A stretch of DNA of 64,000 nt from Planctomycetia bacterium (GTDB taxonomy: Bacteria; Planctomycetota; Planctomycetia; Pirellulales; Thermoguttaceae), in assembly GCA_030537455.1 (NCBI GenBank), contig JAUNMR010000018.1, positions 1 to 64,000 of the forward strand. The letters run 5' to 3'. Below the pieces are notes generated by a model that was given only the letters and a program-made list of their open reading frames with translations, had not been told where the DNA came from and did no database searches. Positions 1 to 64,000 of the stretch are shown piece by piece; position 1 is the first letter of the stretch, and each line of letters starts with the position of its first letter. The position numbers and the translations under genes are program-made.

Positions 1-90
1 AAACGCCTGATTGCCATGGACGTCTTATCAGGTCAACTGGGTTAGCGCCGCCGCGCTACGGAATTGAAACACAGACGAGCCGAGGCTGGT

Positions 91-1248
91 ATGACGCTAA
101 GTCGATTAATTTATACAGTTACGTTCTTTCTGATCCTTTTGAGCGGTAATTCGCTCTATGCTCAAAAGATCTATTTTCTCGCATCGGGCGACGTTCGGGA
201 CGAAAAAGTTGGTCAGTTCGTTCAAGACGGTCTTGAATTTGTCAACGACGTCATGTCAGAAGTGGTTCCCTCTGACCGTTTAGTTGTCTATAACAAGTCG
301 TCGAACTGGTCCGGTAGTAATATCGAGCGTTCACGCAACGTGCGGCACGACCTTCTCAAGGCGATTGAGAACTGCCCGGTCGGTTCCAATGACACGATCT
401 TTATCTACTGGTGCGGTCACGGCGGTTACGACCAAGGCGGACATTTCCTTTGGATTCGCAATCCCTCTAATCTCGACGCGCTCACGCCAATGCGCCGCGC
501 AGACGTTGTCAATGCTCTGGAAAAGAAGAACGCGCGTCTGAAGGTCTTTGTGACCGAATCGTGCAATGTGTATCAGTCCTTTGAGGTCGATAAGACTGGC
601 TTCGGACCGGAGGCAGACGACGCCGTTCCCCCAATTGTACGCTCGCTCTTACTCGAACCGCGCGGGTTGGTCAATATCAACTCGTGCAGTCCGAATCAAA
701 CCGCCAAGGCATGCGAAACATTTGGCGGTCCCTTTACTTACTTTTTGTTTGGCGCTCTTTACGACCAGTGTAATCGTAGTATGTCCTGGCAGGAAATCGT
801 TAAAGTCGTCGACCAGCAAGCCGCGCAAAAAAAACTTCAGCAACGCGTCTACGCCTGGTCGCTACCCGGCGGCGCTTCGGAATCGCCCGTTCGACGCGAC
901 GACGTCTGGTCAGACCCGATATTCCACCCGGAACGCGGCGATCGCGTAATTGAGGTCGCCGTGCTCGACAGCGGAACCTACGAAGTCAATAGCGTATCAG
1001 AGTTCGATAATATTATCGCCAACGCGCCTAACCCGTCGATTATTCTCACGATCGTCGACCAGCATACCGGTAATCGTTACTACATGCGCACAACGCTCGG
1101 CTCCTCCGGTTTCTCCTCCTCGCGCCTGGGCTTGCAGACGTCTAATACCTCCGAACAGGGCGTGCGCGTCGACGGTTATGCCAAAGGCTCCCCGGCCGCG
1201 AAATGCCAATACCTCAAAAATGGCGACGTGCAAGAGGTTCGGCGCTAA
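91..1248 (+). CDS. Secreted caspase-like (C14-type) protein, copy A
   Basis: A 385-residue protein with an N-terminal signal peptide (hydrophobic core about residues 7-22, then NSLYA before QKIYF). The segment at residues 105-112 (YWCGHGGY) and FVTESC near 152-158 fit the His and Cys of a caspase-fold peptidase, giving H110 and C158 as the likely dyad. About residues 270-385 form a second domain shared with the next gene, ending in a PDZ-like stretch (GVRVDGYAKGSPA). The ATG at 91 is preferred over TTG at 64 because MTLSRL aligns with MTLRRL of the neighbour and GAGG lies upstream. The second copy follows 97 bases downstream on the same strand. The target is unknown. Family membership rests on motifs only; the residue after the Cys is Asn rather than the usual His, so activity is uncertain. 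Confidence 0.72.
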   Translation: MTLSRLIYTVTFFLILLSGNSLYAQKIYFLASGDVRDEKVGQFVQDGLEFVNDVMSEVVPSDRLVVYNKSSNWSGSNIERSRNVRHDLLKAIENCPVGSNDTIFIYWCGHGGYDQGGHFLWIRNPSNLDALTPMRRADVVNALEKKNARLKVFVTESCNVYQSFEVDKTGFGPEADDAVPPIVRSLLLEPRGLVNINSCSPNQTAKACETFGGPFTYFLFGALYDQCNRSMSWQEIVKVVDQQAAQKKLQQRVYAWSLPGGASESPVRRDDVWSDPIFHPERGDRVIEVAVLDSGTYEVNSVSEFDNIIANAPNPSIILTIVDQHTGNRYYMRTTLGSSGFSSSRLGLQTSNTSEQGVRVDGYAKGSPAAKCQYLKNGDVQEVRR

Positions 1249-1345
1249 ATATTTATAACACATGCATTAACACTCTTTATAAAAAACGACGGGGCGTCTC
1301 TAGCCTGGCGCCTGCGTTATAGGAAAGGCTAAATCAGGGAATCAC

Positions 1346-2518
1346 ATGACGTTACGAAGACTCATTCTACTTACGGTCTTCGCGCTCGCGCTTTGTTGTT
1401 GCGCGAACGCTCGAGCCCAAAAGCTCTATCTCTTTGCCGAAGGCGATATTAAATCCGCAAATATCAAACAAGGCGATATGTATGACATTCAATTCGTCAG
1501 AAAAGTCATGAGAGATAGTATCCCGAGTCAGAGATTCTGTCTTTATAACGACCCAGAAAGCGTTAGCTCAGAATGGCGCGGTCCGGACGTCTCCAACTCT
1601 GATAATATCTCACGCGATATCTTTCGTGCAATTGAGTCGTGTCCGGCCGGTTCCAACGATATCGTCTTCTTCTATTGGACTGGTCACGGCGCGTACGACT
1701 CCAGTCGCGGTCATTACCTCGCATTACCGCCCGGGAATGGCGATCGTTACGTCTTTCGCAGTAAAATTCTGTCAGCGCTCAAGCAGAAAAATCCTCGACT
1801 AATCGTCTTCATAACCGATACGTGTCACTCTCTTATTGACGTTCCTAGCGCGCCTTGCGCGGCGCCGACTATGGAAATGACAAGGAAAATCAGATCGCTC
1901 TTTTTCGATTGCCGCGGCGTCCTAGACGCCAATTCATCCTCGCCTGGTCAGAAGTCAATTTCGACGGAGGCTGGTAGTATTTTCACTATATTATTCACTA
2001 GCTATTTACAGTCAGACGTCAATAGACCTACTACTTGGAAAGCCTTCTTCTCCGAAATAGACGATTGGTGTCGTCATAACGGCAAAGCACAACGCGTTTA
2101 CACCTGGAGCTGGCCGACTTCCGGTTCAGGCGGCGGTTCCTCTCCTGACTCCAGTTCCAGTAACGGTTCTTACGCAGGCTGGACAGAAGCGAAATATCAC
2201 CCAGAAAATGGCGACCGCATTATTCGCGTTCGGGTTGACGGGCAAAACTATACTATCAATAGCGACTCATACTTCCGTTCGGTCATTGGCAACGCGAGTA
2301 GTAACGACGTTATTTTGACGCTGGTCGATAATCGTAGCGGGAAGACGTACGACCTGCGCACAATGCTTCGTCCCCGTGGCAATGCCACGCGCCTTGGGAT
2401 CTATACGCGGGATACCTCCGCTACCGGCGTTTTAGTTTACGGCGTTATGTCCGGCTCGCCCGGCGCGTATTGCCGTATGCGCGTCAATAGTAACGTCGCG
2501 CCTGTGCGCGCCTATTGA
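1346..2518 (+). CDS. Secreted caspase-like (C14-type) protein, copy B
   Basis: A 390-residue paralogue of the preceding gene. It has a signal peptide (hydrophobic residues 5-20, cleavage likely after NARA) and a caspase-type His motif, FYWTGHGAYD, with H114. The Cys motif FITDTCHS, with C160, matches the classical D-x-C-H-S pattern better than copy A. A Ser/Gly-rich linker near residues 255-272 separates the catalytic part from a C-terminal domain with a PDZ-like end (GVLVYGVMSGSPGAY). Tandem position and similar architecture indicate duplication of one ancestral gene. As a secreted protein it would act outside the cytoplasm, unlike most bacterial metacaspases; substrate and partner cannot be read from the context. 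A terminator follows. Confidence 0.74.
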   Translation: MTLRRLILLTVFALALCCCANARAQKLYLFAEGDIKSANIKQGDMYDIQFVRKVMRDSIPSQRFCLYNDPESVSSEWRGPDVSNSDNISRDIFRAIESCPAGSNDIVFFYWTGHGAYDSSRGHYLALPPGNGDRYVFRSKILSALKQKNPRLIVFITDTCHSLIDVPSAPCAAPTMEMTRKIRSLFFDCRGVLDANSSSPGQKSISTEAGSIFTILFTSYLQSDVNRPTTWKAFFSEIDDWCRHNGKAQRVYTWSWPTSGSGGGSSPDSSSSNGSYAGWTEAKYHPENGDRIIRVRVDGQNYTINSDSYFRSVIGNASSNDVILTLVDNRSGKTYDLRTMLRPRGNATRLGIYTRDTSATGVLVYGVMSGSPGAYCRMRVNSNVAPVRAY

Positions 2519-2573
2519 CCTTTGTGACGCCCCCCAACCGCCACGCGCGCTAGGCGCGTTCCCCCCAAAATAA

Positions 2574-2611
2574 AACGAGGACGCTTTCTTACCAGGCGTC
2601 CTCGTTCCTTT
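2574..2611. terminator. Intrinsic terminator between convergent genes
   Basis: Perfect 11-bp stem: AACGAGGACGC at 2574-2584 pairs with GCGTCCTCGTT at 2596-2606, loop 11 nt, followed by CCTTTTT. It sits after the second caspase-like gene and before the end of the minus-strand hydrolase, so it may serve both. Confidence 0.8.
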
Positions 2612-2648
2612 TTCTAACTACAGCGCTCCAAGCGTTTGTTACTTATAA

Positions 2649-3725
2649 TTACTTCAAACTATCGCGATAGAACGCGGCGATTTCATCGAAAGGAATCGCG
2701 TCGAGATTGTCGTACAGGTCGGTGTGCGAGGCGCCCGGGATAATCAGTAGGCGCTTGTTGTCGCCACGTAGCTTCTTAAAGGCGTCCTCCCCGAAATAGC
2801 GCGAATGCGCCTCCTCTCCGTGTATGACCAGTACGGGCGAACGAATCTCCTCGGCAAACGCCAGGATCTTTGCGTTCATATAACCCAACGCGGTAATAGC
2901 GTTCCACCCCTGGTTGGAATTGAGCGAGCGCGGATGATACCCCCTCGGGGTTTTGTAGTAGTCGTAGTAGTCCTTAACGAACTTCGGGGCGTCTTCGGGC
3001 AAGGGGTCGACGACTCCCCCGGCGCGCTTGTATTCGCCGCTACGATAATCCTCCGTGCGCTGGGCATTTAGCGCGACTCGGGTCTGATAGCGCGCCTCTT
3101 CGTCGACCGAATCGTTGTAACCGTAGGCAGTTACGCGCGTCATGTCGTACATGGTCGAGGCAACCGTCCCTTTGATTCGCGTGTCAATCGCCGCGGCGTT
3201 GAGCGCAAGACCGCCCCAGCCACAGACGCCGAGGATTCCAACCCGCTCTGGGTCGACCTTCGGGTCGGTCACAAGATAGTCGACCGCGGCGCAGAAGTCC
3301 TCGGTGTTAATATCAGGCGAGTTCATATAACGCGGTTCTCCACCGCTCTGACCCGTAAAAGACGGATCAAACGCAATGGTTATAAACCCGCGTTTGGCAA
3401 GCTCTTGTGCATACAGTCCCGACGCCTGCTCTTTCACCGCGCCAAATGGACCGCACACGGCAATCGCCGCGACCTTGTCCTCGAGCTCCGCCGGCTCGTA
3501 ACGATCCGCGACCAGTTCTATTCCAAATCGGTTCTTAAAGCTAACCTTACAATGCACAACCCCTTCACAAGGCGCAAATGTCTTGTCCCATTCTTGATTC
3601 TCTGCCATTTTCTTACTCCATCCTGTATTCTCTTGCGCTCGTAGCGCCAAGTCGTTCGTCAACGCGTACCCAACGACAACGCCGATAAGCGCGCAAAGCC
3701 ACGTCGCTAGCGTTCTAACGCTCAT
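2649..3725 (-). CDS. Alpha/beta hydrolase, dienelactone hydrolase-like
   Basis: A 358-residue alpha/beta-hydrolase with one N-terminal hydrophobic segment (residues 8-25) that could be a signal anchor or an uncleaved signal. The nucleophile elbow reads GVCGWGG, placing Cys168 where this family has Ser or Cys. An acidic residue near VIHGEEAHS (about 302) and H334 in GASHTDLYD complete a likely triad. The family acts on small esters or lactones; the substrate here cannot be assigned. GAGGA lies 6 nt before the ATG. It is divergent from the GH71/99-like gene, with back-to-back promoters in the gap. Confidence 0.75.
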   Translation of the reverse strand: MSVRTLATWLCALIGVVVGYALTNDLALRAQENTGWSKKMAENQEWDKTFAPCEGVVHCKVSFKNRFGIELVADRYEPAELEDKVAAIAVCGPFGAVKEQASGLYAQELAKRGFITIAFDPSFTGQSGGEPRYMNSPDINTEDFCAAVDYLVTDPKVDPERVGILGVCGWGGLALNAAAIDTRIKGTVASTMYDMTRVTAYGYNDSVDEEARYQTRVALNAQRTEDYRSGEYKRAGGVVDPLPEDAPKFVKDYYDYYKTPRGYHPRSLNSNQGWNAITALGYMNAKILAFAEEIRSPVLVIHGEEAHSRYFGEDAFKKLRGDNKRLLIIPGASHTDLYDNLDAIPFDEIAAFYRDSLK

Positions 3726-3784
3726 GTTATTCCTCGTTCAACTAGGTTTGTTTATCGCCGACGTCGTTGTGACGTCACGCCTTC

Positions 3785-3812
3785 ACTTTACCGAAATCGC
3801 GCGTCAAGTCAA
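3785..3812 (-). promoter_or_regulatory. Sigma70-like promoter for the alpha/beta hydrolase
   Basis: On the minus strand TTGACT (3812-3807), 16 nt, then TAAAGT (3790-3785). The -35 is 5/6 and the -10 is 4/6 of consensus. It lies only 3 bases from the -35 of the divergent promoter at 3816, so the two could share control. Confidence 0.5.
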
Positions 3813-3815
3813 GAC

Positions 3816-3844
3816 TTGTCGCCTCGCGCTCGCCTGGCTATAAT
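3816..3844 (+). promoter_or_regulatory. Sigma70-like promoter for the GH71/99-like gene
   Basis: TTGTCG at 3816-3821, spacer 17, TATAAT at 3839-3844. A start codon at TTG 3816 is therefore really the -35 box, and the ATG at 3939 is the translation start, with a leader of about 90 nt. Confidence 0.68.
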
Positions 3845-3938
3845 AGTCCTTGCGTCGCGACGCGTCGGGTCGTCGCGCGCTGAGTCTCATAGCGTATCCT
3901 GCCGTTTTCCCGCCCTTTCCACTCAGGAGTCGTCTATT

Positions 3939-6182
3939 ATGCCGCGAACGAACCGCGCACGCGCGCTACTCTTAGCGCTCTTTCTCCTACTGACTACGTC
4001 GCAAATCCTGTGCGCGCAAAGCCCCAACGCATGGAACCCCGCGCAAAGCGACCAGTGGGTCGCCGTCGACCAGCTCGGGCGCGCCCTGCCCGCTAACGCC
4101 GACGTCGGCGATATTCGCCCCGATAAATACATCGCATGCTTCTACTTCCTATGGAACGGTCGGCACGGCGACGCCGGTCCTTATGATATCACTAAAATCC
4201 TAGCGGAACACCCGGAAGCGAAGGACGATCCCGACTCGCCGCTGTGGGGCAAGCTCTATGCGCCTCACCACTGGGGCGAATCGATCTTCGGTTACTACGT
4301 CGGGGAAGACGAATCCGTTTTGCGTAAACACGCGCAAATGCTCGGCGACGCCGGCGTCGACGTGATCTGCTTTGACGTGACCAATCAGCTGACGTACCCG
4401 GAATCGTACCGACCGCTCTTTAAGGTCTTCTCAGAAATGCAACAGGCCGGTAATAAAGTCCCGAAGGTAGCGTTTCTCTGTCCGTTCGGCTCGCCTAATA
4501 AAGTCGTGCGCGAGCTCTGGCGCGAAGTGTATTCCCAGAATTTCTACCCCGACGTGTGGTTCTACTGGAAGGGCAAGCCGCTCATTCTCGCCGACCCCGA
4601 TTACCTCAGCCCCGCCCTACGCCTCACAAGTCAAAACTGCGTCCCGATTGAAATCGGCAAAGGCGACGTGCTCGCTCAAACTTTCCGCGCAAAATCCCAA
4701 TTCAATTCGGTTAACGTCTGTGCGCCGACCTGGAACGATACTAATAGCGCTCTGTCGATCACGCTACTCGACGCCGACGGCAACGTCGTTCTAAAGGTTG
4801 ATTCCTATGACGTTGTCGACAACCTCGGATTTGAACTTCCTCTGGAAAAGCCCGCGCCGACCGGGGAATATACCATTGAACTGCGTAACGTCGGCCAAGG
4901 ACGCGTCGGCTGCTGGTCTCGCAACGTTGCCGGGGACGATTACACCGCCGCGGCGAACCAAACGCACAAGGTAGCCGCGATCGATTGGCTCGGCGCCACG
5001 AAAAATGGTCAAAAGCTCGCGTCCGTGCTCATGACCTCCGTCTCGCTCTACGACGAAGAACTCGATAACATCTTGAACTTCTTCACCTTCCGTCCGTCTC
5101 AGCCGGACTACTTCATCGGTCCGCGCAAGCCGAATCAGTGGAGCTGGCTGGAAGCCTACCCGCAACATGTGTTCTATAACGATCAGGGCGAACCGGAAGA
5201 AGTCGGCGTCGGCGTGGCGCAAAACGCTACCGACGGTAAACTCTCGGTAATGAGCAACCCGCGCGCCTATGGCCGTAGCTATCACAACGGTGAAGAACCC
5301 GCGCCGGAAGATTGCAACTACTTCGGGATGAACTTCCAAGAGCAGTGGGATCGCGCCCTGGAACTCGACCCGGAAATTATCTTTGTCACCGGTTGGAACG
5401 AATGGATCGCCGGTCGCTTCGATATCAACGCGCCCTTCCATGCGCCCACCCCAGTAACCTTCGTCGACCAGTACAACGAAGAATTCAGCCGCGACTGCGA
5501 ACCAATGGTCGGCGGGCACGTCGACGATTACTATTATCAAATGATCGCTAATATTCGCCGCTTCAAGGGCGTCTCCAAGCAGGAACCGTCTCAAACCGCC
5601 GCGATTACCCTCGACGGCGCCTTCGACGATTGGACCGCCGTGCGACCGATTTTCTTCGACACCGCGTGCGACCCGGTTCACCGCGATTGCCGCGGCTGGG
5701 GAAAAGGCATGCGCTATTTCAATCAGACCGGTCGTAACGACATACTCGAAACGCGCGTAAGTTACGACAATGCGAACGTTTACTTCTATCTGAAAGTCGC
5801 CGACGCTCTACAGGGCGATCTCAAGAGCGATAATTGGCTCGCGCTCTTGCTCAATACCGACGATGACGTTTCCACCGGACATTACGGGGTCGATTACCTC
5901 ATTCGCGCCAACGCCGAGGGAACCTCCTTTGAATTGCAAAAGGTTACAAACGAGGGCGAAACCGCCGGCGTTCAGAGCGTTTGCAAGGTTGATTCGAGCG
6001 CAAAGGGCGCGGAACTTGAACTTACGATCCCGCGCAAAGCGCTCGGTCTCGACGCGGTCGCGCCTTCGCTCAACTTTAAGTGGACCGACGGTCTCGATCC
6101 TCTCGGCGACTGGTCGGTCTATACCACCGACGGCGACGCCGCGCCAAACGACCTGTATTTCTATCGTTATCAGGCGAACTAA
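3939..6182 (+). CDS. Secreted GH71/99-like glycoside hydrolase with C-terminal CBM9/DOMON-like domain
   Basis: A 747-residue exported protein. The signal peptide covers residues 1-26 (hydrophobic core ALLLALFLLL, end CAQ). Residues about 35-530 resemble glycoside hydrolase family 71/99-like proteins: it opens with IACFYFLWNGRHG, has a stretch about a beast-like fixed catalytic region GYYVGEDES, and carries the typical FVTGWNEW motif near residue 485. Residues about 555-747 begin ITLDGAFDDW and look like a CBM9/DOMON-type sugar- or haem-binding beta domain. An insertion near 230-330 looks like a beta-sandwich. The family cleaves endo-alpha-mannoside or alpha-1,3-glucan links; the real substrate is not known here. 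AGGAG precedes the start, and the promoter at 3816 supports this start. Confidence 0.72.
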   Translation: MPRTNRARALLLALFLLLTTSQILCAQSPNAWNPAQSDQWVAVDQLGRALPANADVGDIRPDKYIACFYFLWNGRHGDAGPYDITKILAEHPEAKDDPDSPLWGKLYAPHHWGESIFGYYVGEDESVLRKHAQMLGDAGVDVICFDVTNQLTYPESYRPLFKVFSEMQQAGNKVPKVAFLCPFGSPNKVVRELWREVYSQNFYPDVWFYWKGKPLILADPDYLSPALRLTSQNCVPIEIGKGDVLAQTFRAKSQFNSVNVCAPTWNDTNSALSITLLDADGNVVLKVDSYDVVDNLGFELPLEKPAPTGEYTIELRNVGQGRVGCWSRNVAGDDYTAAANQTHKVAAIDWLGATKNGQKLASVLMTSVSLYDEELDNILNFFTFRPSQPDYFIGPRKPNQWSWLEAYPQHVFYNDQGEPEEVGVGVAQNATDGKLSVMSNPRAYGRSYHNGEEPAPEDCNYFGMNFQEQWDRALELDPEIIFVTGWNEWIAGRFDINAPFHAPTPVTFVDQYNEEFSRDCEPMVGGHVDDYYYQMIANIRRFKGVSKQEPSQTAAITLDGAFDDWTAVRPIFFDTACDPVHRDCRGWGKGMRYFNQTGRNDILETRVSYDNANVYFYLKVADALQGDLKSDNWLALLLNTDDDVSTGHYGVDYLIRANAEGTSFELQKVTNEGETAGVQSVCKVDSSAKGAELELTIPRKALGLDAVAPSLNFKWTDGLDPLGDWSVYTTDGDAAPNDLYFYRYQAN

Positions 6183-6214
6183 CAAGACTTAGATCTTCAT
6201 CCACTTACACAAAA

Positions 6215-6256
6215 AGCGACGTCGCTAGATTTACTCCAGCGGCGTCGCTCTTTTTA
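6215..6256. terminator. Bidirectional terminator
   Basis: AGCGACGTCGCT (6215-6226) pairs with AGCGGCGTCGCT (6238-6249) over 12 bp with one G-U. A-tract before and CTTTTT after. It separates the convergent GH71/99-like and thermonuclease genes. Confidence 0.8.
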
Positions 6257-6324
6257 TTACCTTTGTTTGCATTCGCCAGCGTTTTGTTTGCGTCTGAGAA
6301 TTTTGAAGAAGGAAACTGTCAGCG

Positions 6325-7104
6325 TTAATTTGCTGTGGAATAGATTCCAAGTCCTTCTCTTTGCGCGGCTTCCGCAGCTGCGGTAATGCGCGTCTTCATT
6401 GCCTTTGAGAAGGAGTACTGCGTTTGCGCACGCGCTAATCCATGTCGCACAAGATCCTCGTTGAGCGAAATGGGATCGTCTTTAAAGTAAACAAAGGCTA
6501 ATCGCCTGCCGTAAATGTCGAGCTTGGAACCGTCGGTGACCAGGTAGACAACGTTTCCGGCGTCAGCGACGCGCTTTTTGGTGTAGGCGGACGCCTCCGG
6601 TCCCCAAGGCTCCACCGGCCAGTTCTTTTTTACCGTCTCCGGCGTGTCCGCGCCAATGAAGCGTACGCGTATGCGCTCTCCGCTCGCGTCGTTCACAATG
6701 ATCGTGTCGCCGTCCACGCACCGCTCCACCATTACGCGCTCGGCCTCCACGCCCGATCCTAACGCGGTGGTAATCGTAACGACGCCCAAAGCGTCAGGGG
6801 CGTCGTAGACGTCGGGTTGAGTTGCGGCAGAGTCGTAAGCGTCGTATTGAGTTAGGCCGCCGTCGTTTGTATAGACGTCGGGACGCTCTTGCGCCTGTTC
6901 CTGTGCGGTCTGCGCGTCCTTAGCCGCCTGGCGCGTCTCCTCCGTCTGGTCGCACCGCGCTAGCATGAGCCCAACGACCACAAGCAACGAGGCAATCGCC
7001 GCGAGACCGCCCTGACCCTTTTGATTCTTACGACTCTTGTTCGACAAGATTGTCCCGACGACTTCTCTGGCTACTCGACGATCAAAGGTTTGTCTACGTG
7101 CCAT
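6325..7104 (-). CDS. Membrane-anchored thermonuclease-like (SNase fold) protein
   Basis: A 259-residue protein with a basic N-terminus, one transmembrane segment (about residues 34-49), then a Glu/Gln/Thr-rich linker. The C-terminal domain (about 125-257) is of the staphylococcal nuclease type. Visible hallmarks are CVDGDTI, VRFIGADTPE, which contains the first catalytic Arg and Glu, and YGRRLAFVY, which contains the second Arg. The protein should hydrolyse DNA or RNA with Ca2+ on the outer face of the membrane. No lipobox was found (LARC lacks the small residue). GAGG is 5 nt before the ATG. It is not obviously in an operon with aroF, which ends 207 bases upstream. Confidence 0.82.
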   Translation of the reverse strand: MARRQTFDRRVAREVVGTILSNKSRKNQKGQGGLAAIASLLVVVGLMLARCDQTEETRQAAKDAQTAQEQAQERPDVYTNDGGLTQYDAYDSAATQPDVYDAPDALGVVTITTALGSGVEAERVMVERCVDGDTIIVNDASGERIRVRFIGADTPETVKKNWPVEPWGPEASAYTKKRVADAGNVVYLVTDGSKLDIYGRRLAFVYFKDDPISLNEDLVRHGLARAQTQYSFSKAMKTRITAAAEAAQREGLGIYSTAN

Positions 7105-7311
7105 ATCAACCTCAGCTTCTGAGCGTTTATTCTCTCTTTACGACCAATCCTCTAGTCGCACGCTCTATATTTAGCAAAGATTGTCACAATTTGCCAGAGC
7201 ATTCCCCCTACGACTCAGGCGCACGGTCAGAGTCGTCGTCGGGACAAAAAACGCGCCCCGAAGTGTATCTCCGCAACGCGTTTGGGATATAAGACTATCT
7301 AGCTTAAGCTC

Positions 7312-8319
7312 TTAGCGCATGGAGTACGGGAGAATCGCCTTGACGCGACGCGCCATTTCCGCGAAATCTTCTGGCGTGAGGGACTGCGCGCCGTCGCAGA
7401 GCGCGTGCGCGGGGTCGTTGTGAACCTCGACGATCAGCGCGTCGGCGCCACAGGCGGTCGCCGCGAGCGCCATGGGGGGCACAAGCTTCGCCACGCCGGT
7501 CGCATGACTGGGGTCAATAACCACCGGCAGGTGGGTTATGCGGTGCAGAACCGGAACCGCAGACAGATCCAAGGTATTGCGCGTGCGCGTTTCGAAGGTG
7601 CGAATGCCACGTTCGCAGACCATGACCTGTTCGTTTCCGCCCGCCATAACATATTCAGCGCTGGTAAGAAGCTCTTGCAAAGTATTCGCCAGACCGCGCT
7701 TGAGAAGAACCGGTTTGTTGATCTTGCCCAACTGCTTGAGCAACTCGAAGTTCTGCATATTGCGCGCGCCGATCTGAATGATATCAACGTCGTCGAAGAG
7801 AGAAAGATGGGCGGCGTCCATGAGTTCGGTAATAATCGGCAAACCGGTCTCTTTTTTCGCCTTAGAGAGAAGTCTGAGACCTTCAGCGCCCAATCCCTGG
7901 AACGCGTATGGCGAAGTGCGCGGCTTGAAAGCGCCGCCACGGAGAATCGTCGCGCCCGCGGCCTTAACCGCTTGCGCCACCTCGATGATCTGCGACTCCG
8001 TCTCCACAGAGCACGGTCCGGCGATCATCTGGAAGTTCCCGCCGCCAATTTTAACGCCGTTCTCCAACTCAATGATCGTGTCGTCCTCGTGAAAGCGTCG
8101 ATTCGCTTTTTTGAACGGCTCCTGAATGCGCTGTACGCTCTCGACAATCTCCAGAGCGTTGAGCATGTCGATGTCAACGCGCGAGGTGTCGCCCAGTAAA
8201 CCAATGATCGTGTGCGACTGACCAACGGATACGTTTAACTGCACGCCCATCGACGTGAGACTCTCCTTTAAATGCTCAATTTGCGTTTGATTCGCGTTCT
8301 TCTTCAGGAGGATAATCAT
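7312..8319 (-). CDS. aroF: 3-deoxy-7-phosphoheptulonate (DAHP) synthase
   Basis: A 335-residue enzyme that condenses phosphoenolpyruvate and erythrose-4-phosphate, the first step of the shikimate pathway. The N-terminal about 65 residues form the ACT-like/ferredoxin-like extension seen in type I-beta synthases (MIILLKKNANQTQ). The TIM barrel follows with MIAGPCSVE, GAFKPRTSPYAFQG, LKRG and VIDPSHATG, all signature stretches of the family. ATG 8319 is chosen because AAAGGA lies just upstream and the family starts with MI(I/V). Upstream lies a Tyr/Phe/Trp-rich leader peptide followed by an intrinsic terminator. Expression is therefore very likely controlled by attenuation in response to charged aromatic tRNAs. 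Confidence 0.95.
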   Translation of the reverse strand: MIILLKKNANQTQIEHLKESLTSMGVQLNVSVGQSHTIIGLLGDTSRVDIDMLNALEIVESVQRIQEPFKKANRRFHEDDTIIELENGVKIGGGNFQMIAGPCSVETESQIIEVAQAVKAAGATILRGGAFKPRTSPYAFQGLGAEGLRLLSKAKKETGLPIITELMDAAHLSLFDDVDIIQIGARNMQNFELLKQLGKINKPVLLKRGLANTLQELLTSAEYVMAGGNEQVMVCERGIRTFETRTRNTLDLSAVPVLHRITHLPVVIDPSHATGVAKLVPPMALAATACGADALIVEVHNDPAHALCDGAQSLTPEDFAEMARRVKAILPYSMR

Positions 8320-8386
8320 TTTTTTGTCCTTTCGGCTAAGTTGCGGCAATGCCGCGGTCAAACTATTTCACAGCGTCCGCTCGACC

Positions 8387-8421
8387 AAAAAAAAAGCCCC
8401 GCGTATCGTCGCAGGGCTTTT
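8387..8421 (-). terminator. Attenuator terminator in the aroF leader
   Basis: Read on the minus strand, AAAGCCC (8420-8414) pairs with GGGCTTT (8399-8393), plus an inner GCG/CGC stem, followed by nine T (8395-8387). It lies about 70 nt before the aroF start and after the leader peptide, on the same strand. No other gene on that strand ends here, so it acts inside the aroF transcript. Confidence 0.85.
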
Positions 8422-8493
8422 ACTTCTTGTTCCATCAGACGTCTTTTTAGACTAACTCAAAAAGAGCGCTCTAGCAAAAGCGACAATACGCAA
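8401..8493 (-). promoter_or_regulatory. Antiterminator and alternative pairings of the aroF attenuator
   Basis: Three leader segments can pair in mutually exclusive ways. Segment 2 (GCGUAUUGUCGC, 8491-8480) is complementary to segment 3 (GCGACGAUACGC, 8412-8401) at 12 of 12 positions, one being G-U. Segment 3 is the inner stem and loop of the terminator. Segment 1 (UACGCAA, 8549-8543, just before the Tyr codon run) is complementary to UUGCGUA (8493-8487) inside segment 2. A ribosome stalled on the Tyr/Phe codons would cover segment 1, free segment 2 and break the terminator. Confidence 0.72.
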
Positions 8494-8569
8494 CCATCTT
8501 CATACCGCGCCAAAAGCGGTAGAAGTAAAAATAGTAGTAATATTGCGTAAAGTTTTGAACGCTAGGCAT
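8471..8569 (-). CDS. Aromatic leader peptide of the aroF attenuator
   Basis: A 32-codon frame from ATG 8569 to TAG 8471. Thirteen of 32 residues are aromatic: seven Tyr, five Phe, one Trp. Residues 10-17 are YYYYFYFY, followed by RFW, so stalling would sense Tyr, Phe and Trp charging together. A weak GAGAG Shine-Dalgarno-like sequence precedes the ATG by about 9 nt. The start lies about 60 nt after a predicted promoter and its stop about 50 nt before the terminator hairpin. The layout is that of leader peptides such as E. coli pheL. The peptide itself probably has no function beyond its translation. Confidence 0.82.
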   Translation of the reverse strand: MPSVQNFTQYYYYFYFYRFWRGMKMVAYCRFC

Positions 8570-8635
8570 TTGCTTGCTCTCTATAACGATTCGACGACGC
8601 GCCGAACCGCTGTGTCTCTTCTATCAACTCTCCTC

Positions 8636-8663
8636 ATTATGACGTGAAGAACCAAAACGTCAA
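8636..8663 (-). promoter_or_regulatory. Sigma70-like promoter of the aroF leader
   Basis: On the minus strand TTGACG (8663-8658), spacer 16, CATAAT (8641-8636); each hexamer matches 5/6. The predicted transcription start is near 8629, about 60 nt before the leader peptide ATG. Confidence 0.65.
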
Positions 8664-8744
8664 GCGCGCCCTTTCGATTTTTATCAAGATTTTATCATTC
8701 AGTGATATTTAGCTCGCTTATTCCAGTGTTCAATGCGCATAAGA

Positions 8745-8773
8745 TTGAAAAGGACGGAGCTATCTTCTATAAT
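8745..8773 (+). promoter_or_regulatory. Sigma70-like promoter for the esterase pair
   Basis: TTGAAA at 8745-8750, spacer 17, TATAAT at 8768-8773. The longer reading frame that opens at 8733 starts upstream of this promoter and so cannot be the translated form; the start is ATG 8835. Confidence 0.7.
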
Positions 8774-8834
8774 GTCAGAGGTAATCTTTGCGTCTATTGG
8801 ACGCGTTTTTTCCCGTCATCCCCTTGGAGTCGCT

Positions 8835-9746
8835 ATGCTTCGTCTATACCCTTTCCGTGCGCTCGCGCGCGCGTTTGCGTTTTCCGCCCTGCTCCTCTGC
8901 GCCAGCGTTTCTCTCGCGCAAAGCGTTGAACGTATTGACCTTTGGCCCGACCTTGCGCCTGGCGAAACCGTGCGCGAACCCGACGTCGTGGCCGAAGGCA
9001 ACCCCGATAAACCCGCCCAGCGCGTGACCACGCCCTATCTGCTCGTGAGCAAGCCGGAAAAGCAAACCAAAGACGTCGCCATTCTGATCTTTCCCGGCGG
9101 CGGATTTAACGTCTGCTTCTATCACAACGAGGGAGAAGATATCGCTAAGTACTGGAACGAACGCGGTTATCTTACCGCCGTACTGGTCTATCGCGTTCCT
9201 CGTCCTGACAACGCTCCAATCTACTCTCGCGCGCTCCAAGACGCTCAACGCGCCGTGCGTATTATCCGCGCTAACGCCGAGAAATACGGCGTCTCCCCGG
9301 AGCGAATCGGCGCGCAAGGCTTCTCCGCCGGCTCCTGCCTGTGCCTCCTGACCGCGGTTAACTCCGAAACCGTGACCTATCAGCCGCTCGACGACCTCGA
9401 TAAACTCCCCGCCAACCTAGCCTTCGCCATTCCCGTCTACCCCGCCTACGTGCTCGACGACGGCGCGCGCGACCCCAATGCCAACAAAGGTCTCGACGCC
9501 GCAATTCTCCCAGACTTCCATTTTGACGACCATACCCCGCCGATGTGCCTCATTCATGGCGACGCCGATATCTACTCGCCACTCGGCTCCGTCGAGGTCT
9601 ATAAGCGCTTGCGCAAAATGAATATCCCCGCGGAAATTCATATCTTCTCCGGCGCACCTCACGGCTTTATGTTCTGGGACGATAAAGTCAACGCCAATAC
9701 CTGGCTCGACCGATGCTCCGCATGGCTGGAAACGATCGGGTTCTAA
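8835..9746 (+). CDS. Secreted alpha/beta-hydrolase esterase (BD-FAE/acetyl esterase-like)
   Basis: A 303-residue exported esterase. The signal peptide ends near residue 29 (ASVSLAQ). The oxyanion loop reads IFPGGGF (84-91), the nucleophile elbow GFSAGS gives Ser164, and the Asp of IHGDADIYSP (about 254) and the His of GAPHGF (about 281) complete the triad. Similar proteins deacetylate xylan or cleave feruloyl and other sugar esters; the exact ester is an inference. GGAG lies 8 nt before ATG 8835. The next esterase starts 30 nt downstream, so the two form an operon, consistent with plant-polysaccharide deacylation outside the cell. Confidence 0.82.
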   Translation: MLRLYPFRALARAFAFSALLLCASVSLAQSVERIDLWPDLAPGETVREPDVVAEGNPDKPAQRVTTPYLLVSKPEKQTKDVAILIFPGGGFNVCFYHNEGEDIAKYWNERGYLTAVLVYRVPRPDNAPIYSRALQDAQRAVRIIRANAEKYGVSPERIGAQGFSAGSCLCLLTAVNSETVTYQPLDDLDKLPANLAFAIPVYPAYVLDDGARDPNANKGLDAAILPDFHFDDHTPPMCLIHGDADIYSPLGSVEVYKRLRKMNIPAEIHIFSGAPHGFMFWDDKVNANTWLDRCSAWLETIGF

Positions 9747-9776
9747 TTTTTTTCTAACCGCCTCAAGGAGAATGAC

Positions 9777-10619
9777 TTGAAACGCTTCAATCTGTTCTCG
9801 CTTCTTTTGACTTGCGCCCTGACATGTCTGTGCCCCATAAGCTTTGCCCAAACGCCCCCAGGGAACGACCAAGCCGCCTCGGCGTCGGCGCAGCTTCCCA
9901 GTAAAGACAAGTTCCTCATTGTCGTGCTCGCGGGTCAGTCCAATATGGCGGGTCGCGGCAAGGTCGCCGACTTTGATAAAACGCCCGTGCCCCGCGTGTT
10001 TATGCTCACACGCGAGGGACAATGGGTTCCTGCCGTTGAGCCGGTTCATTATGACAAATCCGTGGCGGGCGTTGGACCGGGTCGTGAATTCGCGCGTCTT
10101 CTCGCGGAAAGCAATCCCCAAATTGCGGTCGGTCTGGTTCCCACCGCCTGTGGCGGCTCGCCAATTGACTCCTGGACCCCTGGAGCTTATTGGGGTCAGA
10201 CGAAATCTCACCCCTACGACGACGCGCTCGCGCGTGTGCGTCGCGCACAAGAGGACGGCGTTCTTGCGGCGATCCTGTGGCGTCAGGGCGAAGCGGACTG
10301 CTCGCCCGAGAAAGGCGCGGAGCATCTAGAGAAACTCAAAGCGCTCTTCGAAAGATTTCGCCAAGATTTTAATTCGCCCGAGGTTCCGATCCTTGTGGGC
10401 GAACTCTACCAGTACCCGAACCCCAGCGTCGGCGCCAGCCTCGTGCGTCAGGCTCATATCGACGTAACCAAAGAATTGCCACGCGTTGCGTTTGTCTCCG
10501 CCGAAGGCGCGACTCTCAACCCCGATAATGTTCATTTCGACCGCGATAGCCAAATCGAACAGGGTCGTCGGTTCTTCCAAGCTTACCAAGAGCTTGTCGC
10601 TGAACAGCCGAAAGAATAA
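9777..10619 (+). CDS. Secreted SASA-family (sialate O-acetylesterase-like) carbohydrate esterase
   Basis: A 280-residue exported SGNH-type esterase. The signal peptide covers about residues 1-24 (core LFSLLLTCALTCL, end SFAQ). The nucleophile block is VLAGQSNMAG with Ser55. Further blocks are PTACGGSPIDSW and LWRQGEADC, and the C-terminal DNVHFD carries the catalytic Asp/His pair near 250-255. The family removes acetyl groups from sialic acid or xylan. The start is TTG: AAGGAG at 9765 is 6 nt before it, whereas the nearby ATG at 9772 runs into a stop after two codons. It is co-transcribed with the esterase upstream. Confidence 0.83.
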   Translation: MKRFNLFSLLLTCALTCLCPISFAQTPPGNDQAASASAQLPSKDKFLIVVLAGQSNMAGRGKVADFDKTPVPRVFMLTREGQWVPAVEPVHYDKSVAGVGPGREFARLLAESNPQIAVGLVPTACGGSPIDSWTPGAYWGQTKSHPYDDALARVRRAQEDGVLAAILWRQGEADCSPEKGAEHLEKLKALFERFRQDFNSPEVPILVGELYQYPNPSVGASLVRQAHIDVTKELPRVAFVSAEGATLNPDNVHFDRDSQIEQGRRFFQAYQELVAEQPKE

Positions 10620-10652
10620 CGCATCCTGCGCCGCTACGCATCGGACAAACGC

Positions 10653-10694
10653 CAAAAAAAACGCGTCGAGTATTCGTTACCCGGCGCGTTTTTT
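10653..10694. terminator. Bidirectional terminator
   Basis: ACGCGTC (10661-10667) pairs with GGCGCGT (10683-10689) with one G-U, flanked by an A-run upstream and T6 downstream. It lies between the convergent esterase operon and the SIS-HAD gene. Confidence 0.75.
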
Positions 10695-10725
10695 ATGGTC
10701 TTCAATTCTCAACGAGTTGTGAACG

Positions 10726-12114
10726 CTAGCGTTGTAAAAATCGCCATAGTCTTTCTGGGTCGGCGAAGTCCGGCACGATGGCGTCGGCTCCCGCGGCGAG
10801 TAGGAACTCGCGTTTGTGCGCATTGACGCCCTCTCGCGTCGCTTCGTTCGTGGCAAGCCCCACGGCGTAACCACCGACGCTCTTAATCGCCGTTATATCA
10901 AAGCCGCCGTCGCCAAAGCCGATGAGCTCCTCACCGCTCCATGCGTGCGTGCGCATGAGATCAGCAAGAACTTGATTCTTCTCGTAGGACTTGCCCGTGT
11001 CGCTGGCGCCGTAAATCCCAAGTTCAAAGAGATTGTCAATTCCAAGTCGTTTGCACTCGCGATTGAGTCGCTCCTGGTCTGTGCCGCTGGCTAGGCACAA
11101 CGCCACGCCATTGGCTTTGAGAAGCTTGAGGAACTCAATAGCGCCGGGCGTTACCACGTCGGCAATCGTCTTCGCGCCAGAATCGACCTGTGCGAACTTG
11201 GCGTCGACGAGCTTATCGAGTTCTACGTCGTACTGTAACTTGTACTCCAACGGCGTCTTAGGCGTTCCGCCACGCTTTTCAACTTCTCGCGCTAAATGCT
11301 CGCCCAACGCGATCATCGGTCGACCGGTTTCCTTCTCAATGTAAGCGCGCACAAGGGTTTCGTATTCGCTAGGATCGGCGCCCTCGACTTGGGAAAGGGT
11401 TTCACATGCGCATCGTGTCACGGCGTCTTGCCAGCCGCACCGTAGCGCGGCGACTGTGCCGTCGAAGTCAAAGAACGCCGCTTTGATCTTGCGCCCGGTC
11501 GGGGGATATTTCACAATCTCAATATCAAAGTTCACCGGCAGAACCCGTTGCATAAGCGACACAAGCGCGTGCTCATAAAGCATGTGCATGTCCTCGAGTT
11601 GCTCCATGGAATTCGTCGGGGCAATGAGTATTTCATCGCAGAAATCCTTCATTTTACCACCGTCGCGCCCACCGAACCCAATGGTCGTAAGTCCCATTTC
11701 CTTAGCAACTTGCAGACCTTTGACAATATTCGGCGAGTTGCCGCTGCCGCTGAAGACGATCAAGACGTCGCCGGGATTGGCGTAGCTGCGCAGTTGAATC
11801 GCGTAGATATCTTCATACGCAAAGTCATTCGCCAGACAGGTTACAATCGGCGTACTGTCGTTAAGGCAGACCGCGCGATAGCCCTCTCGACCACACACGC
11901 GCGCGCCCTTGAGCAGGTCGTTGCACATATGCGACGCGGTCGCCGCGCTTCCGCCATTGCCCGCGGTGTAGATTCGAGCGCCTGTCTCTTTGGTCTTTAA
12001 GATAATTTCGCCGATCTTCGCGAGCGTTCGGAAGTTCGAACGCATAAGATCTTCTGCAACTTGCCCGGCATATTGAGTTAGGAAATTCGCCGCGGCGTCA
12101 ATTTGGTAATTCAT
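10726..12114 (-). CDS. Fusion of phosphoheptose-isomerase-like SIS domain and HAD phosphatase
   Basis: A 462-residue cytoplasmic protein with two enzymes in one chain. Residues about 5-200 form a SIS domain like sedoheptulose-7-phosphate isomerase GmhA: AGNGGSAATASHM, then VFSGSGNSPN for phosphate binding, and LEDMHMLYEH. The last stretch aligns with the GmhA metal-site helix but has Glu where GmhA has Gln. Residues about 208-462 are a HAD hydrolase: FFDFDGTV with the catalytic Asp pair, LASGTDQ, and GFGDGGFD for Mg2+. The HAD part is of the phosphoglycolate-phosphatase type, not GmhB. It could isomerise and dephosphorylate a sugar phosphate, perhaps a heptose; the substrate is inference. ATG 12114 is preferred because a promoter overlaps the longer 5' frame. 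Confidence 0.82.
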   Translation of the reverse strand: MNYQIDAAANFLTQYAGQVAEDLMRSNFRTLAKIGEIILKTKETGARIYTAGNGGSAATASHMCNDLLKGARVCGREGYRAVCLNDSTPIVTCLANDFAYEDIYAIQLRSYANPGDVLIVFSGSGNSPNIVKGLQVAKEMGLTTIGFGGRDGGKMKDFCDEILIAPTNSMEQLEDMHMLYEHALVSLMQRVLPVNFDIEIVKYPPTGRKIKAAFFDFDGTVAALRCGWQDAVTRCACETLSQVEGADPSEYETLVRAYIEKETGRPMIALGEHLAREVEKRGGTPKTPLEYKLQYDVELDKLVDAKFAQVDSGAKTIADVVTPGAIEFLKLLKANGVALCLASGTDQERLNRECKRLGIDNLFELGIYGASDTGKSYEKNQVLADLMRTHAWSGEELIGFGDGGFDITAIKSVGGYAVGLATNEATREGVNAHKREFLLAAGADAIVPDFADPERLWRFLQR

Positions 12115-12247
12115 ACCTACGCGCCTTTTGTACGCAGTGCGCCTGTGCCTTTGTGCATTTACACACGCCGGTTCTGACACAACCCATAGAACGTTAATCA
12201 CGTAACGCCGACGCCACGTGCTCACGCTCCCCTTTATATCTTGGAGC

Positions 12248-12275
12248 ATTATAAAACGCTAGTGGTAGTTGACAA
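12248..12275 (-). promoter_or_regulatory. Sigma70-like promoter for the SIS-HAD gene
   Basis: On the minus strand TTGTCA (12275-12270), spacer 16, TATAAT (12253-12248). Transcription would start near 12241, about 125 nt before ATG 12114. Together with the promoter at 12386 it accounts for the 400-base divergent gap. Confidence 0.68.
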
Positions 12276-12385
12276 GTCCCCAAAGTTGAATTCAACCGTC
12301 TGCTTGCCGCCGTCTTGCGCGTTCCCCCCGATACCCTTGAAAGTGATTCTGAGTGGGGATTAGCCCCATATTTTGCAAAAGAGAG

Positions 12386-12414
12386 TTGAAAAAATAGCGC
12401 CTAGCGATTATACT
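12386..12414 (+). promoter_or_regulatory. Sigma70-like promoter for the sugar-phosphate isomerase-like gene
   Basis: TTGAAA at 12386-12391, spacer 17, TATACT at 12409-12414. The leader to ATG 12516 is about 95 nt. Confidence 0.62.
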
Positions 12415-12515
12415 CAAGTCATGTCGCGCCGTGCTTGCCTCGGCGTAATAGATCACACGTGGCGAGGTTCACGTGTCGTTCGGATTAGTGACACAGAGCC
12501 CATAGGAAGAATGAT

Positions 12516-13358
12516 ATGGAAAATATGGCAGTTGGCGTTTTCGCCAGTATCGACGCCGGTTTGGGCGTTAAGCTAGAAGTGGTTCGCGACCTCGGTATTA
12601 AGACCATCCAACTCCACACGCCTGCGAAGGAATCCCGTACGCCCGAAAATGCGAAGGCGTTCCTGGCCAAACTGAAGGACTATGACATTACCACGACGGT
12701 TGTCTTCCTGGGCTTCGAAGGCGAATCCTACGCGACGATCGCCAAAGCTGCGGAAACGGTCGGCTTCGTTCCGGCCGCGACGCGCGCCGCTCGTCTGCAA
12801 GAGTCCCGTGAGATCGCGGATTTCGCGAAACTCCTCGGCGTCGACGCGATTGGCTCCCACATTGGTTTCGTTCCCCACGACTCCTCGTCGACCGAATACA
12901 AAGAAATGGTCGCCGCGATCCAGGAATACTGCGATTACCTCAAAGGAAACGGTCAGCGCCTTCACCTTGAAACCGGTCAAGAGAAAGCGGAAAACCTCCT
13001 TGCGTTCCTCAAAGACGTCGGTCGCGATAATATCTTCATCAACTTCGACCCCGCGAACTTGATCCTCTACGGTATGGACCATCCGATCGACGCGCTCAAG
13101 CAGGTCGCCCCTTACGTTCGCTCCTGCCACTGCAAAGACGCGTTGCCCACCACCGGTACCCCGGGAGTCGATTGGGGACAAGAAGTGCCCTTCGGGCAAG
13201 GTCAAGTCGACGCGAAACTCTTTATTAAAACCCTGAAAGAAATCGGCTACACCGGTCCGCTTACGATCGAACGCGAAATTCCCGAAGAACCCGAACGCCA
13301 AAAGGCGGAAATTGGTCAAGCGCTCGAACTGATCGAATCGATTAAGGCGTCGCTGTAA
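12516..13358 (+). CDS. Sugar phosphate isomerase/epimerase-like TIM-barrel protein
   Basis: A 280-residue protein of the xylose-isomerase-like (AP endonuclease 2) TIM-barrel superfamily. Metal-ligand-type positions are visible as HLETGQE (about 149-155), FINFDPANL (about 172-180), CHCKDA (about 205-210) and the late TIERE. There is no signal peptide, so it should act in the cytoplasm. Members interconvert ketoses, hexuronates or inositol derivatives, or act as 3-dehydroshikimate dehydratases; the substrate cannot be chosen here. AGGAAG lies just before ATG 12516. The next small gene is 99 nt downstream but has its own promoter-like sequence. Confidence 0.85.
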   Translation: MENMAVGVFASIDAGLGVKLEVVRDLGIKTIQLHTPAKESRTPENAKAFLAKLKDYDITTTVVFLGFEGESYATIAKAAETVGFVPAATRAARLQESREIADFAKLLGVDAIGSHIGFVPHDSSSTEYKEMVAAIQEYCDYLKGNGQRLHLETGQEKAENLLAFLKDVGRDNIFINFDPANLILYGMDHPIDALKQVAPYVRSCHCKDALPTTGTPGVDWGQEVPFGQGQVDAKLFIKTLKEIGYTGPLTIEREIPEEPERQKAEIGQALELIESIKASL

Positions 13359-13392
13359 GCTATTGCGTCTTGCGATTTATCTATCCTCTGCA

Positions 13393-13426
13393 TTGCAATC
13401 AGTCTAGCATGACATTACGATTGCAA
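13393..13426 (+). promoter_or_regulatory. Promoter-like sequence with overlapping inverted repeat
   Basis: TTGCAA (13393-13398), spacer 17, TACGAT (13416-13421). The 8-bp inverted repeat TTGCAATC (13393-13400) and GATTGCAA (13419-13426) covers both hexamers. The arrangement would suit an operator or a hairpin; both readings are weak without comparison. Confidence 0.38.
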
Positions 13427-13457
13427 GACAGTTGCTTTATACCTCCAAAGGAATACT

Positions 13458-13763
13458 ATGGCGAGTTTACGTAAAGAAATTCCCCATTGCCTAAGTCAAG
13501 ACGAAGCGGCGCGCCGCATTCGTGAGCGCATCTCCTCTGAAAAGATCAATAAGGCCAATGTCGTTAAAGTCACCAAAGAAGTTTGGATCGACCCGTATAA
13601 CCTCGATTTCGCCATGACGATCTTTAACTACCGAATCGACGGCTCCCTCGGAATCGGCGATTCCACGGTCGCTCTGACGCTTAACCTCCCCATGGGCGCC
13701 AGCGTCTTCAAAGGGGTGATCGAAGAACAAATCAGTCAGCAGATGAATACGCTTTTGAACTAA
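13458..13763 (+). CDS. Small protein resembling the polyhydroxyalkanoic acid system family
   Basis: A 101-residue soluble protein. The pattern is a short basic start, a helical segment rich in Arg/Glu (residues 14-35), a beta region with W..DPYNLDFAMTIFNYRIDGSLGIGD, and a C-terminal amphipathic helix that follows NLPMGASVFKGVIEEQI. This order (helix, strand with G-x-G turn, then hydrophobic helix ending in QxxxLL) resembles the PHA_gran_rgn family. The match is by eye only. No PHA synthase or phasin is nearby, so a role in storage granules is not supported by context. AAAGGAA precedes the ATG. Confidence 0.55.
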   Translation: MASLRKEIPHCLSQDEAARRIRERISSEKINKANVVKVTKEVWIDPYNLDFAMTIFNYRIDGSLGIGDSTVALTLNLPMGASVFKGVIEEQISQQMNTLLN

Positions 13764-13788
13764 CGCGCGTCTGCTCATTTCAACGCCA

Positions 13789-13826
13789 AAAAAACGGTCG
13801 CTCGTTCATCGACGCGACCGTTTTTG
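13789..13826. terminator. Bidirectional terminator
   Basis: CGGTCGC (13795-13801) pairs with GCGACCG (13814-13820), with A5 before and T5 after. It sits between the small protein gene and the end of the minus-strand peptidase gene. Confidence 0.82.
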
Positions 13827-13949
13827 ACGCTTCGCGTCGCGCTTGCTAGACCTCACACTTCCGCAAGCTGACCGACGCTACAACGTCCCTTCATATTGAT
13901 AATATTTCTTCTATAAATCTTTTTTCATACTACTTTAATTCAGTTCTTC

Positions 13950-15350
13950 TCAATATCGACGTACTGCGGGCGCGCTACTATTGAGGTTGACGTTGGCGGC
14001 GTTAGGCGCAACGTTGTGATTTATATTCTGTCTACCAGTTCCAACAGCGGCGTTCGCCATCCCCGAGGGGGCAACGCTTGCAATTGCATTGGGGTTAAAA
14101 AACGGGTTAAGTTCTCGAATCGTCGCATTACCAGCGTTATTTTGAATAGCGCTAGATTGGGAAGCGCTCGTGTTCGGCTGTGAAGAGATCGAACCGGCTC
14201 GCGTGGTAGTATTCGCGCTATTGCCCCGTTGATCGGTTGCTACCGACGTGAAACGCCTGTCAGAGTTTAGTTCATCGTCGCGCGACCTTGTGGTTAGCCC
14301 GGGAAAGAGCCAGCTCGGTTTGCTCGGCGGATTAACTTGACCACGTGCAATTTCATTACCATTCGCGGCGGTATTCGGCACGACTCTTGTCGTCGCTAAA
14401 ACGTTGTTTGAAGCCGAATTAACTCGTGAATTATTCGCAAGTAATCCTTGTTCGACGCCACGGGACATGTCGTTCCATTCGGGCAAAGAACGCGCGTTTG
14501 GCAATTGTGCAGGACAACCGGCAAGATCCCATTCCTTGAGCCAGCCGACCCATTCTAACTGTAGCGCGCCAAGCGACTCACAGTCATAAAACTCTTTAAC
14601 CGCACGATTCCAGTCGTTCGTCTGCATTGCCGTCTTGGCGAATTCCATCAGGCGTCGACGACCGCCAACGAGAATCAGGTACTCACAAATCGAGAAAGAT
14701 TGCGAATAAAAAGGAGTTAGATCTTCAGGATAATCCTTCATAGCAACCATTTTATTAAATGGAATACCACGCTGATTATGGACGAAACTCACGAGCATTT
14801 TGCGATAATGCGTTCGTACCTCGTCCGCTTCCACAGAGGTCGCCATTCCTTCGTCTAACCATCGTGGCGCAGGAGCGCGTAGGTAACTGGCGATAATCGT
14901 GTGAGTTACTTCATGTGGTAAAACGGAGTCGAGGATACGTTCCTGTGAACCTTGCAAGGACATTTTCCAGCCAAAGACTTCTCCGCCGTCGAATTTAAAG
15001 GAGGTCTCTCCCCCGGCAACGAGATCTTGTGCGGTTTGAACCGTAACCACACAGGGACGCGACCATCGCGGTAAACGCTCGCCCAGCCATAATTCCGCCA
15101 GTCGCGCACGATAGATCTCCGCGGCGTCGCCAACACGCGAGGCGAACTGGTAATCGTCAGCGTGCACAGAAAAATTCGCGGTATGATAGACCGCGGCGTC
15201 ACATGTGGAATAGACGGCGCACAACGCCATAACTACAGAGATGAGCGCGACGACAACGCAACGTGTCGAACACGCGCGTTTGCACATACGTATAATAGCA
15301 GAATCATAGCCGTACGAAAAACGACGGCAGAGTAGAGCCTCCATGCTCAC
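13950..15350 (-). CDS. Secreted gluzincin peptidase-like protein (MA family, DUF1570-like)
   Basis: A 466-residue protein. Hydrophobic residues 31-46 after a 25-residue basic stretch suggest a signal peptide or anchor. Zinc motif LPHEVTH gives H146, E147, H150, and WLDEGMA (E167) supplies the third ligand, as in MA-clan gluzincins. Helical repeats follow to about residue 285. The last about 180 residues are Asn/Ser/Ala-rich and low in complexity, likely unfolded or cell-wall associated. The GTG start at 15350 has AAGGAGG with 6 nt spacing, which beats the ATGs downstream. The target is unknown. The downstream-facing neighbours are the polysaccharide cluster, but 189 bases separate them. Confidence 0.72.
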   Translation of the reverse strand: MSMEALLCRRFSYGYDSAIIRMCKRACSTRCVVVALISVVMALCAVYSTCDAAVYHTANFSVHADDYQFASRVGDAAEIYRARLAELWLGERLPRWSRPCVVTVQTAQDLVAGGETSFKFDGGEVFGWKMSLQGSQERILDSVLPHEVTHTIIASYLRAPAPRWLDEGMATSVEADEVRTHYRKMLVSFVHNQRGIPFNKMVAMKDYPEDLTPFYSQSFSICEYLILVGGRRRLMEFAKTAMQTNDWNRAVKEFYDCESLGALQLEWVGWLKEWDLAGCPAQLPNARSLPEWNDMSRGVEQGLLANNSRVNSASNNVLATTRVVPNTAANGNEIARGQVNPPSKPSWLFPGLTTRSRDDELNSDRRFTSVATDQRGNSANTTTRAGSISSQPNTSASQSSAIQNNAGNATIRELNPFFNPNAIASVAPSGMANAAVGTGRQNINHNVAPNAANVNLNSSAPAVRRY

Positions 15351-15539
15351 GCTCGACCTCCTTGACCATGCTCATGCCGCGACGTCGCCGTACGCAGACA
15401 CGTTGATATGTACTACGTAATCCTCACGTAGTTGTTAACCCAACTGCTCGCTGTGCGCGTTGACTTAACACGTAGGAAGCATAGTCTTTTTTTCATTAGA
15501 TTCAAAGAGCGTTTTATAAAAAAACTTCTCCCCCAGACG

Positions 15540-16913
15540 CTAGCGTTCCCAATCGGCGCCACGGGTTTGTTCACTTGTCACCTTCAGTAGAACCTTGCCC
15601 GCCGGGGTTCTAAACGGTTCTGATATAATGCGAAACTCACAATCCATATTGAGGTATTCGAAGTCAAATGCGCGTGTGAGCTCCTCCACGCTACAGGGTC
15701 GGCGTAGCGTCGTCCAGATAATGATCTTGCCCGGCTGGCTTTGCTCTACCTGGATCGTTCGCGCTAGCGCCCACGTGTTCTCTCGACAGGACAAATTCAA
15801 GTGGGTTATGGAGAACTTTTCTCCCCCCTTGTCGACAATGTAGTCGCCAAATCTTCCCCGATCAATACAGAAGGCGCGCAAGATACCGTCGCGCGTCTCC
15901 TGTGGCGTCACGTCGTCGTCGACTCGATAACGGATCAAGGGAGACGCATAGTTCCAGTAGCATGTGCCGACCAGAGAGCACAGACCGTCGTCGATGCTCG
16001 TTTCACAGAAACCATAGCTTTGCAACGGTTTATATCCGTCGCGCTCCGTCTTTTCTGGCGCTAATATCGCACGTTCAGCATGACCATACCAAGACGTTGT
16101 GGGCCGCCCCGTGACGTCTTCGATAATACGACGCATTGAAGGGAGAGGAAACTCCGACGCCAAAAATGACCCGCGAAGAGTTGAGCGCAAGACCGCGTTC
16201 ATCTGCTGAACGCTCGCGTCTGTAGAATCAAGCCATTCGGCAAAAGAGCTAGGATAGCCGCGGTAAAAACGCACGTTACGTCGCCACGGCGCGAGCTGTA
16301 AAAAAGAGCGCGCAATCTCCGTACGAGGATGATGAATATTCAAGACCAGCGCGTGTCGTAAAGCGTCGTAATAAACCGGCGAGGCTGTCGGTTCCAGGGC
16401 GATATTCAATAGGAGGTCACGCTGACGATAGCCTAAACGTCCCCAAATCATGTGCATGTGCGCCCACTCGTTCCCGACCTGTTCCGGAGCGGAATAGAAC
16501 TTAAAGGGTTCTCCAGTCGAACCGCCGGTATAGGTCAACGTGCGACCATGCCAGGGCGCAGAGCGGTCGTTCAATGGCACGTCACGCAGCAGCGCCTTGC
16601 TCGTCATGGGAATCTTTTTGATATCGTCAAAGGATTTCAAGTCGTCTAAAGAGAACCCGTTTTCTGCGTAATAGTCCCGATAAAACCGCGTGTGTTCCAC
16701 TGCGTGCACGACAATTGCACGTACGTGTTGAAATATAAACTGCCGCTGCTCTTGCGCCGTGGCAATATTCTGGAACCAGTCCATGTCCCTAAGCGCGCGC
16801 CGATAAGCGGCGCCAAAGCCGGGACGTATGCGGTATGGCACATGCGCAAGAAGACAGCCCAAACTCTGAGGGGTTCGAACAGCGTATCTTTTTGCAAGGC
16901 TTAAAAGCGTCAT
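15540..16913 (-). CDS. CapK/PaaK-like adenylate-forming protein in the polysaccharide cluster
   Basis: A 457-residue cytoplasmic protein related to phenylacetate-CoA ligase and to CapK-type proteins of capsule loci. The phosphate-binding loop reads LTYTGGSTGEPF (126-137); an adenylation-type GFCETS and a later YRVDDDV follow. The C-terminal domain with GRFGDYIVDKGGEKFS is typical. Members activate a carboxylate by adenylation; in capsule clusters their exact role is not settled. The start ATGA overlaps the stop of the upstream glycosyltransferase by 4 nt, so it is translationally coupled and the last gene of the cluster. Confidence 0.82.
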   Translation of the reverse strand: MTLLSLAKRYAVRTPQSLGCLLAHVPYRIRPGFGAAYRRALRDMDWFQNIATAQEQRQFIFQHVRAIVVHAVEHTRFYRDYYAENGFSLDDLKSFDDIKKIPMTSKALLRDVPLNDRSAPWHGRTLTYTGGSTGEPFKFYSAPEQVGNEWAHMHMIWGRLGYRQRDLLLNIALEPTASPVYYDALRHALVLNIHHPRTEIARSFLQLAPWRRNVRFYRGYPSSFAEWLDSTDASVQQMNAVLRSTLRGSFLASEFPLPSMRRIIEDVTGRPTTSWYGHAERAILAPEKTERDGYKPLQSYGFCETSIDDGLCSLVGTCYWNYASPLIRYRVDDDVTPQETRDGILRAFCIDRGRFGDYIVDKGGEKFSITHLNLSCRENTWALARTIQVEQSQPGKIIIWTTLRRPCSVEELTRAFDFEYLNMDCEFRIISEPFRTPAGKVLLKVTSEQTRGADWER

Positions 16914-18145
16914 AGCGCATCCCCCTGGAAGTTTGCGCCCTTCCCCAGGCGCGCGCGAGAGTTCTCTTGAGCGTCACGATAGATCGCCATTAGCATGTCA
17001 TAATTACGTTCATGAGTAAATTCACTTCGAAATTTCTCAAGCGCTCCTCTGGAAAGACTGGCGCGCAATTCACCGTCCGCAATGATTCTCTCAACCGCAC
17101 GGCAGAAGGACGCCGTGTCGTTGGCATTGTACAGAAGTCCTGATTTTTCATGAGTTACAATCTCGCGACGTCCTCCTAGGTCAGAAGTAACCACCGGCGT
17201 TCCCGCTCGTAACGCCTCCAATAAAGTCATAGGAGCACATTCGTACCACACCGATGGAAAGACCAAAAAGTTTGCGCGCGCGATTAGTTGCAACGTTTCA
17301 GAATGCTCGCGCGCGCCCAGCCAACGCACTTGTGGAACATTAGGTAAAACGCTCGCGAGCCAATCGCGCTCCGGACCGTCGCCGACAATCGTCAGGGGAT
17401 AATCGATTTTCCGCCATGCATTGACCAGAAAGCGCACGCCCTTTTCCGGCGCAAGTCGACCGACAAAGATCGCGCCTAACGTTTCGTCCTTATGAACGCG
17501 GTCGTTAGCCTCCTGAATTCCAGTCTCTAACTGCGGCAAAAAATTCGGTTTATAATAGACGCGTCGCTGTGGCAACCCGCCTTGGATAAAGAGTTCTCTC
17601 GCAAACAGTGTCAGAGCAATAAAGGCGTCGACGTTCTGCACAACTTGTCGTCGCGTCGCACGATAAAAAAGATACTGTAATACACGCCCTTGCACAGAGG
17701 CGGCGCACCCTTTTCTCCACAACGCCCTTTCCGGACGTGACGTCATACACTCCTGGCAAAGCGTTTGACCTCGGCGAAGCTGTCCACATGGGGCGAGGAG
17801 ACGATAGTTGTGTAACGTTAAAACGGTCGGCACATTGGCGTCACGCGCGGCCTGAAAGATCGCGGGGGTAATGAGATACTTGTAGTTGTGCACGTGTACG
17901 ACGTCGGGGCAAAAACTTTCAAGCGTTGCCCGAGTGTGCTCATAGACCTCACGGTCGCCGGCAAAACGTAGCGGCACGGTTATGCGCCGTCGCCACGGCA
18001 ACTTGTCAATTTCGCTATTAGCACGCACATAAGTAACAACGTCATGACCAAAACGTCGTAATAGCGCGACTTCCTGCTCAAAGACAATCGCCTCCCCCCC
18101 CTGAGCAAAGTCGCCGTAATAGTTGTGTGCTACAAGTATTTTCAC
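16910..18145 (-). CDS. GT4-family glycosyltransferase
   Basis: A 411-residue GT-B glycosyltransferase of the group 1 (GT4) type. The N-terminus MKILVAHNYYGDFAQGGEAI has the Gly-rich acceptor loop, DVVHVHNYKYL is typical, and the C-terminal half shows IFVGRLAPEKGV, IVGDGPER and a late PMTLLEALRAGTPVV, which carries the nucleotide-sugar-binding Glu. There is also a cysteine set (CGQLRRGQTLCQEC) in the N-terminal domain that is common in one GT4 subgroup. It should transfer a sugar to a lipid-linked chain at the cytoplasmic membrane. It overlaps the CapK-like gene by 4 nt and lies 53 nt after the polymerase-like gene. Confidence 0.9.
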   Translation of the reverse strand: MKILVAHNYYGDFAQGGEAIVFEQEVALLRRFGHDVVTYVRANSEIDKLPWRRRITVPLRFAGDREVYEHTRATLESFCPDVVHVHNYKYLITPAIFQAARDANVPTVLTLHNYRLLAPCGQLRRGQTLCQECMTSRPERALWRKGCAASVQGRVLQYLFYRATRRQVVQNVDAFIALTLFARELFIQGGLPQRRVYYKPNFLPQLETGIQEANDRVHKDETLGAIFVGRLAPEKGVRFLVNAWRKIDYPLTIVGDGPERDWLASVLPNVPQVRWLGAREHSETLQLIARANFLVFPSVWYECAPMTLLEALRAGTPVVTSDLGGRREIVTHEKSGLLYNANDTASFCRAVERIIADGELRASLSRGALEKFRSEFTHERNYDMLMAIYRDAQENSRARLGKGANFQGDAL

Positions 18146-18198
18146 ATTTTATCCTAACGTATAATCAAACGTGCCTAATGAACAGCTCAAACCGCAGT

Positions 18199-20670
18199 CT
18201 AACGGTTCGATTGTCTATTGCGAAAAACGGAATGGAAGAAACCGCTAGATTCCCCGCCACTGGACGGCTTTACGTTGTGACGCCTGTGACTTTGTCCTTT
18301 TTCTTCCTTGGTCGTCAATTCGTCCTGGTTCACCTGTCGTGGCTCGTCGAATTCCTGCTGGAATCCCTGCTCAAAGACCGCGTCGATCAACTGACGCGTA
18401 CTCTTGCCATCGTCAGGACAACTCTGCGTATGGTCAGTAGCGCTGACAAGATTTTGCCCCCCTTGATTCCAAAGAAGTTCCATAAGCTCGCTTTCAGAGA
18501 ACGTCTCATCGGACTCATTCGTCACGTCGCTTAACGCTTCCGGCGCCGGGATTACGTCAATGTTAGCGTCTTGCTCAATTGGACTTGAACATAACGCCAC
18601 GTCCTCTTCTTCGTCGACGTCGGCTTCATCGTCGTCTTGTACGCAGTCGGGAAACTCGATAGCAAAGAAACGCTCCAAGCTCACGTCTTGCAATGGTATT
18701 TCAGCTAAAGCGTTAGCCGCCCAATTAAAGACGCTTGTGGAATCGTGCTCGGCGTGCTTTTCAGAGCTATCTTCACATTTATCGTCCTTTACGTTCTTCT
18801 TAATCTCCCCCCCTGGCACATGAGGCTCAGCGCCGTGCGAGTCTACTTCGGACGCGCAGTGGTTTACGCTATCGTCAGCGTCGTTGGTCTCTGACGTCGT
18901 CTGAAGAGCGCCGTCGAGCACAGACGCCGACGCGTGGTCGTCATAGACGCGCGCCTTCAACGCCAAGGCGTCGGCATGTCCGTGCGAGAATAGTACTGGC
19001 GACACAGACGTGTTTTCTTGCGCCTCTAATTCTGTTTGATTCTCTCGTTTCCCCCGCTCTAGCGGGTTCTTCGCTCGCGACGCGTTCGCGTCCAAAAGCT
19101 CAGGCGCTTTGGTTTCGTACTCCTGCGTCCCAGAAACGTTCATTGCCTCAGAGCCGTGATCTAGCGCCGTCTCGGTTTCCGGAACCAATTCATTGGTAAG
19201 TTTCAGTTCTTCCTGAAGTTCCGATACGTCGGTCTTATCCTTCCGAGTGGAATCGTCAATCTGACTCTGTTCTGATTCGGTACTGTTCGTCTCTTCTTGG
19301 CAAACAGAAGCGCCGACGTCCGATTGCATTGGCGCTTCGGCGTTCACAGTACGCGCATATTTAGCGTATTCGCTGTATCGCCACAGTAGCCCGCGTTCGC
19401 GTTGCCAATGTGCCAGGGAAGCGTCGTACTTAGCGCGTTCTGTGAGATACGCCTCAAACGCCGCCTCTTTCTCTTTCGCTCGACCATAACAGTAGTGCAT
19501 TAGGGTCAAGAGCATAAAGAAGGTATAAGTTGCCTGAAATAGACCGGTAAAGAGTCCCATAAGAATAATGAATAATGCGCTAGCACGTATCATCCAGAAT
19601 TCTAACATGTTACGATAGAGGTCGTACCCAAAAGTAAGAATTTTATAGGCAATAGCACAGTAGAAGACCGCGCCAACTAAACCATATGAGGTTAGAAAGT
19701 CAAAGAAGTCGCTGTGAGCGCCGATATACGCCCCACATGCCTGGTACATAAGTCGACGCGTAAACAGATAGCCCTGACCAATGAAGAGCGACTCGGCAGA
19801 ATTGGGTGAAAAGAGGTTTTGCAAACACGCCACGACCAGTTTAACGCGCCCACTGCCGCCGTCGCTTTGGATATTACGCCAGCGCAAAAGTATAACGTCA
19901 GCTGGCGTCAATAGTAACGCCACGACAATCAATAGCGCTACGACAATGAGCGCATAGGACGTTTTAAAACGCCCACGACTCATTGTCCAAATGAGAGTAT
20001 AGCCTAACACAAGGACGACGCCCAATTGCGCGGCGCGATTGTAACTTACCAGGAGGACAAAAAGAGCAAGCGCTAACGTGGCTAAATATAACGGTTTCCA
20101 TCTGGTTCGTGTGAGGAGCCAATAAAGGGATAGAAAAGCGCCTAAAATCACAAAGGCGACAATCATCTTTCCGGAGACGTACGCCGCGCCAGTGGTCGCA
20201 TAAACCTCGTTGTAAATCGAATCGACGTCTTGTGTTTGAAAGGCTCGTAAGGCAAGGAGCCCTTGAATCACCGAGCCAAGCCAAAAGGAACGTGCAAGCC
20301 TCTCTAGTGCGGACATAGTAAAGCCGCCCGCGCTAGAGAGAAAGGCAAAGAGAAACCATGTGAGAAAACGCGCGGCATATGTCAACTCTACCATGCGCTC
20401 CTCTTGCGCATAATAGATCGCAAAATAAATTGCGACAAAGACGAAAAAAAACGCAGCGAGAACCCAAACGTTCCCCAGGTCAAAGACTGACTTAAAGCGT
20501 ACGCGCGCACTACCGATTAGCGCAAAGATCGTAAGGATCTGTAACGCTTGAATAGGCGCGGATCCGGCGCCTTCCACACTGACGTTGCTCATAAGAAAAT
20601 GAGTCGCAAGCGGATATAGTATCGCATACCAACAGAGAAAGCGCAGGGCAATTTCTTTGTTCGAAAGCAT
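18199..20670 (-). CDS. O-antigen polymerase/ligase-like membrane protein with long acidic tail
   Basis: An 823-residue protein. Residues about 1-390 hold ten to twelve hydrophobic segments and a large loop with WRNIQSDGGSGR and FIGQGYLFTR; HSDFFDFLTSYG is the Wzy/WaaL-like block (O-antigen ligase family). It should join or polymerise lipid-linked glycans on the outer face of the inner membrane. From about residue 391 to the end there are about 430 residues that are not membrane-like: charged helix first, then Glu/Asp/Ser/Thr-rich low-complexity sequence including DDDEADVDEEED. Family members usually end soon after the last membrane segment, so this tail is unusual. It sits between two GT4 genes in the cluster. 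Confidence 0.8.
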   Translation of the reverse strand: MLSNKEIALRFLCWYAILYPLATHFLMSNVSVEGAGSAPIQALQILTIFALIGSARVRFKSVFDLGNVWVLAAFFFVFVAIYFAIYYAQEERMVELTYAARFLTWFLFAFLSSAGGFTMSALERLARSFWLGSVIQGLLALRAFQTQDVDSIYNEVYATTGAAYVSGKMIVAFVILGAFLSLYWLLTRTRWKPLYLATLALALFVLLVSYNRAAQLGVVLVLGYTLIWTMSRGRFKTSYALIVVALLIVVALLLTPADVILLRWRNIQSDGGSGRVKLVVACLQNLFSPNSAESLFIGQGYLFTRRLMYQACGAYIGAHSDFFDFLTSYGLVGAVFYCAIAYKILTFGYDLYRNMLEFWMIRASALFIILMGLFTGLFQATYTFFMLLTLMHYCYGRAKEKEAAFEAYLTERAKYDASLAHWQRERGLLWRYSEYAKYARTVNAEAPMQSDVGASVCQEETNSTESEQSQIDDSTRKDKTDVSELQEELKLTNELVPETETALDHGSEAMNVSGTQEYETKAPELLDANASRAKNPLERGKRENQTELEAQENTSVSPVLFSHGHADALALKARVYDDHASASVLDGALQTTSETNDADDSVNHCASEVDSHGAEPHVPGGEIKKNVKDDKCEDSSEKHAEHDSTSVFNWAANALAEIPLQDVSLERFFAIEFPDCVQDDDEADVDEEEDVALCSSPIEQDANIDVIPAPEALSDVTNESDETFSESELMELLWNQGGQNLVSATDHTQSCPDDGKSTRQLIDAVFEQGFQQEFDEPRQVNQDELTTKEEKGQSHRRHNVKPSSGGESSGFFHSVFRNRQSNR

Positions 20671-20787
20671 GAGAATACCGCCAATGCCACGTGGTTCGTC
20701 GGGGTCAACTATTCGGGTCTACACAACGTTTCGACAAAGCGCTCGAGTATTCGAACGCCTAACCGTTAGATTACTATACCTCGCGCT

Positions 20788-22002
20788 TTAACGCAAGGGA
20801 TTCCATATTTTTCCCCAATCTTCTGCTAATGATCGTGAGGAAAACTTCGACGCATGTGCGATCGCCGCGCTTCGTAAAGACGCCATAACAGCAGGGTCTT
20901 TCACAAGTTCAGTAATAACTCTGGCAAATTCCTTGGGGTCGCGTCCGACAAGCGCTCGTCCCGCTGAGTTATTATCGACGAGATCCATCGCGCCGCTGAC
21001 ATTGGTCGTAACACAAACCGCTCCGCAGGCAAGCGCCTCGGTAAAGGCGACAGACCAGCCCTCTCGGTACGAGGCGCTCAGGTAGACGTCCGCGGCAACG
21101 ATTCGCTTGCGCGTCTCACTGGGGGGTAAAAAACCTTCAAGCCTTACGTTTTCCGTTAGTCCTAGTTGCACAATGCGTCGTTGTAGCGCTACGCGATCCT
21201 CGCCGTCGCCAATAAAGGTCATGAGCGTCCTTGGAAACTCTTGGCGTAAAATCCTCGCGATTTCAAGCGCTAACTCCCAACCCTTTACCCAACATAGTCG
21301 TCCAACCAGGACAATCCTCGGGAAAAAATTCTGCCAGCCTAACGCTTGAGACGTCACGTGAGAATCCCCGGGGTAGAAGACGTCGGGATCGTAACGCGTG
21401 GGGAAGAAATGGATTGGAAATTGTCCGAGTACGCGTCGATTCTCTTGGGCAAATCGAGCGATCGTCTCACGATCGGCTGAAGCTAAAAGCGCCGCTGGGC
21501 GTAACGCCACAAGGTCACGCGTCATTTTATGGTGAAAGTAGCCCGACAAGGGACGCAGATAAGGATAACGCGAGACCTCCACCGGGTTATTAAGACCGGC
21601 AAAGCGATAACAGAACGATTCCCAGGAATACCGTTTCAACACGCCTAAGACCTCGGGAGAGTCACAGATGAGATTACGCGTGGGTATTTCACGAATCGCA
21701 GGCAGATATTTCGCAATTCGTCGTCGTAAAATCAATCGACGCGGAACCAATGGTCGGCGCGATTTATTCTCCGGCGCATAGGAACCGATATTAAAGCGCC
21801 ATATTTTCACGCCATGCCAGTCCATGATTCGCCATTGTCCAATCGGCGCGTCTTCCCTGGGATTTTCACAAGGCGCGACAAGCGCTAACTTTGAGCCTAA
21901 TGCATTGAGCGCTTGTATCGCAAAGGCAGTTTGCCCGCCGCGTGGCGAACAGGTCGGATCGCCTGGACTCAAATAAATTGCGCGCGGTTTGGACTCGAGC
22001 AT
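20788..22002 (-). CDS. GT4-family glycosyltransferase
   Basis: A 404-residue GT-B glycosyltransferase. LSPGDPTCSPRGGQTAFAI gives the N-terminal Gly-rich loop; the C-terminal half has IVLVGRLCWVKGW, FIGDGEDR and VAFTEALACGAVCVTTNVSG, which is the usual sugar-nucleotide-binding block. It has no signal and acts at the cytoplasmic membrane. It is 86 nt after the flippase-like gene and 117 nt before the polymerase-like gene, all on the same strand. The acceptor and donor sugars cannot be read. Confidence 0.9.
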   Translation of the reverse strand: MLESKPRAIYLSPGDPTCSPRGGQTAFAIQALNALGSKLALVAPCENPREDAPIGQWRIMDWHGVKIWRFNIGSYAPENKSRRPLVPRRLILRRRIAKYLPAIREIPTRNLICDSPEVLGVLKRYSWESFCYRFAGLNNPVEVSRYPYLRPLSGYFHHKMTRDLVALRPAALLASADRETIARFAQENRRVLGQFPIHFFPTRYDPDVFYPGDSHVTSQALGWQNFFPRIVLVGRLCWVKGWELALEIARILRQEFPRTLMTFIGDGEDRVALQRRIVQLGLTENVRLEGFLPPSETRKRIVAADVYLSASYREGWSVAFTEALACGAVCVTTNVSGAMDLVDNNSAGRALVGRDPKEFARVITELVKDPAVMASLRSAAIAHASKFSSRSLAEDWGKIWNPLR

Positions 22003-22087
22003 TTTTCACTCCTGACAAACAGCCGACTCTTTGACACGGCTAAAGGCAGTAGGATTCTAGTTTTACTAGCTATGACACAGTGCGTTA

Positions 22088-23464
22088 TCAAACCTCTTTT
22101 TGACCACGATGTAACAGTCGTACAATCGCTAAAACTTGGGTGGACAACATTACGAGATACGCCGCTATAAACGCATACGACGTTCCGAGCGCGCCGGCAT
22201 TGTGCAGGTAGGCATGTAACGCGGCGTAACCGAGGGTCATGCACCATAACGCCGTTGTCACAAATCGGGTCCACATAGCTCCGAGGCTAGTCAAAACGCT
22301 GGAGCACACGTTCGTAAGACTCATCGTCACACAAGTCAAAGCCGCAACAGTCAAGACGGCGACGCCCTGACCAAAGTCATCGCCGAACGAAAGCATAATC
22401 TTTTGAGAAAAGAGGATTACGCCCAAGGCAATCGCAAGCGTGAAGAGGAAATTCACGCCTAAATTATATAGCGCCGTCTTAATGAATCGAGTACGATCCT
22501 TGAGCGCATTAAGTTCCGATAGCGCCGGGGTAATAACCTGACTGGCCATAACGGGTAGATACAGCGCGGCGGTTTGGATCTGTCGTGTTGCGTCGAAAAG
22601 CCCGAGTTCTGTGGCGCCGTTTTGACCTCGCATGATTAAGATTGTGGCACACCACGTCGCCCCGCTCATCGAGAGGGAGATTAAAGTCGATGGAAGACAA
22701 AAATTCCATAAAACCGCCGCCTCACGCCAGCAGTTCCAAAAGGAATATTGTACGCCGAAACGACGCGTTAACCGTGAAATCGCGTAGCTGTTACAGCAAA
22801 AGTTCACAATCGTTCCGATAGAGAACCCTATCACCGCGCCGGTAAGACCAAAGAATTTCGAGCCAAAGTAAAAGAACGGCGCCGACGCCAGGGCGCTAAT
22901 CGTTAATGCAATCGAGGTCTCACGAAACGCTTGAAACCCGGCGAGCACGCCAACTTGCGCGCCAACCAGCGCGGTAAAGACCAAGAGCGGCGCGCCTAAT
23001 CGCACTTGCGCAACCAAATGGGGAGAGTCGATCATTCGTGTACAAATAATCGGCGCAAGAATCACAAAGACCAGCGCAACGGTAGCGCTCGTAATAAAAG
23101 TGAAAAGATAGTTGAGCGCAACGATTCGTCCAGCGCGCACACGGTCAGTCGCAAGTAGCTCTGCAACATATTTTGCGGCAGTTCTACCCATGCCAAAGGT
23201 CGCCACCGTCACAAAAGCGTTCACCGAGGAGCGCACAAGACTAAACTCGCCATAAACCGCCGCGCCTAGAACTCGTGCGACAAGAATCGTGGTCAAAAGA
23301 GTTAGCGCACGCGATGGAACCGACCCGAGAGTTAACCAAAGGAATCCATGCGCAAGCTTCATCGTAAGGCGAGAACGTCGGAACCATAAAACACGGTTCT
23401 GTAACATGACGTACAATGGCGTCATACCTCCCAACGTTCCGGTAACAATGTCCTTTGGCGTCAT
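22088..23464 (-). CDS. Wzx-like polysaccharide flippase (oligosaccharide flippase family)
   Basis: A 458-residue integral membrane protein with about twelve hydrophobic segments spread evenly and a short C-terminal basic tail (HRGQKEV). The layout, with LTLLTTILVARVLGAAVYGEFSLV near the start and a central break of charged residues, matches lipid-linked oligosaccharide flippases of the MOP superfamily. It is the first gene of the minus-strand polysaccharide cluster (flippase, GT4, polymerase-like, GT4, CapK-like), which together would make and export a surface glycan. The priming transferase is not in this cluster, so initiation must be encoded elsewhere. Confidence 0.85.
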   Translation of the reverse strand: MTPKDIVTGTLGGMTPLYVMLQNRVLWFRRSRLTMKLAHGFLWLTLGSVPSRALTLLTTILVARVLGAAVYGEFSLVRSSVNAFVTVATFGMGRTAAKYVAELLATDRVRAGRIVALNYLFTFITSATVALVFVILAPIICTRMIDSPHLVAQVRLGAPLLVFTALVGAQVGVLAGFQAFRETSIALTISALASAPFFYFGSKFFGLTGAVIGFSIGTIVNFCCNSYAISRLTRRFGVQYSFWNCWREAAVLWNFCLPSTLISLSMSGATWCATILIMRGQNGATELGLFDATRQIQTAALYLPVMASQVITPALSELNALKDRTRFIKTALYNLGVNFLFTLAIALGVILFSQKIMLSFGDDFGQGVAVLTVAALTCVTMSLTNVCSSVLTSLGAMWTRFVTTALWCMTLGYAALHAYLHNAGALGTSYAFIAAYLVMLSTQVLAIVRLLHRGQKEV

Positions 23465-23879
23465 TGTGAATCTCTAATTCTCAAATCAGGACAGTACGCC
23501 TAGTTCATGCATCAACCAATAATGCAACGACCTTCTCTTACTGACACAAGTTAGACGCAGGCATAACTGGGCAAGTTCCATAATGTACGCCAAAGTCGTC
23601 GTAACGCTACACATAGACTTACAGAATAAGCCAAAAGATTAATTCGTCAAGTATCTTAGCGGCAGTTCAAACCTCACGACGTCGCACGATCGACTTCTCA
23701 GATTATGAATAACGCCGTCAAGTAGGTAATTTCTGTGACCTCCAAACGGGTTGTCATTAATAGACGATAGCAAAACAATAACCTCGCCTACCAAGGACAA
23801 GAGGCGCGCTCATTAAGAATAACACAAGCACACAAGACTCAGCGTTGTCATGCTAAAAGCGACGTCCAGTTCGAATCTA
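23465..23879. other. 415-base gap with no recognised gene
   Basis: Between the start of the polysaccharide cluster and the end of the monooxygenase-like gene. No coding frame, tRNA or repeat was seen. It must hold the promoter for the minus-strand cluster; only a weak candidate was found (TTGGTT, spacer 17, TACTGT), too poor to list separately. Confidence 0.5.
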
Positions 23880-24641
23880 TCATTCAGCGCTGACGTCGTC
23901 GCCTGACCTTTTTCCCTTCGTGCTCAGCGGCACATATGCCTTTTCTATATCAATACGTTCAAGTTCTTTCTTTTCAAAGCCTTGTGCTTGTGTTCGAAAG
24001 ATTTTAGCGCTCTTCGACGCCAACGCTACTTGGTACGCTTGCTCGTCCTTATAGATCTCAAGTGTTCGCCATACATTGGGCGCATCTTTCTCCGCAGTGA
24101 TAAAGACGCCGAGCGCCTCGTTTTCGCGAACGGCGCGTCTGGCTTGGGCACGTATCAGCGCGCGGTATTCCTCGATTTTTTCGAGATCCACTTCAAAACG
24201 TCGGATGACTAAACGCGTTCCCACACCGTCTTGGCATTGTTGCATGGCAATAGGTTCAACCTCAACGATCGTTAGACTCTTTAAAATCGGTTGACGCGCC
24301 TGTCGATACCTCTGAAAAGCTTCGCTTCCTACATGTAGTTCGTAAGCGCGCTGGTCTTCATAGATTTCCAGGAGTCGTAAGGTATCGGGTTCTTTTTCCG
24401 ACACGCCGCCATACAGCGCGTATGTTCCGGCTTCCTTCTTCACCTCAGGAGCGACGTGTTGAACCGCAAACTGCTGCATTTGCTTCATCTGTCCAGGCGT
24501 CGATTCCAAAATCGCCCAGTGAACCATTGGCGCTTCCCCCTTGGGCGTGCGAAAGACCTCGGCTTTCAAAGAAGCGGTAGCAAGTAATCCTACGGACGAC
24601 ATTATTAAACCTAAGGTTTTTGCTATTCTCTTCATATACAT
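23880..24641 (-). CDS. Exported protein with two ABM (quinol monooxygenase-like) domains
   Basis: A 253-residue protein. Residues 3-24 form a signal peptide (MKRIAKTLGLIMSS, ending SLKA). Two copies of an antibiotic-biosynthesis-monooxygenase-type ferredoxin-like domain follow: about 32-125 (MVHWAILESTPGQ, LLEIYEDQRAYELH) and about 130-225 (LVIRRFEVDLEK, TLEIYKDEQAYQVA). The family forms dimers and acts on quinols or haem without cofactor; a tandem copy can make one dimer within a chain. A secreted ABM protein is uncommon. Two ATGs (24641 and 24635) fit; AGGGA upstream is slightly too far. It lies 35 nt after the tautomerase-like gene. Confidence 0.7.
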   Translation of the reverse strand: MYMKRIAKTLGLIMSSVGLLATASLKAEVFRTPKGEAPMVHWAILESTPGQMKQMQQFAVQHVAPEVKKEAGTYALYGGVSEKEPDTLRLLEIYEDQRAYELHVGSEAFQRYRQARQPILKSLTIVEVEPIAMQQCQDGVGTRLVIRRFEVDLEKIEEYRALIRAQARRAVRENEALGVFITAEKDAPNVWRTLEIYKDEQAYQVALASKSAKIFRTQAQGFEKKELERIDIEKAYVPLSTKGKRSGDDVSAE

Positions 24642-24676
24642 AACGTTACATATCCCTGGAAAAGATTTGACTGAGT

Positions 24677-24877
24677 CTATACTATTTTCATCCTCGAGAA
24701 GTTTCGGCAAGGGGCGCCTGCCACGCCCCAGTTATCTACGTCATTTGCACCGGCGAGCACGTAGAAAAAGAGTTGGTCCACGCCCAAGATTTCACTGGCA
24801 ACTCGTGTTGTCTCGGCAATCAACCGTTCCTTTTGCTCTTGTGTGGGGCGAACCGCTTCGATCGTAATAATTGACAT
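24677..24877 (-). CDS. Tautomerase-superfamily small protein lacking Pro1
   Basis: A 66-residue protein resembling 4-oxalocrotonate tautomerase. The helix PTQEQKERLIAETTRVASEILGV and the later DNWGVAGAP are characteristic. In that family the first residue after Met removal is the catalytic Pro; here it is Ser (MSII), and no alternative start provides Pro. So tautomerase activity is doubtful. It is co-directional with and just upstream of the tandem ABM protein. Upstream on the same strand are decayed gene fragments, so this may be the survivor of a degraded catabolic locus. Shine-Dalgarno is weak (AAGAAG). Confidence 0.7.
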   Translation of the reverse strand: MSIITIEAVRPTQEQKERLIAETTRVASEILGVDQLFFYVLAGANDVDNWGVAGAPCRNFSRMKIV

Positions 24878-24891
24878 AGGCGTTTCTTCTT

Positions 24892-25080
24892 TTAATTGAT
24901 TGAAGTCTTCTGACTATCACATATACCTGACATTGGCAACGCCACGATATATTCGAACTTATCGGGATATTCACGGCATAAGGAATGCGGTTCTGCATTA
25001 AGACAGACGACAACTCGCGCGCTAAAGAAACGTCATCGCCCACTAGAATAGGGCTTGGCATGGCGTAGATAGCAGGCTGT
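24892..25080 (-). pseudogene. Remnant resembling an amidohydrolase-family gene
   Basis: In one minus-strand frame ending at TAA 24892 one can read NAEPHSLCREYPDKFEYIVA followed by LPM. This resembles the amidohydrolase_2 (decarboxylase-type) stretch in which a Tyr/His-Pro-Asp-Arg/Lys-Phe is followed by a strand ending LP. An in-frame TGA lies about 25 codons upstream, and a different frame is open before it, so the coding signal switches frame. No complete protein can be made. Identification is by eye and tentative. Confidence 0.38.
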
Positions 25081-25131
25081 TATCGATATTGGCGTCCTAT
25101 ATAAATTTCATATGATTCTCCACACGTCAAT

Positions 25132-25407
25132 TTAGCGCGGAAAACCTTCCGCCTCTTTAGGATCAATTCCCAGGCTTCTCATTCCCTCCAGATACGAGGG
25201 CAAGAAGCGATAGAAATAGAGATCGACTCACGGGCTCGACTTTGTACCGTTCGCGTTCAAATTTGGAGGTTTAGCCAAATGCGCCGTCGCTCCACTGCAT
25301 ACTACGGTCGTTTCATAGAGGACTCCCGGGCGTTTAAACCCTTTTAGTCAATGTTACACAACAGGGCGCGGCATATCAATTACCACGACGTAAACGTCTT
25401 CGCCTGT
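25132..25407 (-). pseudogene. Decayed coding fragment with in-frame stops
   Basis: One continuous minus-strand frame reads EDVYVVVIDMPRPVV, then stops, then KGFKRPGVLYETTVV, then a stop, then VDLYFYRFLPSYLEGMRSLG and an end at GFPR. Protein-like composition persists across four in-frame stop codons, which suggests the 3' end of a decayed gene. The family was not recognised. The 800-base gap 24878-25676 holds only this, the fragment downstream of it, and the leader of the next plus-strand gene. Confidence 0.35.
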
Positions 25408-25676
25408 TTATGATCGAATGTATATGCGAAGAATGACAGACCATTACGCAATCCAGTTCAAGACTTTGCCAAACGCTTGACTTCGAAAAATAATTGCAGT
25501 ACCTTATTTAAAGTCGCGTCTTATTCCATCGTGCGCATTCGCCGTGATTTATAAGAGCGACGTCAGAGATATCAACGCGAGCGCCCGGCTATGTGTTCAC
25601 AATAAGAATCAAACTCCTTACTGTCACTCACTTGCAACGCCGCGAGAACAACTCTATCCCTCAAAGGATCTTCATT

Positions 25677-27188
25677 ATGCAATACCGTCTTTTAGCGTGT
25701 CTTTTGACGTCAACGCTTCTGACCTTCGCTTCCGCGCGTGCAGACGACGCCCTTGACAGTCTTCCTCCGGTTGCGTCAGAACTGCGCGCGAAGGTCGTCG
25801 ACTATATGCGCGCTGCCGCCACGATCGAATGGACGCCAGCGGAAGACATTCCTTATTGGACTTCTTCTCAAAATTTTACCTTCAAAAAGGGCGAAACGTA
25901 CTACGGTATTCCGTATACACAGTTCTCTCGTAATAACAATCTGGATTCCTTCAAAAGCCAACTTAAGGACGTCGACGGAGTCCAAACGTACGTCGGTCCG
26001 AGCGCTTTTGACTCCTATTGGGGGTCGGACTGTTCCGCGTCAGTGTCTAACGCGTGGAAACAAGCGGATCCAAATTACCCCGCGCTACTGACAAGACGCT
26101 TGATTCCCGACCGTCCAAAGGAGGTCGTTGCCGTTGGCGAGTACAAATGCAACTGCTATGACGACACACGTGTCGTTGTCAAGGAAAACGGCGCTGACGT
26201 CATGAAAAAAGCCTACGCCATGCTCCTCCCCGCCGACGCCGTTGTTATGCACTACGACTACGACGGTCATATCATGCTCGTCATGAAGAACGAACCGGAA
26301 AAGGAACGGCTCTTTATCTGCGACCAGACCGGTTGCTCCAATGGGACTCCGCGTGGTCAAAACGGTCGTTCGACCTTCCGCGTCGACTGCGAGTATAGCT
26401 ACGATCAACTCCTCGAATCCGGGTATATTCCCATAGCGTTAAAGAAGATCGACGACGCCACATACGAACGCCAACTCTTTAACGGCGAAAACCTCGACGG
26501 TTGGACGGTTTGCGTTGCCGGCGAGGAATTGGGTCAGGATTCCCAGGGAGTCTTTTCAGTTAAAGACGGCGTACTGCGCGTGAGCGGTGAGAAATATGGC
26601 GGTATTATGACGACGGAGTCTTTTGGTAATTATCGTCTCACGGTGGAATTTAAATGGGGCGAAAAGACCTGGGGACGCCGCGAAGGCAAGGCGCGTGACT
26701 CCGGTATTCTCATTCACTCCTTTGGCGAGCAGAACGCCTTTGGAGGAGTCTGGGCTAAATCGGTGGAAGCGAACCTTTTAGAAGGCGGTCTGGGCGACTT
26801 CTGGATTGTCGGCGCTCAGGGGGACGACGTCGTAGCGTCGTGTAATGTCGTTGAGCGAAACGGCAAACGCCTATTTGTTCGTAATGGCGGAACGAAGGTT
26901 GAAATCGACGATAATAGCGACGGCGCCTTCCAGTGGTTTGGTCATGACCCAGATTGGCAAGACGTTTCCGGGTACCGCGGACGCTACGATTTTGATCGTC
27001 CGAACGATTGGAATGAAATGGTTATTTACGCCATGGGTAATCGTATGGACGTCTATCTCAATGGCAAACTCGTCAATAGTATCGACGGCTTCCACCAGAA
27101 CGAAGGCAAGATTCAACTACAATCGGAAGGGGCAGAAATACTCTTTCGCCGCGTCGCCTTGCGCCCCTGGAACGAATCGCTCGATTAA
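25677..27188 (+). CDS. Secreted fusion of a Cys-peptidase-like domain and a DUF1080 domain
   Basis: A 503-residue exported protein. The signal peptide covers residues 1-22 (end ASARA). Residues about 35-255 hold WGSDCSASVSNAW (Cys119) and YDGHIMLV (His198), the order and spacing expected for an NlpC/P60 or amidase-like cysteine hydrolase. Residues about 262-503 are DUF1080 (3-keto-disaccharide hydrolase): LFNGENLDGW, SFGNYRLTVEFKWG, RDSGILIH, WNEMVIYAMGNRMDVYLNGK. DUF1080 proteins bind or cleave glycosides and are abundant in planctomycetes; fusion to a Cys-hydrolase-like domain is unusual. AAAGGA precedes ATG 25677. The gene stands alone between a decayed region and the tRNA. Confidence 0.75.
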   Translation: MQYRLLACLLTSTLLTFASARADDALDSLPPVASELRAKVVDYMRAAATIEWTPAEDIPYWTSSQNFTFKKGETYYGIPYTQFSRNNNLDSFKSQLKDVDGVQTYVGPSAFDSYWGSDCSASVSNAWKQADPNYPALLTRRLIPDRPKEVVAVGEYKCNCYDDTRVVVKENGADVMKKAYAMLLPADAVVMHYDYDGHIMLVMKNEPEKERLFICDQTGCSNGTPRGQNGRSTFRVDCEYSYDQLLESGYIPIALKKIDDATYERQLFNGENLDGWTVCVAGEELGQDSQGVFSVKDGVLRVSGEKYGGIMTTESFGNYRLTVEFKWGEKTWGRREGKARDSGILIHSFGEQNAFGGVWAKSVEANLLEGGLGDFWIVGAQGDDVVASCNVVERNGKRLFVRNGGTKVEIDDNSDGAFQWFGHDPDWQDVSGYRGRYDFDRPNDWNEMVIYAMGNRMDVYLNGKLVNSIDGFHQNEGKIQLQSEGAEILFRRVALRPWNESLD

Positions 27189-27312
27189 TTTCGCGTAAGC
27201 GCCAAGTGAATAACCTGGACTTAGCGTCGTCTCAGTAGCGATTGAGCATAGTTCCCTAAACGCCACATCGCACGCATCGTCGAACGAGTCACAGACGACA
27301 TAATCGCAAATG

Positions 27313-27350
27313 AAAAAGGTCGCCTCCTTAAAACGGAGACGACCTTTTTT
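27313..27350. terminator. Bidirectional terminator after tRNA-Leu
   Basis: AAAAAGGTCGcCTCC pairs with GGAGaCGACCTTTTTT (27313-27350), a long stem with one mismatch. On the minus strand it directly follows tRNA-Leu. Confidence 0.8.
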
Positions 27351-27359
27351 GTTTGACAG

Positions 27360-27443
27360 TGCGGGTAAGAGGACTTGAACCTCCACGAGCGTGCGCTCAT
27401 CAGAACCTAAATCTGACGTGTCTGCCAATTCCACCATACCCGC
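27360..27443 (-). tRNA. tRNA-Leu (anticodon UAG)
   Basis: An 84-nt tRNA on the minus strand. Acceptor GCGGGTA pairs with TACCCGC, discriminator A, no encoded CCA. The anticodon arm TCAGA-TTTAGGT-TCTGA gives anticodon TAG. There is a long variable arm (GAGCGCACGCTC) and a T arm with GGTTCAAGTCC. The long variable arm and anticodon agree on leucine. The missing CCA would be added by the CCA-adding enzyme, encoded 2.5 kb away. Confidence 0.95.
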
Positions 27444-27478
27444 AGACACATTCACTCAACTCAATGAGCATACGGCTT

Positions 27479-27506
27479 ATTTTAGCACAACCGCGATACG
27501 CCGCAA
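27479..27506 (-). promoter_or_regulatory. Candidate promoter of tRNA-Leu
   Basis: On the minus strand TTGCGG (27506-27501), spacer 16, TAAAAT (27484-27479), about 35 nt upstream of the tRNA 5' end. The -35 matches 3/6 only. Confidence 0.42.
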
Positions 27507-27562
27507 GTCGTCGAATGAAAAAAATCGGAATTTTCCTTATTCTCGTGCGTCGAACCAGCGTG

Positions 27563-28246
27563 CTATCGTTGCATGAGCAGGACAACAAGCACAGCAATGA
27601 GCGCGACTATGACAGCGCATAGTATTATGATCGTAATGAGGTTCCTCGTGAGCTTTTTGTTATGGTTACGCGTTCTTCTTAACCGCTCTGTGAGCTCCGC
27701 ACTATACTGAAACTCCTTTCCCAAGCGCCCAGAATTTTGAGCGGAATCGTATTGTCCCGTAACGTCTTGCGGAATAACAATTTTTTCAAGTTCCGGAAAG
27801 ACGTCGCCCGCGCGTTCCCACCGCTCCCATCCGTTTCGGCACACGAGCATATCGGGCAAAATACGCACTTCCTCGATCCATTCGCGGAAATAAGCGCTTG
27901 TCGCGGGACCATACTCCTGGTTATCGAGGGTTCTAACGTACCAGAGCGCTTCGGGATCGTCTAGAGGATCCTCGTCATACGGGCGCGTATTGCCAGGGGT
28001 AGGATCTGGCGCCGGTGGCGTCAGGGCGTTGTCGTCATTTAGCGGCGTTTTTACAGGCGCTTCAGCCACGTGTGTCGGCTCCTGAGGCAAACGTTCAGCA
28101 GTCGGCAGTTTATCGGTCGCCACGCCGTCTGTTTTATCAGGGATTCTCATCCTGACTTTGCACTGTGGACAAATACCTCTCTTACCGGCCTGCTCCTCTT
28201 TCACATGGAGCTTATGTCCATTTGGACAATAAAAACGAATACCCAT
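27563..28246 (-). CDS. Zinc-ribbon and GYF_2 domain membrane protein
   Basis: A 227-residue protein. The N-terminal ribbon has C7, H11, C26 and C29 (FYCPNGHKLHV then GICPQCK). A Pro-rich linker follows. A GYF_2 domain spans about 102-150 (WYVRTLDNQEYGPATSAYFREW). One C-terminal transmembrane segment covers about 203-224, leaving the rest in the cytoplasm. This ribbon-GYF-membrane layout is common in planctomycetes, and the role is unknown; GYF domains usually bind proline-rich peptides. ATG 28246 has GAGG 6 nt upstream, and MGIRFYCP matches the expected start. Confidence 0.8.
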   Translation of the reverse strand: MGIRFYCPNGHKLHVKEEQAGKRGICPQCKVRMRIPDKTDGVATDKLPTAERLPQEPTHVAEAPVKTPLNDDNALTPPAPDPTPGNTRPYDEDPLDDPEALWYVRTLDNQEYGPATSAYFREWIEEVRILPDMLVCRNGWERWERAGDVFPELEKIVIPQDVTGQYDSAQNSGRLGKEFQYSAELTERLRRTRNHNKKLTRNLITIIILCAVIVALIAVLVVLLMQR

Positions 28247-28412
28247 TGGGAACCTCGATGAACACCGTACAACGACGTGACTCATTAAAACGCCACGTCG
28301 TCATTATACGGTTTTCGTTTAACTAATAAAAGAGCGCCGCCTGAAAAAGGCGTCAAGTTCATCGTCAATTATCAAACACAGCGTACGTCTGTAACGCGTT
28401 GCCTTACGACGT

Positions 28413-29570
28413 TCAAATATCGATCCAACGCTCCTCTTTGGCGCTTTGAATAACAGCGTCGCAGACCTTTTGCGTTCGTGCGGCGTCTTTGATAGTGGGA
28501 ACCGGATAGACAGGCTGACGACCAGCGACCTCCAAGAGGAAGTCCGCGAGCTGGTTAATGAAATAATGCTCGTAACCAATGACCGTACCGGGCACCCAGT
28601 AATGATCCATGTAAGGATGTTCGGAATTGGTGACAAGGATCTTTTGCCAACCGGTGAGATGATCTTCCACCTTCTTGCCGGTTTCGGGGTCGGCGTAACG
28701 GAAGAATTGAAGATATTCAGGCTCTTCCAAGTTGAAATAGCATGCGCCGTTTTCGCCGTTCATCTCCATGGTATTGAAGTTTTTACGTCCACGGGCGTAA
28801 CGCGAGCTTTCAAAGACGCCCAAAGAACCGTTCTGGAATTGCGCCATGAACATGCAGGCGTCGTCAATAGTAATCGGAGTGGCTTTTCCAGTAACGGCGT
28901 CGGCGCGCTCTTTAATGAAGATTTCCGTGTGAGCACAAACGCGACTAATGGGACCGTTGAGCCATTCAGCACAGTCGATGGAGTGTGCGAGCAAGTCGCC
29001 GGTAACGCCGCTTCCCGCTACGTTGGCGTCCAAACGCCACAACGAGGCGCCGCCGACGGGCACCTTCTTACTGATCGTGTAGTCCTGATTGTACGTCGCG
29101 CGATAATGGAAGGGTCGACCGATTCGATTCTCGTCAACGAGTTGCTTGAATAACGCAATGGAGGGATTGCGACGATAGCAGAACGACACGCATGTGGGAA
29201 CGCCAGCGGCTTCTACAGCGTCGACCATCTCTTGTGCCTGGGCATAGCTCATAGCCAAGGGTTTTTCACAGATGATCATCTTACCTGCCTTAGCGGCTTC
29301 AATGACCATGTCCTTGTGCATAAAGTTTGGCGTCACCACGTCGATAATATCGATATCGTCGCGCTCAATGACCTTATGCCAATCGGTTTCAATAGATTCG
29401 TACCCCCACGCGCGCTGGAATTTTTCGAGATTCTCACGATTGCGCGCGTAACAACACTTAAGGACGAGCTCAAAGGGCAGATCGAAAAAATGCCCGACTT
29501 GATTAAACGCATTTGAGTGCGTTCGCCCCATAAAACCGGATCCCAACATTCCGACATTGAGCGTCTTCAT
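28413..29570 (-). CDS. Gfo/Idh/MocA family oxidoreductase
   Basis: A 385-residue NAD(P)-dependent dehydrogenase-like protein. The Rossmann start reads VGMLGSGFMGRTHSNAF (6-22), and EKPLAMSYAQAQEM (about 99-112) carries the conserved EKP. The C-terminal alpha/beta domain has AGSGVTGDLLAHSID with the catalytic Asp/His pair. No signal peptide, so cytoplasmic. The family oxidises sugars, inositol or related polyols; the actual substrate is not evident. AAAGGA lies upstream. It is a single gene, 375 bases from the divergent cca gene. Confidence 0.9.
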   Translation of the reverse strand: MKTLNVGMLGSGFMGRTHSNAFNQVGHFFDLPFELVLKCCYARNRENLEKFQRAWGYESIETDWHKVIERDDIDIIDVVTPNFMHKDMVIEAAKAGKMIICEKPLAMSYAQAQEMVDAVEAAGVPTCVSFCYRRNPSIALFKQLVDENRIGRPFHYRATYNQDYTISKKVPVGGASLWRLDANVAGSGVTGDLLAHSIDCAEWLNGPISRVCAHTEIFIKERADAVTGKATPITIDDACMFMAQFQNGSLGVFESSRYARGRKNFNTMEMNGENGACYFNLEEPEYLQFFRYADPETGKKVEDHLTGWQKILVTNSEHPYMDHYWVPGTVIGYEHYFINQLADFLLEVAGRQPVYPVPTIKDAARTQKVCDAVIQSAKEERWIDI

Positions 29571-29944
29571 GATTCGCTATCCTTTCGCATGAATAAGATT
29601 ATTTGGCAGTTCGCCACGAGACGTATGCACTGACGCGTACGGCGCTCCTGGTCACAGACGAAATGAGGCTCACACGCCATGGTCTAAGCCATACTTTCCG
29701 CCTTTTTATTTTAGCATAACGGAAGATTCTTATAAATTCAAGAGTCCCATTCACCGGAAAGCTCAAGTGAAATGGAACAGCACGCCGCTTTAGCCAAGAT
29801 TCGTAGAATATCGCATTCATTGACGTCATAAATGTCTTTTAGTAAAATAACAGATGAAACAAATATTACACCTGTGACGCTGACGCTCTGTGTATAATCG
29901 TTTGAGACACAGCTGTTACACTACCTCATGACGCCCAATCGAAA
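29571..29944. other. 374-base divergent gap
   Basis: Between the Gfo/Idh/MocA gene and cca. A TATAAT at 29893-29898 is the only strong hexamer; no convincing -35 sits 16-18 nt before it. No gene or repeat was seen. A 76-codon minus-strand frame here is low in coding character. Confidence 0.4.
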
Positions 29945-31390
29945 ATGACCCAATTACCACCTAAGGTTGTACGAATCATTCAACTTCTTGAAAAAGGAGG
30001 CGCAAAGGACGTGTTAATCGTCGGCGGCTATGTTCGCGATTTACTTCTAAACGCTCCTTCAAAAGACGTTGATATTGAGGTCTATGGCCTATCGTACGAA
30101 CAGATCAAGGCGATATTAGCGCCTCATTTTCACGTAAATTTTGTCGGTCAATCGTTTGGCGTTCTTAAAGTCGACCAGCTTATCGACGTGGCTTTGCCGC
30201 GTCGTGAATCTAAATCAGGAATCGGTCACAAAGGTTTTAAAATAGACAATTCCCCTAACGTGACCTACGAAGAAGCGTTTGCACGTCGTGACTTTACGAT
30301 TAATGCAATTGGAATGCGTCTGGACGGTTCTTTTTGCGACCCGTACAATGGTATTGAGGATATCAAACGTAAGACGCTACGCGCGACAAGTTCCGCTTTC
30401 AAGGACGACCCGTTACGCGTGCTACGCGGTATGCAAATGGCTGCGCGCTTTGGGTTTACTATGGATCAAACAACGATCCAGTACTGTCGACAAGTTTTTA
30501 ATGAATTCTCGACTCTTTCTCCTGAGCGTATTTACGGTGAATGGGAGAAATGGGCGCTCAAGGGCGAACATCCGGAACTTGGGCTGGAAGTTTTGCTTGA
30601 AACCGGTTGGATTCAGGGCTTTCCCTATTTAGCCGCGCTTGTTAATTGTCCACAAAACCCAGAATATCACCCGGAAGGAGACGTGTGGACGCATACGCTT
30701 GGCGTTTGTCGTGAAGCGGCGGTTCTTCTACGGGAATATCCGCGAAAGTTAAGTAACGAAGAGCGTCTCGCTGTCATGTTTGCAGCGCTGTGTCATGACT
30801 TCGGCAAACCAGTGGTCGCCTGTCGTGATGAAACTGGCGCGTTGCGTTCACATGGTCATGCGGAAATCGGCGCTCCAATGGCTGAAGAATTCCTCCTTAA
30901 TATGAGGGCGCCGTTACGAGTCGCAGCGTTAACACGCGCGCTGGTTGCCGAACATATGACTTGCAACTCACACTCCACGCTGGTTAGCGCTAGCGCAGTT
31001 CGACGTCTGGCGAAGCGACTTGAACCCGCTAATATTAAGCTTTTATCGCTTCTATGTCAGGCCGACGCCTTGGGTTGTGGAGCGCCGATGCGATATATAG
31101 ACGGGGTAGTTGACGCCCACGACTGGACCCCAGACGAATTACGCGCGGCGCTCAAATCCGGCGCTGTACGTTTCTACTGCAATAACTGGCTAGACGTTGC
31201 GAGTGAACTAGATTTAGTTGAAAAATCGCCCAAACCCATCTTGCAAGGTCGTTATCTGCTTCCACTGGGCATAAAGCCCGGCGCACAGATAGGCAAAATC
31301 CTTAACGTCGCCTTTGAAGCGCAACTTGACGGATTATTCGACAACGTAGAAGACGGAATCGAATACCTGCGAGACAATAGCGTCATTTGA
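29945..31390 (+). CDS. cca: CCA-adding tRNA nucleotidyltransferase with HD domain
   Basis: A 481-residue class II nucleotidyltransferase. The N-terminal catalytic part has IVGGYVRDLLL (25-35), DVDIEVYG with the two metal-binding Asp (42-49) and RRDFTINAIG (about 117-126). The neck has DDPLRVLRGMQMAARFGF. From about residue 240 there is an HD phosphohydrolase-type domain (CHDFGKP, about 281-287). It repairs and builds the 3' CCA end of tRNAs, which agrees with the CCA-less tRNA-Leu nearby. No clear Shine-Dalgarno sequence precedes ATG 29945. A protein kinase gene follows after 132 bases. Confidence 0.92.
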   Translation: MTQLPPKVVRIIQLLEKGGAKDVLIVGGYVRDLLLNAPSKDVDIEVYGLSYEQIKAILAPHFHVNFVGQSFGVLKVDQLIDVALPRRESKSGIGHKGFKIDNSPNVTYEEAFARRDFTINAIGMRLDGSFCDPYNGIEDIKRKTLRATSSAFKDDPLRVLRGMQMAARFGFTMDQTTIQYCRQVFNEFSTLSPERIYGEWEKWALKGEHPELGLEVLLETGWIQGFPYLAALVNCPQNPEYHPEGDVWTHTLGVCREAAVLLREYPRKLSNEERLAVMFAALCHDFGKPVVACRDETGALRSHGHAEIGAPMAEEFLLNMRAPLRVAALTRALVAEHMTCNSHSTLVSASAVRRLAKRLEPANIKLLSLLCQADALGCGAPMRYIDGVVDAHDWTPDELRAALKSGAVRFYCNNWLDVASELDLVEKSPKPILQGRYLLPLGIKPGAQIGKILNVAFEAQLDGLFDNVEDGIEYLRDNSVI

Positions 31391-31522
31391 TATCGCCTTA
31401 AGGGATCCCTCATGGTCATACTTATGTCGCCAAGCGGATTCCTTGTTTCTCCTCCCCTGAGAACAGGTGATAAATACCATTTTTAGCGTCACGACCCTTC
31501 TAGGCGCAGTGAGGCAACTGCC

Positions 31523-33283
31523 ATGGCAACGCTCACAACAGACGAATTCCTTGACTACCTCAAACGTAGCGAACTACTCGAAGGCGCAGAATACGACGCC
31601 GTGCTCACTTCGCTACGTCAGGAAGCGCCCTATCTTTTCAACGACGCGTCCCAATTAGCTACGGAACTGACCAAACGAAACTATCTTACAAGTTGGCACG
31701 TTCGTCAGCTCATGAAGCGGAAGTATAAAGGGTTCTATCTTCGCCAATATCGCATTTTAGGTCACCTTGGCTCCGGGGGAATGAGCGCCGTCTACCTTGC
31801 GGAACACACCGTGATGAAACGTCGTGTCGCGATTAAAGTACTACCAAAGCGACGTTTAAATCCGGTTTACCTCGACCGATTTGCTCGTGAAGCACAGGCA
31901 ATTGCCTCACTAGATTCCACTCACGTAGTTCGCGCCTACGACGTCGACCGCTTCGAGGACGTGCACTATATTGTCATGGAGTACTTCGAAGGTCAGAATC
32001 TTCGTCAGTTAGTTGACAAAGAAGGACCTCTGGCGTTCGAAGACGCCGTTAACTATATTCGCCAAGCGGCCTTGGGTCTTGCTGACGCACATAAAAGCGG
32101 TATCGTTCACCGGGACGTTAAACCGGAAAATATCGTCGTCGACGAACATGAGTTCGTGAAAATTCTCGACCTCGGTTTAGCGCTCCTAGATGAAAACGCG
32201 TTTGCACTCAACGGCACTGCTGTGGACGAAGATAAAATCCTCGGAACTGCCGATTACCTTGCCCCTGAACAAGCGCTCGACAGCCACAACGTTGACGCTC
32301 GCGCCGATATTTATGGTCTGGGCGCCACACTCTATTTCTGTCTGACAGGTCATCCTCCCTTTCCAACAGGCTCGATTTCAGAACGTCTGTTGGCACATCA
32401 GCGTAAGGAACCGGAAAGCGTCTTTAAAGAACGCCCCGACGCCCCCGTCGATTTGGTCGAAATCTGCGCCAAAATGATGGCGAAAAAGCCAGAAGACCGC
32501 GTACAGTCGGCTCGTCAAGTCGCCGACGTCATGAAAGAATGGCTCATCGTCAAAGGGTTTGCCAATCGTTACGACTTTGCTTACGATAAAAACTCAACAA
32601 TCAACGCCGAGGATATCGACCAGTTTACTAGTGATTCTAATGCGGAAGAACGTTTCTTGACAAGCGCTTACTCCGACAGCGCAACCGAACCGGGTTTTGC
32701 ACGTTCGGCGGAAAGTTTCCGTATGTCTGCAGCCGAACTAGCGGTTGCATCCTCTCGTCGTCAAGATAATGAAGTCGATCTTTATGACGCTTCGGAAAGC
32801 GGTGGATCGCTCTCGCACATTCATGCGTCTACCGACGTCCAACGACGTCCGACGTCCAGCGACAATCTTCTTCTCTCCAAAGAGACGGGACGTTCGCATA
32901 TAGCAGACCCGTTTGAGTTGGCGTTAAACGAAATCACCGATTCTTACAAATCGCAATCGTCAACAGAGTTGGCAACGCCAATCGTTGGCGCGTCGTCAGC
33001 AAGCGCAACTTTGCAGACAGTTGCAGTTGCGAGTCAGCCAGAGACAACTTCCACTCACTTAAGCGCCAATACCAGTCAACACGCCTCAGTCGCAAGCGGA
33101 GGCGCTCAGGCGTTGCAGGAACCGTCGAGAAACGCGCCACTCGACTCTGGCGATTCCCTACCAGAAACCGAATGGTATAAGCTTGTGCCCGTGTGGTTTT
33201 GGACAGTCGCGGTCGCCGGTTACGCCGCCGCTATCTTCATGGCGGGCGTGCTTTTTACCCTATTGCTACGCATTAATCAATAG
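31523..33283 (+). CDS. Hanks-type serine/threonine protein kinase with C-terminal membrane anchor
   Basis: A 586-residue kinase. Residues 1-75 are a helical region typical of planctomycete kinases. The kinase domain (76-345) has LGSGGMSAVY, K105 in VAIKVL, HRDVKPEN (Asp198), and DLG with Asp216 in place of DFG. GTADYLAPEQ follows in the activation segment. Residues 350-555 are Ser/Thr-rich and likely flexible, with many phosphorylation-prone sites. One transmembrane segment covers about 558-582, so the kinase faces the cytoplasm and has almost no outside domain. GAGG is 9 nt before the start. Confidence 0.92.
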   Translation: MATLTTDEFLDYLKRSELLEGAEYDAVLTSLRQEAPYLFNDASQLATELTKRNYLTSWHVRQLMKRKYKGFYLRQYRILGHLGSGGMSAVYLAEHTVMKRRVAIKVLPKRRLNPVYLDRFAREAQAIASLDSTHVVRAYDVDRFEDVHYIVMEYFEGQNLRQLVDKEGPLAFEDAVNYIRQAALGLADAHKSGIVHRDVKPENIVVDEHEFVKILDLGLALLDENAFALNGTAVDEDKILGTADYLAPEQALDSHNVDARADIYGLGATLYFCLTGHPPFPTGSISERLLAHQRKEPESVFKERPDAPVDLVEICAKMMAKKPEDRVQSARQVADVMKEWLIVKGFANRYDFAYDKNSTINAEDIDQFTSDSNAEERFLTSAYSDSATEPGFARSAESFRMSAAELAVASSRRQDNEVDLYDASESGGSLSHIHASTDVQRRPTSSDNLLLSKETGRSHIADPFELALNEITDSYKSQSSTELATPIVGASSASATLQTVAVASQPETTSTHLSANTSQHASVASGGAQALQEPSRNAPLDSGDSLPETEWYKLVPVWFWTVAVAGYAAAIFMAGVLFTLLLRINQ

Positions 33284-33307
33284 ACCTACAAAGGGGCGTC
33301 GTGTCGG

Positions 33308-35311
33308 CTAGTGAGAACGTCCGCCCTTGTTCTTGTCCTTTTGCTTTAAGTACATGCCTTCTTTAACTTGTAGATACCGCGGATTGTCAGCCTGTCCAGT
33401 TGCCTCGTAAAGAAAGCGGCTGGGTATGGTCGGTCTCATCTTGCCATATTTCATGCGTGACACGGCAAAGGAAAGCGTTAATCTTTCCTGTGCGCGCGTT
33501 ACACCGACATAACAGAGACGGCGTTCCTCTTCAACCGCTTGCTCTGTCATGTCTTCCAGAGAATGACTGTGCGGTAGTAAGCCTTCCTCCATACCGACCA
33601 TATAGACCTCTTTAAACTCCAAGCCCTTGGCGGCATGATAAGTCGTGAGCATAACAGCGTTTTCTTCACTACGTTTGTCCTGCTGAGAAGCAAAGTCAGC
33701 GCCGCCTAGGGACGTATCGTCTAAGAAGTCGCGCAGACTAGCGCCGGGATGCTCTTTCAGGTAGTACCCGGCCGCCTCGACCACTTCTTCAACGGAGCGA
33801 CGGCGCGCCTTACGCTCTTCCGGATCAGAGTACATCCGGTCGATCTCGTCCTGATAACGCGACGCCTCCAATAATTCCAGAATTGAATCGGGTGTAAATG
33901 AGGCGCGGAATCGTGCGGCTTGACGCTGTACGAGGGAGCGAAAATTCCCCACAGCGTCCTGAGTTTTGGCGTCAAGCGTGGCAAAAACCTCTGATTTTGA
34001 GTTCAAAGCGTCCCAAACAGGTCGTCCGTTTTTAACGGCATATTCTCGGAATTTTCCGAGCGTGGTAGAGCCTATATGCCGTGGTGGACAGTTTATAATG
34101 CGCAAAAGCGCCACGTCATTTTGAGGGCGAATTAAGACGTTTAACCACGAAATAACGTCTTTAATTTCTTTACGGTCAAAGAAGGATTGTCCGCCCACGA
34201 CTGTATACGGAATATTTTGCTCGCGCATCTGCATTTCAAAGGCACGAGGCTGTTGATTGGTACGAAAGAGAATCGCAAAATCCCTTGGGTTACATTTGCC
34301 GACGTCAATACGTTCTTTAATTGAACCGACAACTCGACTAGCTTCTTCTTCGCCGTCGGCACATTGTATAATTCTCGGTCTCACGCCAGCCAATGGCGAG
34401 CGTAAGTGCTTGGCATGTCGAGTTCTATTGAAATCAATGAGGCGATTGGCCCAGGTCAAAATTTCACTGGTAGAACGGTAATTATCTTCTAGTCGAACCA
34501 CCTTGGCGTCGGGCCAGTCTTTTTGGAAATTAAGAATATGTTGTACTTGCGCGCCGCGCCAACCGTAAATCGCCTGGTCGTCGTCACCCACCACACAGAG
34601 GTTTCGGTGTGGCGTCGCTAGACCGCGTACAATACGATATTGACTCATATTAGTGTCTTGATACTCGTCGATCAGGATGTGATCAAAGAGTTCAGATTCC
34701 GCCACAAGCGTTTCTGGATACTCTTTAAAGAGGTCTTCGGTCAGTAGTAGAATATCGTCGAAGTCGACAGCTCCTAAGTCGCGTAAACGCCGTTGATACG
34801 AGCCATAGGCTAACGCACATAGATAGTCTTTTGACGACTGTGCCGTCTCTTGAGCTGTGGAAGGTCGTATGCCGGCGGATTTCCAGGCGCCGACTTGCTT
34901 TAGGAAGTCTCCAGGTTTGATTGCGCCATTGGCAACCTTAACAGATTGTAAAACTTGTCGTGCAATCGACTCCTGATCGCCTCGATCGTAAATAGTAAAG
35001 AGATTAGGATAGCCCAAGTGGTGAATATTACGACGTAAAATACGCACACAATGGGAATGGAAAGTAGAAATCTCCGGACGTTTGGAATCAGCGCGTTTCG
35101 GTAGCAACGCGGAAACGCGCTCAAGCATTTCCCTGGCGGCTTTGTTCGTAAAGGTAACAGCCAGAATACGCTCCGGGGCAATCCCGCTTTTAATCAGTCT
35201 TGCGATACGATAAGTCACAACGCGCGTCTTACCAGTTCCCGCGCCGGCTAAAACCAGCAACGGTCCGCTTAATGTCTCCACCGCCTCTCGTTGTGACGCA
35301 TTCAGTGACAT
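33308..35311 (-). CDS. UvrD/PcrA-type ATP-dependent 3'-5' DNA helicase
   Basis: A 667-residue SF1A helicase. Motif I is LAGAGTGKT (21-29), motif Ia VTFTNKAAREM, motif II DEYQDTN (about 216), motif III GDDDQAIYGWRG, motif IV FRTNQQPR, motif V/VI TTYHAAKGLEF and VGVTRAQERL. It unwinds DNA in repair and replication. The length is slightly short of E. coli UvrD (720) and near PcrA, with a truncated C-terminal tail ending in Lys/Gly-rich sequence. Its end is 24 bases from the convergent kinase gene, with no clear terminator between them. Confidence 0.95.
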   Translation of the reverse strand: MSLNASQREAVETLSGPLLVLAGAGTGKTRVVTYRIARLIKSGIAPERILAVTFTNKAAREMLERVSALLPKRADSKRPEISTFHSHCVRILRRNIHHLGYPNLFTIYDRGDQESIARQVLQSVKVANGAIKPGDFLKQVGAWKSAGIRPSTAQETAQSSKDYLCALAYGSYQRRLRDLGAVDFDDILLLTEDLFKEYPETLVAESELFDHILIDEYQDTNMSQYRIVRGLATPHRNLCVVGDDDQAIYGWRGAQVQHILNFQKDWPDAKVVRLEDNYRSTSEILTWANRLIDFNRTRHAKHLRSPLAGVRPRIIQCADGEEEASRVVGSIKERIDVGKCNPRDFAILFRTNQQPRAFEMQMREQNIPYTVVGGQSFFDRKEIKDVISWLNVLIRPQNDVALLRIINCPPRHIGSTTLGKFREYAVKNGRPVWDALNSKSEVFATLDAKTQDAVGNFRSLVQRQAARFRASFTPDSILELLEASRYQDEIDRMYSDPEERKARRRSVEEVVEAAGYYLKEHPGASLRDFLDDTSLGGADFASQQDKRSEENAVMLTTYHAAKGLEFKEVYMVGMEEGLLPHSHSLEDMTEQAVEEERRLCYVGVTRAQERLTLSFAVSRMKYGKMRPTIPSRFLYEATGQADNPRYLQVKEGMYLKQKDKNKGGRSH

Positions 35312-35396
35312 TTAACGAACGCCCCAGGTCTTCTATCTTTGTAATCTATTGTTATTGAAAGAGTTGTATTATCCGTAAGCTGTAACCACAGGCGGA

Positions 35397-36449
35397 TCAC
35401 TCTGTTTCAGTACGCGTCTGACGTAAAATACGCCCAACAAGTAGGTCGACCGTAATGCCGTCGGCTTGAGCTAAATAGTTCAAAAGCACACGACTTCGTA
35501 ACGCCGGCGCCGCAGCCAGGTCGACGTCGTCATAAGAAACCGCGGTACGACCGGCAAATGCGGCAAAGGCTTTAGCGCCGAGCAAAATCGATTGGCTCGC
35601 TCTTGGACCGGCTCCCCATTCCACATACTGCTGTGTAAGTTCACAGGAGATTTTAGTCTGTGGTCGAGTTTTTCTCACGACCTTGACGGCATATTCCGCG
35701 ACGTTTTTTGGCACGGGGACGCGTCGAATTAATCTTTGGAATTTCAACGCTTGTTCACGACTGACGGTCGGCGGCTCCGGTTCGGTCGTAACGGAAGTAG
35801 TCGCTAAGGACATATCAACTTCTTCACGCATTGTGGGATAGTCGATCAGTGTACTGAAGAGGAATCGGTCAAGCTGTGCCTCCGGCAAAGAGTAGGCGCC
35901 CTCATGTTCGATGGGATTCTGTGTCGCAAGGACAAAGAACGGCGCTTCTAGGAGATAACGTCGACCGTTGATTGTCACTTGATTCTCCTGCATAGCCTCT
36001 AAGAGCGCGGCCTGCGTTTTGGGGGGCGTACGATTAATTTCATCCGCCAATAAGATATTCGTAAAGATCGGGCCGGGAGCAAATTCGAGTGAACGTCGGC
36101 GCCCCTCGATGGACTCCTGGAGAATCTCCCCGCCCAAAATATCGCTTGGAGTCAGATCAGGCGTGAACTGAATGCGATTGAAATTCAAATCCAAGGCATG
36201 AGCAATAGCGCGGACAATCGAGGTTTTTCCAAGACCAGGGGCGCCGGTCAGTAAGACGTGCCCACCGGCAAAAAAGGCGGCTAGAATCTCGCCGAGCACG
36301 CGCTTTTGCCCCACGATTTCGCCGCCCAAACGCTCAAGGAGCGCGTCTTTAAACGCCACGAACTGCTTAAGTTCTTCTACGTCAGACGGATTAACCTGAT
36401 CAGAATCCGCATTAGACTCCTTGCCAAACAATTTGTCGTTCTCTTCCAT
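35397..36449 (-). CDS. MoxR-family AAA+ ATPase
   Basis: A 350-residue AAA+ ATPase. Walker A is TGAPGLGKTS (68-77), Walker B LLADEINRTPPKTQ (about 129-142), sensor 1 LATQNPIEHEG, and arginine-finger region PEAQLDRF. The C-terminal lid domain is present. MoxR proteins act as chaperones that assemble or activate membrane or metal-containing complexes, usually beside DUF58 and VWA genes. None of those is next to it here, as its neighbours are uvrD-like and EF-G genes. ATG 36449 is preferred because AGGA lies upstream and family members start shortly before the first helix. Confidence 0.9.
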   Translation of the reverse strand: MEENDKLFGKESNADSDQVNPSDVEELKQFVAFKDALLERLGGEIVGQKRVLGEILAAFFAGGHVLLTGAPGLGKTSIVRAIAHALDLNFNRIQFTPDLTPSDILGGEILQESIEGRRRSLEFAPGPIFTNILLADEINRTPPKTQAALLEAMQENQVTINGRRYLLEAPFFVLATQNPIEHEGAYSLPEAQLDRFLFSTLIDYPTMREEVDMSLATTSVTTEPEPPTVSREQALKFQRLIRRVPVPKNVAEYAVKVVRKTRPQTKISCELTQQYVEWGAGPRASQSILLGAKAFAAFAGRTAVSYDDVDLAAAPALRSRVLLNYLAQADGITVDLLVGRILRQTRTETE

Positions 36450-36655
36450 ACGATTCCATCCTAACGTTCGTACTCTTGCGCAACTTGCCAATGGACGCTT
36501 AGCTCGCTAGATTGTACTTCTTTTGTTTTAATCTTCAATCAGGTCGCATAAAACGTCCCCTGGAATTATAAAAAACCACGTCGAGCGCAGGCGTCATGAC
36601 CTTATTCCGCCGGTCTGCAAAGAATCTTGGATTTTAACGCATGGCGTCATACGAA

Positions 36656-36690
36656 ATAACGAGGTCGGAAGTAATCTTCTAACCTCGTTC
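36656..36690 (-). terminator. Probable terminator after fusA
   Basis: AACGAGGT (36658-36665) pairs with ACCTCGTT (36682-36689) with an inner GAAG/CTTC stem. It lies just after the fusA stop on the minus strand. The T tract is weak (ATTTCG), so the strength is uncertain. Confidence 0.5.
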
Positions 36691-36717
36691 AAGAGAAGCT
36701 CAAGGAATGTTTCCGAA

Positions 36718-38826
36718 TTATCTTTTGCGCGCTTTGTCTGTATTACGCTCGTTTCTCTCACGGACGATTTCGTCTTGGATCGCCCCGGGTACGCGTTTGT
36801 ACTTTAGGAATTCCATTGAGAAGACGCCTTGCCCCTGTGTAAGACCACGAAGCGTTGAAGAATAACCGAATGTTTCAGCGAGAGGTATTTCACCAACAAG
36901 TCGACAGGTCGCCCCAGAAGTCTCCGTAGCAGAAATAACGCCACGACGACTTGCCAAATCGCCGACAACTCCGCCTTGGAAATTCTCGGGACACTCGATC
37001 TCGATCCTCATAATCGGTTCAAGAATAGCGGGTTTTGTTCGTGCGAAATTCTCTCGCAGTGACGTTTGTGCACAGATACGAAACGCCAAGTCGCTGGAGT
37101 CGACGTCATGGTAGGAACCGTCGTTTACCAGTACCTTAAAGTTAACCACAGGATAACCAGCTAGGGGACCCTTTTCCAAAGACGTACGATAGCCCTTTTC
37201 GATCGCCGGTAAGAAGTTGGCGGGAATCACGCCGCCGGTAATCTTCTCTTCGAAGTGGAACGGTTCGCCGTCTTCCTCTTCCTCTGGAATGGGCGACATT
37301 ATTCCACAAATATGCGCAAATTGACCCGAACCGCCGGATTGCTTTTTGTGTGTGGTATCAAACGCCGCCTCTACGGTTGGCGCCTCGCGATAATTGACCT
37401 TCGGCGCGGATGTTTCCACCTCAACTTTGTACTCGCGTCTAATGCGTTCGACATAGACGTCAAGATGTAACTCTCCCATTCCAGCGATCAAAGTTTCGCC
37501 ATTTTCTGGGTCGGTTTTAATCGACAGGGTCGGATCTTCTTTACGAAAACGATACAACGCCTTACTCAGACGGTCTGAGTCTTTCAAATTAATCGGGCGA
37601 ATCGCAACTTGAATCACCGGCTCCGGCACAAAAATAGATTCTAGAGTACAGTAACCCGGTTCGGCACAATAAGTTTCGCCCGAAGCACAGTCTAACCCAA
37701 TCACCGCGACAATATCACCGGCGCCGGCGTGGTCGAGTTCAATGCGCTGATCCGCATGCATGCGGAAGATACGACTAATCCGTTCTTTCTTACCAGAACG
37801 CTGATTATAATAAGTTGCGCCCTTCTCCAGTTTGCCCTGATAAATGCGCATGAAGGTCAATGAGCCAAAGGGATCTTCGACGTTTTTAAACGCCATGGCG
37901 ACCAATGGCTTGTCATCGTCTGGTTCAAGCGTGAACTTTTCCTCTTGCTCGGTCTGAGAATTCACGCGAAAGGCCGTAGCCTGTCGTTCTTCCGGCGATG
38001 GGAGATACGCCTCAATTGCGTCAAGCAAGGGTTGAACGCCTTTGTTATGATATGCCGACCCCAAAAAGACCGGAGTAAGCTGGCGAGCAAGAGTGGCGCT
38101 CTTAACAATGGCTCGAATGAGATCTTCGTCTATTTCACTCTCTTCTAGCAAGAGTTCCATGAGTTTGTCGCTGTACATCGATAGCGCTTCAAGCATCTCC
38201 TGTCGCGCAACCTCAAATTCTTCGCGCATATCTTCCGGCACGTCGGCGTAACGGACAATTTCCCCCTGTGCTCCGTCAAAGTAAATCGCCTTACCGGTGA
38301 TTAAATCCACTACCCCTTGAAAGTTCTGCTCCAACCCAATAGGGATTTGCAACATAACAGCGTCGCAACCGAGTTTGTCATGAAGCTGTTGTACGACACG
38401 ACGAGGATTCGCGCCGATACGATCCATTTTATTAATAAAGGCCAAGCGCGGCACTTCGTATCGCGCCATCTGGCGGTCAATTGTGATCGATTGCGCCTGT
38501 ACGCCGCCCACGGAGCATAGAACCAGTACGGCGGCGTCTAAAACACGCAGACTACGTTCGACCTCCACGGTAAAATCAACGTGACCGGGCGTGTCGATCA
38601 AATTAATCGTGGTATCATGCCACTGAACTCTGGTGGCCGCGCTAGTAATCGTAATACCGCGTTCCTGCTCCAGTTCCATATGGTCCATTGTAGCGCCGCC
38701 GTCGTGAACCTCGCCTATTTTGTGCGTACGACCGGTATAGAAGAGTATGCGCTCGCTAAGAGTCGTTTTACCCGAGTCGATATGCGCCGAGATTCCGATA
38801 TTTCGACACTTGCTAACATCCGACAT
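36718..38826 (-). CDS. fusA: Elongation factor G
   Basis: A 702-residue translational GTPase. G1 reads AHIDSGKTT (14-22), with Ser where most bacterial EF-G have Ala. G2 is the GITI region, G3 DTPGH, G4 NKMD. Domains II to V follow to the end. The HIDSGKTT form occurs in mitochondrial EF-G1 and in the EF-G group of spirochaetes and planctomycetes. It catalyses translocation, and members of that group may divide translocation and ribosome recycling between two copies. A second copy is not in this window. GGGAG lies 8 nt before the ATG. It is not linked to ribosomal protein genes. Confidence 0.95.
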
Positions 38827-38922
38827 TTGTCGTCTCCCAAATTCTTTACTATCAACGCTTTCTGGAGCATTTTTAGTATTTGCTATAACTTGAAGTCTTT
38901 ATACGCGCTCATGAACCTACGT

Positions 38923-38950
38923 ATTATCGCTGTGCTTCCTTTTTTTGCAA
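38923..38950 (-). promoter_or_regulatory. Candidate fusA promoter
   Basis: On the minus strand TTGCAA (38950-38945), spacer 16, GATAAT (38928-38923). -35 is 4/6 and -10 is 5/6. Leader of about 90 nt. Confidence 0.45.
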
Positions 38951-39264
38951 GTACTCAACTAAGAGAATTTTTACTTTTTATTATTCATAACCCTTTTGTT
39001 TTTCACAGTATACAATATTTTAGCTAGACTGTGACAAAACGTCTGGCATGAATATATTCAAGTCTTAATAAATTATAATTACTATTACTACAAGGTTTAC
39101 GATATCACTACGCCTTTTGTAATCGTCAACGTCTCCTCTACTTTGTTATTTATATTCGCATGTCTAACAATACAAAACTTTAGGAAGAAACTGTAGAGTT
39201 TAGCAATTCTTCATGCAAACGCTATTGCCTTGATACGCTCTGACTTGCCGGAGGAAAATCGCAG

Positions 39265-39293
39265 TAGACGAAAAGACAAGGTATTGTTACAAT
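39265..39293 (+). promoter_or_regulatory. Candidate promoter for the UPF0173 gene
   Basis: TAGACG (39265-39270), spacer 17, TACAAT (39288-39293). 4/6 and 5/6 matches; leader of about 165 nt to ATG 39461. Confidence 0.4.
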
Positions 39294-39460
39294 AGCGTCA
39301 GGATTGGTCGTGGACGCTCGCCGGTCATTCGTAATTATACGCCCCGGTTTCAGTAACTCGACTTACGGTTTGAACTCTTTCACAGAGGTTGACCTCCCAG
39401 AACAAACGCGTCAGACGACGTTTAGATATTCCAGAACCACGCGGAAAGGACGGTCAAGAA

Positions 39461-40261
39461 ATGGGTAATCACAAGATAAAGCTAACTTGGTTCGGGCATA
39501 ATTGTTTTATATTTGAGTTCAACAGCGTTAAGTTTTTAGTCGATCCTTTCTTGGTTGAAGGCATTGCTCCTGTTAAGGTCTCAGAGGTTAAGGCGGACTA
39601 TATATTAGTCTCTCACGGTCACGCAGATCACTGTGGCAACGCCCTGGAAATTGCTCAACACAATCACGCGACAATTGTCGCAATCGCCGAAGTCGCTGGA
39701 TTTTTTGGCAAACGCGGCGTTAAAACAGAACCTTGTAATATTGGCGGCGCGCTCTATCTACCCGTTAGCGCCGACCCTAATGTTCCTAAAGCACAAATCC
39801 TCGTGACGCCAGCGCCCCACAGTTCCACAATGCCAGACGGAACTCCGGGCGGCAATTCCGTAGGCTTCGTTTTGAGCTTTTCTCAAAACGACGCTCACCT
39901 TGAACCGAGTAAATCTGAAATTAAACCGTTACGCAACACACTCAATGACGCGAGCGCCTTCAGTGTGTACTTCGCTTGCGATACCGGTTACTTCACGGAA
40001 ATGAACTGGCTGGGGGACTTGGGACTCAATCTTGCGGTTTTACCCATCGGAGATCGCTATGTCATGGGGCCGGGTCTTTCCCTCGACGCTATTAATGCGC
40101 TACGTCCCGATTACGTCGTTCCAGCCCACTACAATACGTGGCCCCCCATTGCCCAGGACAGCGCGCGATGGTCGGACGCTGTACGCCAATACGCCAAAGC
40201 TATGCCACTGGTTCTTGAGGTTGGAAAATCTGTGACTTATAAAGACGGTGAGTGGCGTTAG
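39461..40261 (+). CDS. UPF0173-type metal-dependent hydrolase (MBL fold)
   Basis: A 266-residue metallo-beta-lactamase-fold protein. Start KLTWFGHNCFIFEF and VDPFL, the metal motif SHGHADHCGN (HxHxDH), PAPHSS, CDTGYFTEM and the late PAHYNTWPPIAQD all fit the UPF0173 family. There is a short insertion (about residues 150-175, SQNDAHLEPSKSEIKPLRN) between two strands that most members lack. No signal peptide. The physiological substrate of the family is unknown. ATG 39461 has AAGGA about 10 nt upstream. An ABC ATPase gene starts 66 nt downstream and is probably co-transcribed. Confidence 0.85.
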   Translation: MGNHKIKLTWFGHNCFIFEFNSVKFLVDPFLVEGIAPVKVSEVKADYILVSHGHADHCGNALEIAQHNHATIVAIAEVAGFFGKRGVKTEPCNIGGALYLPVSADPNVPKAQILVTPAPHSSTMPDGTPGGNSVGFVLSFSQNDAHLEPSKSEIKPLRNTLNDASAFSVYFACDTGYFTEMNWLGDLGLNLAVLPIGDRYVMGPGLSLDAINALRPDYVVPAHYNTWPPIAQDSARWSDAVRQYAKAMPLVLEVGKSVTYKDGEWR

Positions 40262-40327
40262 TTTTTATAAAATACATTTCACTGTCCTGACACGAAAACG
40301 TCGAACGTCATTGAGCCTTGAATTGAT

Positions 40328-41074
40328 ATGATCCACGCAGACAACCTTACCAAGATATACGGTCGATTTATCGCAACGTCCAACGTGTCATTTCACATTC
40401 CACGTGGCGAAGTCGTTTGTTTTTTGGGTCCCAACGGCGCTGGCAAGAGCACCACCATGAAGATGCTCACCGGCTTTCTAGCGCCAACTTCCGGCCGCGC
40501 TAAAATCGCTGGGTTCGATATGGCTTCTTCACGTGTTGAGGCGGCTAAGCGTCTAGGATATTTACCGGAAAACGGTCCACTCTACCCCGACATGACGCCT
40601 GAGTCACTCCTGAAATTCTTTGCTGAACTCAGAAAGATTCCAAGAAATAAGCGCGCTGAACGAATTGACGCGGTCGTCGATATTTGCGAATTGGCTTCGG
40701 TCTATCGTCGTCCCATAGGTCGACTTTCGCGTGGATATCGCCAACGCGTCGGTATGGCTCAGGCGTTATTACATAACCCCGACGTCGTCATTATGGACGA
40801 ACCTACCGCGGGTCTCGATCCTAATCAGATCCAGCACGCTCGCGATACAATTAAGAAGATCGGTCAAACGAAAACCGTTCTTCTTTCCACCCATATTCTT
40901 CAGGAAGCGCGTGCGGTGGCGTCTCGCGTTGTCTTTATTTCCGACGGTCACATCGTTTTTGACGGGGGAATCACAGAATTTGGCAATTCGATCGACGATT
41001 TCGACGCTAAGTTCAGAGAACTCACTGCGAATCGTATCGAACGCTACCTCCCCTATGGTAAAACACGCGTGTAA
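40328..41074 (+). CDS. ABC transporter ATP-binding protein (GldA/NatA-like)
   Basis: A 248-residue ABC ATPase. Walker A GPNGAGKSTT (38-47), Q-loop in the LGYLPENGPLYP region, signature LSRGYRQRVG, Walker B VVIMDEPTAGLDP, and the H-loop STHILQEA are present. The subfamily couples to ABC-2 type membrane permeases (Gld or Nat systems). No permease is next to it; a 20-bp terminator follows at once. It either works with a permease elsewhere or is an orphan. Confidence 0.9.
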   Translation: MIHADNLTKIYGRFIATSNVSFHIPRGEVVCFLGPNGAGKSTTMKMLTGFLAPTSGRAKIAGFDMASSRVEAAKRLGYLPENGPLYPDMTPESLLKFFAELRKIPRNKRAERIDAVVDICELASVYRRPIGRLSRGYRQRVGMAQALLHNPDVVIMDEPTAGLDPNQIQHARDTIKKIGQTKTVLLSTHILQEARAVASRVVFISDGHIVFDGGITEFGNSIDDFDAKFRELTANRIERYLPYGKTRV

Positions 41075-41092
41075 TTAAATAACGCTCACTCG

Positions 41093-41145
41093 AAACAAAC
41101 GACGGCGTACAATCTCTTCTTGGTTTTGTACGCCGTCGTTTGTTT
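41093..41145. terminator. Long perfect hairpin terminator, bidirectional
   Basis: A 20-bp perfect inverted repeat (41093-41112 with 41126-41145) and a 13-nt loop, between the convergent ABC ATPase and asnB. T-rich ends (TTTGTTTT on plus, and the same on minus). The stem is unusually long for a terminator. Confidence 0.8.
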
Positions 41146-41185
41146 TCGCTCGTTTTAACCCAGCTAGCAGGCAAGAGTCTCAGAC

Positions 41186-42766
41186 TCACTCGCCGCTAGC
41201 GCCGTAGTTCGACAGAACGCGTGCAGACGGGTCGTTGACGTCACAGCCTTTCCAGGACTTGTTAGGCATCCAGAAATCTACAATCATTGCACCTTGCCCA
41301 GGATAGTATTTTTCAAAAATTTCACGGTACAGTAACGACTCCTTCGTAAAAGGCGTCGCATGGCTGTATCGTGCGCGTTTCTCTTGGTATTCCTCATCGT
41401 TATAGCAGGATTCGGCATACGCTTTCAAGTAGTCGACCATTGAGTGACCGACCGCGTCGGAGAAGGCGGCCTTCTCGCGATACAGAATCTCATGGGGCAG
41501 ATACCCCCCCTCTTCAAAGGCTCGACGCAGGAGATATTTCCCCTTGTTGTAGACGTTTACCTTTTTAGCAGGGTCAATTGATAATACGTATCGCACGAAA
41601 TCCAAATCGCCAAATGGTACTCGCGCTTCCAGTGAATTCACAGAGATACAGCGATCAGCGCGCAAGACGTCGTACATATGCAATTCACGTACTCTCTTTT
41701 GCGATTCTTCTTGAAACGCCTCTGGCGAAGGCGCAAAGTCGGTATACTTATAGCCGAAGAGTTCGTCGGAAATCTCGCCGGTCAATAGGACGCGAATATC
41801 GGTGTTTTCATGAATCCACTTGCACAGAAGGTACATGCCCATACTGGCGCGAATCGTTGTGACGTCAAACGTTCCAAGGAGTTTAATCACATCTTCCAGG
41901 GAAACAATCGTCTCGTCCTTGGTCATATAAACAGCGGTGTGTTCACTACCAATGAAGTCGGCCGCTTGCTGCGCGTACTTCAGGTCGATTGCGTCTTCCG
42001 TCATACCGATTGCAAAAGTCCTGATCGGCTTGTCATAGCAACGTTGCGCGATTGCACAAACCAAGGAAGAATCGAGACCACCCGAGAGCAAAAAACCAAC
42101 TTTGGAGTCGGATACGAGCCGCTTCTCGACGCCTTTGACGAGTTTCTTGTGAATGTTATCACAAACGGTCGTCAGATCGTCGTGGCAAATCTCAACTACG
42201 TTTGAAATATCATGATAGCAAACAAATTTTCCTCCTTTGTAATAGTGTCCTGGCGGAAATGGCAGAATCTCCTTGCACAGATTCACAAGGTTCTTCGCCT
42301 CACTGGCGAAAACGATCACGCCACGCTTATCGTAACCATAGTAGAGAGGGCGAATTCCAATTGGGTCGCGAGCGGCGACGTAATCGTCGGCGTCGGCGTC
42401 GTAAAGGATGAGAGCAAACTCTGCGTCTAACATATTGAACATATTGACGCCGTACTCGCGATACATCGGTAGAAGGATTTCACAATCCGATCCGCTCTTG
42501 AAGGCATACTTCGCGGCCAAACGCTCTTTGATCGCTTCAAATCCGTAGATTTCACCGTTGCACACAAGCCAATTATTTCCCAGTTGGAACGGTTGCATCC
42601 CCTCGGGAGTCAGCCCCATAATCGACAAACGGTGGAACGCCAATACGCCACGCCCGGTATCGACAATACGAGACTGATCCGGACCGCGCGAAATTGTCTC
42701 TTGAAAGCCTTTTTCAAAATCCGATAACACGACGCCTGCGTCGCAATATCCCATAATGGAACACAT
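41186..42766 (-). CDS. asnB: Asparagine synthetase B (glutamine-hydrolysing)
   Basis: A 526-residue enzyme that makes asparagine from aspartate, ATP and glutamine. Cys2 (MCSIMGY) is the glutaminase nucleophile, and RGPDQSR, LAFHRLSI and NGEIYG are the class II amidotransferase motifs. The synthetase domain has FLLSGGLDSSLV (PP-loop), with DELFGYKYTD later. ATG 42766 is required because Cys must be residue 2, and AGGA lies upstream; a 22-residue longer frame would block that. It is third on the minus strand after the GSIII and Amt-PII genes (201-base gap), giving a nitrogen-assimilation block. Confidence 0.95.
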   Translation of the reverse strand: MCSIMGYCDAGVVLSDFEKGFQETISRGPDQSRIVDTGRGVLAFHRLSIMGLTPEGMQPFQLGNNWLVCNGEIYGFEAIKERLAAKYAFKSGSDCEILLPMYREYGVNMFNMLDAEFALILYDADADDYVAARDPIGIRPLYYGYDKRGVIVFASEAKNLVNLCKEILPFPPGHYYKGGKFVCYHDISNVVEICHDDLTTVCDNIHKKLVKGVEKRLVSDSKVGFLLSGGLDSSLVCAIAQRCYDKPIRTFAIGMTEDAIDLKYAQQAADFIGSEHTAVYMTKDETIVSLEDVIKLLGTFDVTTIRASMGMYLLCKWIHENTDIRVLLTGEISDELFGYKYTDFAPSPEAFQEESQKRVRELHMYDVLRADRCISVNSLEARVPFGDLDFVRYVLSIDPAKKVNVYNKGKYLLRRAFEEGGYLPHEILYREKAAFSDAVGHSMVDYLKAYAESCYNDEEYQEKRARYSHATPFTKESLLYREIFEKYYPGQGAMIVDFWMPNKSWKGCDVNDPSARVLSNYGASGE

Positions 42767-42967
42767 TTTCTCTGTCCTAAGTAAATGATGAGGTAAAAGC
42801 GTTCTTTGACCAGATATACAATTCATGAGCAAAGGTTCGAACGCCCCGGACGCTATGAGAGTCTCGTATTCCAGACGGTAAGCGTCGTCTCACATTCCAA
42901 CGTTTGACGACGCTCGTCGTCTTGGCGCCTCGCGTCTTTAAGGCTACTTGCTCCTTTGCTCTTCACA

Positions 42968-44719
42968 TTACTTGGCGTCGTCGTCCTGTAACGCCGGGAA
43001 CCCTTCTTCGCCGGTTCTCACCTTGACGACATTCTCCACGTCGTAGACAAAAATCTTGCCGTCGCCGATATGACCGGTGTAAAGCGCGGTCTTCGCCGCT
43101 TCGATAACCGTGCGTACCGGAACCTTACTCACGACGATATTGACCTGTACCTTGGGCAAAAGATTGGTCTCAATCTGTACGCCTCGATAGTACTCGGGTC
43201 GTCCGCCTTGGACGCCACAACCTAATACGTGCGAAACGGTCATCCCGGTAACGCCGATCTTTGTCATGGCGTTCTTTAAGGCGTCGAATCTCGATTCCTT
43301 GCAGATAATTTCAATCTTGGTGAACTTAGGCGCGTTGGGATCTCTTAACGTAGTCTCCTCGAAGCTAGGGGTTCGTTTAACCGGAATTGCTTCTGCGACC
43401 GGGGTATCGCCGGTAGTCACAACGATTCCTTCCGCAGCGGCAATCGACGAATACTTATTAACGGCCGGAGCAAAGTCCGGATAGGCAGAAGGAAGTCCAT
43501 GCTCTGCAAGATCCAAACCAATAAGCTCGTCGTCTGCGGTCACTCTCAGCCCCATGGTCTTTTTCAGAATGACGAAGATGAGCGTCATAAAGACCAAGGT
43601 ATAGAGCGCAACGGCGCCACATCCCAGCGTTTGTAGAGCCAACGACTTGACCGAACCGGTATAGAGTAGTCCGTCAATACCCGCCGGGGCATTCGGATTA
43701 GCGAGGAGTCCAACTGCCAACGTGCCCCAAATCCCATTGACCATGTGGACGCCGACCGCGCCGACAGGATCGTCGACATGAAGCTTAATGTCAAGCGTTT
43801 CAACGGCAATGACAATCAAGAGCCCAGAAACCACGCCGACAATCCCAGCGCCGACGGCGTCGAGCGCGTCGCAACCGGCTGTGATTCCAACCAGACCAGC
43901 CAAGGAGGCGTTCAGACACATCGAAACGTCTGGCTTACCGGTTTTAATCCATGTGTAGAACATGGTCGTAACAGTGGCCAAAGCTGGCGCTATTGTCGTG
44001 GTCAGAAAAATAGAGGCGAGCTCCGAAGGCGACGTTGCCGCCGCCCCGTTAAAGCCGTACCAACCAAGCCATAGGATAAAGACTCCCAATGCGCCCAAGG
44101 TAATCGAATGACCAGGGATCGCGTTGACTTTCGCAACCTTACCGTTTGTGTCGCGACGGTACTTGCCAATGCGTGGACCGACCCAAATTGCGCCAATAAG
44201 CGCCGAAATTCCACCGACCATGTGAATGGCACAACTGCCCGCATAATCGTGGAAGCCGCGTTGGGCAAGCCAGCCGCCTCCCCAAATCCAGTGCGCTTCA
44301 ATCGGATAGACCAAAAGCGAAAGTAGCGCCGAGGAAACGATATACGTCGAAAACTTGGTGCGTTCAGCCACAGCGCCCGAGACGATCGTCGCTGTAGTGG
44401 CGCAAAAAACCAAATTGAAGACGAATGCCGAGGCGTTGGTGAAACCGCCGTCGCTTGGACTGGCGATGAAATCCTTGAAGTTGAGGAATAAATCGAAGTT
44501 AGGCGCCCCGACTAGACCGTAAAAGGAATCCTGTCCCAGAAGTAACGAATACCCCAGTAACAAGAAGGCAACAGTACCAATACAGAAGTCCAAGACATTC
44601 TTCATGATGATATTGCCGGCGTTTTTCGCGCGTGTAAAGCCGGACTCTACCATCGCGAATCCGGCTTGCATCCAGAAAACTAGGATCGCTCCAATCAAAA
44701 ACCAAAATTCAAGTGTCAT
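42968..44719 (-). CDS. amt: Ammonium transporter fused to a C-terminal PII domain
   Basis: A 583-residue protein. Residues about 1-400 are an Amt/Mep transporter with about eleven membrane segments; the twin-His region reads SCAIHMVGG and later VGVHMVNG. A linker with Pro/Thr follows. Residues about 466-575 are a complete PII (GlnB/GlnK) domain: FTKIEIICK start, T-loop GCGVQGGRPEYYRG, and GDGKIFVYDVENVVKVRTGE as the P-II C-terminal signature. The Tyr in EYYRG matches the uridylylation site. The PII part could gate the channel by ATP, ADP and 2-oxoglutarate binding. The start may instead be GTG at 44725 (GGAG 4 nt upstream). It is 27 nt after glnN, so the two are co-transcribed. Confidence 0.92.
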   Translation of the reverse strand: MTLEFWFLIGAILVFWMQAGFAMVESGFTRAKNAGNIIMKNVLDFCIGTVAFLLLGYSLLLGQDSFYGLVGAPNFDLFLNFKDFIASPSDGGFTNASAFVFNLVFCATTATIVSGAVAERTKFSTYIVSSALLSLLVYPIEAHWIWGGGWLAQRGFHDYAGSCAIHMVGGISALIGAIWVGPRIGKYRRDTNGKVAKVNAIPGHSITLGALGVFILWLGWYGFNGAAATSPSELASIFLTTTIAPALATVTTMFYTWIKTGKPDVSMCLNASLAGLVGITAGCDALDAVGAGIVGVVSGLLIVIAVETLDIKLHVDDPVGAVGVHMVNGIWGTLAVGLLANPNAPAGIDGLLYTGSVKSLALQTLGCGAVALYTLVFMTLIFVILKKTMGLRVTADDELIGLDLAEHGLPSAYPDFAPAVNKYSSIAAAEGIVVTTGDTPVAEAIPVKRTPSFEETTLRDPNAPKFTKIEIICKESRFDALKNAMTKIGVTGMTVSHVLGCGVQGGRPEYYRGVQIETNLLPKVQVNIVVSKVPVRTVIEAAKTALYTGHIGDGKIFVYDVENVVKVRTGEEGFPALQDDDAK

Positions 44720-44746
44720 TTGCACATGTCTCCTATTTTTCCGTCC

Positions 44747-46843
44747 TTATTTCACACCAAAGAGCAACTTCTCGTATGTCGGGAACGGCCAATATTTTTC
44801 GCCAACAAGCGTTTCCGCTTCGTCGCACACGATACGCGCCTCGGTCATGAGCGACAGGATTTTGTCGCGGATCATAATGGAGGCTTCGGTCACGTCGGTC
44901 AGGGTCTTATAGAGCGCCAACGCGGATTCCAATTTACCAATGGCAGAATCGATCTCGTCAACCAGTCTCGAGAGTTTACTAATCAGTGACTTTTCGTACT
45001 GGCAGGAGATTTCAGGTAACACGCTCTTCTTAGCGACGAGGGTTTCCGCAATATCCTTTACGTAGCTTTCAATTGCAGGCAGAATGTCCTTGCGCGCCAT
45101 ATCGACCATCGTTAACGCTTCGATCGAGACGGTCTTGCAGTAGTTGTCGAGGGTAATTTCGTAACGCGACTGGATCTCAGATTCGGAGTAAATGCCGTGC
45201 GAGGTGAGAAGATCAATGTTCTTCTTTTGTAGCAACATCGGCAACGCGTCAGGCGTGGTGCGAAGGTTTAGCAGACCGCGTTTTTGGGTCGCCTCCTGGA
45301 TCCAAGCGTCGTCGTAACCATTGCCGTTGAAGATAATACGACGATGATCGGTAAAGGTCTTTTTGATCATGTCGTTGAGTGTCGTCTCGAAATCATCGGC
45401 GGCTTCTAGTCGGTCGGCGTAAATTCTCAACGACTCGGCAACCGCGGCGTTCAACATGATGTTGGCACAGGCAATACTGTTGGAAGAACCAAGCATTCGG
45501 AATTCAAATTTGTTTCCGGTAAAGGCAAAGGGCGAGGTACGGTTGCGGTCGGTGGAATCACGATTGAAGCTCGGTAGTACGTTAACGCCAAGGCGCATAA
45601 CGGTTTTGCCATGATCCTGATAAGGCGTGCCGGTGACAATGGCGTCCATAATTTCGGTCAACTCGTCCCCGAGGAAGATCGAAATAACTGCCGGAGGCGC
45701 TTCGTTGGCGCCGAGGCGATGGTCGTTTCCAGCGGTCGCCACAGACAGACGTAACAGATCCTGATAGTCGTCGACAGCTTTAATGACGGCGCAGAGGAAG
45801 AGGAGGAACTGAGCGTTTTCATATGGGGTTTCGCCGGGGGTCAAGAGATTGACGCCCGTATCGGTCGCCATGGACCAGTTGTTATGCTTACCTGAGCCAT
45901 TCACGCCCGCGAAGGGTTTCTCATGTAGCAAGCAGACCAAACCGTGACGGGTAGCGACTTTTTGCATGATTTCCATCGTCAACTGGTTGTGGTCGGTCGC
46001 AATATTAGTAGTGGCATAGATCGGCGCGAGTTCATGTTGAGAAGGCGCAACCTCGTTGTGTTGAGTCTTCGCCAGGACGCCGAGCTTCCAAAGTTCGTCG
46101 TTCAGATCGGCCATGTAAGCGGCAACGCGCGGTTTGATAACGCCGAAGTAGTGGTCAGAAAGCTCTTGCCCCTTCGGTGGTTTGGCGCCAAAGAGAGTAC
46201 GACCAGTCAGCGCCAAATCTTTACGTTGCTGATAAAGCTTTTCGTCAACAAGGAAGTACTCCTGTTCCGGTCCCACAGAGGTGCGAACACATTTGACGTC
46301 CGTAACGCCAAACAGACGCAGGATGCGCAACGCTTGCTTATTAAGCGCTTGCATCGAACGCAACAGAGGCGTCTTCTTGTCGAGCGCTTCGCCGCCGAAG
46401 GAGCAGAACGCCGTGGGAATGCACAGGGTCTTGTCCTTAATGAAGGCGAAGGACGTGGGATCCCAAGCGGTATAACCTCGCGCTTCAAAGGTAGCGCGCA
46501 ATCCGCCCGAGGGGAAAGACGACGCGTCCGGCTCGCCCTTGATGAGTTCTTTGCCTGAGAATTCCATGATCACACGCCCATCGGGAGACGGAGTAATGAA
46601 GCTGTCATGCTTCTCAGCGGTCACGCCGGTCAGGGGCTGGAACCAGTGAGTGAAGTGCGTCGCGCCGTGAGCGACCGCCCAATCCTTCATGGCGACCGCA
46701 ACGGCGTTTGCGACGTCGTTATTAAGCGTTGCGCCTTCGTCAATTGTTTTCTTCAGAGAACGATATACCTCGTCCGACAGAGTTGCTTTCATGACGCGGT
46801 CGTCAAAGACCAAAGACCCAAAATAATCAGCCACGCTACCCAT
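44747..46843 (-). CDS. glnN: Glutamine synthetase type III
   Basis: A 698-residue GSIII, the long type of glutamine synthetase. It has [49 protein letters not shown] with GSGKHNNWS, and [14 protein letters not shown], all typical of GSIII. It condenses ammonium and glutamate. It forms an operon with the Amt-PII gene 27 nt downstream: one protein imports ammonium and the other fixes it. Upstream of the start there are two successive terminator hairpins on the same strand, the nearer about 50 nt from the ATG, which suggests regulated readthrough. AGAGGA precedes the ATG. Confidence 0.95.
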
Positions 46844-46891
46844 TAGAATGTCCTCTTCTCAATTCAGAGCAATGCAATCAAATGCACAAAT

Positions 46892-46945
46892 AAAAAAACG
46901 AGGCAATAGCGCAGGGGACGGAACCCAAGACGCCATTGCCTCGTT
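46892..46945 (-). terminator. Terminator hairpin in the glnN leader
   Basis: On the minus strand AACGAGGCAAT (46945-46935) pairs with ATTGCCTCGTT (46907-46897), 11 bp, with a structured interior (GCG/CGC and GGG/CCC can also pair), then T7 (46898-46892). Only about 50 nt separate it from the glnN ATG. It may be an attenuator instead of a plain terminator, because a promoter is hard to place after it. Confidence 0.72.
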
Positions 46946-46972
46946 CTGTTTATCTTTGTATCTGGTTTGTAT

Positions 46973-47009
46973 AAAAAAAAACGTCTTAGAGATTTTCACC
47001 TCTAAGACG
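46973..47009 (-). terminator. Terminator after the rhamnose mutarotase-like gene
   Basis: On the minus strand CGTCTTAGAG (47009-47000) pairs with CTCTAAGACG (46991-46982), loop 8 nt, followed by nine T (46981-46973). It lies 28 nt before the second hairpin. Confidence 0.8.
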
Positions 47010-47131
47010 CCTTTGCCTTATCTACCCGGGTATTCTAATGAGGATTTTTAAAGAGTCAATAGGCTATTTAAAAAAACTTTGAAAAAAAATTTCGGGTTGT
47101 TCTCATCTTTTCTAAGTCGTTTAATTATCGC

Positions 47132-47437
47132 CTATTCCAACCAGAAGGCTTCTTCCAAGGACTCGGGAATGTCGTTCTCGCCCAGATAAATTAACGGGCG
47201 CATGTAATCTTCCCATCGCGTTCTGACTTCGCTTGCTTCGAGGGTTTGAATCAACTTGTCCGGGTCGTCCACTTCATAGTAAGCGAAAATATCGGTTCCG
47301 GAAAGCCATATCGAGTAATTACGATATCCGGCCTTCTTGAGGAGTTCCTTCATTTCAGGCCAAATCTCACGATGGCGCTTGAGGTACTCTTCGCGCATCG
47401 AGGCGTCTTTTAGGATCCAGCGTTGTGCCACGCGCAT
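47132..47437 (-). CDS. L-rhamnose mutarotase-like protein
   Basis: A 101-residue dimeric ferredoxin-like protein of the RhaM (DUF718) family. Blocks are VAQRWILKDASMREEYLKRH, EIWPEM, YSIWLSGTDIFAYYEVDD and RWEDYMRPL. The known member converts alpha- and beta-L-rhamnose. No other rhamnose gene is in the window. It follows the large haem/PD40 protein gene on the same strand, 135 nt downstream. ATG 47437 is preferred because AAAGGA lies 8 nt upstream and 101 residues fits the family length. Confidence 0.85.
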   Translation of the reverse strand: MRVAQRWILKDASMREEYLKRHREIWPEMKELLKKAGYRNYSIWLSGTDIFAYYEVDDPDKLIQTLEASEVRTRWEDYMRPLIYLGENDIPESLEEAFWLE

Positions 47438-47572
47438 AGGGTCGTCCTTTCGGTAAGGGTTAACGCGAGACGCCATTACACGTAGCGTCTCTACGCAACG
47501 GTAGAAGTCAATTGTGTATTCGTATTATAATACGCAAGGCATACAAAGGTAATTAATGTATAGCCTTAGGAA

Positions 47573-50500
47573 TTATTCACGCTCGGAACGTCGTTGATAG
47601 TCGCCCCAGAGAGGAACGTTCAGATCAATCCAGCATTTAAGCGCTTGCTCTTCTTCCGGGGCAAGTTGAACGCCGTTATGCTGCTCTTGTTTCAAAATAT
47701 CCCAAAGCTTACTCTTGGACACGCCGAAAGAGTATGGCTCCGCTTTGGTGGTTTTACCTCCGCCCCAGGTGTAGTCAAAATAATGAACAGCGCCACTGAC
47801 GACCAAGGAACGATAGGACGCAGGAATCTTATTCTCGTCACGCTCGCCGGATAGATCAAAGATACGTGGCGCCTGTGCGGCAACCTCGGCATTGTGACAC
47901 GACACACAGCGCTTGTCGAGAACCGGCTGAACGACGCGCTCATACCAAAACGCGCCGGCGCCCCAGGGCGGCTCTTGTAGACGTTGAGATTCATGGGTCG
48001 AAGCGTTTGTTAGTCCACCCTCGGGCGTCGACAATCGACTTTCATGGCAACCGACACAGGAACGCTGTTCTCCCGGTTGCAGTTGCACAACGGAACGCAT
48101 TCTCTGAATTTCGTTGTAATTCTCGTCGAGAAGTTCAAAGAACAGAACCTTTTCCGCAGGAGCTATGAAATCGACGGAACCGTCCTCTTCTATTTCCACC
48201 ACGCCCAAAACGCCCTTGGCGACATAGGACGTCCATCCGTATGCGCCCTGTAAGACGTCAACCGGTGATGCATAATACTCCATAAAGGGTTCGTGATCGG
48301 CTTGGTACGTACCGTCCTCCATGAGTTTGAGCGGGGTCGGCATTTCCTGACAGACACGTAAATATTTCGCCGCGCCCTTTTCCACTTGCCCCTCTAGTCC
48401 GCGGTAAACGTTAACGACGGAAAATCTCCCGAGCTTCTCAGCGACCAGCTCGCGGTCAAAGACGCTCTGCGTCTCACGTGGCGTCTCACGCGCACAGAAC
48501 GGTTGAGGGCAAATAGTGTCAATTTCTGGGTCTATTGTCAAAAGTTCGCGATTGCCGTAGCGGTCGATGAGATACAAACCGAATCGCTCTAACGGAGCGT
48601 ATGCCGTGAGGATAAAATCACGACTGATCGGATACGGTTCACGAAAGACCTCGCTACGTCCCCAAAAACCGGGCCATGGAACCTCCGGCGTGATCGAACG
48701 AATCGCGTCGGGTTCGTGGGGACCGCGAGATAAATCGACGAGGGCAATTGGACCATTGAGATCGCCAAAGTGCGAAATGAGCGTACAGCAAATCTCAGTA
48801 GCGTCAGGAACCATACGACCGTTGGCATAACCTTGTGGCAAATTGATCGTATTGCCGAAAACGAGTTCCGGCGAGGCGCCGTCGGTGTGGATCGTCCAGA
48901 GAGTATGACCGTAATCCGCGCCTTTATCGACGTATTCTGAACGAGTCCAGAGGATTCGCCCGGCGTCGTCAATCGAAGGCGCAAATTCAGATAAATTCGC
49001 ATGCGATAACTCTTGGAGATTCTCGCCGTTGCGATCCATTCGGTATAAAACAAAAGCTTGTGGTCGCCAGCAAATAAACTTCTTTTTGACGCGTGTTGAA
49101 ATAAACGCGAGGTCGCCGTTTGGCAACTCCGTCGGCCAGAAATCATGGAACGGTCCATCCGGACTTATGCGACGCTTTGCTCCGGTGGCAAGATCCATTT
49201 CATAGACGCGATAGTATTCGTCCTGGTTTTGACGCCAAGCGTAATAAAGACGCTGAGCGTCAAAACTAAGCGACGGATTGCGAATCACGCCGTCTTCCGC
49301 TTCGACCAATTCCGTTACAACCGCCTGGTCGGGGCGTAGCTTACCGTCAACTCGCGGTATTTCGATCTTTACGACAGCCCCGCCGGGACGCCAGGCAGAA
49401 TCAAAGAGGTCACTGTAATTATGCGAGGGATGGAACGGATGACGCTTATTAGCCAAGATGCTTTCCAGCGGCTCTAAGTCCGGTTCGCTTAGAGTAAGGT
49501 CGCGTTTTAGAAGCCTTAAACGCCAAAAGACTTGACGCAGCGTCGTTTGATCCAAAGCGCCGTTTTGCCGAATAGCGCCGAGGTAATTCTCCCAAACCTT
49601 GCAAGCTCTAGCTTTGAATTCATAGAATGGATCTTGTGATGAAACGTAACTACTTTGAGATAAAAGATTAGCGAGCGTTTCAAAATAATCAGTTAGCGCA
49701 GACAATCCTCCGTCGTTAGGGGCGTTTTCAATCGTTTGTGGATCCGAGTATCTTGGATTATAAGCGCCAGGGAGACTGACAAACTTTTCAAAGTCGTGGC
49801 GATCACGTTGAGCTGTCGCAGGCAATTCCGCACGTTCGAGCATGTCGCGTAGTTGACAGAATGGACGATAACACGGATCGTAATGAAAACCAACGATTCG
49901 ATAAAAAGTTTTGTCGGCATGATCACAAAGTTCGATCGTCGCTTGCGGTCCGGCATAACCCCATATTGCGTCGATCTCCTTAGTTACTATTCGCGATTGA
50001 TTCTCAGACAAAGCGATCGTCAGCTCGTCAGAGGCGAGCGTTACCTCACACGAGGGATCGGTCACATTGGCTCTTAGTGTAAAAGTATTGTTCAAAGGGG
50101 AATAGTCTTCGAGCGCTAAGGCGAATTTTGCGGGTCTAAAGTGTACCGGTCGTCCTCCGGGAAAAACGTAACGACCGCCAAAACCCAAAGCGACGTAAAA
50201 CCCTCGTTTCATACACTCCGGTAAGAAATCAAGTGGAATCGCCGCCTGAAGAATTCCCGAGTCGGAGTCGTAATGACCTTGCAGGACAGTCAGAGAATTA
50301 ACCGCGCGTCCGCTCATTGGGTCGATCTGCTTCCAGTAGACGTCGCCGTCTTTCTCGAGGAGCATACCGCGCGTTGGCGTCGCTTCGGTCGCTATCATCG
50401 CTCGGTGTTCGGAAAGGAAGCGGTTTCCGGATATTCTCACTAAAATGAAATCAGAAGTAAGCGCCACGTCAACATACTGTTCCAAGGTCGGACCGCTCGT

Positions 50501-51469
50501 GAAGGAACCTGGCGCAAATGCCCACACGCCGCCACGCGACGCCTGGCGCCAGAACGTCTCGAGTTTTTCGTAGTCGTTCCAATCCGGAACATTTGACACT
50601 ATCGGAGCAGGTAAAATTGTTTCAGGAGAGTGAAGCGGTTCGACGTATTCAGGATAATGACGCTGTAAGAGCCACGGTTCACAATCGGCAAACCCAGCAA
50701 CTTTCAAGATCGCGTTTTCTTCCGCTAAAAAGGAATCGCGTAATAAGGCGTCATAACCTTCAAGATCGGCAAAGTCTTGTGATTCCTGGAGCGCGCGCCA
50801 ATCGCAGGGGGCGCCTTGTGGGGCGGTTGTAAACCACGAACTGCCATAGGTCGCAAGACTACCGTCGGCTATTGGATTAGGCACGCCATGAACCGCGGCC
50901 ACAGAAGTCCATGTTAAACCGTCGTTGGAAACGCAGACTTCCAGTTCCATTGGCATACGATCTTTATAACCGCCATTACGGTCGCGCGAGAAGACGACCG
51001 TATCGAAGCGAACGGGCTCTTCCCAATTGAGCGTGATCTCTTGTGGCGCCTCGTAGGACGCGGGATCGGCCGAAACCCAGGCATGGTCGTTGCCATATTG
51101 ACCGTCGGTTAAATTCTCCACAGAGTGAATAGCGTAACCTGAAATGCAGGAAGTAGCGTTTACAGTAGTCTTGGGGAGTCGCGCTAAGTTGGTTGTGGAA
51201 TCATCGTGGGAATAGACCTCCAACTCGTCGATTGCCGGCGCGCCTGCAACAGAAGAAAAGAGTCGTACACGACAGAAACGCGCATCGACGGGTTCAAATG
51301 AAACAGTATTCGGCTTTTCCGGAAGCAGAACACGGAAAAAGGAGGTCGAGTCGTTAGCGGGAACGATATCTTCGCCGCGTGTGGCGCCGTCGCACGAAAA
51401 GCAAGTCCCAAACGACGTCAAAGCTACAAGCGCTAATACTCTTGCGAACCTACCTTGAAAGAGCGACAT
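47573..51469 (-). CDS. Large secreted PD40/discoidin-type protein with two CXXCH haem motifs (HzsA-like)
   Basis: A 1298-residue protein. A signal peptide covers residues 1-25 (core VLALVALTSFGT). Residues about 35-190 look like a discoidin (F5/8 C) sugar-binding domain, and a CBM9-type beta domain follows near 280-470. From about 730 there are PD40-type beta-propeller blades (LSFDAQRLYYAWRQNQDEYY, DLAFISTRVKKKF, RILWTRSEYV). Near residues 1136 and 1186 are CVGCHES and CVSCHNAE, both CXXCH haem-attachment motifs. The order resembles the HzsA-related planctomycete proteins, which lack proven function. It probably sits in the periplasm and transfers electrons or binds glycans. ATG 51469 has GAGG 8 nt upstream. 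The rhamnose mutarotase-like gene follows. Confidence 0.8.
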   Translation of the reverse strand: MSLFQGRFARVLALVALTSFGTCFSCDGATRGEDIVPANDSTSFFRVLLPEKPNTVSFEPVDARFCRVRLFSSVAGAPAIDELEVYSHDDSTTNLARLPKTTVNATSCISGYAIHSVENLTDGQYGNDHAWVSADPASYEAPQEITLNWEEPVRFDTVVFSRDRNGGYKDRMPMELEVCVSNDGLTWTSVAAVHGVPNPIADGSLATYGSSWFTTAPQGAPCDWRALQESQDFADLEGYDALLRDSFLAEENAILKVAGFADCEPWLLQRHYPEYVEPLHSPETILPAPIVSNVPDWNDYEKLETFWRQASRGGVWAFAPGSFTSGPTLEQYVDVALTSDFILVRISGNRFLSEHRAMIATEATPTRGMLLEKDGDVYWKQIDPMSGRAVNSLTVLQGHYDSDSGILQAAIPLDFLPECMKRGFYVALGFGGRYVFPGGRPVHFRPAKFALALEDYSPLNNTFTLRANVTDPSCEVTLASDELTIALSENQSRIVTKEIDAIWGYAGPQATIELCDHADKTFYRIVGFHYDPCYRPFCQLRDMLERAELPATAQRDRHDFEKFVSLPGAYNPRYSDPQTIENAPNDGGLSALTDYFETLANLLSQSSYVSSQDPFYEFKARACKVWENYLGAIRQNGALDQTTLRQVFWRLRLLKRDLTLSEPDLEPLESILANKRHPFHPSHNYSDLFDSAWRPGGAVVKIEIPRVDGKLRPDQAVVTELVEAEDGVIRNPSLSFDAQRLYYAWRQNQDEYYRVYEMDLATGAKRRISPDGPFHDFWPTELPNGDLAFISTRVKKKFICWRPQAFVLYRMDRNGENLQELSHANLSEFAPSIDDAGRILWTRSEYVDKGADYGHTLWTIHTDGASPELVFGNTINLPQGYANGRMVPDATEICCTLISHFGDLNGPIALVDLSRGPHEPDAIRSITPEVPWPGFWGRSEVFREPYPISRDFILTAYAPLERFGLYLIDRYGNRELLTIDPEIDTICPQPFCARETPRETQSVFDRELVAEKLGRFSVVNVYRGLEGQVEKGAAKYLRVCQEMPTPLKLMEDGTYQADHEPFMEYYASPVDVLQGAYGWTSYVAKGVLGVVEIEEDGSVDFIAPAEKVLFFELLDENYNEIQRMRSVVQLQPGEQRSCVGCHESRLSTPEGGLTNASTHESQRLQEPPWGAGAFWYERVVQPVLDKRCVSCHNAEVAAQAPRIFDLSGERDENKIPASYRSLVVSGAVHYFDYTWGGGKTTKAEPYSFGVSKSKLWDILKQEQHNGVQLAPEEEQALKCWIDLNVPLWGDYQRRSERE

Positions 51470-51717
51470 AATATACCTCATCAGTTGTCCACACAATTTT
51501 CACGCACAGACAGCGCAATAGTATAATTATCTCAAATTGAGACGGTCGACGCAATAACCTCGTCGGTCTTTTCACACTCGCCTTTCAAAAGGTCTCAGGC
51601 GTCGCGCTATCCTTCAGTTCAAGTACAAATTAAAAACGTAAAATTCTCAGTAACGACCGTATTACGATACTCCTCATTTCCGCTCCTGAGCCTGGTCTAG
51701 CGAGTATGATTTTCGTC

Positions 51718-51746
51718 TAGACTAAGAAATGTTCTTTTGTTAGAAT
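51718..51746 (+). promoter_or_regulatory. Candidate promoter for the 1674-residue protein
   Basis: TAGACT (51718-51723), spacer 17, TAGAAT (51741-51746). 4/6 and 5/6 matches; leader of about 60 nt. It lies in the 340-base gap, which holds no other recognisable feature. Confidence 0.42.
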
Positions 51747-51810
51747 ACACGCCTAATATGCGTATGGCGTAACCCATGGCGTTGCGCTCGGTCGTTTGTG
51801 TGGAGCAACA

Positions 51811-54800
51811 ATGTCGCAGGAAGCTCAAATCAGAATCAACAGACAAGACGTCTGTGGTAAAGCGTATTTGGCGATACGCTTTGTCATGACGCTCGCGCTG
51901 TCGTTGTCTCTTGTAGCTTTTGTGACGCCATTGTGCGCTCAAGCGCCCCCCGTCGTCTCGTCGACGTCACAAACTTTCACAACTGCGTCTCCGGTCAGTA
52001 ATTTTCGTCCCGGTCTCATGCGCATTGATTTTTCGATCGCCACGTCCACTCCTAGTCGTTGGCAAGGAGAGATCCGTCTTTCCCGTGGCTCTTTTGGAGA
52101 CTTAACGCCACTATCGGTGAACGGCGCGGGGGCGACCTCTTTTCTACTGAACGAACGCTCTCCCGACCGCGTCTACGTCAACACACGCGCGTCGGCGACC
52201 TTCCACGGATTTGAAGCAACGCTTTTTGCGCCTAAAAATGCACGCTTAGAAATCTCCCTGCACGACCTTGGCGCTAATCAGACGATTAACAAAACCGTTT
52301 TTGTGGAACGACTTGTCGATTCCTCAATGCGCATACCCTTTAACGAGCCGGGCGCCGGTATCGAGGTCATGCGTGCGCCCGCGGACGAACTGCCCGCTAG
52401 AATCCAGAAAACAAACGTCAACTCCCATCGCTGTCAGTCGATCTTTCTGCCAAATGAAGCGTTCCAACTCCTAGTCGCGCCACGCTCGCTCGCAAACAAA
52501 CCGGACGGCACGCTCGTTCTTCACGCTCAGGCCGCTTTATCCGGCGCTTCTGCGCCTTATTGGACTCAAGATCGCGAAATCACGCCAGAAGCGTTACAAC
52601 AATTCGAAAACATCGTTTATGACCAGAGATCTACTCCGAATTGTACTCCCTTTAATATTACCGCGCCCGAGAAAGCTGGCGTATTCGAACTAACGCTCGA
52701 ACTGACCTGTAAAAAAGGCGATCGTACAGATTCGAAATCCACCTTCGCCATTCCCTCGCTCATTAGGAATCATAATACAACCGACGTGCTTCTAGCACGC
52801 CGCACAATTCAGTGTGTCGTTGTTCCGCAAGGACGCCAAGAGCAAATGGCAAGAGACGCCGATCCGCTCGACGTTGACCTACGTGAGGAACTCTTAGAGA
52901 CAATTGACCCGACCAACCCGTCTTGGAGAAAGAATTTTTCCAAACGTTCCATCTTGCCATTACGCCTGACTCCAACGCTAAGCCCTAGCGCTAATTCCAA
53001 AGGTTCTCAACCTTTAGCAGGCTCCTTGTCGACTTTCGCAAGCGATCTCATACCCAACGAGGAAGGGGTCGAAGACGCGCGTTTAGGGCGCGTTAATACG
53101 TCGCAATATAGCGTTATCGCGCCTAATTTCCAAGAGGAACAAGCCGCCAAGTTACAAGCTCAGAACGCCTCGCGTCTGCGTGCGCTCGGTCAAGCGCCAA
53201 ATGAATCGAACGTCGCCAATGGTTTTAACGTCTCCAATGGTTTTAATATGGGCATGGGGCTTTTCGGAATCGGCTCGCGTTCAGATCAAGTCAAAAGCGG
53301 CTCAATTGAAAGTAAACTTGAAGAATACAACGCTTTCATCCGTCGTTGGGAACGCGACGAATTCCAAACTTTCCAATCTTCGACAAGCCTACTAACCGGC
53401 GCTCAGGTCACTGCTTTTTGGGACAAGCCGCTAAACAACGGTCGTTCGCACGTTCTTTCAAATTCCGAACTAACGGGCTTTGCGCCGACACAACGTAGCT
53501 TTGTTTGTCTTGAGCCGAACAAAAGCAGTGCGTCAATGACGTCGGTTGTGGCGTCGACCTTACAGTCGTCGTCTCAGTCCTCGACAATATCCTGGGAAGC
53601 GTATCCGATTCCGATCCAGGACGTCGGTATGCCTCACCTGCTCGAGATCGAATTTCCGGCGAGCGTACCGCAAAAACTTGGCATTAGCGTCTTAGAACCA
53701 AATGCCAACGGCGTGCTCGTGCCTTCGTTCCAAGACATGGGTTTTGTGGTAGACGACGACCCTCTGAGCGATCGTAATGCCTCGGAAGTTGTGCGCCGTG
53801 TCGCGCTCTTCTGGCCCCATACTAAAACGCCCATAGTTCTCATGGCGAACTGTTCCAGCAAGGAATCGGCAATCTATGGACGCATTCGCATTTATCGAGC
53901 CAACTCCAAATTAGCCGATACCGCCGTAAATTCACGGGGTCGTATGTTTGTCTGGAGCGTACTGTCGCCGCGTTTGTGCGACCAATTTAACGTCGAACGT
54001 CGCGTCTCACGTTTTGGTTTAAACGGCGCGGAAGACTGGCGATCCTTCGACGAGGCAATCCACCGTCTGATTTACTACGTGTGCGCTTACAACTACGATT
54101 ACGTTTCGCTCATGGCGGCGTCGGACGGTTCTGGACTATATCCAAGCGAATGCCTGAACCCGACGCCTAAGTTTGATCATGGCGTCTTTCTGGCTAATGG
54201 CGGCGACCTTGAGCATAAGGACGTGCTTGGTTATGCCTTAGCAGTGTTTCAATTTCACCAGAAGACGTTAATTCCCGGGATTAATCTTAATTCAACGTTA
54301 CCATCGCTTGAATCGCAACTCCTTGCGCTTAGAGATGAAAACGTGTCGGACCAAACGCGCGCGTCCTTAGAGGGTATTGAATGGATCGGGATAGACGGCG
54401 AACGTTTAATTAACTCTCGCATGACACGCGACGGATTCGGTCCGTATTATAACGTCTTGCATCCTGTCGTAGAGGCTGAAATTCTGCGAATCATACGCGA
54501 ATTGGCAAGTCGTTGTGCGCCATATGACAGTTTCGGAGGCGTCCTGGTTAATATCGACTCCAACAGCTCCCTCGCGCTCCCAGACGACCCCTTCTTTGGT
54601 TTGGACGACGAAACAATCACACGATTTGTTCGCGAATCCAACTTGCAGAACGCGCTCTCTGAACGCGGCGCTCGTCCCGTTCAAGACTTACTCTTGGCCA
54701 AGGGGGCAAATCGATACCGTCTTCGTGCTGAATTTATTCGTGAAGAATGTCTGAACGAATGGCTCAACTGGCGTTCGGAAGCCATGCAACGCTTCTATGA

Positions 54801-56835
54801 CAAAATTCGCGCTACTGTCGCGGACATTCGCCCTGACGTTAAGACGTTTTTAAACGTTGCACAAGCGCTTGACGGTCCTAATAGTCGCGCGTCGTTAGCG
54901 CCCGTGCTCAATGGTCAATCGAAGCTCCGTTCACTTTTGCGTACGGTCGGTTTGGATCCGATTGCATATTCGATTCCTAACGTTAAAACCTCTGGCATTG
55001 CCCAGGCCGGGTTTAATTCACCCACGCCGACGTCCAACCTTGTCGACCACGTTGTGGTCATGCGTCCAGAAATCATTGCGACGACCTCGCCCCTGGCGCG
55101 CACGGCGCTCAACTATGAATTCACAACGCCGGAGGCGATTTCCCTCTTCGCGTACAATCAAGCCTTCCCTAGCGTAATATTTACACACCTTGCGGAAGAT
55201 CGTCGTCTCGCCGATTTTGACTTGCTCAGTCCAATTCGCCCGTCTTACGTTAAACTCCAGACGCTGGCACAGCCCGCTGGCGACGCAAATCGCAAGCGCT
55301 TTGCACGACAACTTGCCGTCGCCGATACGCTATGCTTCTTCGACGGAGGCGTCCTAGCGCCTACCGGTCAAGAGGACTCTCTAGCCGACTGGCTCTATGT
55401 GTATAAGAATCTGCCTGCGATTCCATTTAAGACGTGGACGCCGAAGTCCGACTCGCAATACCGCTCCGTCGGATATCGTACCAATGCGAACGATAAATCC
55501 AAAGGCGTGACCGCCCCGGAACAAGAAGCCAACGACGCGCCCAAGACCGAGGAAAAATCTATCCAACCACTGGTGGCGCGATACTGTCGTACCGACAAGG
55601 AGACTTGGTTTTACATTCTCAACGCCGCGCCTTTTCACATGACAGTGCGTTCAACCTTTATGCGTAGTCCCGGCGCGAAATATGAGATCTTCGCGCCACG
55701 TCGACGTGAAACGCCGAACGTCACAAACGATTCTGTCGTCTGGGAATATAGCGCTCCGCCCTTTGACTTGGTCGCGATTCGTATCGAAGACCCCCAGGCG
55801 TCAATCGGTCTATTGGAAACGTCTCGACCCGTTGAGATCTGCGGCGCCGATGGTCGACTTCCTCGAGCAGTTCAAGATTTCGTTTCGCGTGTCACGCTAG
55901 CGCGGCAAGGGGTCGATCATCCTCTTCGAAACGGCGACTTTGAGGAAATTTTGCAACCGTCGGTTGTTGGCAATCCAGAAGTCGCGCCTAATACCGGCGG
56001 TGATAAATCGAATTTACTCGGTTTAGAAATGCCCAGAGTTACGCTCTTCAAACGCCCTCACGAGGAGACAAGCGTCGTAGCGGTTCCCACTCCCCAAGAT
56101 AATCTTACGGAACTTGACCCGATCCCGGGATGGCGCGTCTTTGGAACCAATGAAATCGTCGCGTCACTCGACGCACAAATCAAGTGCGAAGGCGCTTATA
56201 GTCTTCGCGTGTCTTCTGACGGCGCCACCGGCGGGGTCATTTGTCAACCCTTTGAAGCGCCAGGCGGGGGTCGTTTATGCGCGCAAATATGCTTTGGCGC
56301 CAAGCGTGAGACGAACGATTTGCCGTTGAACGTTTGTCTTACGGGTCGTCTGAATGGTCGTCCCTTCAACCGGCGCGTCAACGTTGGGAACGCGCTACTC
56401 CAGCGTATGCGTTCGAATAACGCGCAGCCGCCTCAAGACGACGTCATGTGGAGCCGCGAAGTGGTGCTGTTTGACAAGTTACCGTTGGAAGGCCTTGAAG
56501 ATTTGTCTTTGCGTTTCGAACTGTGTGGCGAAGGCGTTGTTTGGCTCGATCAGATCAAACTATATAAACTCGCTTTTGCCGATTCAGAACAGTCCGAGCT
56601 TATGAGAATGATCAACACCGTCGAATATCGCGCGTCTCATGAACGCGTTAACGACGTCGCCTTTACGCTCGACAGCTATTGGGCGAGATTGCTTCGCGAA
56701 GAAATCCCCGATGATTCGCCCCAACTAGCGGAGAGAATTGAACGTACCAGCGCGGTGACCGAACCGACGCCCAGTAACGATGAGAACGCATCCAAGGAAA
56801 CCTCGCGTCCTTGGTCGTTCCTCAAATTCTGGTAA
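51811..56835 (+). CDS. Giant secreted protein with a glycosyl-hydrolase-like (GHL10-like) region
   Basis: A 1674-residue exported protein. The n-region is long (24 residues), then a hydrophobic core ending near CAQAPPVV. Residues about 735-1020 look like a TIM-barrel region of the family-10-like glycosylhydrolase type: DEAIHRLIYYVCAYNYD, HGVFLANGGD, FGGVLVNIDSNSSL, DIRPDVKTFLNV. The N-terminal 700 residues hold beta-rich segments and an Asn/Gly-rich linker (near 468-485). The C-terminal about 1380-1600 looks like a jelly-roll sugar-binding domain (NGDFEEI, CEGAYSLRV). It probably acts on polysaccharides outside the cell. No exact family is recognised for most of it. GGAG is 7 nt before ATG 51811. 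Confidence 0.7.
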   Translation: MSQEAQIRINRQDVCGKAYLAIRFVMTLALSLSLVAFVTPLCAQAPPVVSSTSQTFTTASPVSNFRPGLMRIDFSIATSTPSRWQGEIRLSRGSFGDLTPLSVNGAGATSFLLNERSPDRVYVNTRASATFHGFEATLFAPKNARLEISLHDLGANQTINKTVFVERLVDSSMRIPFNEPGAGIEVMRAPADELPARIQKTNVNSHRCQSIFLPNEAFQLLVAPRSLANKPDGTLVLHAQAALSGASAPYWTQDREITPEALQQFENIVYDQRSTPNCTPFNITAPEKAGVFELTLELTCKKGDRTDSKSTFAIPSLIRNHNTTDVLLARRTIQCVVVPQGRQEQMARDADPLDVDLREELLETIDPTNPSWRKNFSKRSILPLRLTPTLSPSANSKGSQPLAGSLSTFASDLIPNEEGVEDARLGRVNTSQYSVIAPNFQEEQAAKLQAQNASRLRALGQAPNESNVANGFNVSNGFNMGMGLFGIGSRSDQVKSGSIESKLEEYNAFIRRWERDEFQTFQSSTSLLTGAQVTAFWDKPLNNGRSHVLSNSELTGFAPTQRSFVCLEPNKSSASMTSVVASTLQSSSQSSTISWEAYPIPIQDVGMPHLLEIEFPASVPQKLGISVLEPNANGVLVPSFQDMGFVVDDDPLSDRNASEVVRRVALFWPHTKTPIVLMANCSSKESAIYGRIRIYRANSKLADTAVNSRGRMFVWSVLSPRLCDQFNVERRVSRFGLNGAEDWRSFDEAIHRLIYYVCAYNYDYVSLMAASDGSGLYPSECLNPTPKFDHGVFLANGGDLEHKDVLGYALAVFQFHQKTLIPGINLNSTLPSLESQLLALRDENVSDQTRASLEGIEWIGIDGERLINSRMTRDGFGPYYNVLHPVVEAEILRIIRELASRCAPYDSFGGVLVNIDSNSSLALPDDPFFGLDDETITRFVRESNLQNALSERGARPVQDLLLAKGANRYRLRAEFIREECLNEWLNWRSEAMQRFYDKIRATVADIRPDVKTFLNVAQALDGPNSRASLAPVLNGQSKLRSLLRTVGLDPIAYSIPNVKTSGIAQAGFNSPTPTSNLVDHVVVMRPEIIATTSPLARTALNYEFTTPEAISLFAYNQAFPSVIFTHLAEDRRLADFDLLSPIRPSYVKLQTLAQPAGDANRKRFARQLAVADTLCFFDGGVLAPTGQEDSLADWLYVYKNLPAIPFKTWTPKSDSQYRSVGYRTNANDKSKGVTAPEQEANDAPKTEEKSIQPLVARYCRTDKETWFYILNAAPFHMTVRSTFMRSPGAKYEIFAPRRRETPNVTNDSVVWEYSAPPFDLVAIRIEDPQASIGLLETSRPVEICGADGRLPRAVQDFVSRVTLARQGVDHPLRNGDFEEILQPSVVGNPEVAPNTGGDKSNLLGLEMPRVTLFKRPHEETSVVAVPTPQDNLTELDPIPGWRVFGTNEIVASLDAQIKCEGAYSLRVSSDGATGGVICQPFEAPGGGRLCAQICFGAKRETNDLPLNVCLTGRLNGRPFNRRVNVGNALLQRMRSNNAQPPQDDVMWSREVVLFDKLPLEGLEDLSLRFELCGEGVVWLDQIKLYKLAFADSEQSELMRMINTVEYRASHERVNDVAFTLDSYWARLLREEIPDDSPQLAERIERTSAVTEPTPSNDENASKETSRPWSFLKFW

Positions 56836-56875
56836 CTTTACCACGCTTTACCGCCGAGTAAAGCAAACGCCGAAT

Positions 56876-56919
56876 CGGTATTCAGAGTAAAATTAGTTCG
56901 CTCTGAATACCGTTTTTTT
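56876..56919 (+). terminator. Intrinsic terminator
   Basis: A perfect 12-bp stem, CGGTATTCAGAG (56876-56887) with CTCTGAATACCG (56901-56912), then T7 (56913-56919). It ends the transcript of the large secreted protein. Confidence 0.9.
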
Positions 56920-56985
56920 ATGTGAAATTAAGACGTGTCTTTTATGGCGACTTTCAGTCTCACGCTAATATATAGGCGAAAAAAC

Positions 56986-57013
56986 TTGTCGCGAAAGCCA
57001 TAAAGGTTATAAT
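56986..57013 (+). promoter_or_regulatory. Sigma70-like promoter for the radical SAM gene
   Basis: TTGTCG (56986-56991), spacer 16, TATAAT (57008-57013). Same -35 as at 3816. Leader of about 83 nt to ATG 57103. Confidence 0.62.
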
Positions 57014-57102
57014 AACCAGGTCGAGGCGTTCGCGCAGTTTACCAACGCCCAGAAATCGGTCACGACGCCGATTCCTACCGCACACGTACCTGATTAGGCA
57101 TT

Positions 57103-58986
57103 ATGACGACCACCCCTTATTACTTTGATCCCGAATTACGACGTTCCATCGAAAGCCTCCTTTTACCCGACGTGCGTCTGCCCGGTCAATACATCGGGGG
57201 CGAAGTCGGTCAAATTGTGAAGACCTCAGACTCCGTTGACGCGAGGCTTTGTTTCTGTTTTCCGGACGTCTATTCGATCGGCATGTCAAACGTGGCGTTG
57301 GCCGTACTCTACGACGCTATTAATCAATTTTCCAATCTTGCCTGTGAACGTGCGTTCTGTCCTAGTCCCGATTTCGAGGCGATCCTGCGCAATAATAGAT
57401 TACCGTTGTACTCGCTAGAGACCTTCACGCCGCTCGACGCTTTCGACGTAGTCGCTTTCACACTACAGTACGAACTGTGCTACTCGAGCGTGCTAACCAT
57501 GTTAGATCTGGCGAGGATTCCAATACGTAGTTCCCAGCGCGGCATTAACGATCCGTTGATAATCGCCGGCGGTCCCTGCGCAAGTAATCCTGAACCAATG
57601 GCGCCTTTTATTGATCTGTTCCAAATTGGAGACGGTGAACAGACCACGCCAAGATTACTCGCTCGTTGGGCAGAAATACGTAAACAACTTGGAGTTGAGC
57701 GTACGCTCTGCTCGAAAAACGGTCGTCTACCCAGCGGGTCAACAGAAAGAGACAAACGTTCTCGTGAACTGCGTCATAAAGCATTGGTTCTTCTTCAAAA
57801 AGAATTCGTAAACGCCTACGCGCCGTCGCTGTATCATGTGGAAATCAACGCAGATGGTCGCGCATTGCGTCCGCGCCCTACCATAGACGATATACCTGAA
57901 TACATTCATACGGCCGTCATTCCGGACTTAAACGCCTACCCGCCGCCGAAACAACCGCTCATTCCGCTCATTGAAAGCGTGCAGGATCGCATCTCCGTGG
58001 AGATCATGCGCGGTTGTCCTCAAAAATGCCGATTCTGCCAAAGCACGCAACTAAAACGTCCGTTACGCTATCGTTCGGTCGACCTGATCATTGAGACGAT
58101 CGTAGAAGCCGCGCGCAATACAGGCGTCCAAGAGACGACTTTGTTGTCTCTCTCTTCCAGTGAATATCCTCGTTTTGAGGAAGCGCTACAAAAGATTCGC
58201 GACGCAGTCTGCCCATTGGGCGTAACTCTTGCCGTGCCCAGTTTGCGTGTCAATCACCAACTTAGCTCGGTAGTTCAGGGTTTAACCACCGAGCGTTCCA
58301 GTAGTTTGACAGTCGCGCCTGAGGCGGCGTTGGAAGAAATGCGACGTCGAATTGCCAAACGCGTCACTAACGAAGACCTCTTTAAGGGTTGTCGTAGCGC
58401 GTACGAGCACGGGTTTTCGCATATCAAGATGTACTTCATGTGCGGCTTTCCTCACGAAAAAGAGGAAGACCTCGTTGGGATTGTGAATTTGTCGAACGAC
58501 ATATGCCGCTTGGGTAAGGAAGCGGTCGGCAGATGGGGGCAGGTGGTAGCGAATGTGTCTAACTTCGTGCCCAAGCCGCACACGCCTTTGCAATGGGAGG
58601 CCATGCAAACACGCGAGTACTTTATTGAAGCGCATCGTATTTTGCGTCAAACGAGGCGTGAACGTTCCGTTAGCGTAAAATACCACGACTTAGAAACGAG
58701 CCTTCTGGAAGGTCTCATGACGCGCGGCGACCGTCGTATCGCCGCGGTGATCGAACACGCGTGGCGCTTAGGCGCACGACTCGACCCTTGGCGTGAACAT
58801 TTTCAACCGGATTTGTGGAAATCGGCAATTGCCGATAATAACATAAACGTCGAGTTACTAGTACACACGCCCTACCCTATGGACTCCGAATTGCCATGGG
58901 ATCATATTGTGTTGTATAATAAGAAAGAACATCTGAAAAAGGAACATGAACTGAGCGTCCAGTGTAAAATCACTCAGAACGACTGA
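57103..58986 (+). CDS. B12-binding-type radical SAM protein (TIGR03960-like)
   Basis: A 627-residue protein. The N-terminal about 230 residues have the B12-binding-like Rossmann region (DARLCFCFPDVYSIGMSNVA, LIIAGGPCASNPEPM). The radical SAM core begins at ISVEIMRGCPQKCRFCQST (about 300-318), with CxxxCxxC for the 4Fe-4S cluster, then LSLSSSEYP and HIKMYFMCGFP. It matches the TIGR03960 family by layout. The reaction is unknown; in many genomes a DUF2344 (TIGR03936) gene follows, but here the next gene is a phosphoesterase. It should be cytoplasmic and oxygen-sensitive, which suits an anaerobe. Confidence 0.88.
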   Translation: MTTTPYYFDPELRRSIESLLLPDVRLPGQYIGGEVGQIVKTSDSVDARLCFCFPDVYSIGMSNVALAVLYDAINQFSNLACERAFCPSPDFEAILRNNRLPLYSLETFTPLDAFDVVAFTLQYELCYSSVLTMLDLARIPIRSSQRGINDPLIIAGGPCASNPEPMAPFIDLFQIGDGEQTTPRLLARWAEIRKQLGVERTLCSKNGRLPSGSTERDKRSRELRHKALVLLQKEFVNAYAPSLYHVEINADGRALRPRPTIDDIPEYIHTAVIPDLNAYPPPKQPLIPLIESVQDRISVEIMRGCPQKCRFCQSTQLKRPLRYRSVDLIIETIVEAARNTGVQETTLLSLSSSEYPRFEEALQKIRDAVCPLGVTLAVPSLRVNHQLSSVVQGLTTERSSSLTVAPEAALEEMRRRIAKRVTNEDLFKGCRSAYEHGFSHIKMYFMCGFPHEKEEDLVGIVNLSNDICRLGKEAVGRWGQVVANVSNFVPKPHTPLQWEAMQTREYFIEAHRILRQTRRERSVSVKYHDLETSLLEGLMTRGDRRIAAVIEHAWRLGARLDPWREHFQPDLWKSAIADNNINVELLVHTPYPMDSELPWDHIVLYNKKEHLKKEHELSVQCKITQND

Positions 58987-59031
58987 GGACGCTCATTTCC
59001 CCAACGTAATCATAGTATAAAGGAAGTTCAC

Positions 59032-60054
59032 ATGGCACACGTCGATCAATCACGTCGTCGCTTTCTCACCGCCATGGGCGCGTTCGGCGCGCTCGCGGGG
59101 GAGGCGTCTCTTTCCCTGACCAGCGCCGAGGAGTCTAGCGCTCCTAAGACGTCTGACACGGTCTTTGCGCTTCAGGGACGTAATCTGAAAATCTTCTCCC
59201 CATTGATCAAAGAGCCGACGCGCATTTTACAGATCTCGGACTCTCACCTTTTCCTCGACGATGAGCGCGATGAAGAATATAAGAGCTATTCCGACCGTAT
59301 GGGCAAGGCCTATAACGTCGTGAAGGACTTCCGTACCGGCAAGGAAAGCAACCCAATGGCGGAGCTTCAGCAAATTGCAGCGGAAGCGCGTGATAAGCAA
59401 TACGACGCCATGGCGTTAACCGGCGATATTGTGAGCTTTCCCTCTTCCGCAGGCGTCGACTTCGTCAAAGAAGTCCTTGCTCCGGTTAATGTTCCGTATT
59501 ATTACGTGTGTGGCAACCACGACTGGCACTTCGAAGGAATGGAAGGTTCCGAACAAGCGCTTCGCGAAGAATGGATTGCCAAGAAATTGACGTCGCTCTA
59601 CCCGGAAAACGTCAACCCGCTGGCGTACTCCGTGGTCGTCAAAGGCGTCAAAATGCTCATGATCGACGACTCGATTTACAAGATTCTCCCGGAGCAATTA
59701 GATTTTCTGCAGAAGGAACTCTCCGACGGCATGCCCGCGGCGTTGTTCATGCACATTCCTCTTTACGCTTATGGTCGTGGCGTCGGATACGGCGTGGGTC
59801 ATCCGGACTGGAATGCGGCGCACGACAATAACTATCAGATCGAACGACGTGAACGCTGGCCCGAGGCGGGACACGACGCGATCGCCTACGATTTCCGTGA
59901 CCTTGCTATAAGCGCGCCTAACCTCCTCGGCGTCTTCACCGGTCACATCCACGTTCAAACGCTTGACGTCATTAATGGCAAACCGTCTCACGTTGCCCCG
60001 GCGGCGCTCGACGGCTCTACGGTGACGATCGAGTTTCTGCCGACGCCTAAATAA
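59032..60054 (+). CDS. Tat-exported calcineurin-like metallophosphoesterase
   Basis: A 340-residue protein. The N-terminus SRRRFLTAMGAFGALAG is a twin-arginine signal (S-R-R-x-F-L), so it is folded with its metals before export. Metal motifs in order are ILQISDSHLF (DxH), ALTGDIV, VCGNHDWH and late FTGHIHVQT. The family cleaves phosphomonoesters or phosphodiesters; the substrate is unknown. AAAGGAAG precedes the ATG. It lies 45 nt after the radical SAM gene on the same strand and may share its transcript, and a terminator follows. Confidence 0.88.
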   Translation: MAHVDQSRRRFLTAMGAFGALAGEASLSLTSAEESSAPKTSDTVFALQGRNLKIFSPLIKEPTRILQISDSHLFLDDERDEEYKSYSDRMGKAYNVVKDFRTGKESNPMAELQQIAAEARDKQYDAMALTGDIVSFPSSAGVDFVKEVLAPVNVPYYYVCGNHDWHFEGMEGSEQALREEWIAKKLTSLYPENVNPLAYSVVVKGVKMLMIDDSIYKILPEQLDFLQKELSDGMPAALFMHIPLYAYGRGVGYGVGHPDWNAAHDNNYQIERRERWPEAGHDAIAYDFRDLAISAPNLLGVFTGHIHVQTLDVINGKPSHVAPAALDGSTVTIEFLPTPK

Positions 60055-60082
60055 TGTTGGAGCGCACGTAAAGGTCAATTTC

Positions 60083-60122
60083 AAAGCGTGGTCGTGTGCG
60101 TCAACACTTACGACCGCGCTTT
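60083..60122 (+). terminator. Intrinsic terminator after the phosphoesterase gene
   Basis: AAAGCGTGGTCGT (60083-60095) pairs with ACGACCGCGCTTT (60110-60122) with one G-U. The T tract is short. The rest of the 456-base gap up to 60510 holds the candidate promoter at 60312 and no other clear feature. Confidence 0.65.
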
Positions 60123-60311
60123 TATTGACGCGCGACGTAAAACGTGAAAAACGTGAAAAAACGAAAAATTTACTCGCTCTCTGACTTTTTTCACATTACA
60201 ATATAGGCGTCGTATTGGCGATTCTGGCGTCGTCGTTATGACGTAACTAATCGTCACAATCGGCAGTTTTACGTTTCAATCGACGAAAATATCGCTTTTT
60301 AAGGCGATATG

Positions 60312-60341
60312 TTTCCACGATATGCTTGCCTAGATTATAAT
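60312..60341 (+). promoter_or_regulatory. Candidate promoter for the coiled-coil membrane protein
   Basis: TTTCCA (60312-60317), spacer 18, TATAAT (60336-60341). The -10 is perfect, the -35 is weak. Leader of about 165 nt. Confidence 0.5.
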
Positions 60342-60510
60342 GAAAAACACTTGTTTTTAGTCTCGACGAGAGTCGGCACATATTGCGCGATCCCTAGTGA
60401 ACGCGCTGTAACGTAAAAACAATAGCAAGTCGTTTGCGTTCAAATATACAAACGGAGAAGCGCGTCCTTTTGCGACAAAGACGTGTTCCGGTAACAGGAG
60501 ACGGTTCCTC

Positions 60511-61347
60511 ATGAATACGGTCGGAAAAATTTTTGTAGGTATCATCGCGTTGATGAGCGTCGTTTGCCTTACGGTAAGCGTTCTTTCTTATGCGTCGCAC
60601 CATAATTGGAAGGAAAAGTCTGACGAACTTCAAAAACAATTGAAAGCCGCTCAGGATGAAAAGAGTTCTCTAAACGCCCAAAAGACCGAGCTTACCCAGA
60701 AGATCAACGACGCCTCTGAAGAATACGCGAAGTCCGTCGACGCTTTGAAGACCTACGCTGAGGAACTTAAGAGCGAAAACGATGAACTCAAAAAGCAGAA
60801 CGAACAGCTCACTAGCGAACGTGAACTTCGTGAGAATATGGTCTATTCCAACGACCAGCACATCGCCGACCTTCGTCAGCAGTTGAGCGTTACCTCTAAC
60901 GACCTGGCGGAAGCGCAACAACTGCGTGCGAACTATCTCCAAACGCTGGCGCAAACGCTTGAGAAATTGCACAATCTTTCCGCGATCCACGGTGACCTGA
61001 AAGAACAAAACGACGAACTCGTCCAGCTCTATGATCAAGCGGTCGTCGTCCTGCAACAGCACGGTTTAGAGGCGGATCCGAGTAAGTACACTGAACTGCC
61101 AAAGTTCCAAGTACAGGGCGTCATCTCTCAACTTAGCGACCAAGGGGACGACCTGGTACAAATCACTATTGGTTCCGACGACGGTCTCAATGAACACAAT
61201 ATGCTCGACGTGCGTCGTGGCAACTCCTACCTCGGTCGACTGGAAGTCTTGACCGTTGAACCGAATCGCGCTATCTGCAAGATCGTGCCGGAGTTCCGTC
61301 AAGGCATTATGAAGGAGGGCGATGATGTCTACTCGCAAAAATTCTGA
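60511..61347 (+). CDS. Membrane-anchored coiled-coil protein
   Basis: A 278-residue protein. One N-terminal transmembrane segment (7-27) is followed by a long coiled coil (about 32-175) with heptads rich in Lys, Glu, Gln and Leu (KSDELQKQLKAAQDEK). The C-terminal about 75 residues form a beta domain (VQGVISQLSDQGDDLVQITI, GSDDGLNEHNMLDVRRG, YLGRLEVLTVEPNRAICKI) resembling the short beta-barrel found in MreC-type proteins. The function is unknown; the order membrane helix, coiled coil, beta domain recalls cell-shape proteins. AGGAGA precedes the ATG. The next gene overlaps its end by 23 nt, so they are coupled. Confidence 0.78.
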   Translation: MNTVGKIFVGIIALMSVVCLTVSVLSYASHHNWKEKSDELQKQLKAAQDEKSSLNAQKTELTQKINDASEEYAKSVDALKTYAEELKSENDELKKQNEQLTSERELRENMVYSNDQHIADLRQQLSVTSNDLAEAQQLRANYLQTLAQTLEKLHNLSAIHGDLKEQNDELVQLYDQAVVVLQQHGLEADPSKYTELPKFQVQGVISQLSDQGDDLVQITIGSDDGLNEHNMLDVRRGNSYLGRLEVLTVEPNRAICKIVPEFRQGIMKEGDDVYSQKF

Positions 61348-61699
61348 TAAAGCCCCCAAACCCAAAAAAGAAAAGAAAGAAAAAGCGCCTAAGACTCCAA
61401 AAGCAAGCAAGTCTAAAAAGTCCTCTAAGAAAAAGGGCAAGGGCGCTGACGTCGAAGACGCCCCGATAGCTAACGACGATTTCGTCTCTTCCGGCGTCGC
61501 TAGCGACTCTTTCGATAACGATAGCGCGCCGATTGAACCGGTCGCCGCCGCAAAACCGAAGAAAACCAAAGTCAAAAAACAAAAGCAGCCGCATCCCAAA
61601 GCGCCAACTGACGTCTATACGCTTCTGCTTTTGCTCGGCTTCATATTCTTTATCGCCGCTTCCGTCTTTATGTACCTTGACGTGAGCTCCTATAAATAA
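61325..61699 (+). CDS. Lys-rich single-pass membrane protein coupled to the coiled-coil gene
   Basis: A 124-residue protein of unknown family. Residues 1-48 are almost pure Lys/Pro/Ser/Ala (KPKKEKKEKAPK), residues 50-78 are acidic, a second Lys-rich stretch follows (KPKKTKVKKQKQ), and residues about 97-117 form one transmembrane segment. The tails would lie in the cytoplasm with a strong positive charge, perhaps binding nucleic acid or acidic lipid; that is speculation. The ATG at 61325 has AAGGAGG with 6 nt spacing, better than the ATG at 61322. It overlaps the coiled-coil gene, which argues for shared function. A terminator follows. Confidence 0.7.
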   Translation: MSTRKNSDKAPKPKKEKKEKAPKTPKASKSKKSSKKKGKGADVEDAPIANDDFVSSGVASDSFDNDSAPIEPVAAAKPKKTKVKKQKQPHPKAPTDVYTLLLLLGFIFFIAASVFMYLDVSSYK

Positions 61700-61733
61700 G
61701 AGCCGAGACCTTTTGGACGCAAACGTTCCCAAG

Positions 61734-61762
61734 CGTCGCGCTCTGGCGCGACGTTTTTTTTT
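61734..61762 (+). terminator. Intrinsic terminator
   Basis: CGTCGCG (61734-61740) pairs with CGCGACG (61747-61753), loop CTCTGG, then nine T. It ends the coiled-coil/Lys-rich pair. The remaining 250 bases before lutC show no clear feature. Confidence 0.9.
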
Positions 61763-62010
61763 GCTCTATCGACCGTTCGTCAGATACGCCCTATAAGTTT
61801 AACGGGAGCTTTAATTCCCGCAGTCGTCTTTTTTTCGTCATAAAATCGACAGACGTCGGCGTTCGACCGCTTTTAATAAAACTAAATCGTTCTACAATAA
61901 GCGTAGAGACGATATGCGCATGAAGGATTGTCATCTTCCTAACGCCTCAGGAACGTTTCCCATAACGTCGTGACAATTGAGCGCATGCCCAACATTCAAA
62001 GAGTTCACGA

Positions 62011-62700
62011 ATGGACAGTCGCACACAGATCCTCAATAAAATCAAATCGGCGCTCGCAGACGTAGATAAATCTAAACTCGTCGAACCCGACATGCCAACG
62101 GTGTGGGAGCGTACCGACGCCTCTCACGATGCGCTCGTGGAAACATTTGCGAATAATCTTCGCTCAGTTGCAGGCGAGGCGGTAGTCTGCGCAAGTGAAG
62201 AAGACGCAATTGCTAAGATTACTCAAACGCTCCAGGAGCTCGCAGGTTCCGACGCGACGCGTCAACTCGGGGTCTACGATTCCCCCGCGATAGCCGCGAT
62301 TCTGCCACAACTGCGTAACGCCTTGAACGATTGGACTTTCATGGAGACGCCAAGCGATCCGGCCGTCGATCCTAAGACCTACGAACCTCTCACTGCGAGC
62401 TTGGTCTCTCCCCTACTCCTTTTAGCCGACACTGGTTCCTGCGCCATTGAAGGACGTTGCGCGTTTGAACGTCTACTGTGCTATCTCTCGCCGGTCTGTT
62501 TGGTTTTGGCGCGCGCGTCGCAACTGCGCGAACACCTACCGCACGCTTGGGGTGAGATCTCCGGTAAATTCATCGGTACGGATCAGCCCGGTGAAATTGC
62601 GCTGGTAACCGGTCCGAGTCGAACGGCCGACATCGAAAAGAAACTCGTGCTCGGCGTCCATGGTCCAAGACGTCTGATCGTCTTCCTCATCCAGGACTAG
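62011..62700 (+). CDS. lutC: LUD-domain protein, LutC-like
   Basis: A 229-residue protein of the LUD (lactate utilisation) family. The hallmark C-terminal block is GEIALVTGPSRTADIEKKLVLGVHGPR (about 190-216, given in part), with ADTGSCAIEG in the middle. In the lactate operon LutC works with the iron-sulphur proteins LutA and LutB. Neither is adjacent: the next gene, 43 nt downstream, is an MBL-fold hydrolase. It may work with LutAB elsewhere or have another role. The Shine-Dalgarno sequence is weak. Confidence 0.85.
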   Translation: MDSRTQILNKIKSALADVDKSKLVEPDMPTVWERTDASHDALVETFANNLRSVAGEAVVCASEEDAIAKITQTLQELAGSDATRQLGVYDSPAIAAILPQLRNALNDWTFMETPSDPAVDPKTYEPLTASLVSPLLLLADTGSCAIEGRCAFERLLCYLSPVCLVLARASQLREHLPHAWGEISGKFIGTDQPGEIALVTGPSRTADIEKKLVLGVHGPRRLIVFLIQD

Positions 62701-62743
62701 GTCTGGAAGTCCCTTCTACGCCGTCAGCCACGAAATCGTAAAT

Positions 62744-63394
62744 ATGAACGAATCAGATCTCGACATTGAAAGGGTCGTACTCTCCGATATAGAAGAGAAC
62801 GCCTATATTGTCGCGCTAAAAAACGCCGACTCGTGTGTCATAGTGGATCCTGGCATGGAGCCTCTTGCGCTTATTAATCGTCTCTTGACCAAGAGACTCA
62901 CGCCCGAAGCCATTCTTGTGACTCATGGACACTGGGATCACATCGGCGGCGTTAATCTTGTGCGTAAACACTGGTCAGACGTCACGATTTACGTCGGCGT
63001 CAACGATCGATCAAAATTAACGGATCCGAACGGTAACCTTTCCCCTTGGCTCAGTACTCCTCACAAGACCTACGACGCAGACGTTAGCGTGACAGACGGC
63101 GACACGATCAGCGTGGCGAATTTGACCTTTAAAGCGCTCTGGACGCCCGGTCACACCTCTGGACACATGGTTTATCTCCTGGAAACCGAGAGCCGACCGA
63201 TCGTTTTCTGTGGCGATTTGATCTTTGAATCAGGAGTAGGAAGAACAGATATTCCTGACGGCAATTCTGTGGCGCTCTATAAAAGCGTCACAGAGAAGAT
63301 CCTCACGTTACCAGATCAAACCCTACTCTATCCCGGTCATGGCAATAGCACGACCGTTGGAAATGAGCGGAGATTTAATCCCTTTTTGAACTGA
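62744..63394 (+). CDS. MBL-fold metallo-hydrolase (glyoxalase II-like)
   Basis: A 216-residue metallo-beta-lactamase-fold enzyme. Metal motifs are LVTHGHWDHIGG (HxHxDH), TPGHTSGHM, FCGDLIFESGVGRTD and YPGHGNSTTVG, in the order of hydroxyacylglutathione hydrolase-like proteins. No signal peptide. It lies 43 nt after lutC on the same strand and is probably co-transcribed. The pair could handle 2-hydroxy acid or thioester metabolites; the exact substrate is not supported by the sequence. Confidence 0.88.
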   Translation: MNESDLDIERVVLSDIEENAYIVALKNADSCVIVDPGMEPLALINRLLTKRLTPEAILVTHGHWDHIGGVNLVRKHWSDVTIYVGVNDRSKLTDPNGNLSPWLSTPHKTYDADVSVTDGDTISVANLTFKALWTPGHTSGHMVYLLETESRPIVFCGDLIFESGVGRTDIPDGNSVALYKSVTEKILTLPDQTLLYPGHGNSTTVGNERRFNPFLN

Positions 63395-63492
63395 TGTTTT
63401 CATAAGCGTTTGATTGGGGCGACTTAAATCGCATACCGTAAAGAAATAACGCGCAATCGCACAAGCATTTTGCTGACGAGGTTTAGACCAGA

Positions 63493-64000
63493 ATGCCGTT
63501 CTTCTTGAAAATATTCGATAAACCCGACGAAATCGTTCCAATTCGTCGCAAATTCATTCGAACGCTTTCGATTTACACCTCGATTTCACTGCTTATTTCA
63601 CTCTTGTTGTCCTTCTACTTCGAGATACGAGCAGGTCATCGGGAATTTTTGCGTGTTATTGAGGCAAAGATCGACGAAGCCTACAGTAAGACGCTCGACG
63701 CGGTCGACACGCGTGAAAAGCTCAACGAAACGCTAACCTCAAATGGCAAGTACGACGTTGTCGCAATCGCAACACTCCTTAATACGCCAGAGTTTTATAA
63801 CGTTTTTCCTGACGGCGCCGAAACCGAGGCGCCTCTGCCCCAAGAGCAAAGTGGGTTTGAATACTATAAGACGTTTAAACAGCTGGAAATCCTTGCAACC
63901 TTTTTCGATATTGACGAAATCAATCTCACGGACGAACACGGGATATGTCAAGTCTCCTGGCCCTTTGGCGCCACTGAAATTGGCTATGACTTCGCCAGTT
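63493..64000 (+). CDS. Membrane sensor protein, 5' part (runs off the window)
   Basis: From ATG 63493 a frame stays open for 169 codons to the window edge. Residues 1-21 are cytoplasmic and basic; one transmembrane segment lies at about 26-44 (IYTSISLLISLLLSFYF). An extracytoplasmic region follows with a helix (EFLRVIEAKIDEAYSKTLDA) and, near 145-169, DEINLTDEHGICQVSWPFGA, which looks like a membrane-proximal sensor fold. In related proteins a HAMP and an output domain (SpoIIE phosphatase or kinase) follow; that part is outside the window. The output type is inference. Confidence 0.6.
   Translation, partial: MPFFLKIFDKPDEIVPIRRKFIRTLSIYTSISLLISLLLSFYFEIRAGHREFLRVIEAKIDEAYSKTLDAVDTREKLNETLTSNGKYDVVAIATLLNTPEFYNVFPDGAETEAPLPQEQSGFEYYKTFKQLEILATFFDIDEINLTDEHGICQVSWPFGATEIGYDFAS

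Follow-up and report, generated by a model that had tools for sequence, protein, structure and literature searches.

A probable ribosome-mediated transcription attenuator with an aromatic-rich leader peptide upstream of the DAHP synthase gene aroF in a gut planctomycete

The minus strand of the window (the whole 64-kb stretch of DNA analysed here) carries aroF, a gene for DAHP synthase, the first enzyme of aromatic amino-acid synthesis, and upstream of it all the elements of a leader region: a promoter, a 32-codon open reading frame, four RNA segments with the potential to form alternative helices, and a terminator with a run of nine T residues (Table 1). The host is a gut planctomycete. We found no second DAHP synthase in its genome and none of type II; a second match, with 34% identity, was taken as KDO8P synthase. 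In type I-beta DAHP synthases such as that of Thermotoga maritima, the ferredoxin-like domain mediates inhibition by Tyr and Phe, and by analogy an inhibition of the present enzyme through this domain would match the codons found in the leader. Contamination of the assembly was considered as a source of the locus and rejected, the adjacent hydrolase and sugar isomerase/HAD gene being syntenic in congeners at 63-71% identity.

Table 1. Coordinates of aroF and of the elements of its leader region, given as positions in the window
Feature	Position	Strand	Basis
aroF, type I-beta DAHP synthase with N-terminal ferredoxin-like domain, 335 aa	7312..8319	-	PF00793 2.9e-77, PF18152 1.8e-21, NF006421 1e-144
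Intrinsic terminator, 12-bp stem (8421-8392) and nine T (8395-8387)	8387..8421	-	pattern scan, folding
Segment 3, GCGACGAUACGC, terminator core	8401..8412	-	pairs with segment 2
Leader peptide frame, ATG, 32 codons and stop, MPSVQNFTQYYYYFYFYRFWRGMKMVAYCRFC	8471..8569	-	ORF list
Segment 2, GCGUAUUGUCGC, inside the end of the leader frame	8480..8491	-	12/12 with segment 3
Regulatory codons 10-20, YYYYFYFYRFW	8510..8542	-	aromatic run conserved in relatives
Segment 1, UACGCAA	8543..8549	-	7/7 pairs with UUGCGUA 8493-8487
Promoter -10 hexamer, CATAAT	8636..8641	-	pattern scan, 16-nt spacer
Promoter -35 hexamer, TTGACG	8658..8663	-	pattern scan

The promoter (TTGACG-16-CATAAT) matches the consensus at 10 of 12 positions, and five congeners carry TTGACA, a spacer of 16-17 nt and (C or G)ATAAT (11/12 matches) 90-97 nt 5' of the leader start. 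Although its Shine-Dalgarno sequence (AGAGAG) is weak, the short leader frame is predicted to be translated, and it is rich in codons for the products of the regulated pathway, 10 of 11 consecutive codons being aromatic. The duplex of segments 2 and 3, with one G-U among its 12 pairs, has a free energy of about -22 kcal/mol, and the terminator stem one of -19.3 kcal/mol; since the 2:3 antiterminator overlaps the 3:4 stem, the two structures are mutually exclusive, as is characteristic of attenuators of the trp/phe type. From the nine-T run to the aroF ATG (8319) is 68 nt. An earlier note, made from the sequence alone, had described this promoter, a frame with YYYYFYFY followed by RFW, segments 1 to 3 with the 1:2 and 2:3 pairings, and a nine-T terminator about 70 nt before aroF; we recovered each of these on the minus strand, with the pairings as described there, and our results support its interpretation as an attenuator as largely right.

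The aromatic leader is far beyond chance. Its own codons provide the only 11-codon stretches with at least 8 Phe, Tyr or Trp codons in all six frames of the window (maximum 10/11), and in 2,000 dinucleotide shuffles of the upstream 450 nt no stretch of 10 codons contained more than 7 aromatic ones, as against 9 observed. The leader RNA, moreover, folds better than all 200 of its shuffles (z = -4.1).

Nor is the leader confined to this locus, being one of a large and apparently uncatalogued set of aroF leaders. Regions upstream of aroF homologues were gathered from the genus, from named genomes and from a sample of Bacillota. Frames with at least 6 Phe, Tyr or Trp codons in 10 precede 7 of the 11 congeneric aroF genes, none of the 11 falling below 5, and 75% of the 77 further close aroF homologues, as against 2-3% of shuffles; among these close homologues the aromatic frames occur in Bacillota, Lentisphaerota and Spirochaetota (Treponema). 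Conservation upstream of related DAHP synthase genes, for which the earlier note had proposed to look, is therefore found. A U-tailed terminator separates leader and gene in 74 of the 78 leader-bearing relatives. A minority of close relatives is without an evident leader, and within the Bacillota sample leaders are scarcer below about 56% AroF identity. What the related leaders share is composition (F 17.3%, Y 15.9% and W 0.5% of residues), not sequence. The aromatic run is followed by segment 2 after a median of 17 nt (65 relatives), a spacing that would approximate the downstream footprint of one stalled ribosome.

Because the leaders are too divergent for alignment in columns, pairing was assessed by comparing each segment with its own partner and with partners swapped between loci. 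Segment 2 pairs with its own segment 3 at -17.6 kcal/mol and with swapped ones at -12.4 kcal/mol (65 loci; z = -14; 0/20,000 permutations); an unrelated control, the region upstream of the leader, gave z = +0.5, and composition controls, in which one partner was reversed or shuffled with its base composition kept, gave z = -2.4 to -3.5, the reversed sequences standing at -2.8 and -3.5. The corresponding family-wide value for segments 1 and 2 is z = -8.2, and within the genus these segments change together, from UACGCAA:UUGCGUA to UACGCGA:UCGCGUA (L005) and UACGCGC:GCGCGUA (L007). One congener, L005, has a weak 2:3 helix (-9.8 kcal/mol). Further, the reading phase of UUGUCGC, a part of segment 2, is the same in L001, L003 and L005 but differs from the one that L004, L006 and L007 have in common; the RNA of segment 2 is thus kept across different reading phases, which argues that it is the RNA, and not the peptide, that is selected there. 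The parts of the element, its pairing potential and its conservation and covariation across phyla are observed directly, and the comparisons indicate that both the 1:2 and the 2:3 helix, whose covariation the earlier note had suggested checking, are maintained by compensating change across diverging sequences.

In the mechanism that we infer, from the translation of the leader through stalling and termination to the size of the response, RNA polymerase would transcribe the leader with a ribosome following on the 32-codon frame. With charged Tyr-tRNA and Phe-tRNA at hand, the ribosome would reach the stop codon and cover segment 2 (8491-8480), segment 3 would pair with segment 4, and transcription would end at 8387-8392. 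Should Tyr-tRNA or Phe-tRNA be scarce (or perhaps Trp-tRNA, which has one codon), the ribosome would stall on codons 10-20 and thereby open the 1:2 hairpin, whose loop and arms contain these codons; segment 2, so exposed, would capture segment 3, the terminator would be blocked and aroF would be transcribed. The transcript as far as the 3' limit of segment 3 was folded with a ribosome placed at each codon in turn. With the ribosome stalled anywhere up to codon 22, the 2:3 helix is formed (P 0.94); once it stands between about codon 25 and the stop codon, this helix is lost and the terminator remains, and in this model it is clearly the presence or absence of a ribosome on segment 2 that would set the outcome. 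Without a ribosome, folding to segment 3 prefers 2:3 over 1:2, and the full-length fold contains 1:2; a shut-off without translation, with 1:2 as the 'off' device, is therefore not supported by equilibrium folding, and the 1:2 hairpin may have a kinetic role. The earlier note had proposed folding the leader with and without a stalled ribosome; the calculated energies do not show the 1:2 hairpin blocking 2:3 in ribosome-free RNA.

Taken together, we hold it to be very probable that the aroF leader region is a ribosome-mediated transcription attenuator of the trpL/pheL type. A complete promoter-frame-terminator unit is also what a stand-alone small RNA or small-protein gene would present, the terminator then being that gene's own and the aromatic peptide, which could be expressed, functional in itself, for example in the membrane. 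We judge this most unlikely, given that the leaders have only aromatic richness in common and no sequence, that at their C-terminal end the RNA persists across changes of reading frame, that the element sits before DAHP synthase genes of two families and, in a Phe version, before the pheA of the genus, and that the peptide has no Pfam or NCBIfam match. Were a T-box or some other ligand-binding RNA in control of aroF, the aromatic frame would be incidental. Aromatic genes of Firmicutes are known targets of T-boxes, and trpE of this same genome is preceded by one, but no Rfam regulatory family, the T-box included, reaches its threshold at the leader or elsewhere in the window, or at aroF in 20 relatives and 20 Bacillota loci, and the stem I specifier and GGUGGNACCGCG antiterminator of the T-box (RF00230) were not found at aroF and are present at trpE, which leaves this explanation with hardly any probability.

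It has been shown that leader peptides near start codons can increase the translation of the following gene (PMC4833913), and the aroF leader might act by translational coupling or re-initiation and not by transcription termination. Here, however, the stop codon of the leader is about 150 nt from aroF with the U-tailed terminator in between, and that terminator recurs in relatives (74/78), so that coupling, too, appears very improbable beside transcription attenuation.

The pheA gene of this genome has a Phe-rich leader of its own (MTTNVFSFTEFFWFSFTMTP; L118:2610-2548, G000 contig C6), with a terminator and a 16-bp 2:3 helix that differs in sequence among six congeners with its complementarity kept. 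In subclade 1, to which the window belongs, trpE is present in 6/6 genomes and pheA lies elsewhere in the genome behind its own leader; upstream of trpE a T-box exceeds the Rfam threshold in three genomes, including this one. The control of these neighbouring pathway genes, by a leader at pheA and a T-box at trpE, fits an attenuator at aroF. We also observed a Phe-rich leader and terminator at pheA in five congeners (L119, L121, L122, L123 and L125), and UGG (Trp) at the specifier position of the trpE T-box (L114:1087-1347, G000 contig C40; also L113 and L115). A survey from 2008 had no T-box in the one planctomycete genome that it covered (PMC2494555).

In subclade 2, the gene that comes after aroF, on the same strand, is pheA, and the aroF leader contains Tyr and Phe codons and no Trp codon; trpE was not found in any of the five genomes (G008, G009, G010, G015 and G017). 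Across these genomes a Trp codon is present in 9/10 leaders where trpE is present and in 0/5 where it is absent, a correlation that is suggestive only, because just about three lineages are involved. The earlier note had Tyr, Phe and Trp all sensed. From the codon content we predict that mainly Tyr and Phe are sensed; sensing of Trp would be weak, considering the single Trp codon, the rarity of Trp in related leaders and the T-box that trpE has of its own. Four further congeners (G002, G007, G014 and G018) are without this aroF and have a type I-alpha DAHP synthase behind pheA, each of these operons (L192-L195) being headed by an aromatic leader of about 50 aa (type RYFTRFAWYYYAKF) with a terminator. 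Three of the four operons have a membrane-protein gene ahead of pheA, and L194 has about four copies of a direct repeat, GCAAGATTTTGTATGTTTCT, that lie just after the leader terminator and before the operon. At tyrA (14 loci) no leader at or above the threshold was found, except for one doubtful frame.

As to the gene itself, AroF of the genus was nested in Bacillota in a quick tree of 107 rows, and a tree of 43 rows with an AU test, which was without proper outgroups, remained compatible with a grouping with planctomycete AroF. These earlier trees, with poorer outgroups, were ambiguous; a careful tree of 61 rows, with outgroups, covers the other genera of the family together with Bacillota at 52-62% identity. 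In it the genus AroF has that of gut Clostridia as its neighbour (99/95), the two lying within a Bacillota-rich clade (97/97), and the other genera of the family, at about 50% identity, form a different AroF clade (100/100). The position beside gut Clostridia makes horizontal transfer likely; the aroF of the genus is of the Clostridia type and was probably acquired in this way.

In other planctomycete genera the AroF is a different one, controlled by leaders of the type YFWFYFSPPGRGAGGG. For this native planctomycete AroF (L196-L253, from other genera and families), an aromatic-rich frame is present in 41 of the 57 complete upstream regions; 39 clear cases with a terminator, out of these 57, were kept as the planctomycete-type set. 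Their consensus is Y(F/Y)WFYF(S/T)PPGRGAGGG, Trp occurs in 34/39, usually as one codon, and the 2:3 swap test gives z = -6.4 (reversed control, -1.5). Within a sample of the phylum, aromatic frames also precede the closest AroF beyond the order. A second planctomycete AroF paralogue was without a leader in 18/18 cases; the generalization that ordinary planctomycete aroF is leaderless was discarded, as it is true of that paralogue only and the other has leaders. The terminators of the genus resemble the planctomycete set (9/9) but its segment 2 resembles the Bacillota set (9/9), so that its leader may be the resident planctomycete one or may have come with the Clostridial gene. On one tentative reading, which we consider possible though on balance doubtful, a resident planctomycete attenuator would have outlived its gene. 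Ancestral planctomycetes would then have controlled their own AroF with a Phe/Tyr/Trp leader; a Clostridia-type aroF (in sister lineages, type I-alpha) would have replaced the gene, the leader being kept or rebuilt; and the Trp codon of the leader would have been lost where Trp synthesis was lost.

With E. coli trpL and pheL the present element has in common a leader rich in the regulated amino acid, alternative 1:2, 2:3 and 3:4 helices and a U-tailed terminator before the first gene; it differs in that the entry enzyme, DAHP synthase, would be controlled, with mainly Tyr and Phe sensed together, and in that segment 2 falls within the last part of the leader frame. Against Rfam Phe_leader (RF01859) the aroF leader scores 24.5 bits (threshold 55) and is thus not a member of that family, the proposed mechanism being the same; all its Rfam matches are below threshold, and no Rfam attenuator was found at aroF in the loci scanned. 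The closest published elements are C. glutamicum aroR and Acholeplasma uORFC-13-1. The Corynebacterium glutamicum aroR leader, a leader peptide with Phe-Tyr-Phe upstream of the DAHP synthase gene aroF, is reported to confer attenuation that responds to Phe limitation (Neshat et al. 2014, as given in PMC11802643; PMC4046766) and, according to the review that cites this work, shows no response to Tyr; it belongs to Actinobacteria, has far fewer aromatic codons and compares with the present leader by function only. The uORFC-13-1 motif, as described in PMC8632094, is a candidate uORF that contains one or more Phe codons, is accompanied by a terminator and occurs before aroF only, with a proposed mechanism; its 24 representatives come from Acholeplasma and environmental sequences only, and in that description it is unreported from Planctomycetota, Lentisphaerota, Spirochaetota and Clostridia. 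The His leader peptides before hisS in bacilli, Firmicutes leader-peptide attenuators that replace T-boxes, differ in amino acid and gene, and the main text of their report does not include aroF (PMC2965389). Our search of the open-access literature found no aroF attenuator for Planctomycetota, Lentisphaerota or Spirochaetota, in agreement with the earlier note, which knew of no such element described in planctomycetes; the genus does not stand alone there, however, since other planctomycetes carry their own version. The switch is classical, and what is new, within the open literature, is the phylum and an informative evolutionary setting.

For Planctomycetota, these findings provide a complete and testable aromatic circuit, with leader peptides at aroF and pheA and a T-box at trpE. 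They also reveal widespread DAHP synthase attenuators, with no Rfam family in the loci searched. Of their two types of leader, one is that of Bacillota, Lentisphaerota, Spirochaetota and the present genus; the other, of planctomycetes, ends in PPGRGAGGG. Three different DAHP synthase lineages have come under this same control or stayed under it, so that the evolution of an attenuator after replacement of its gene becomes testable in existing genomes.
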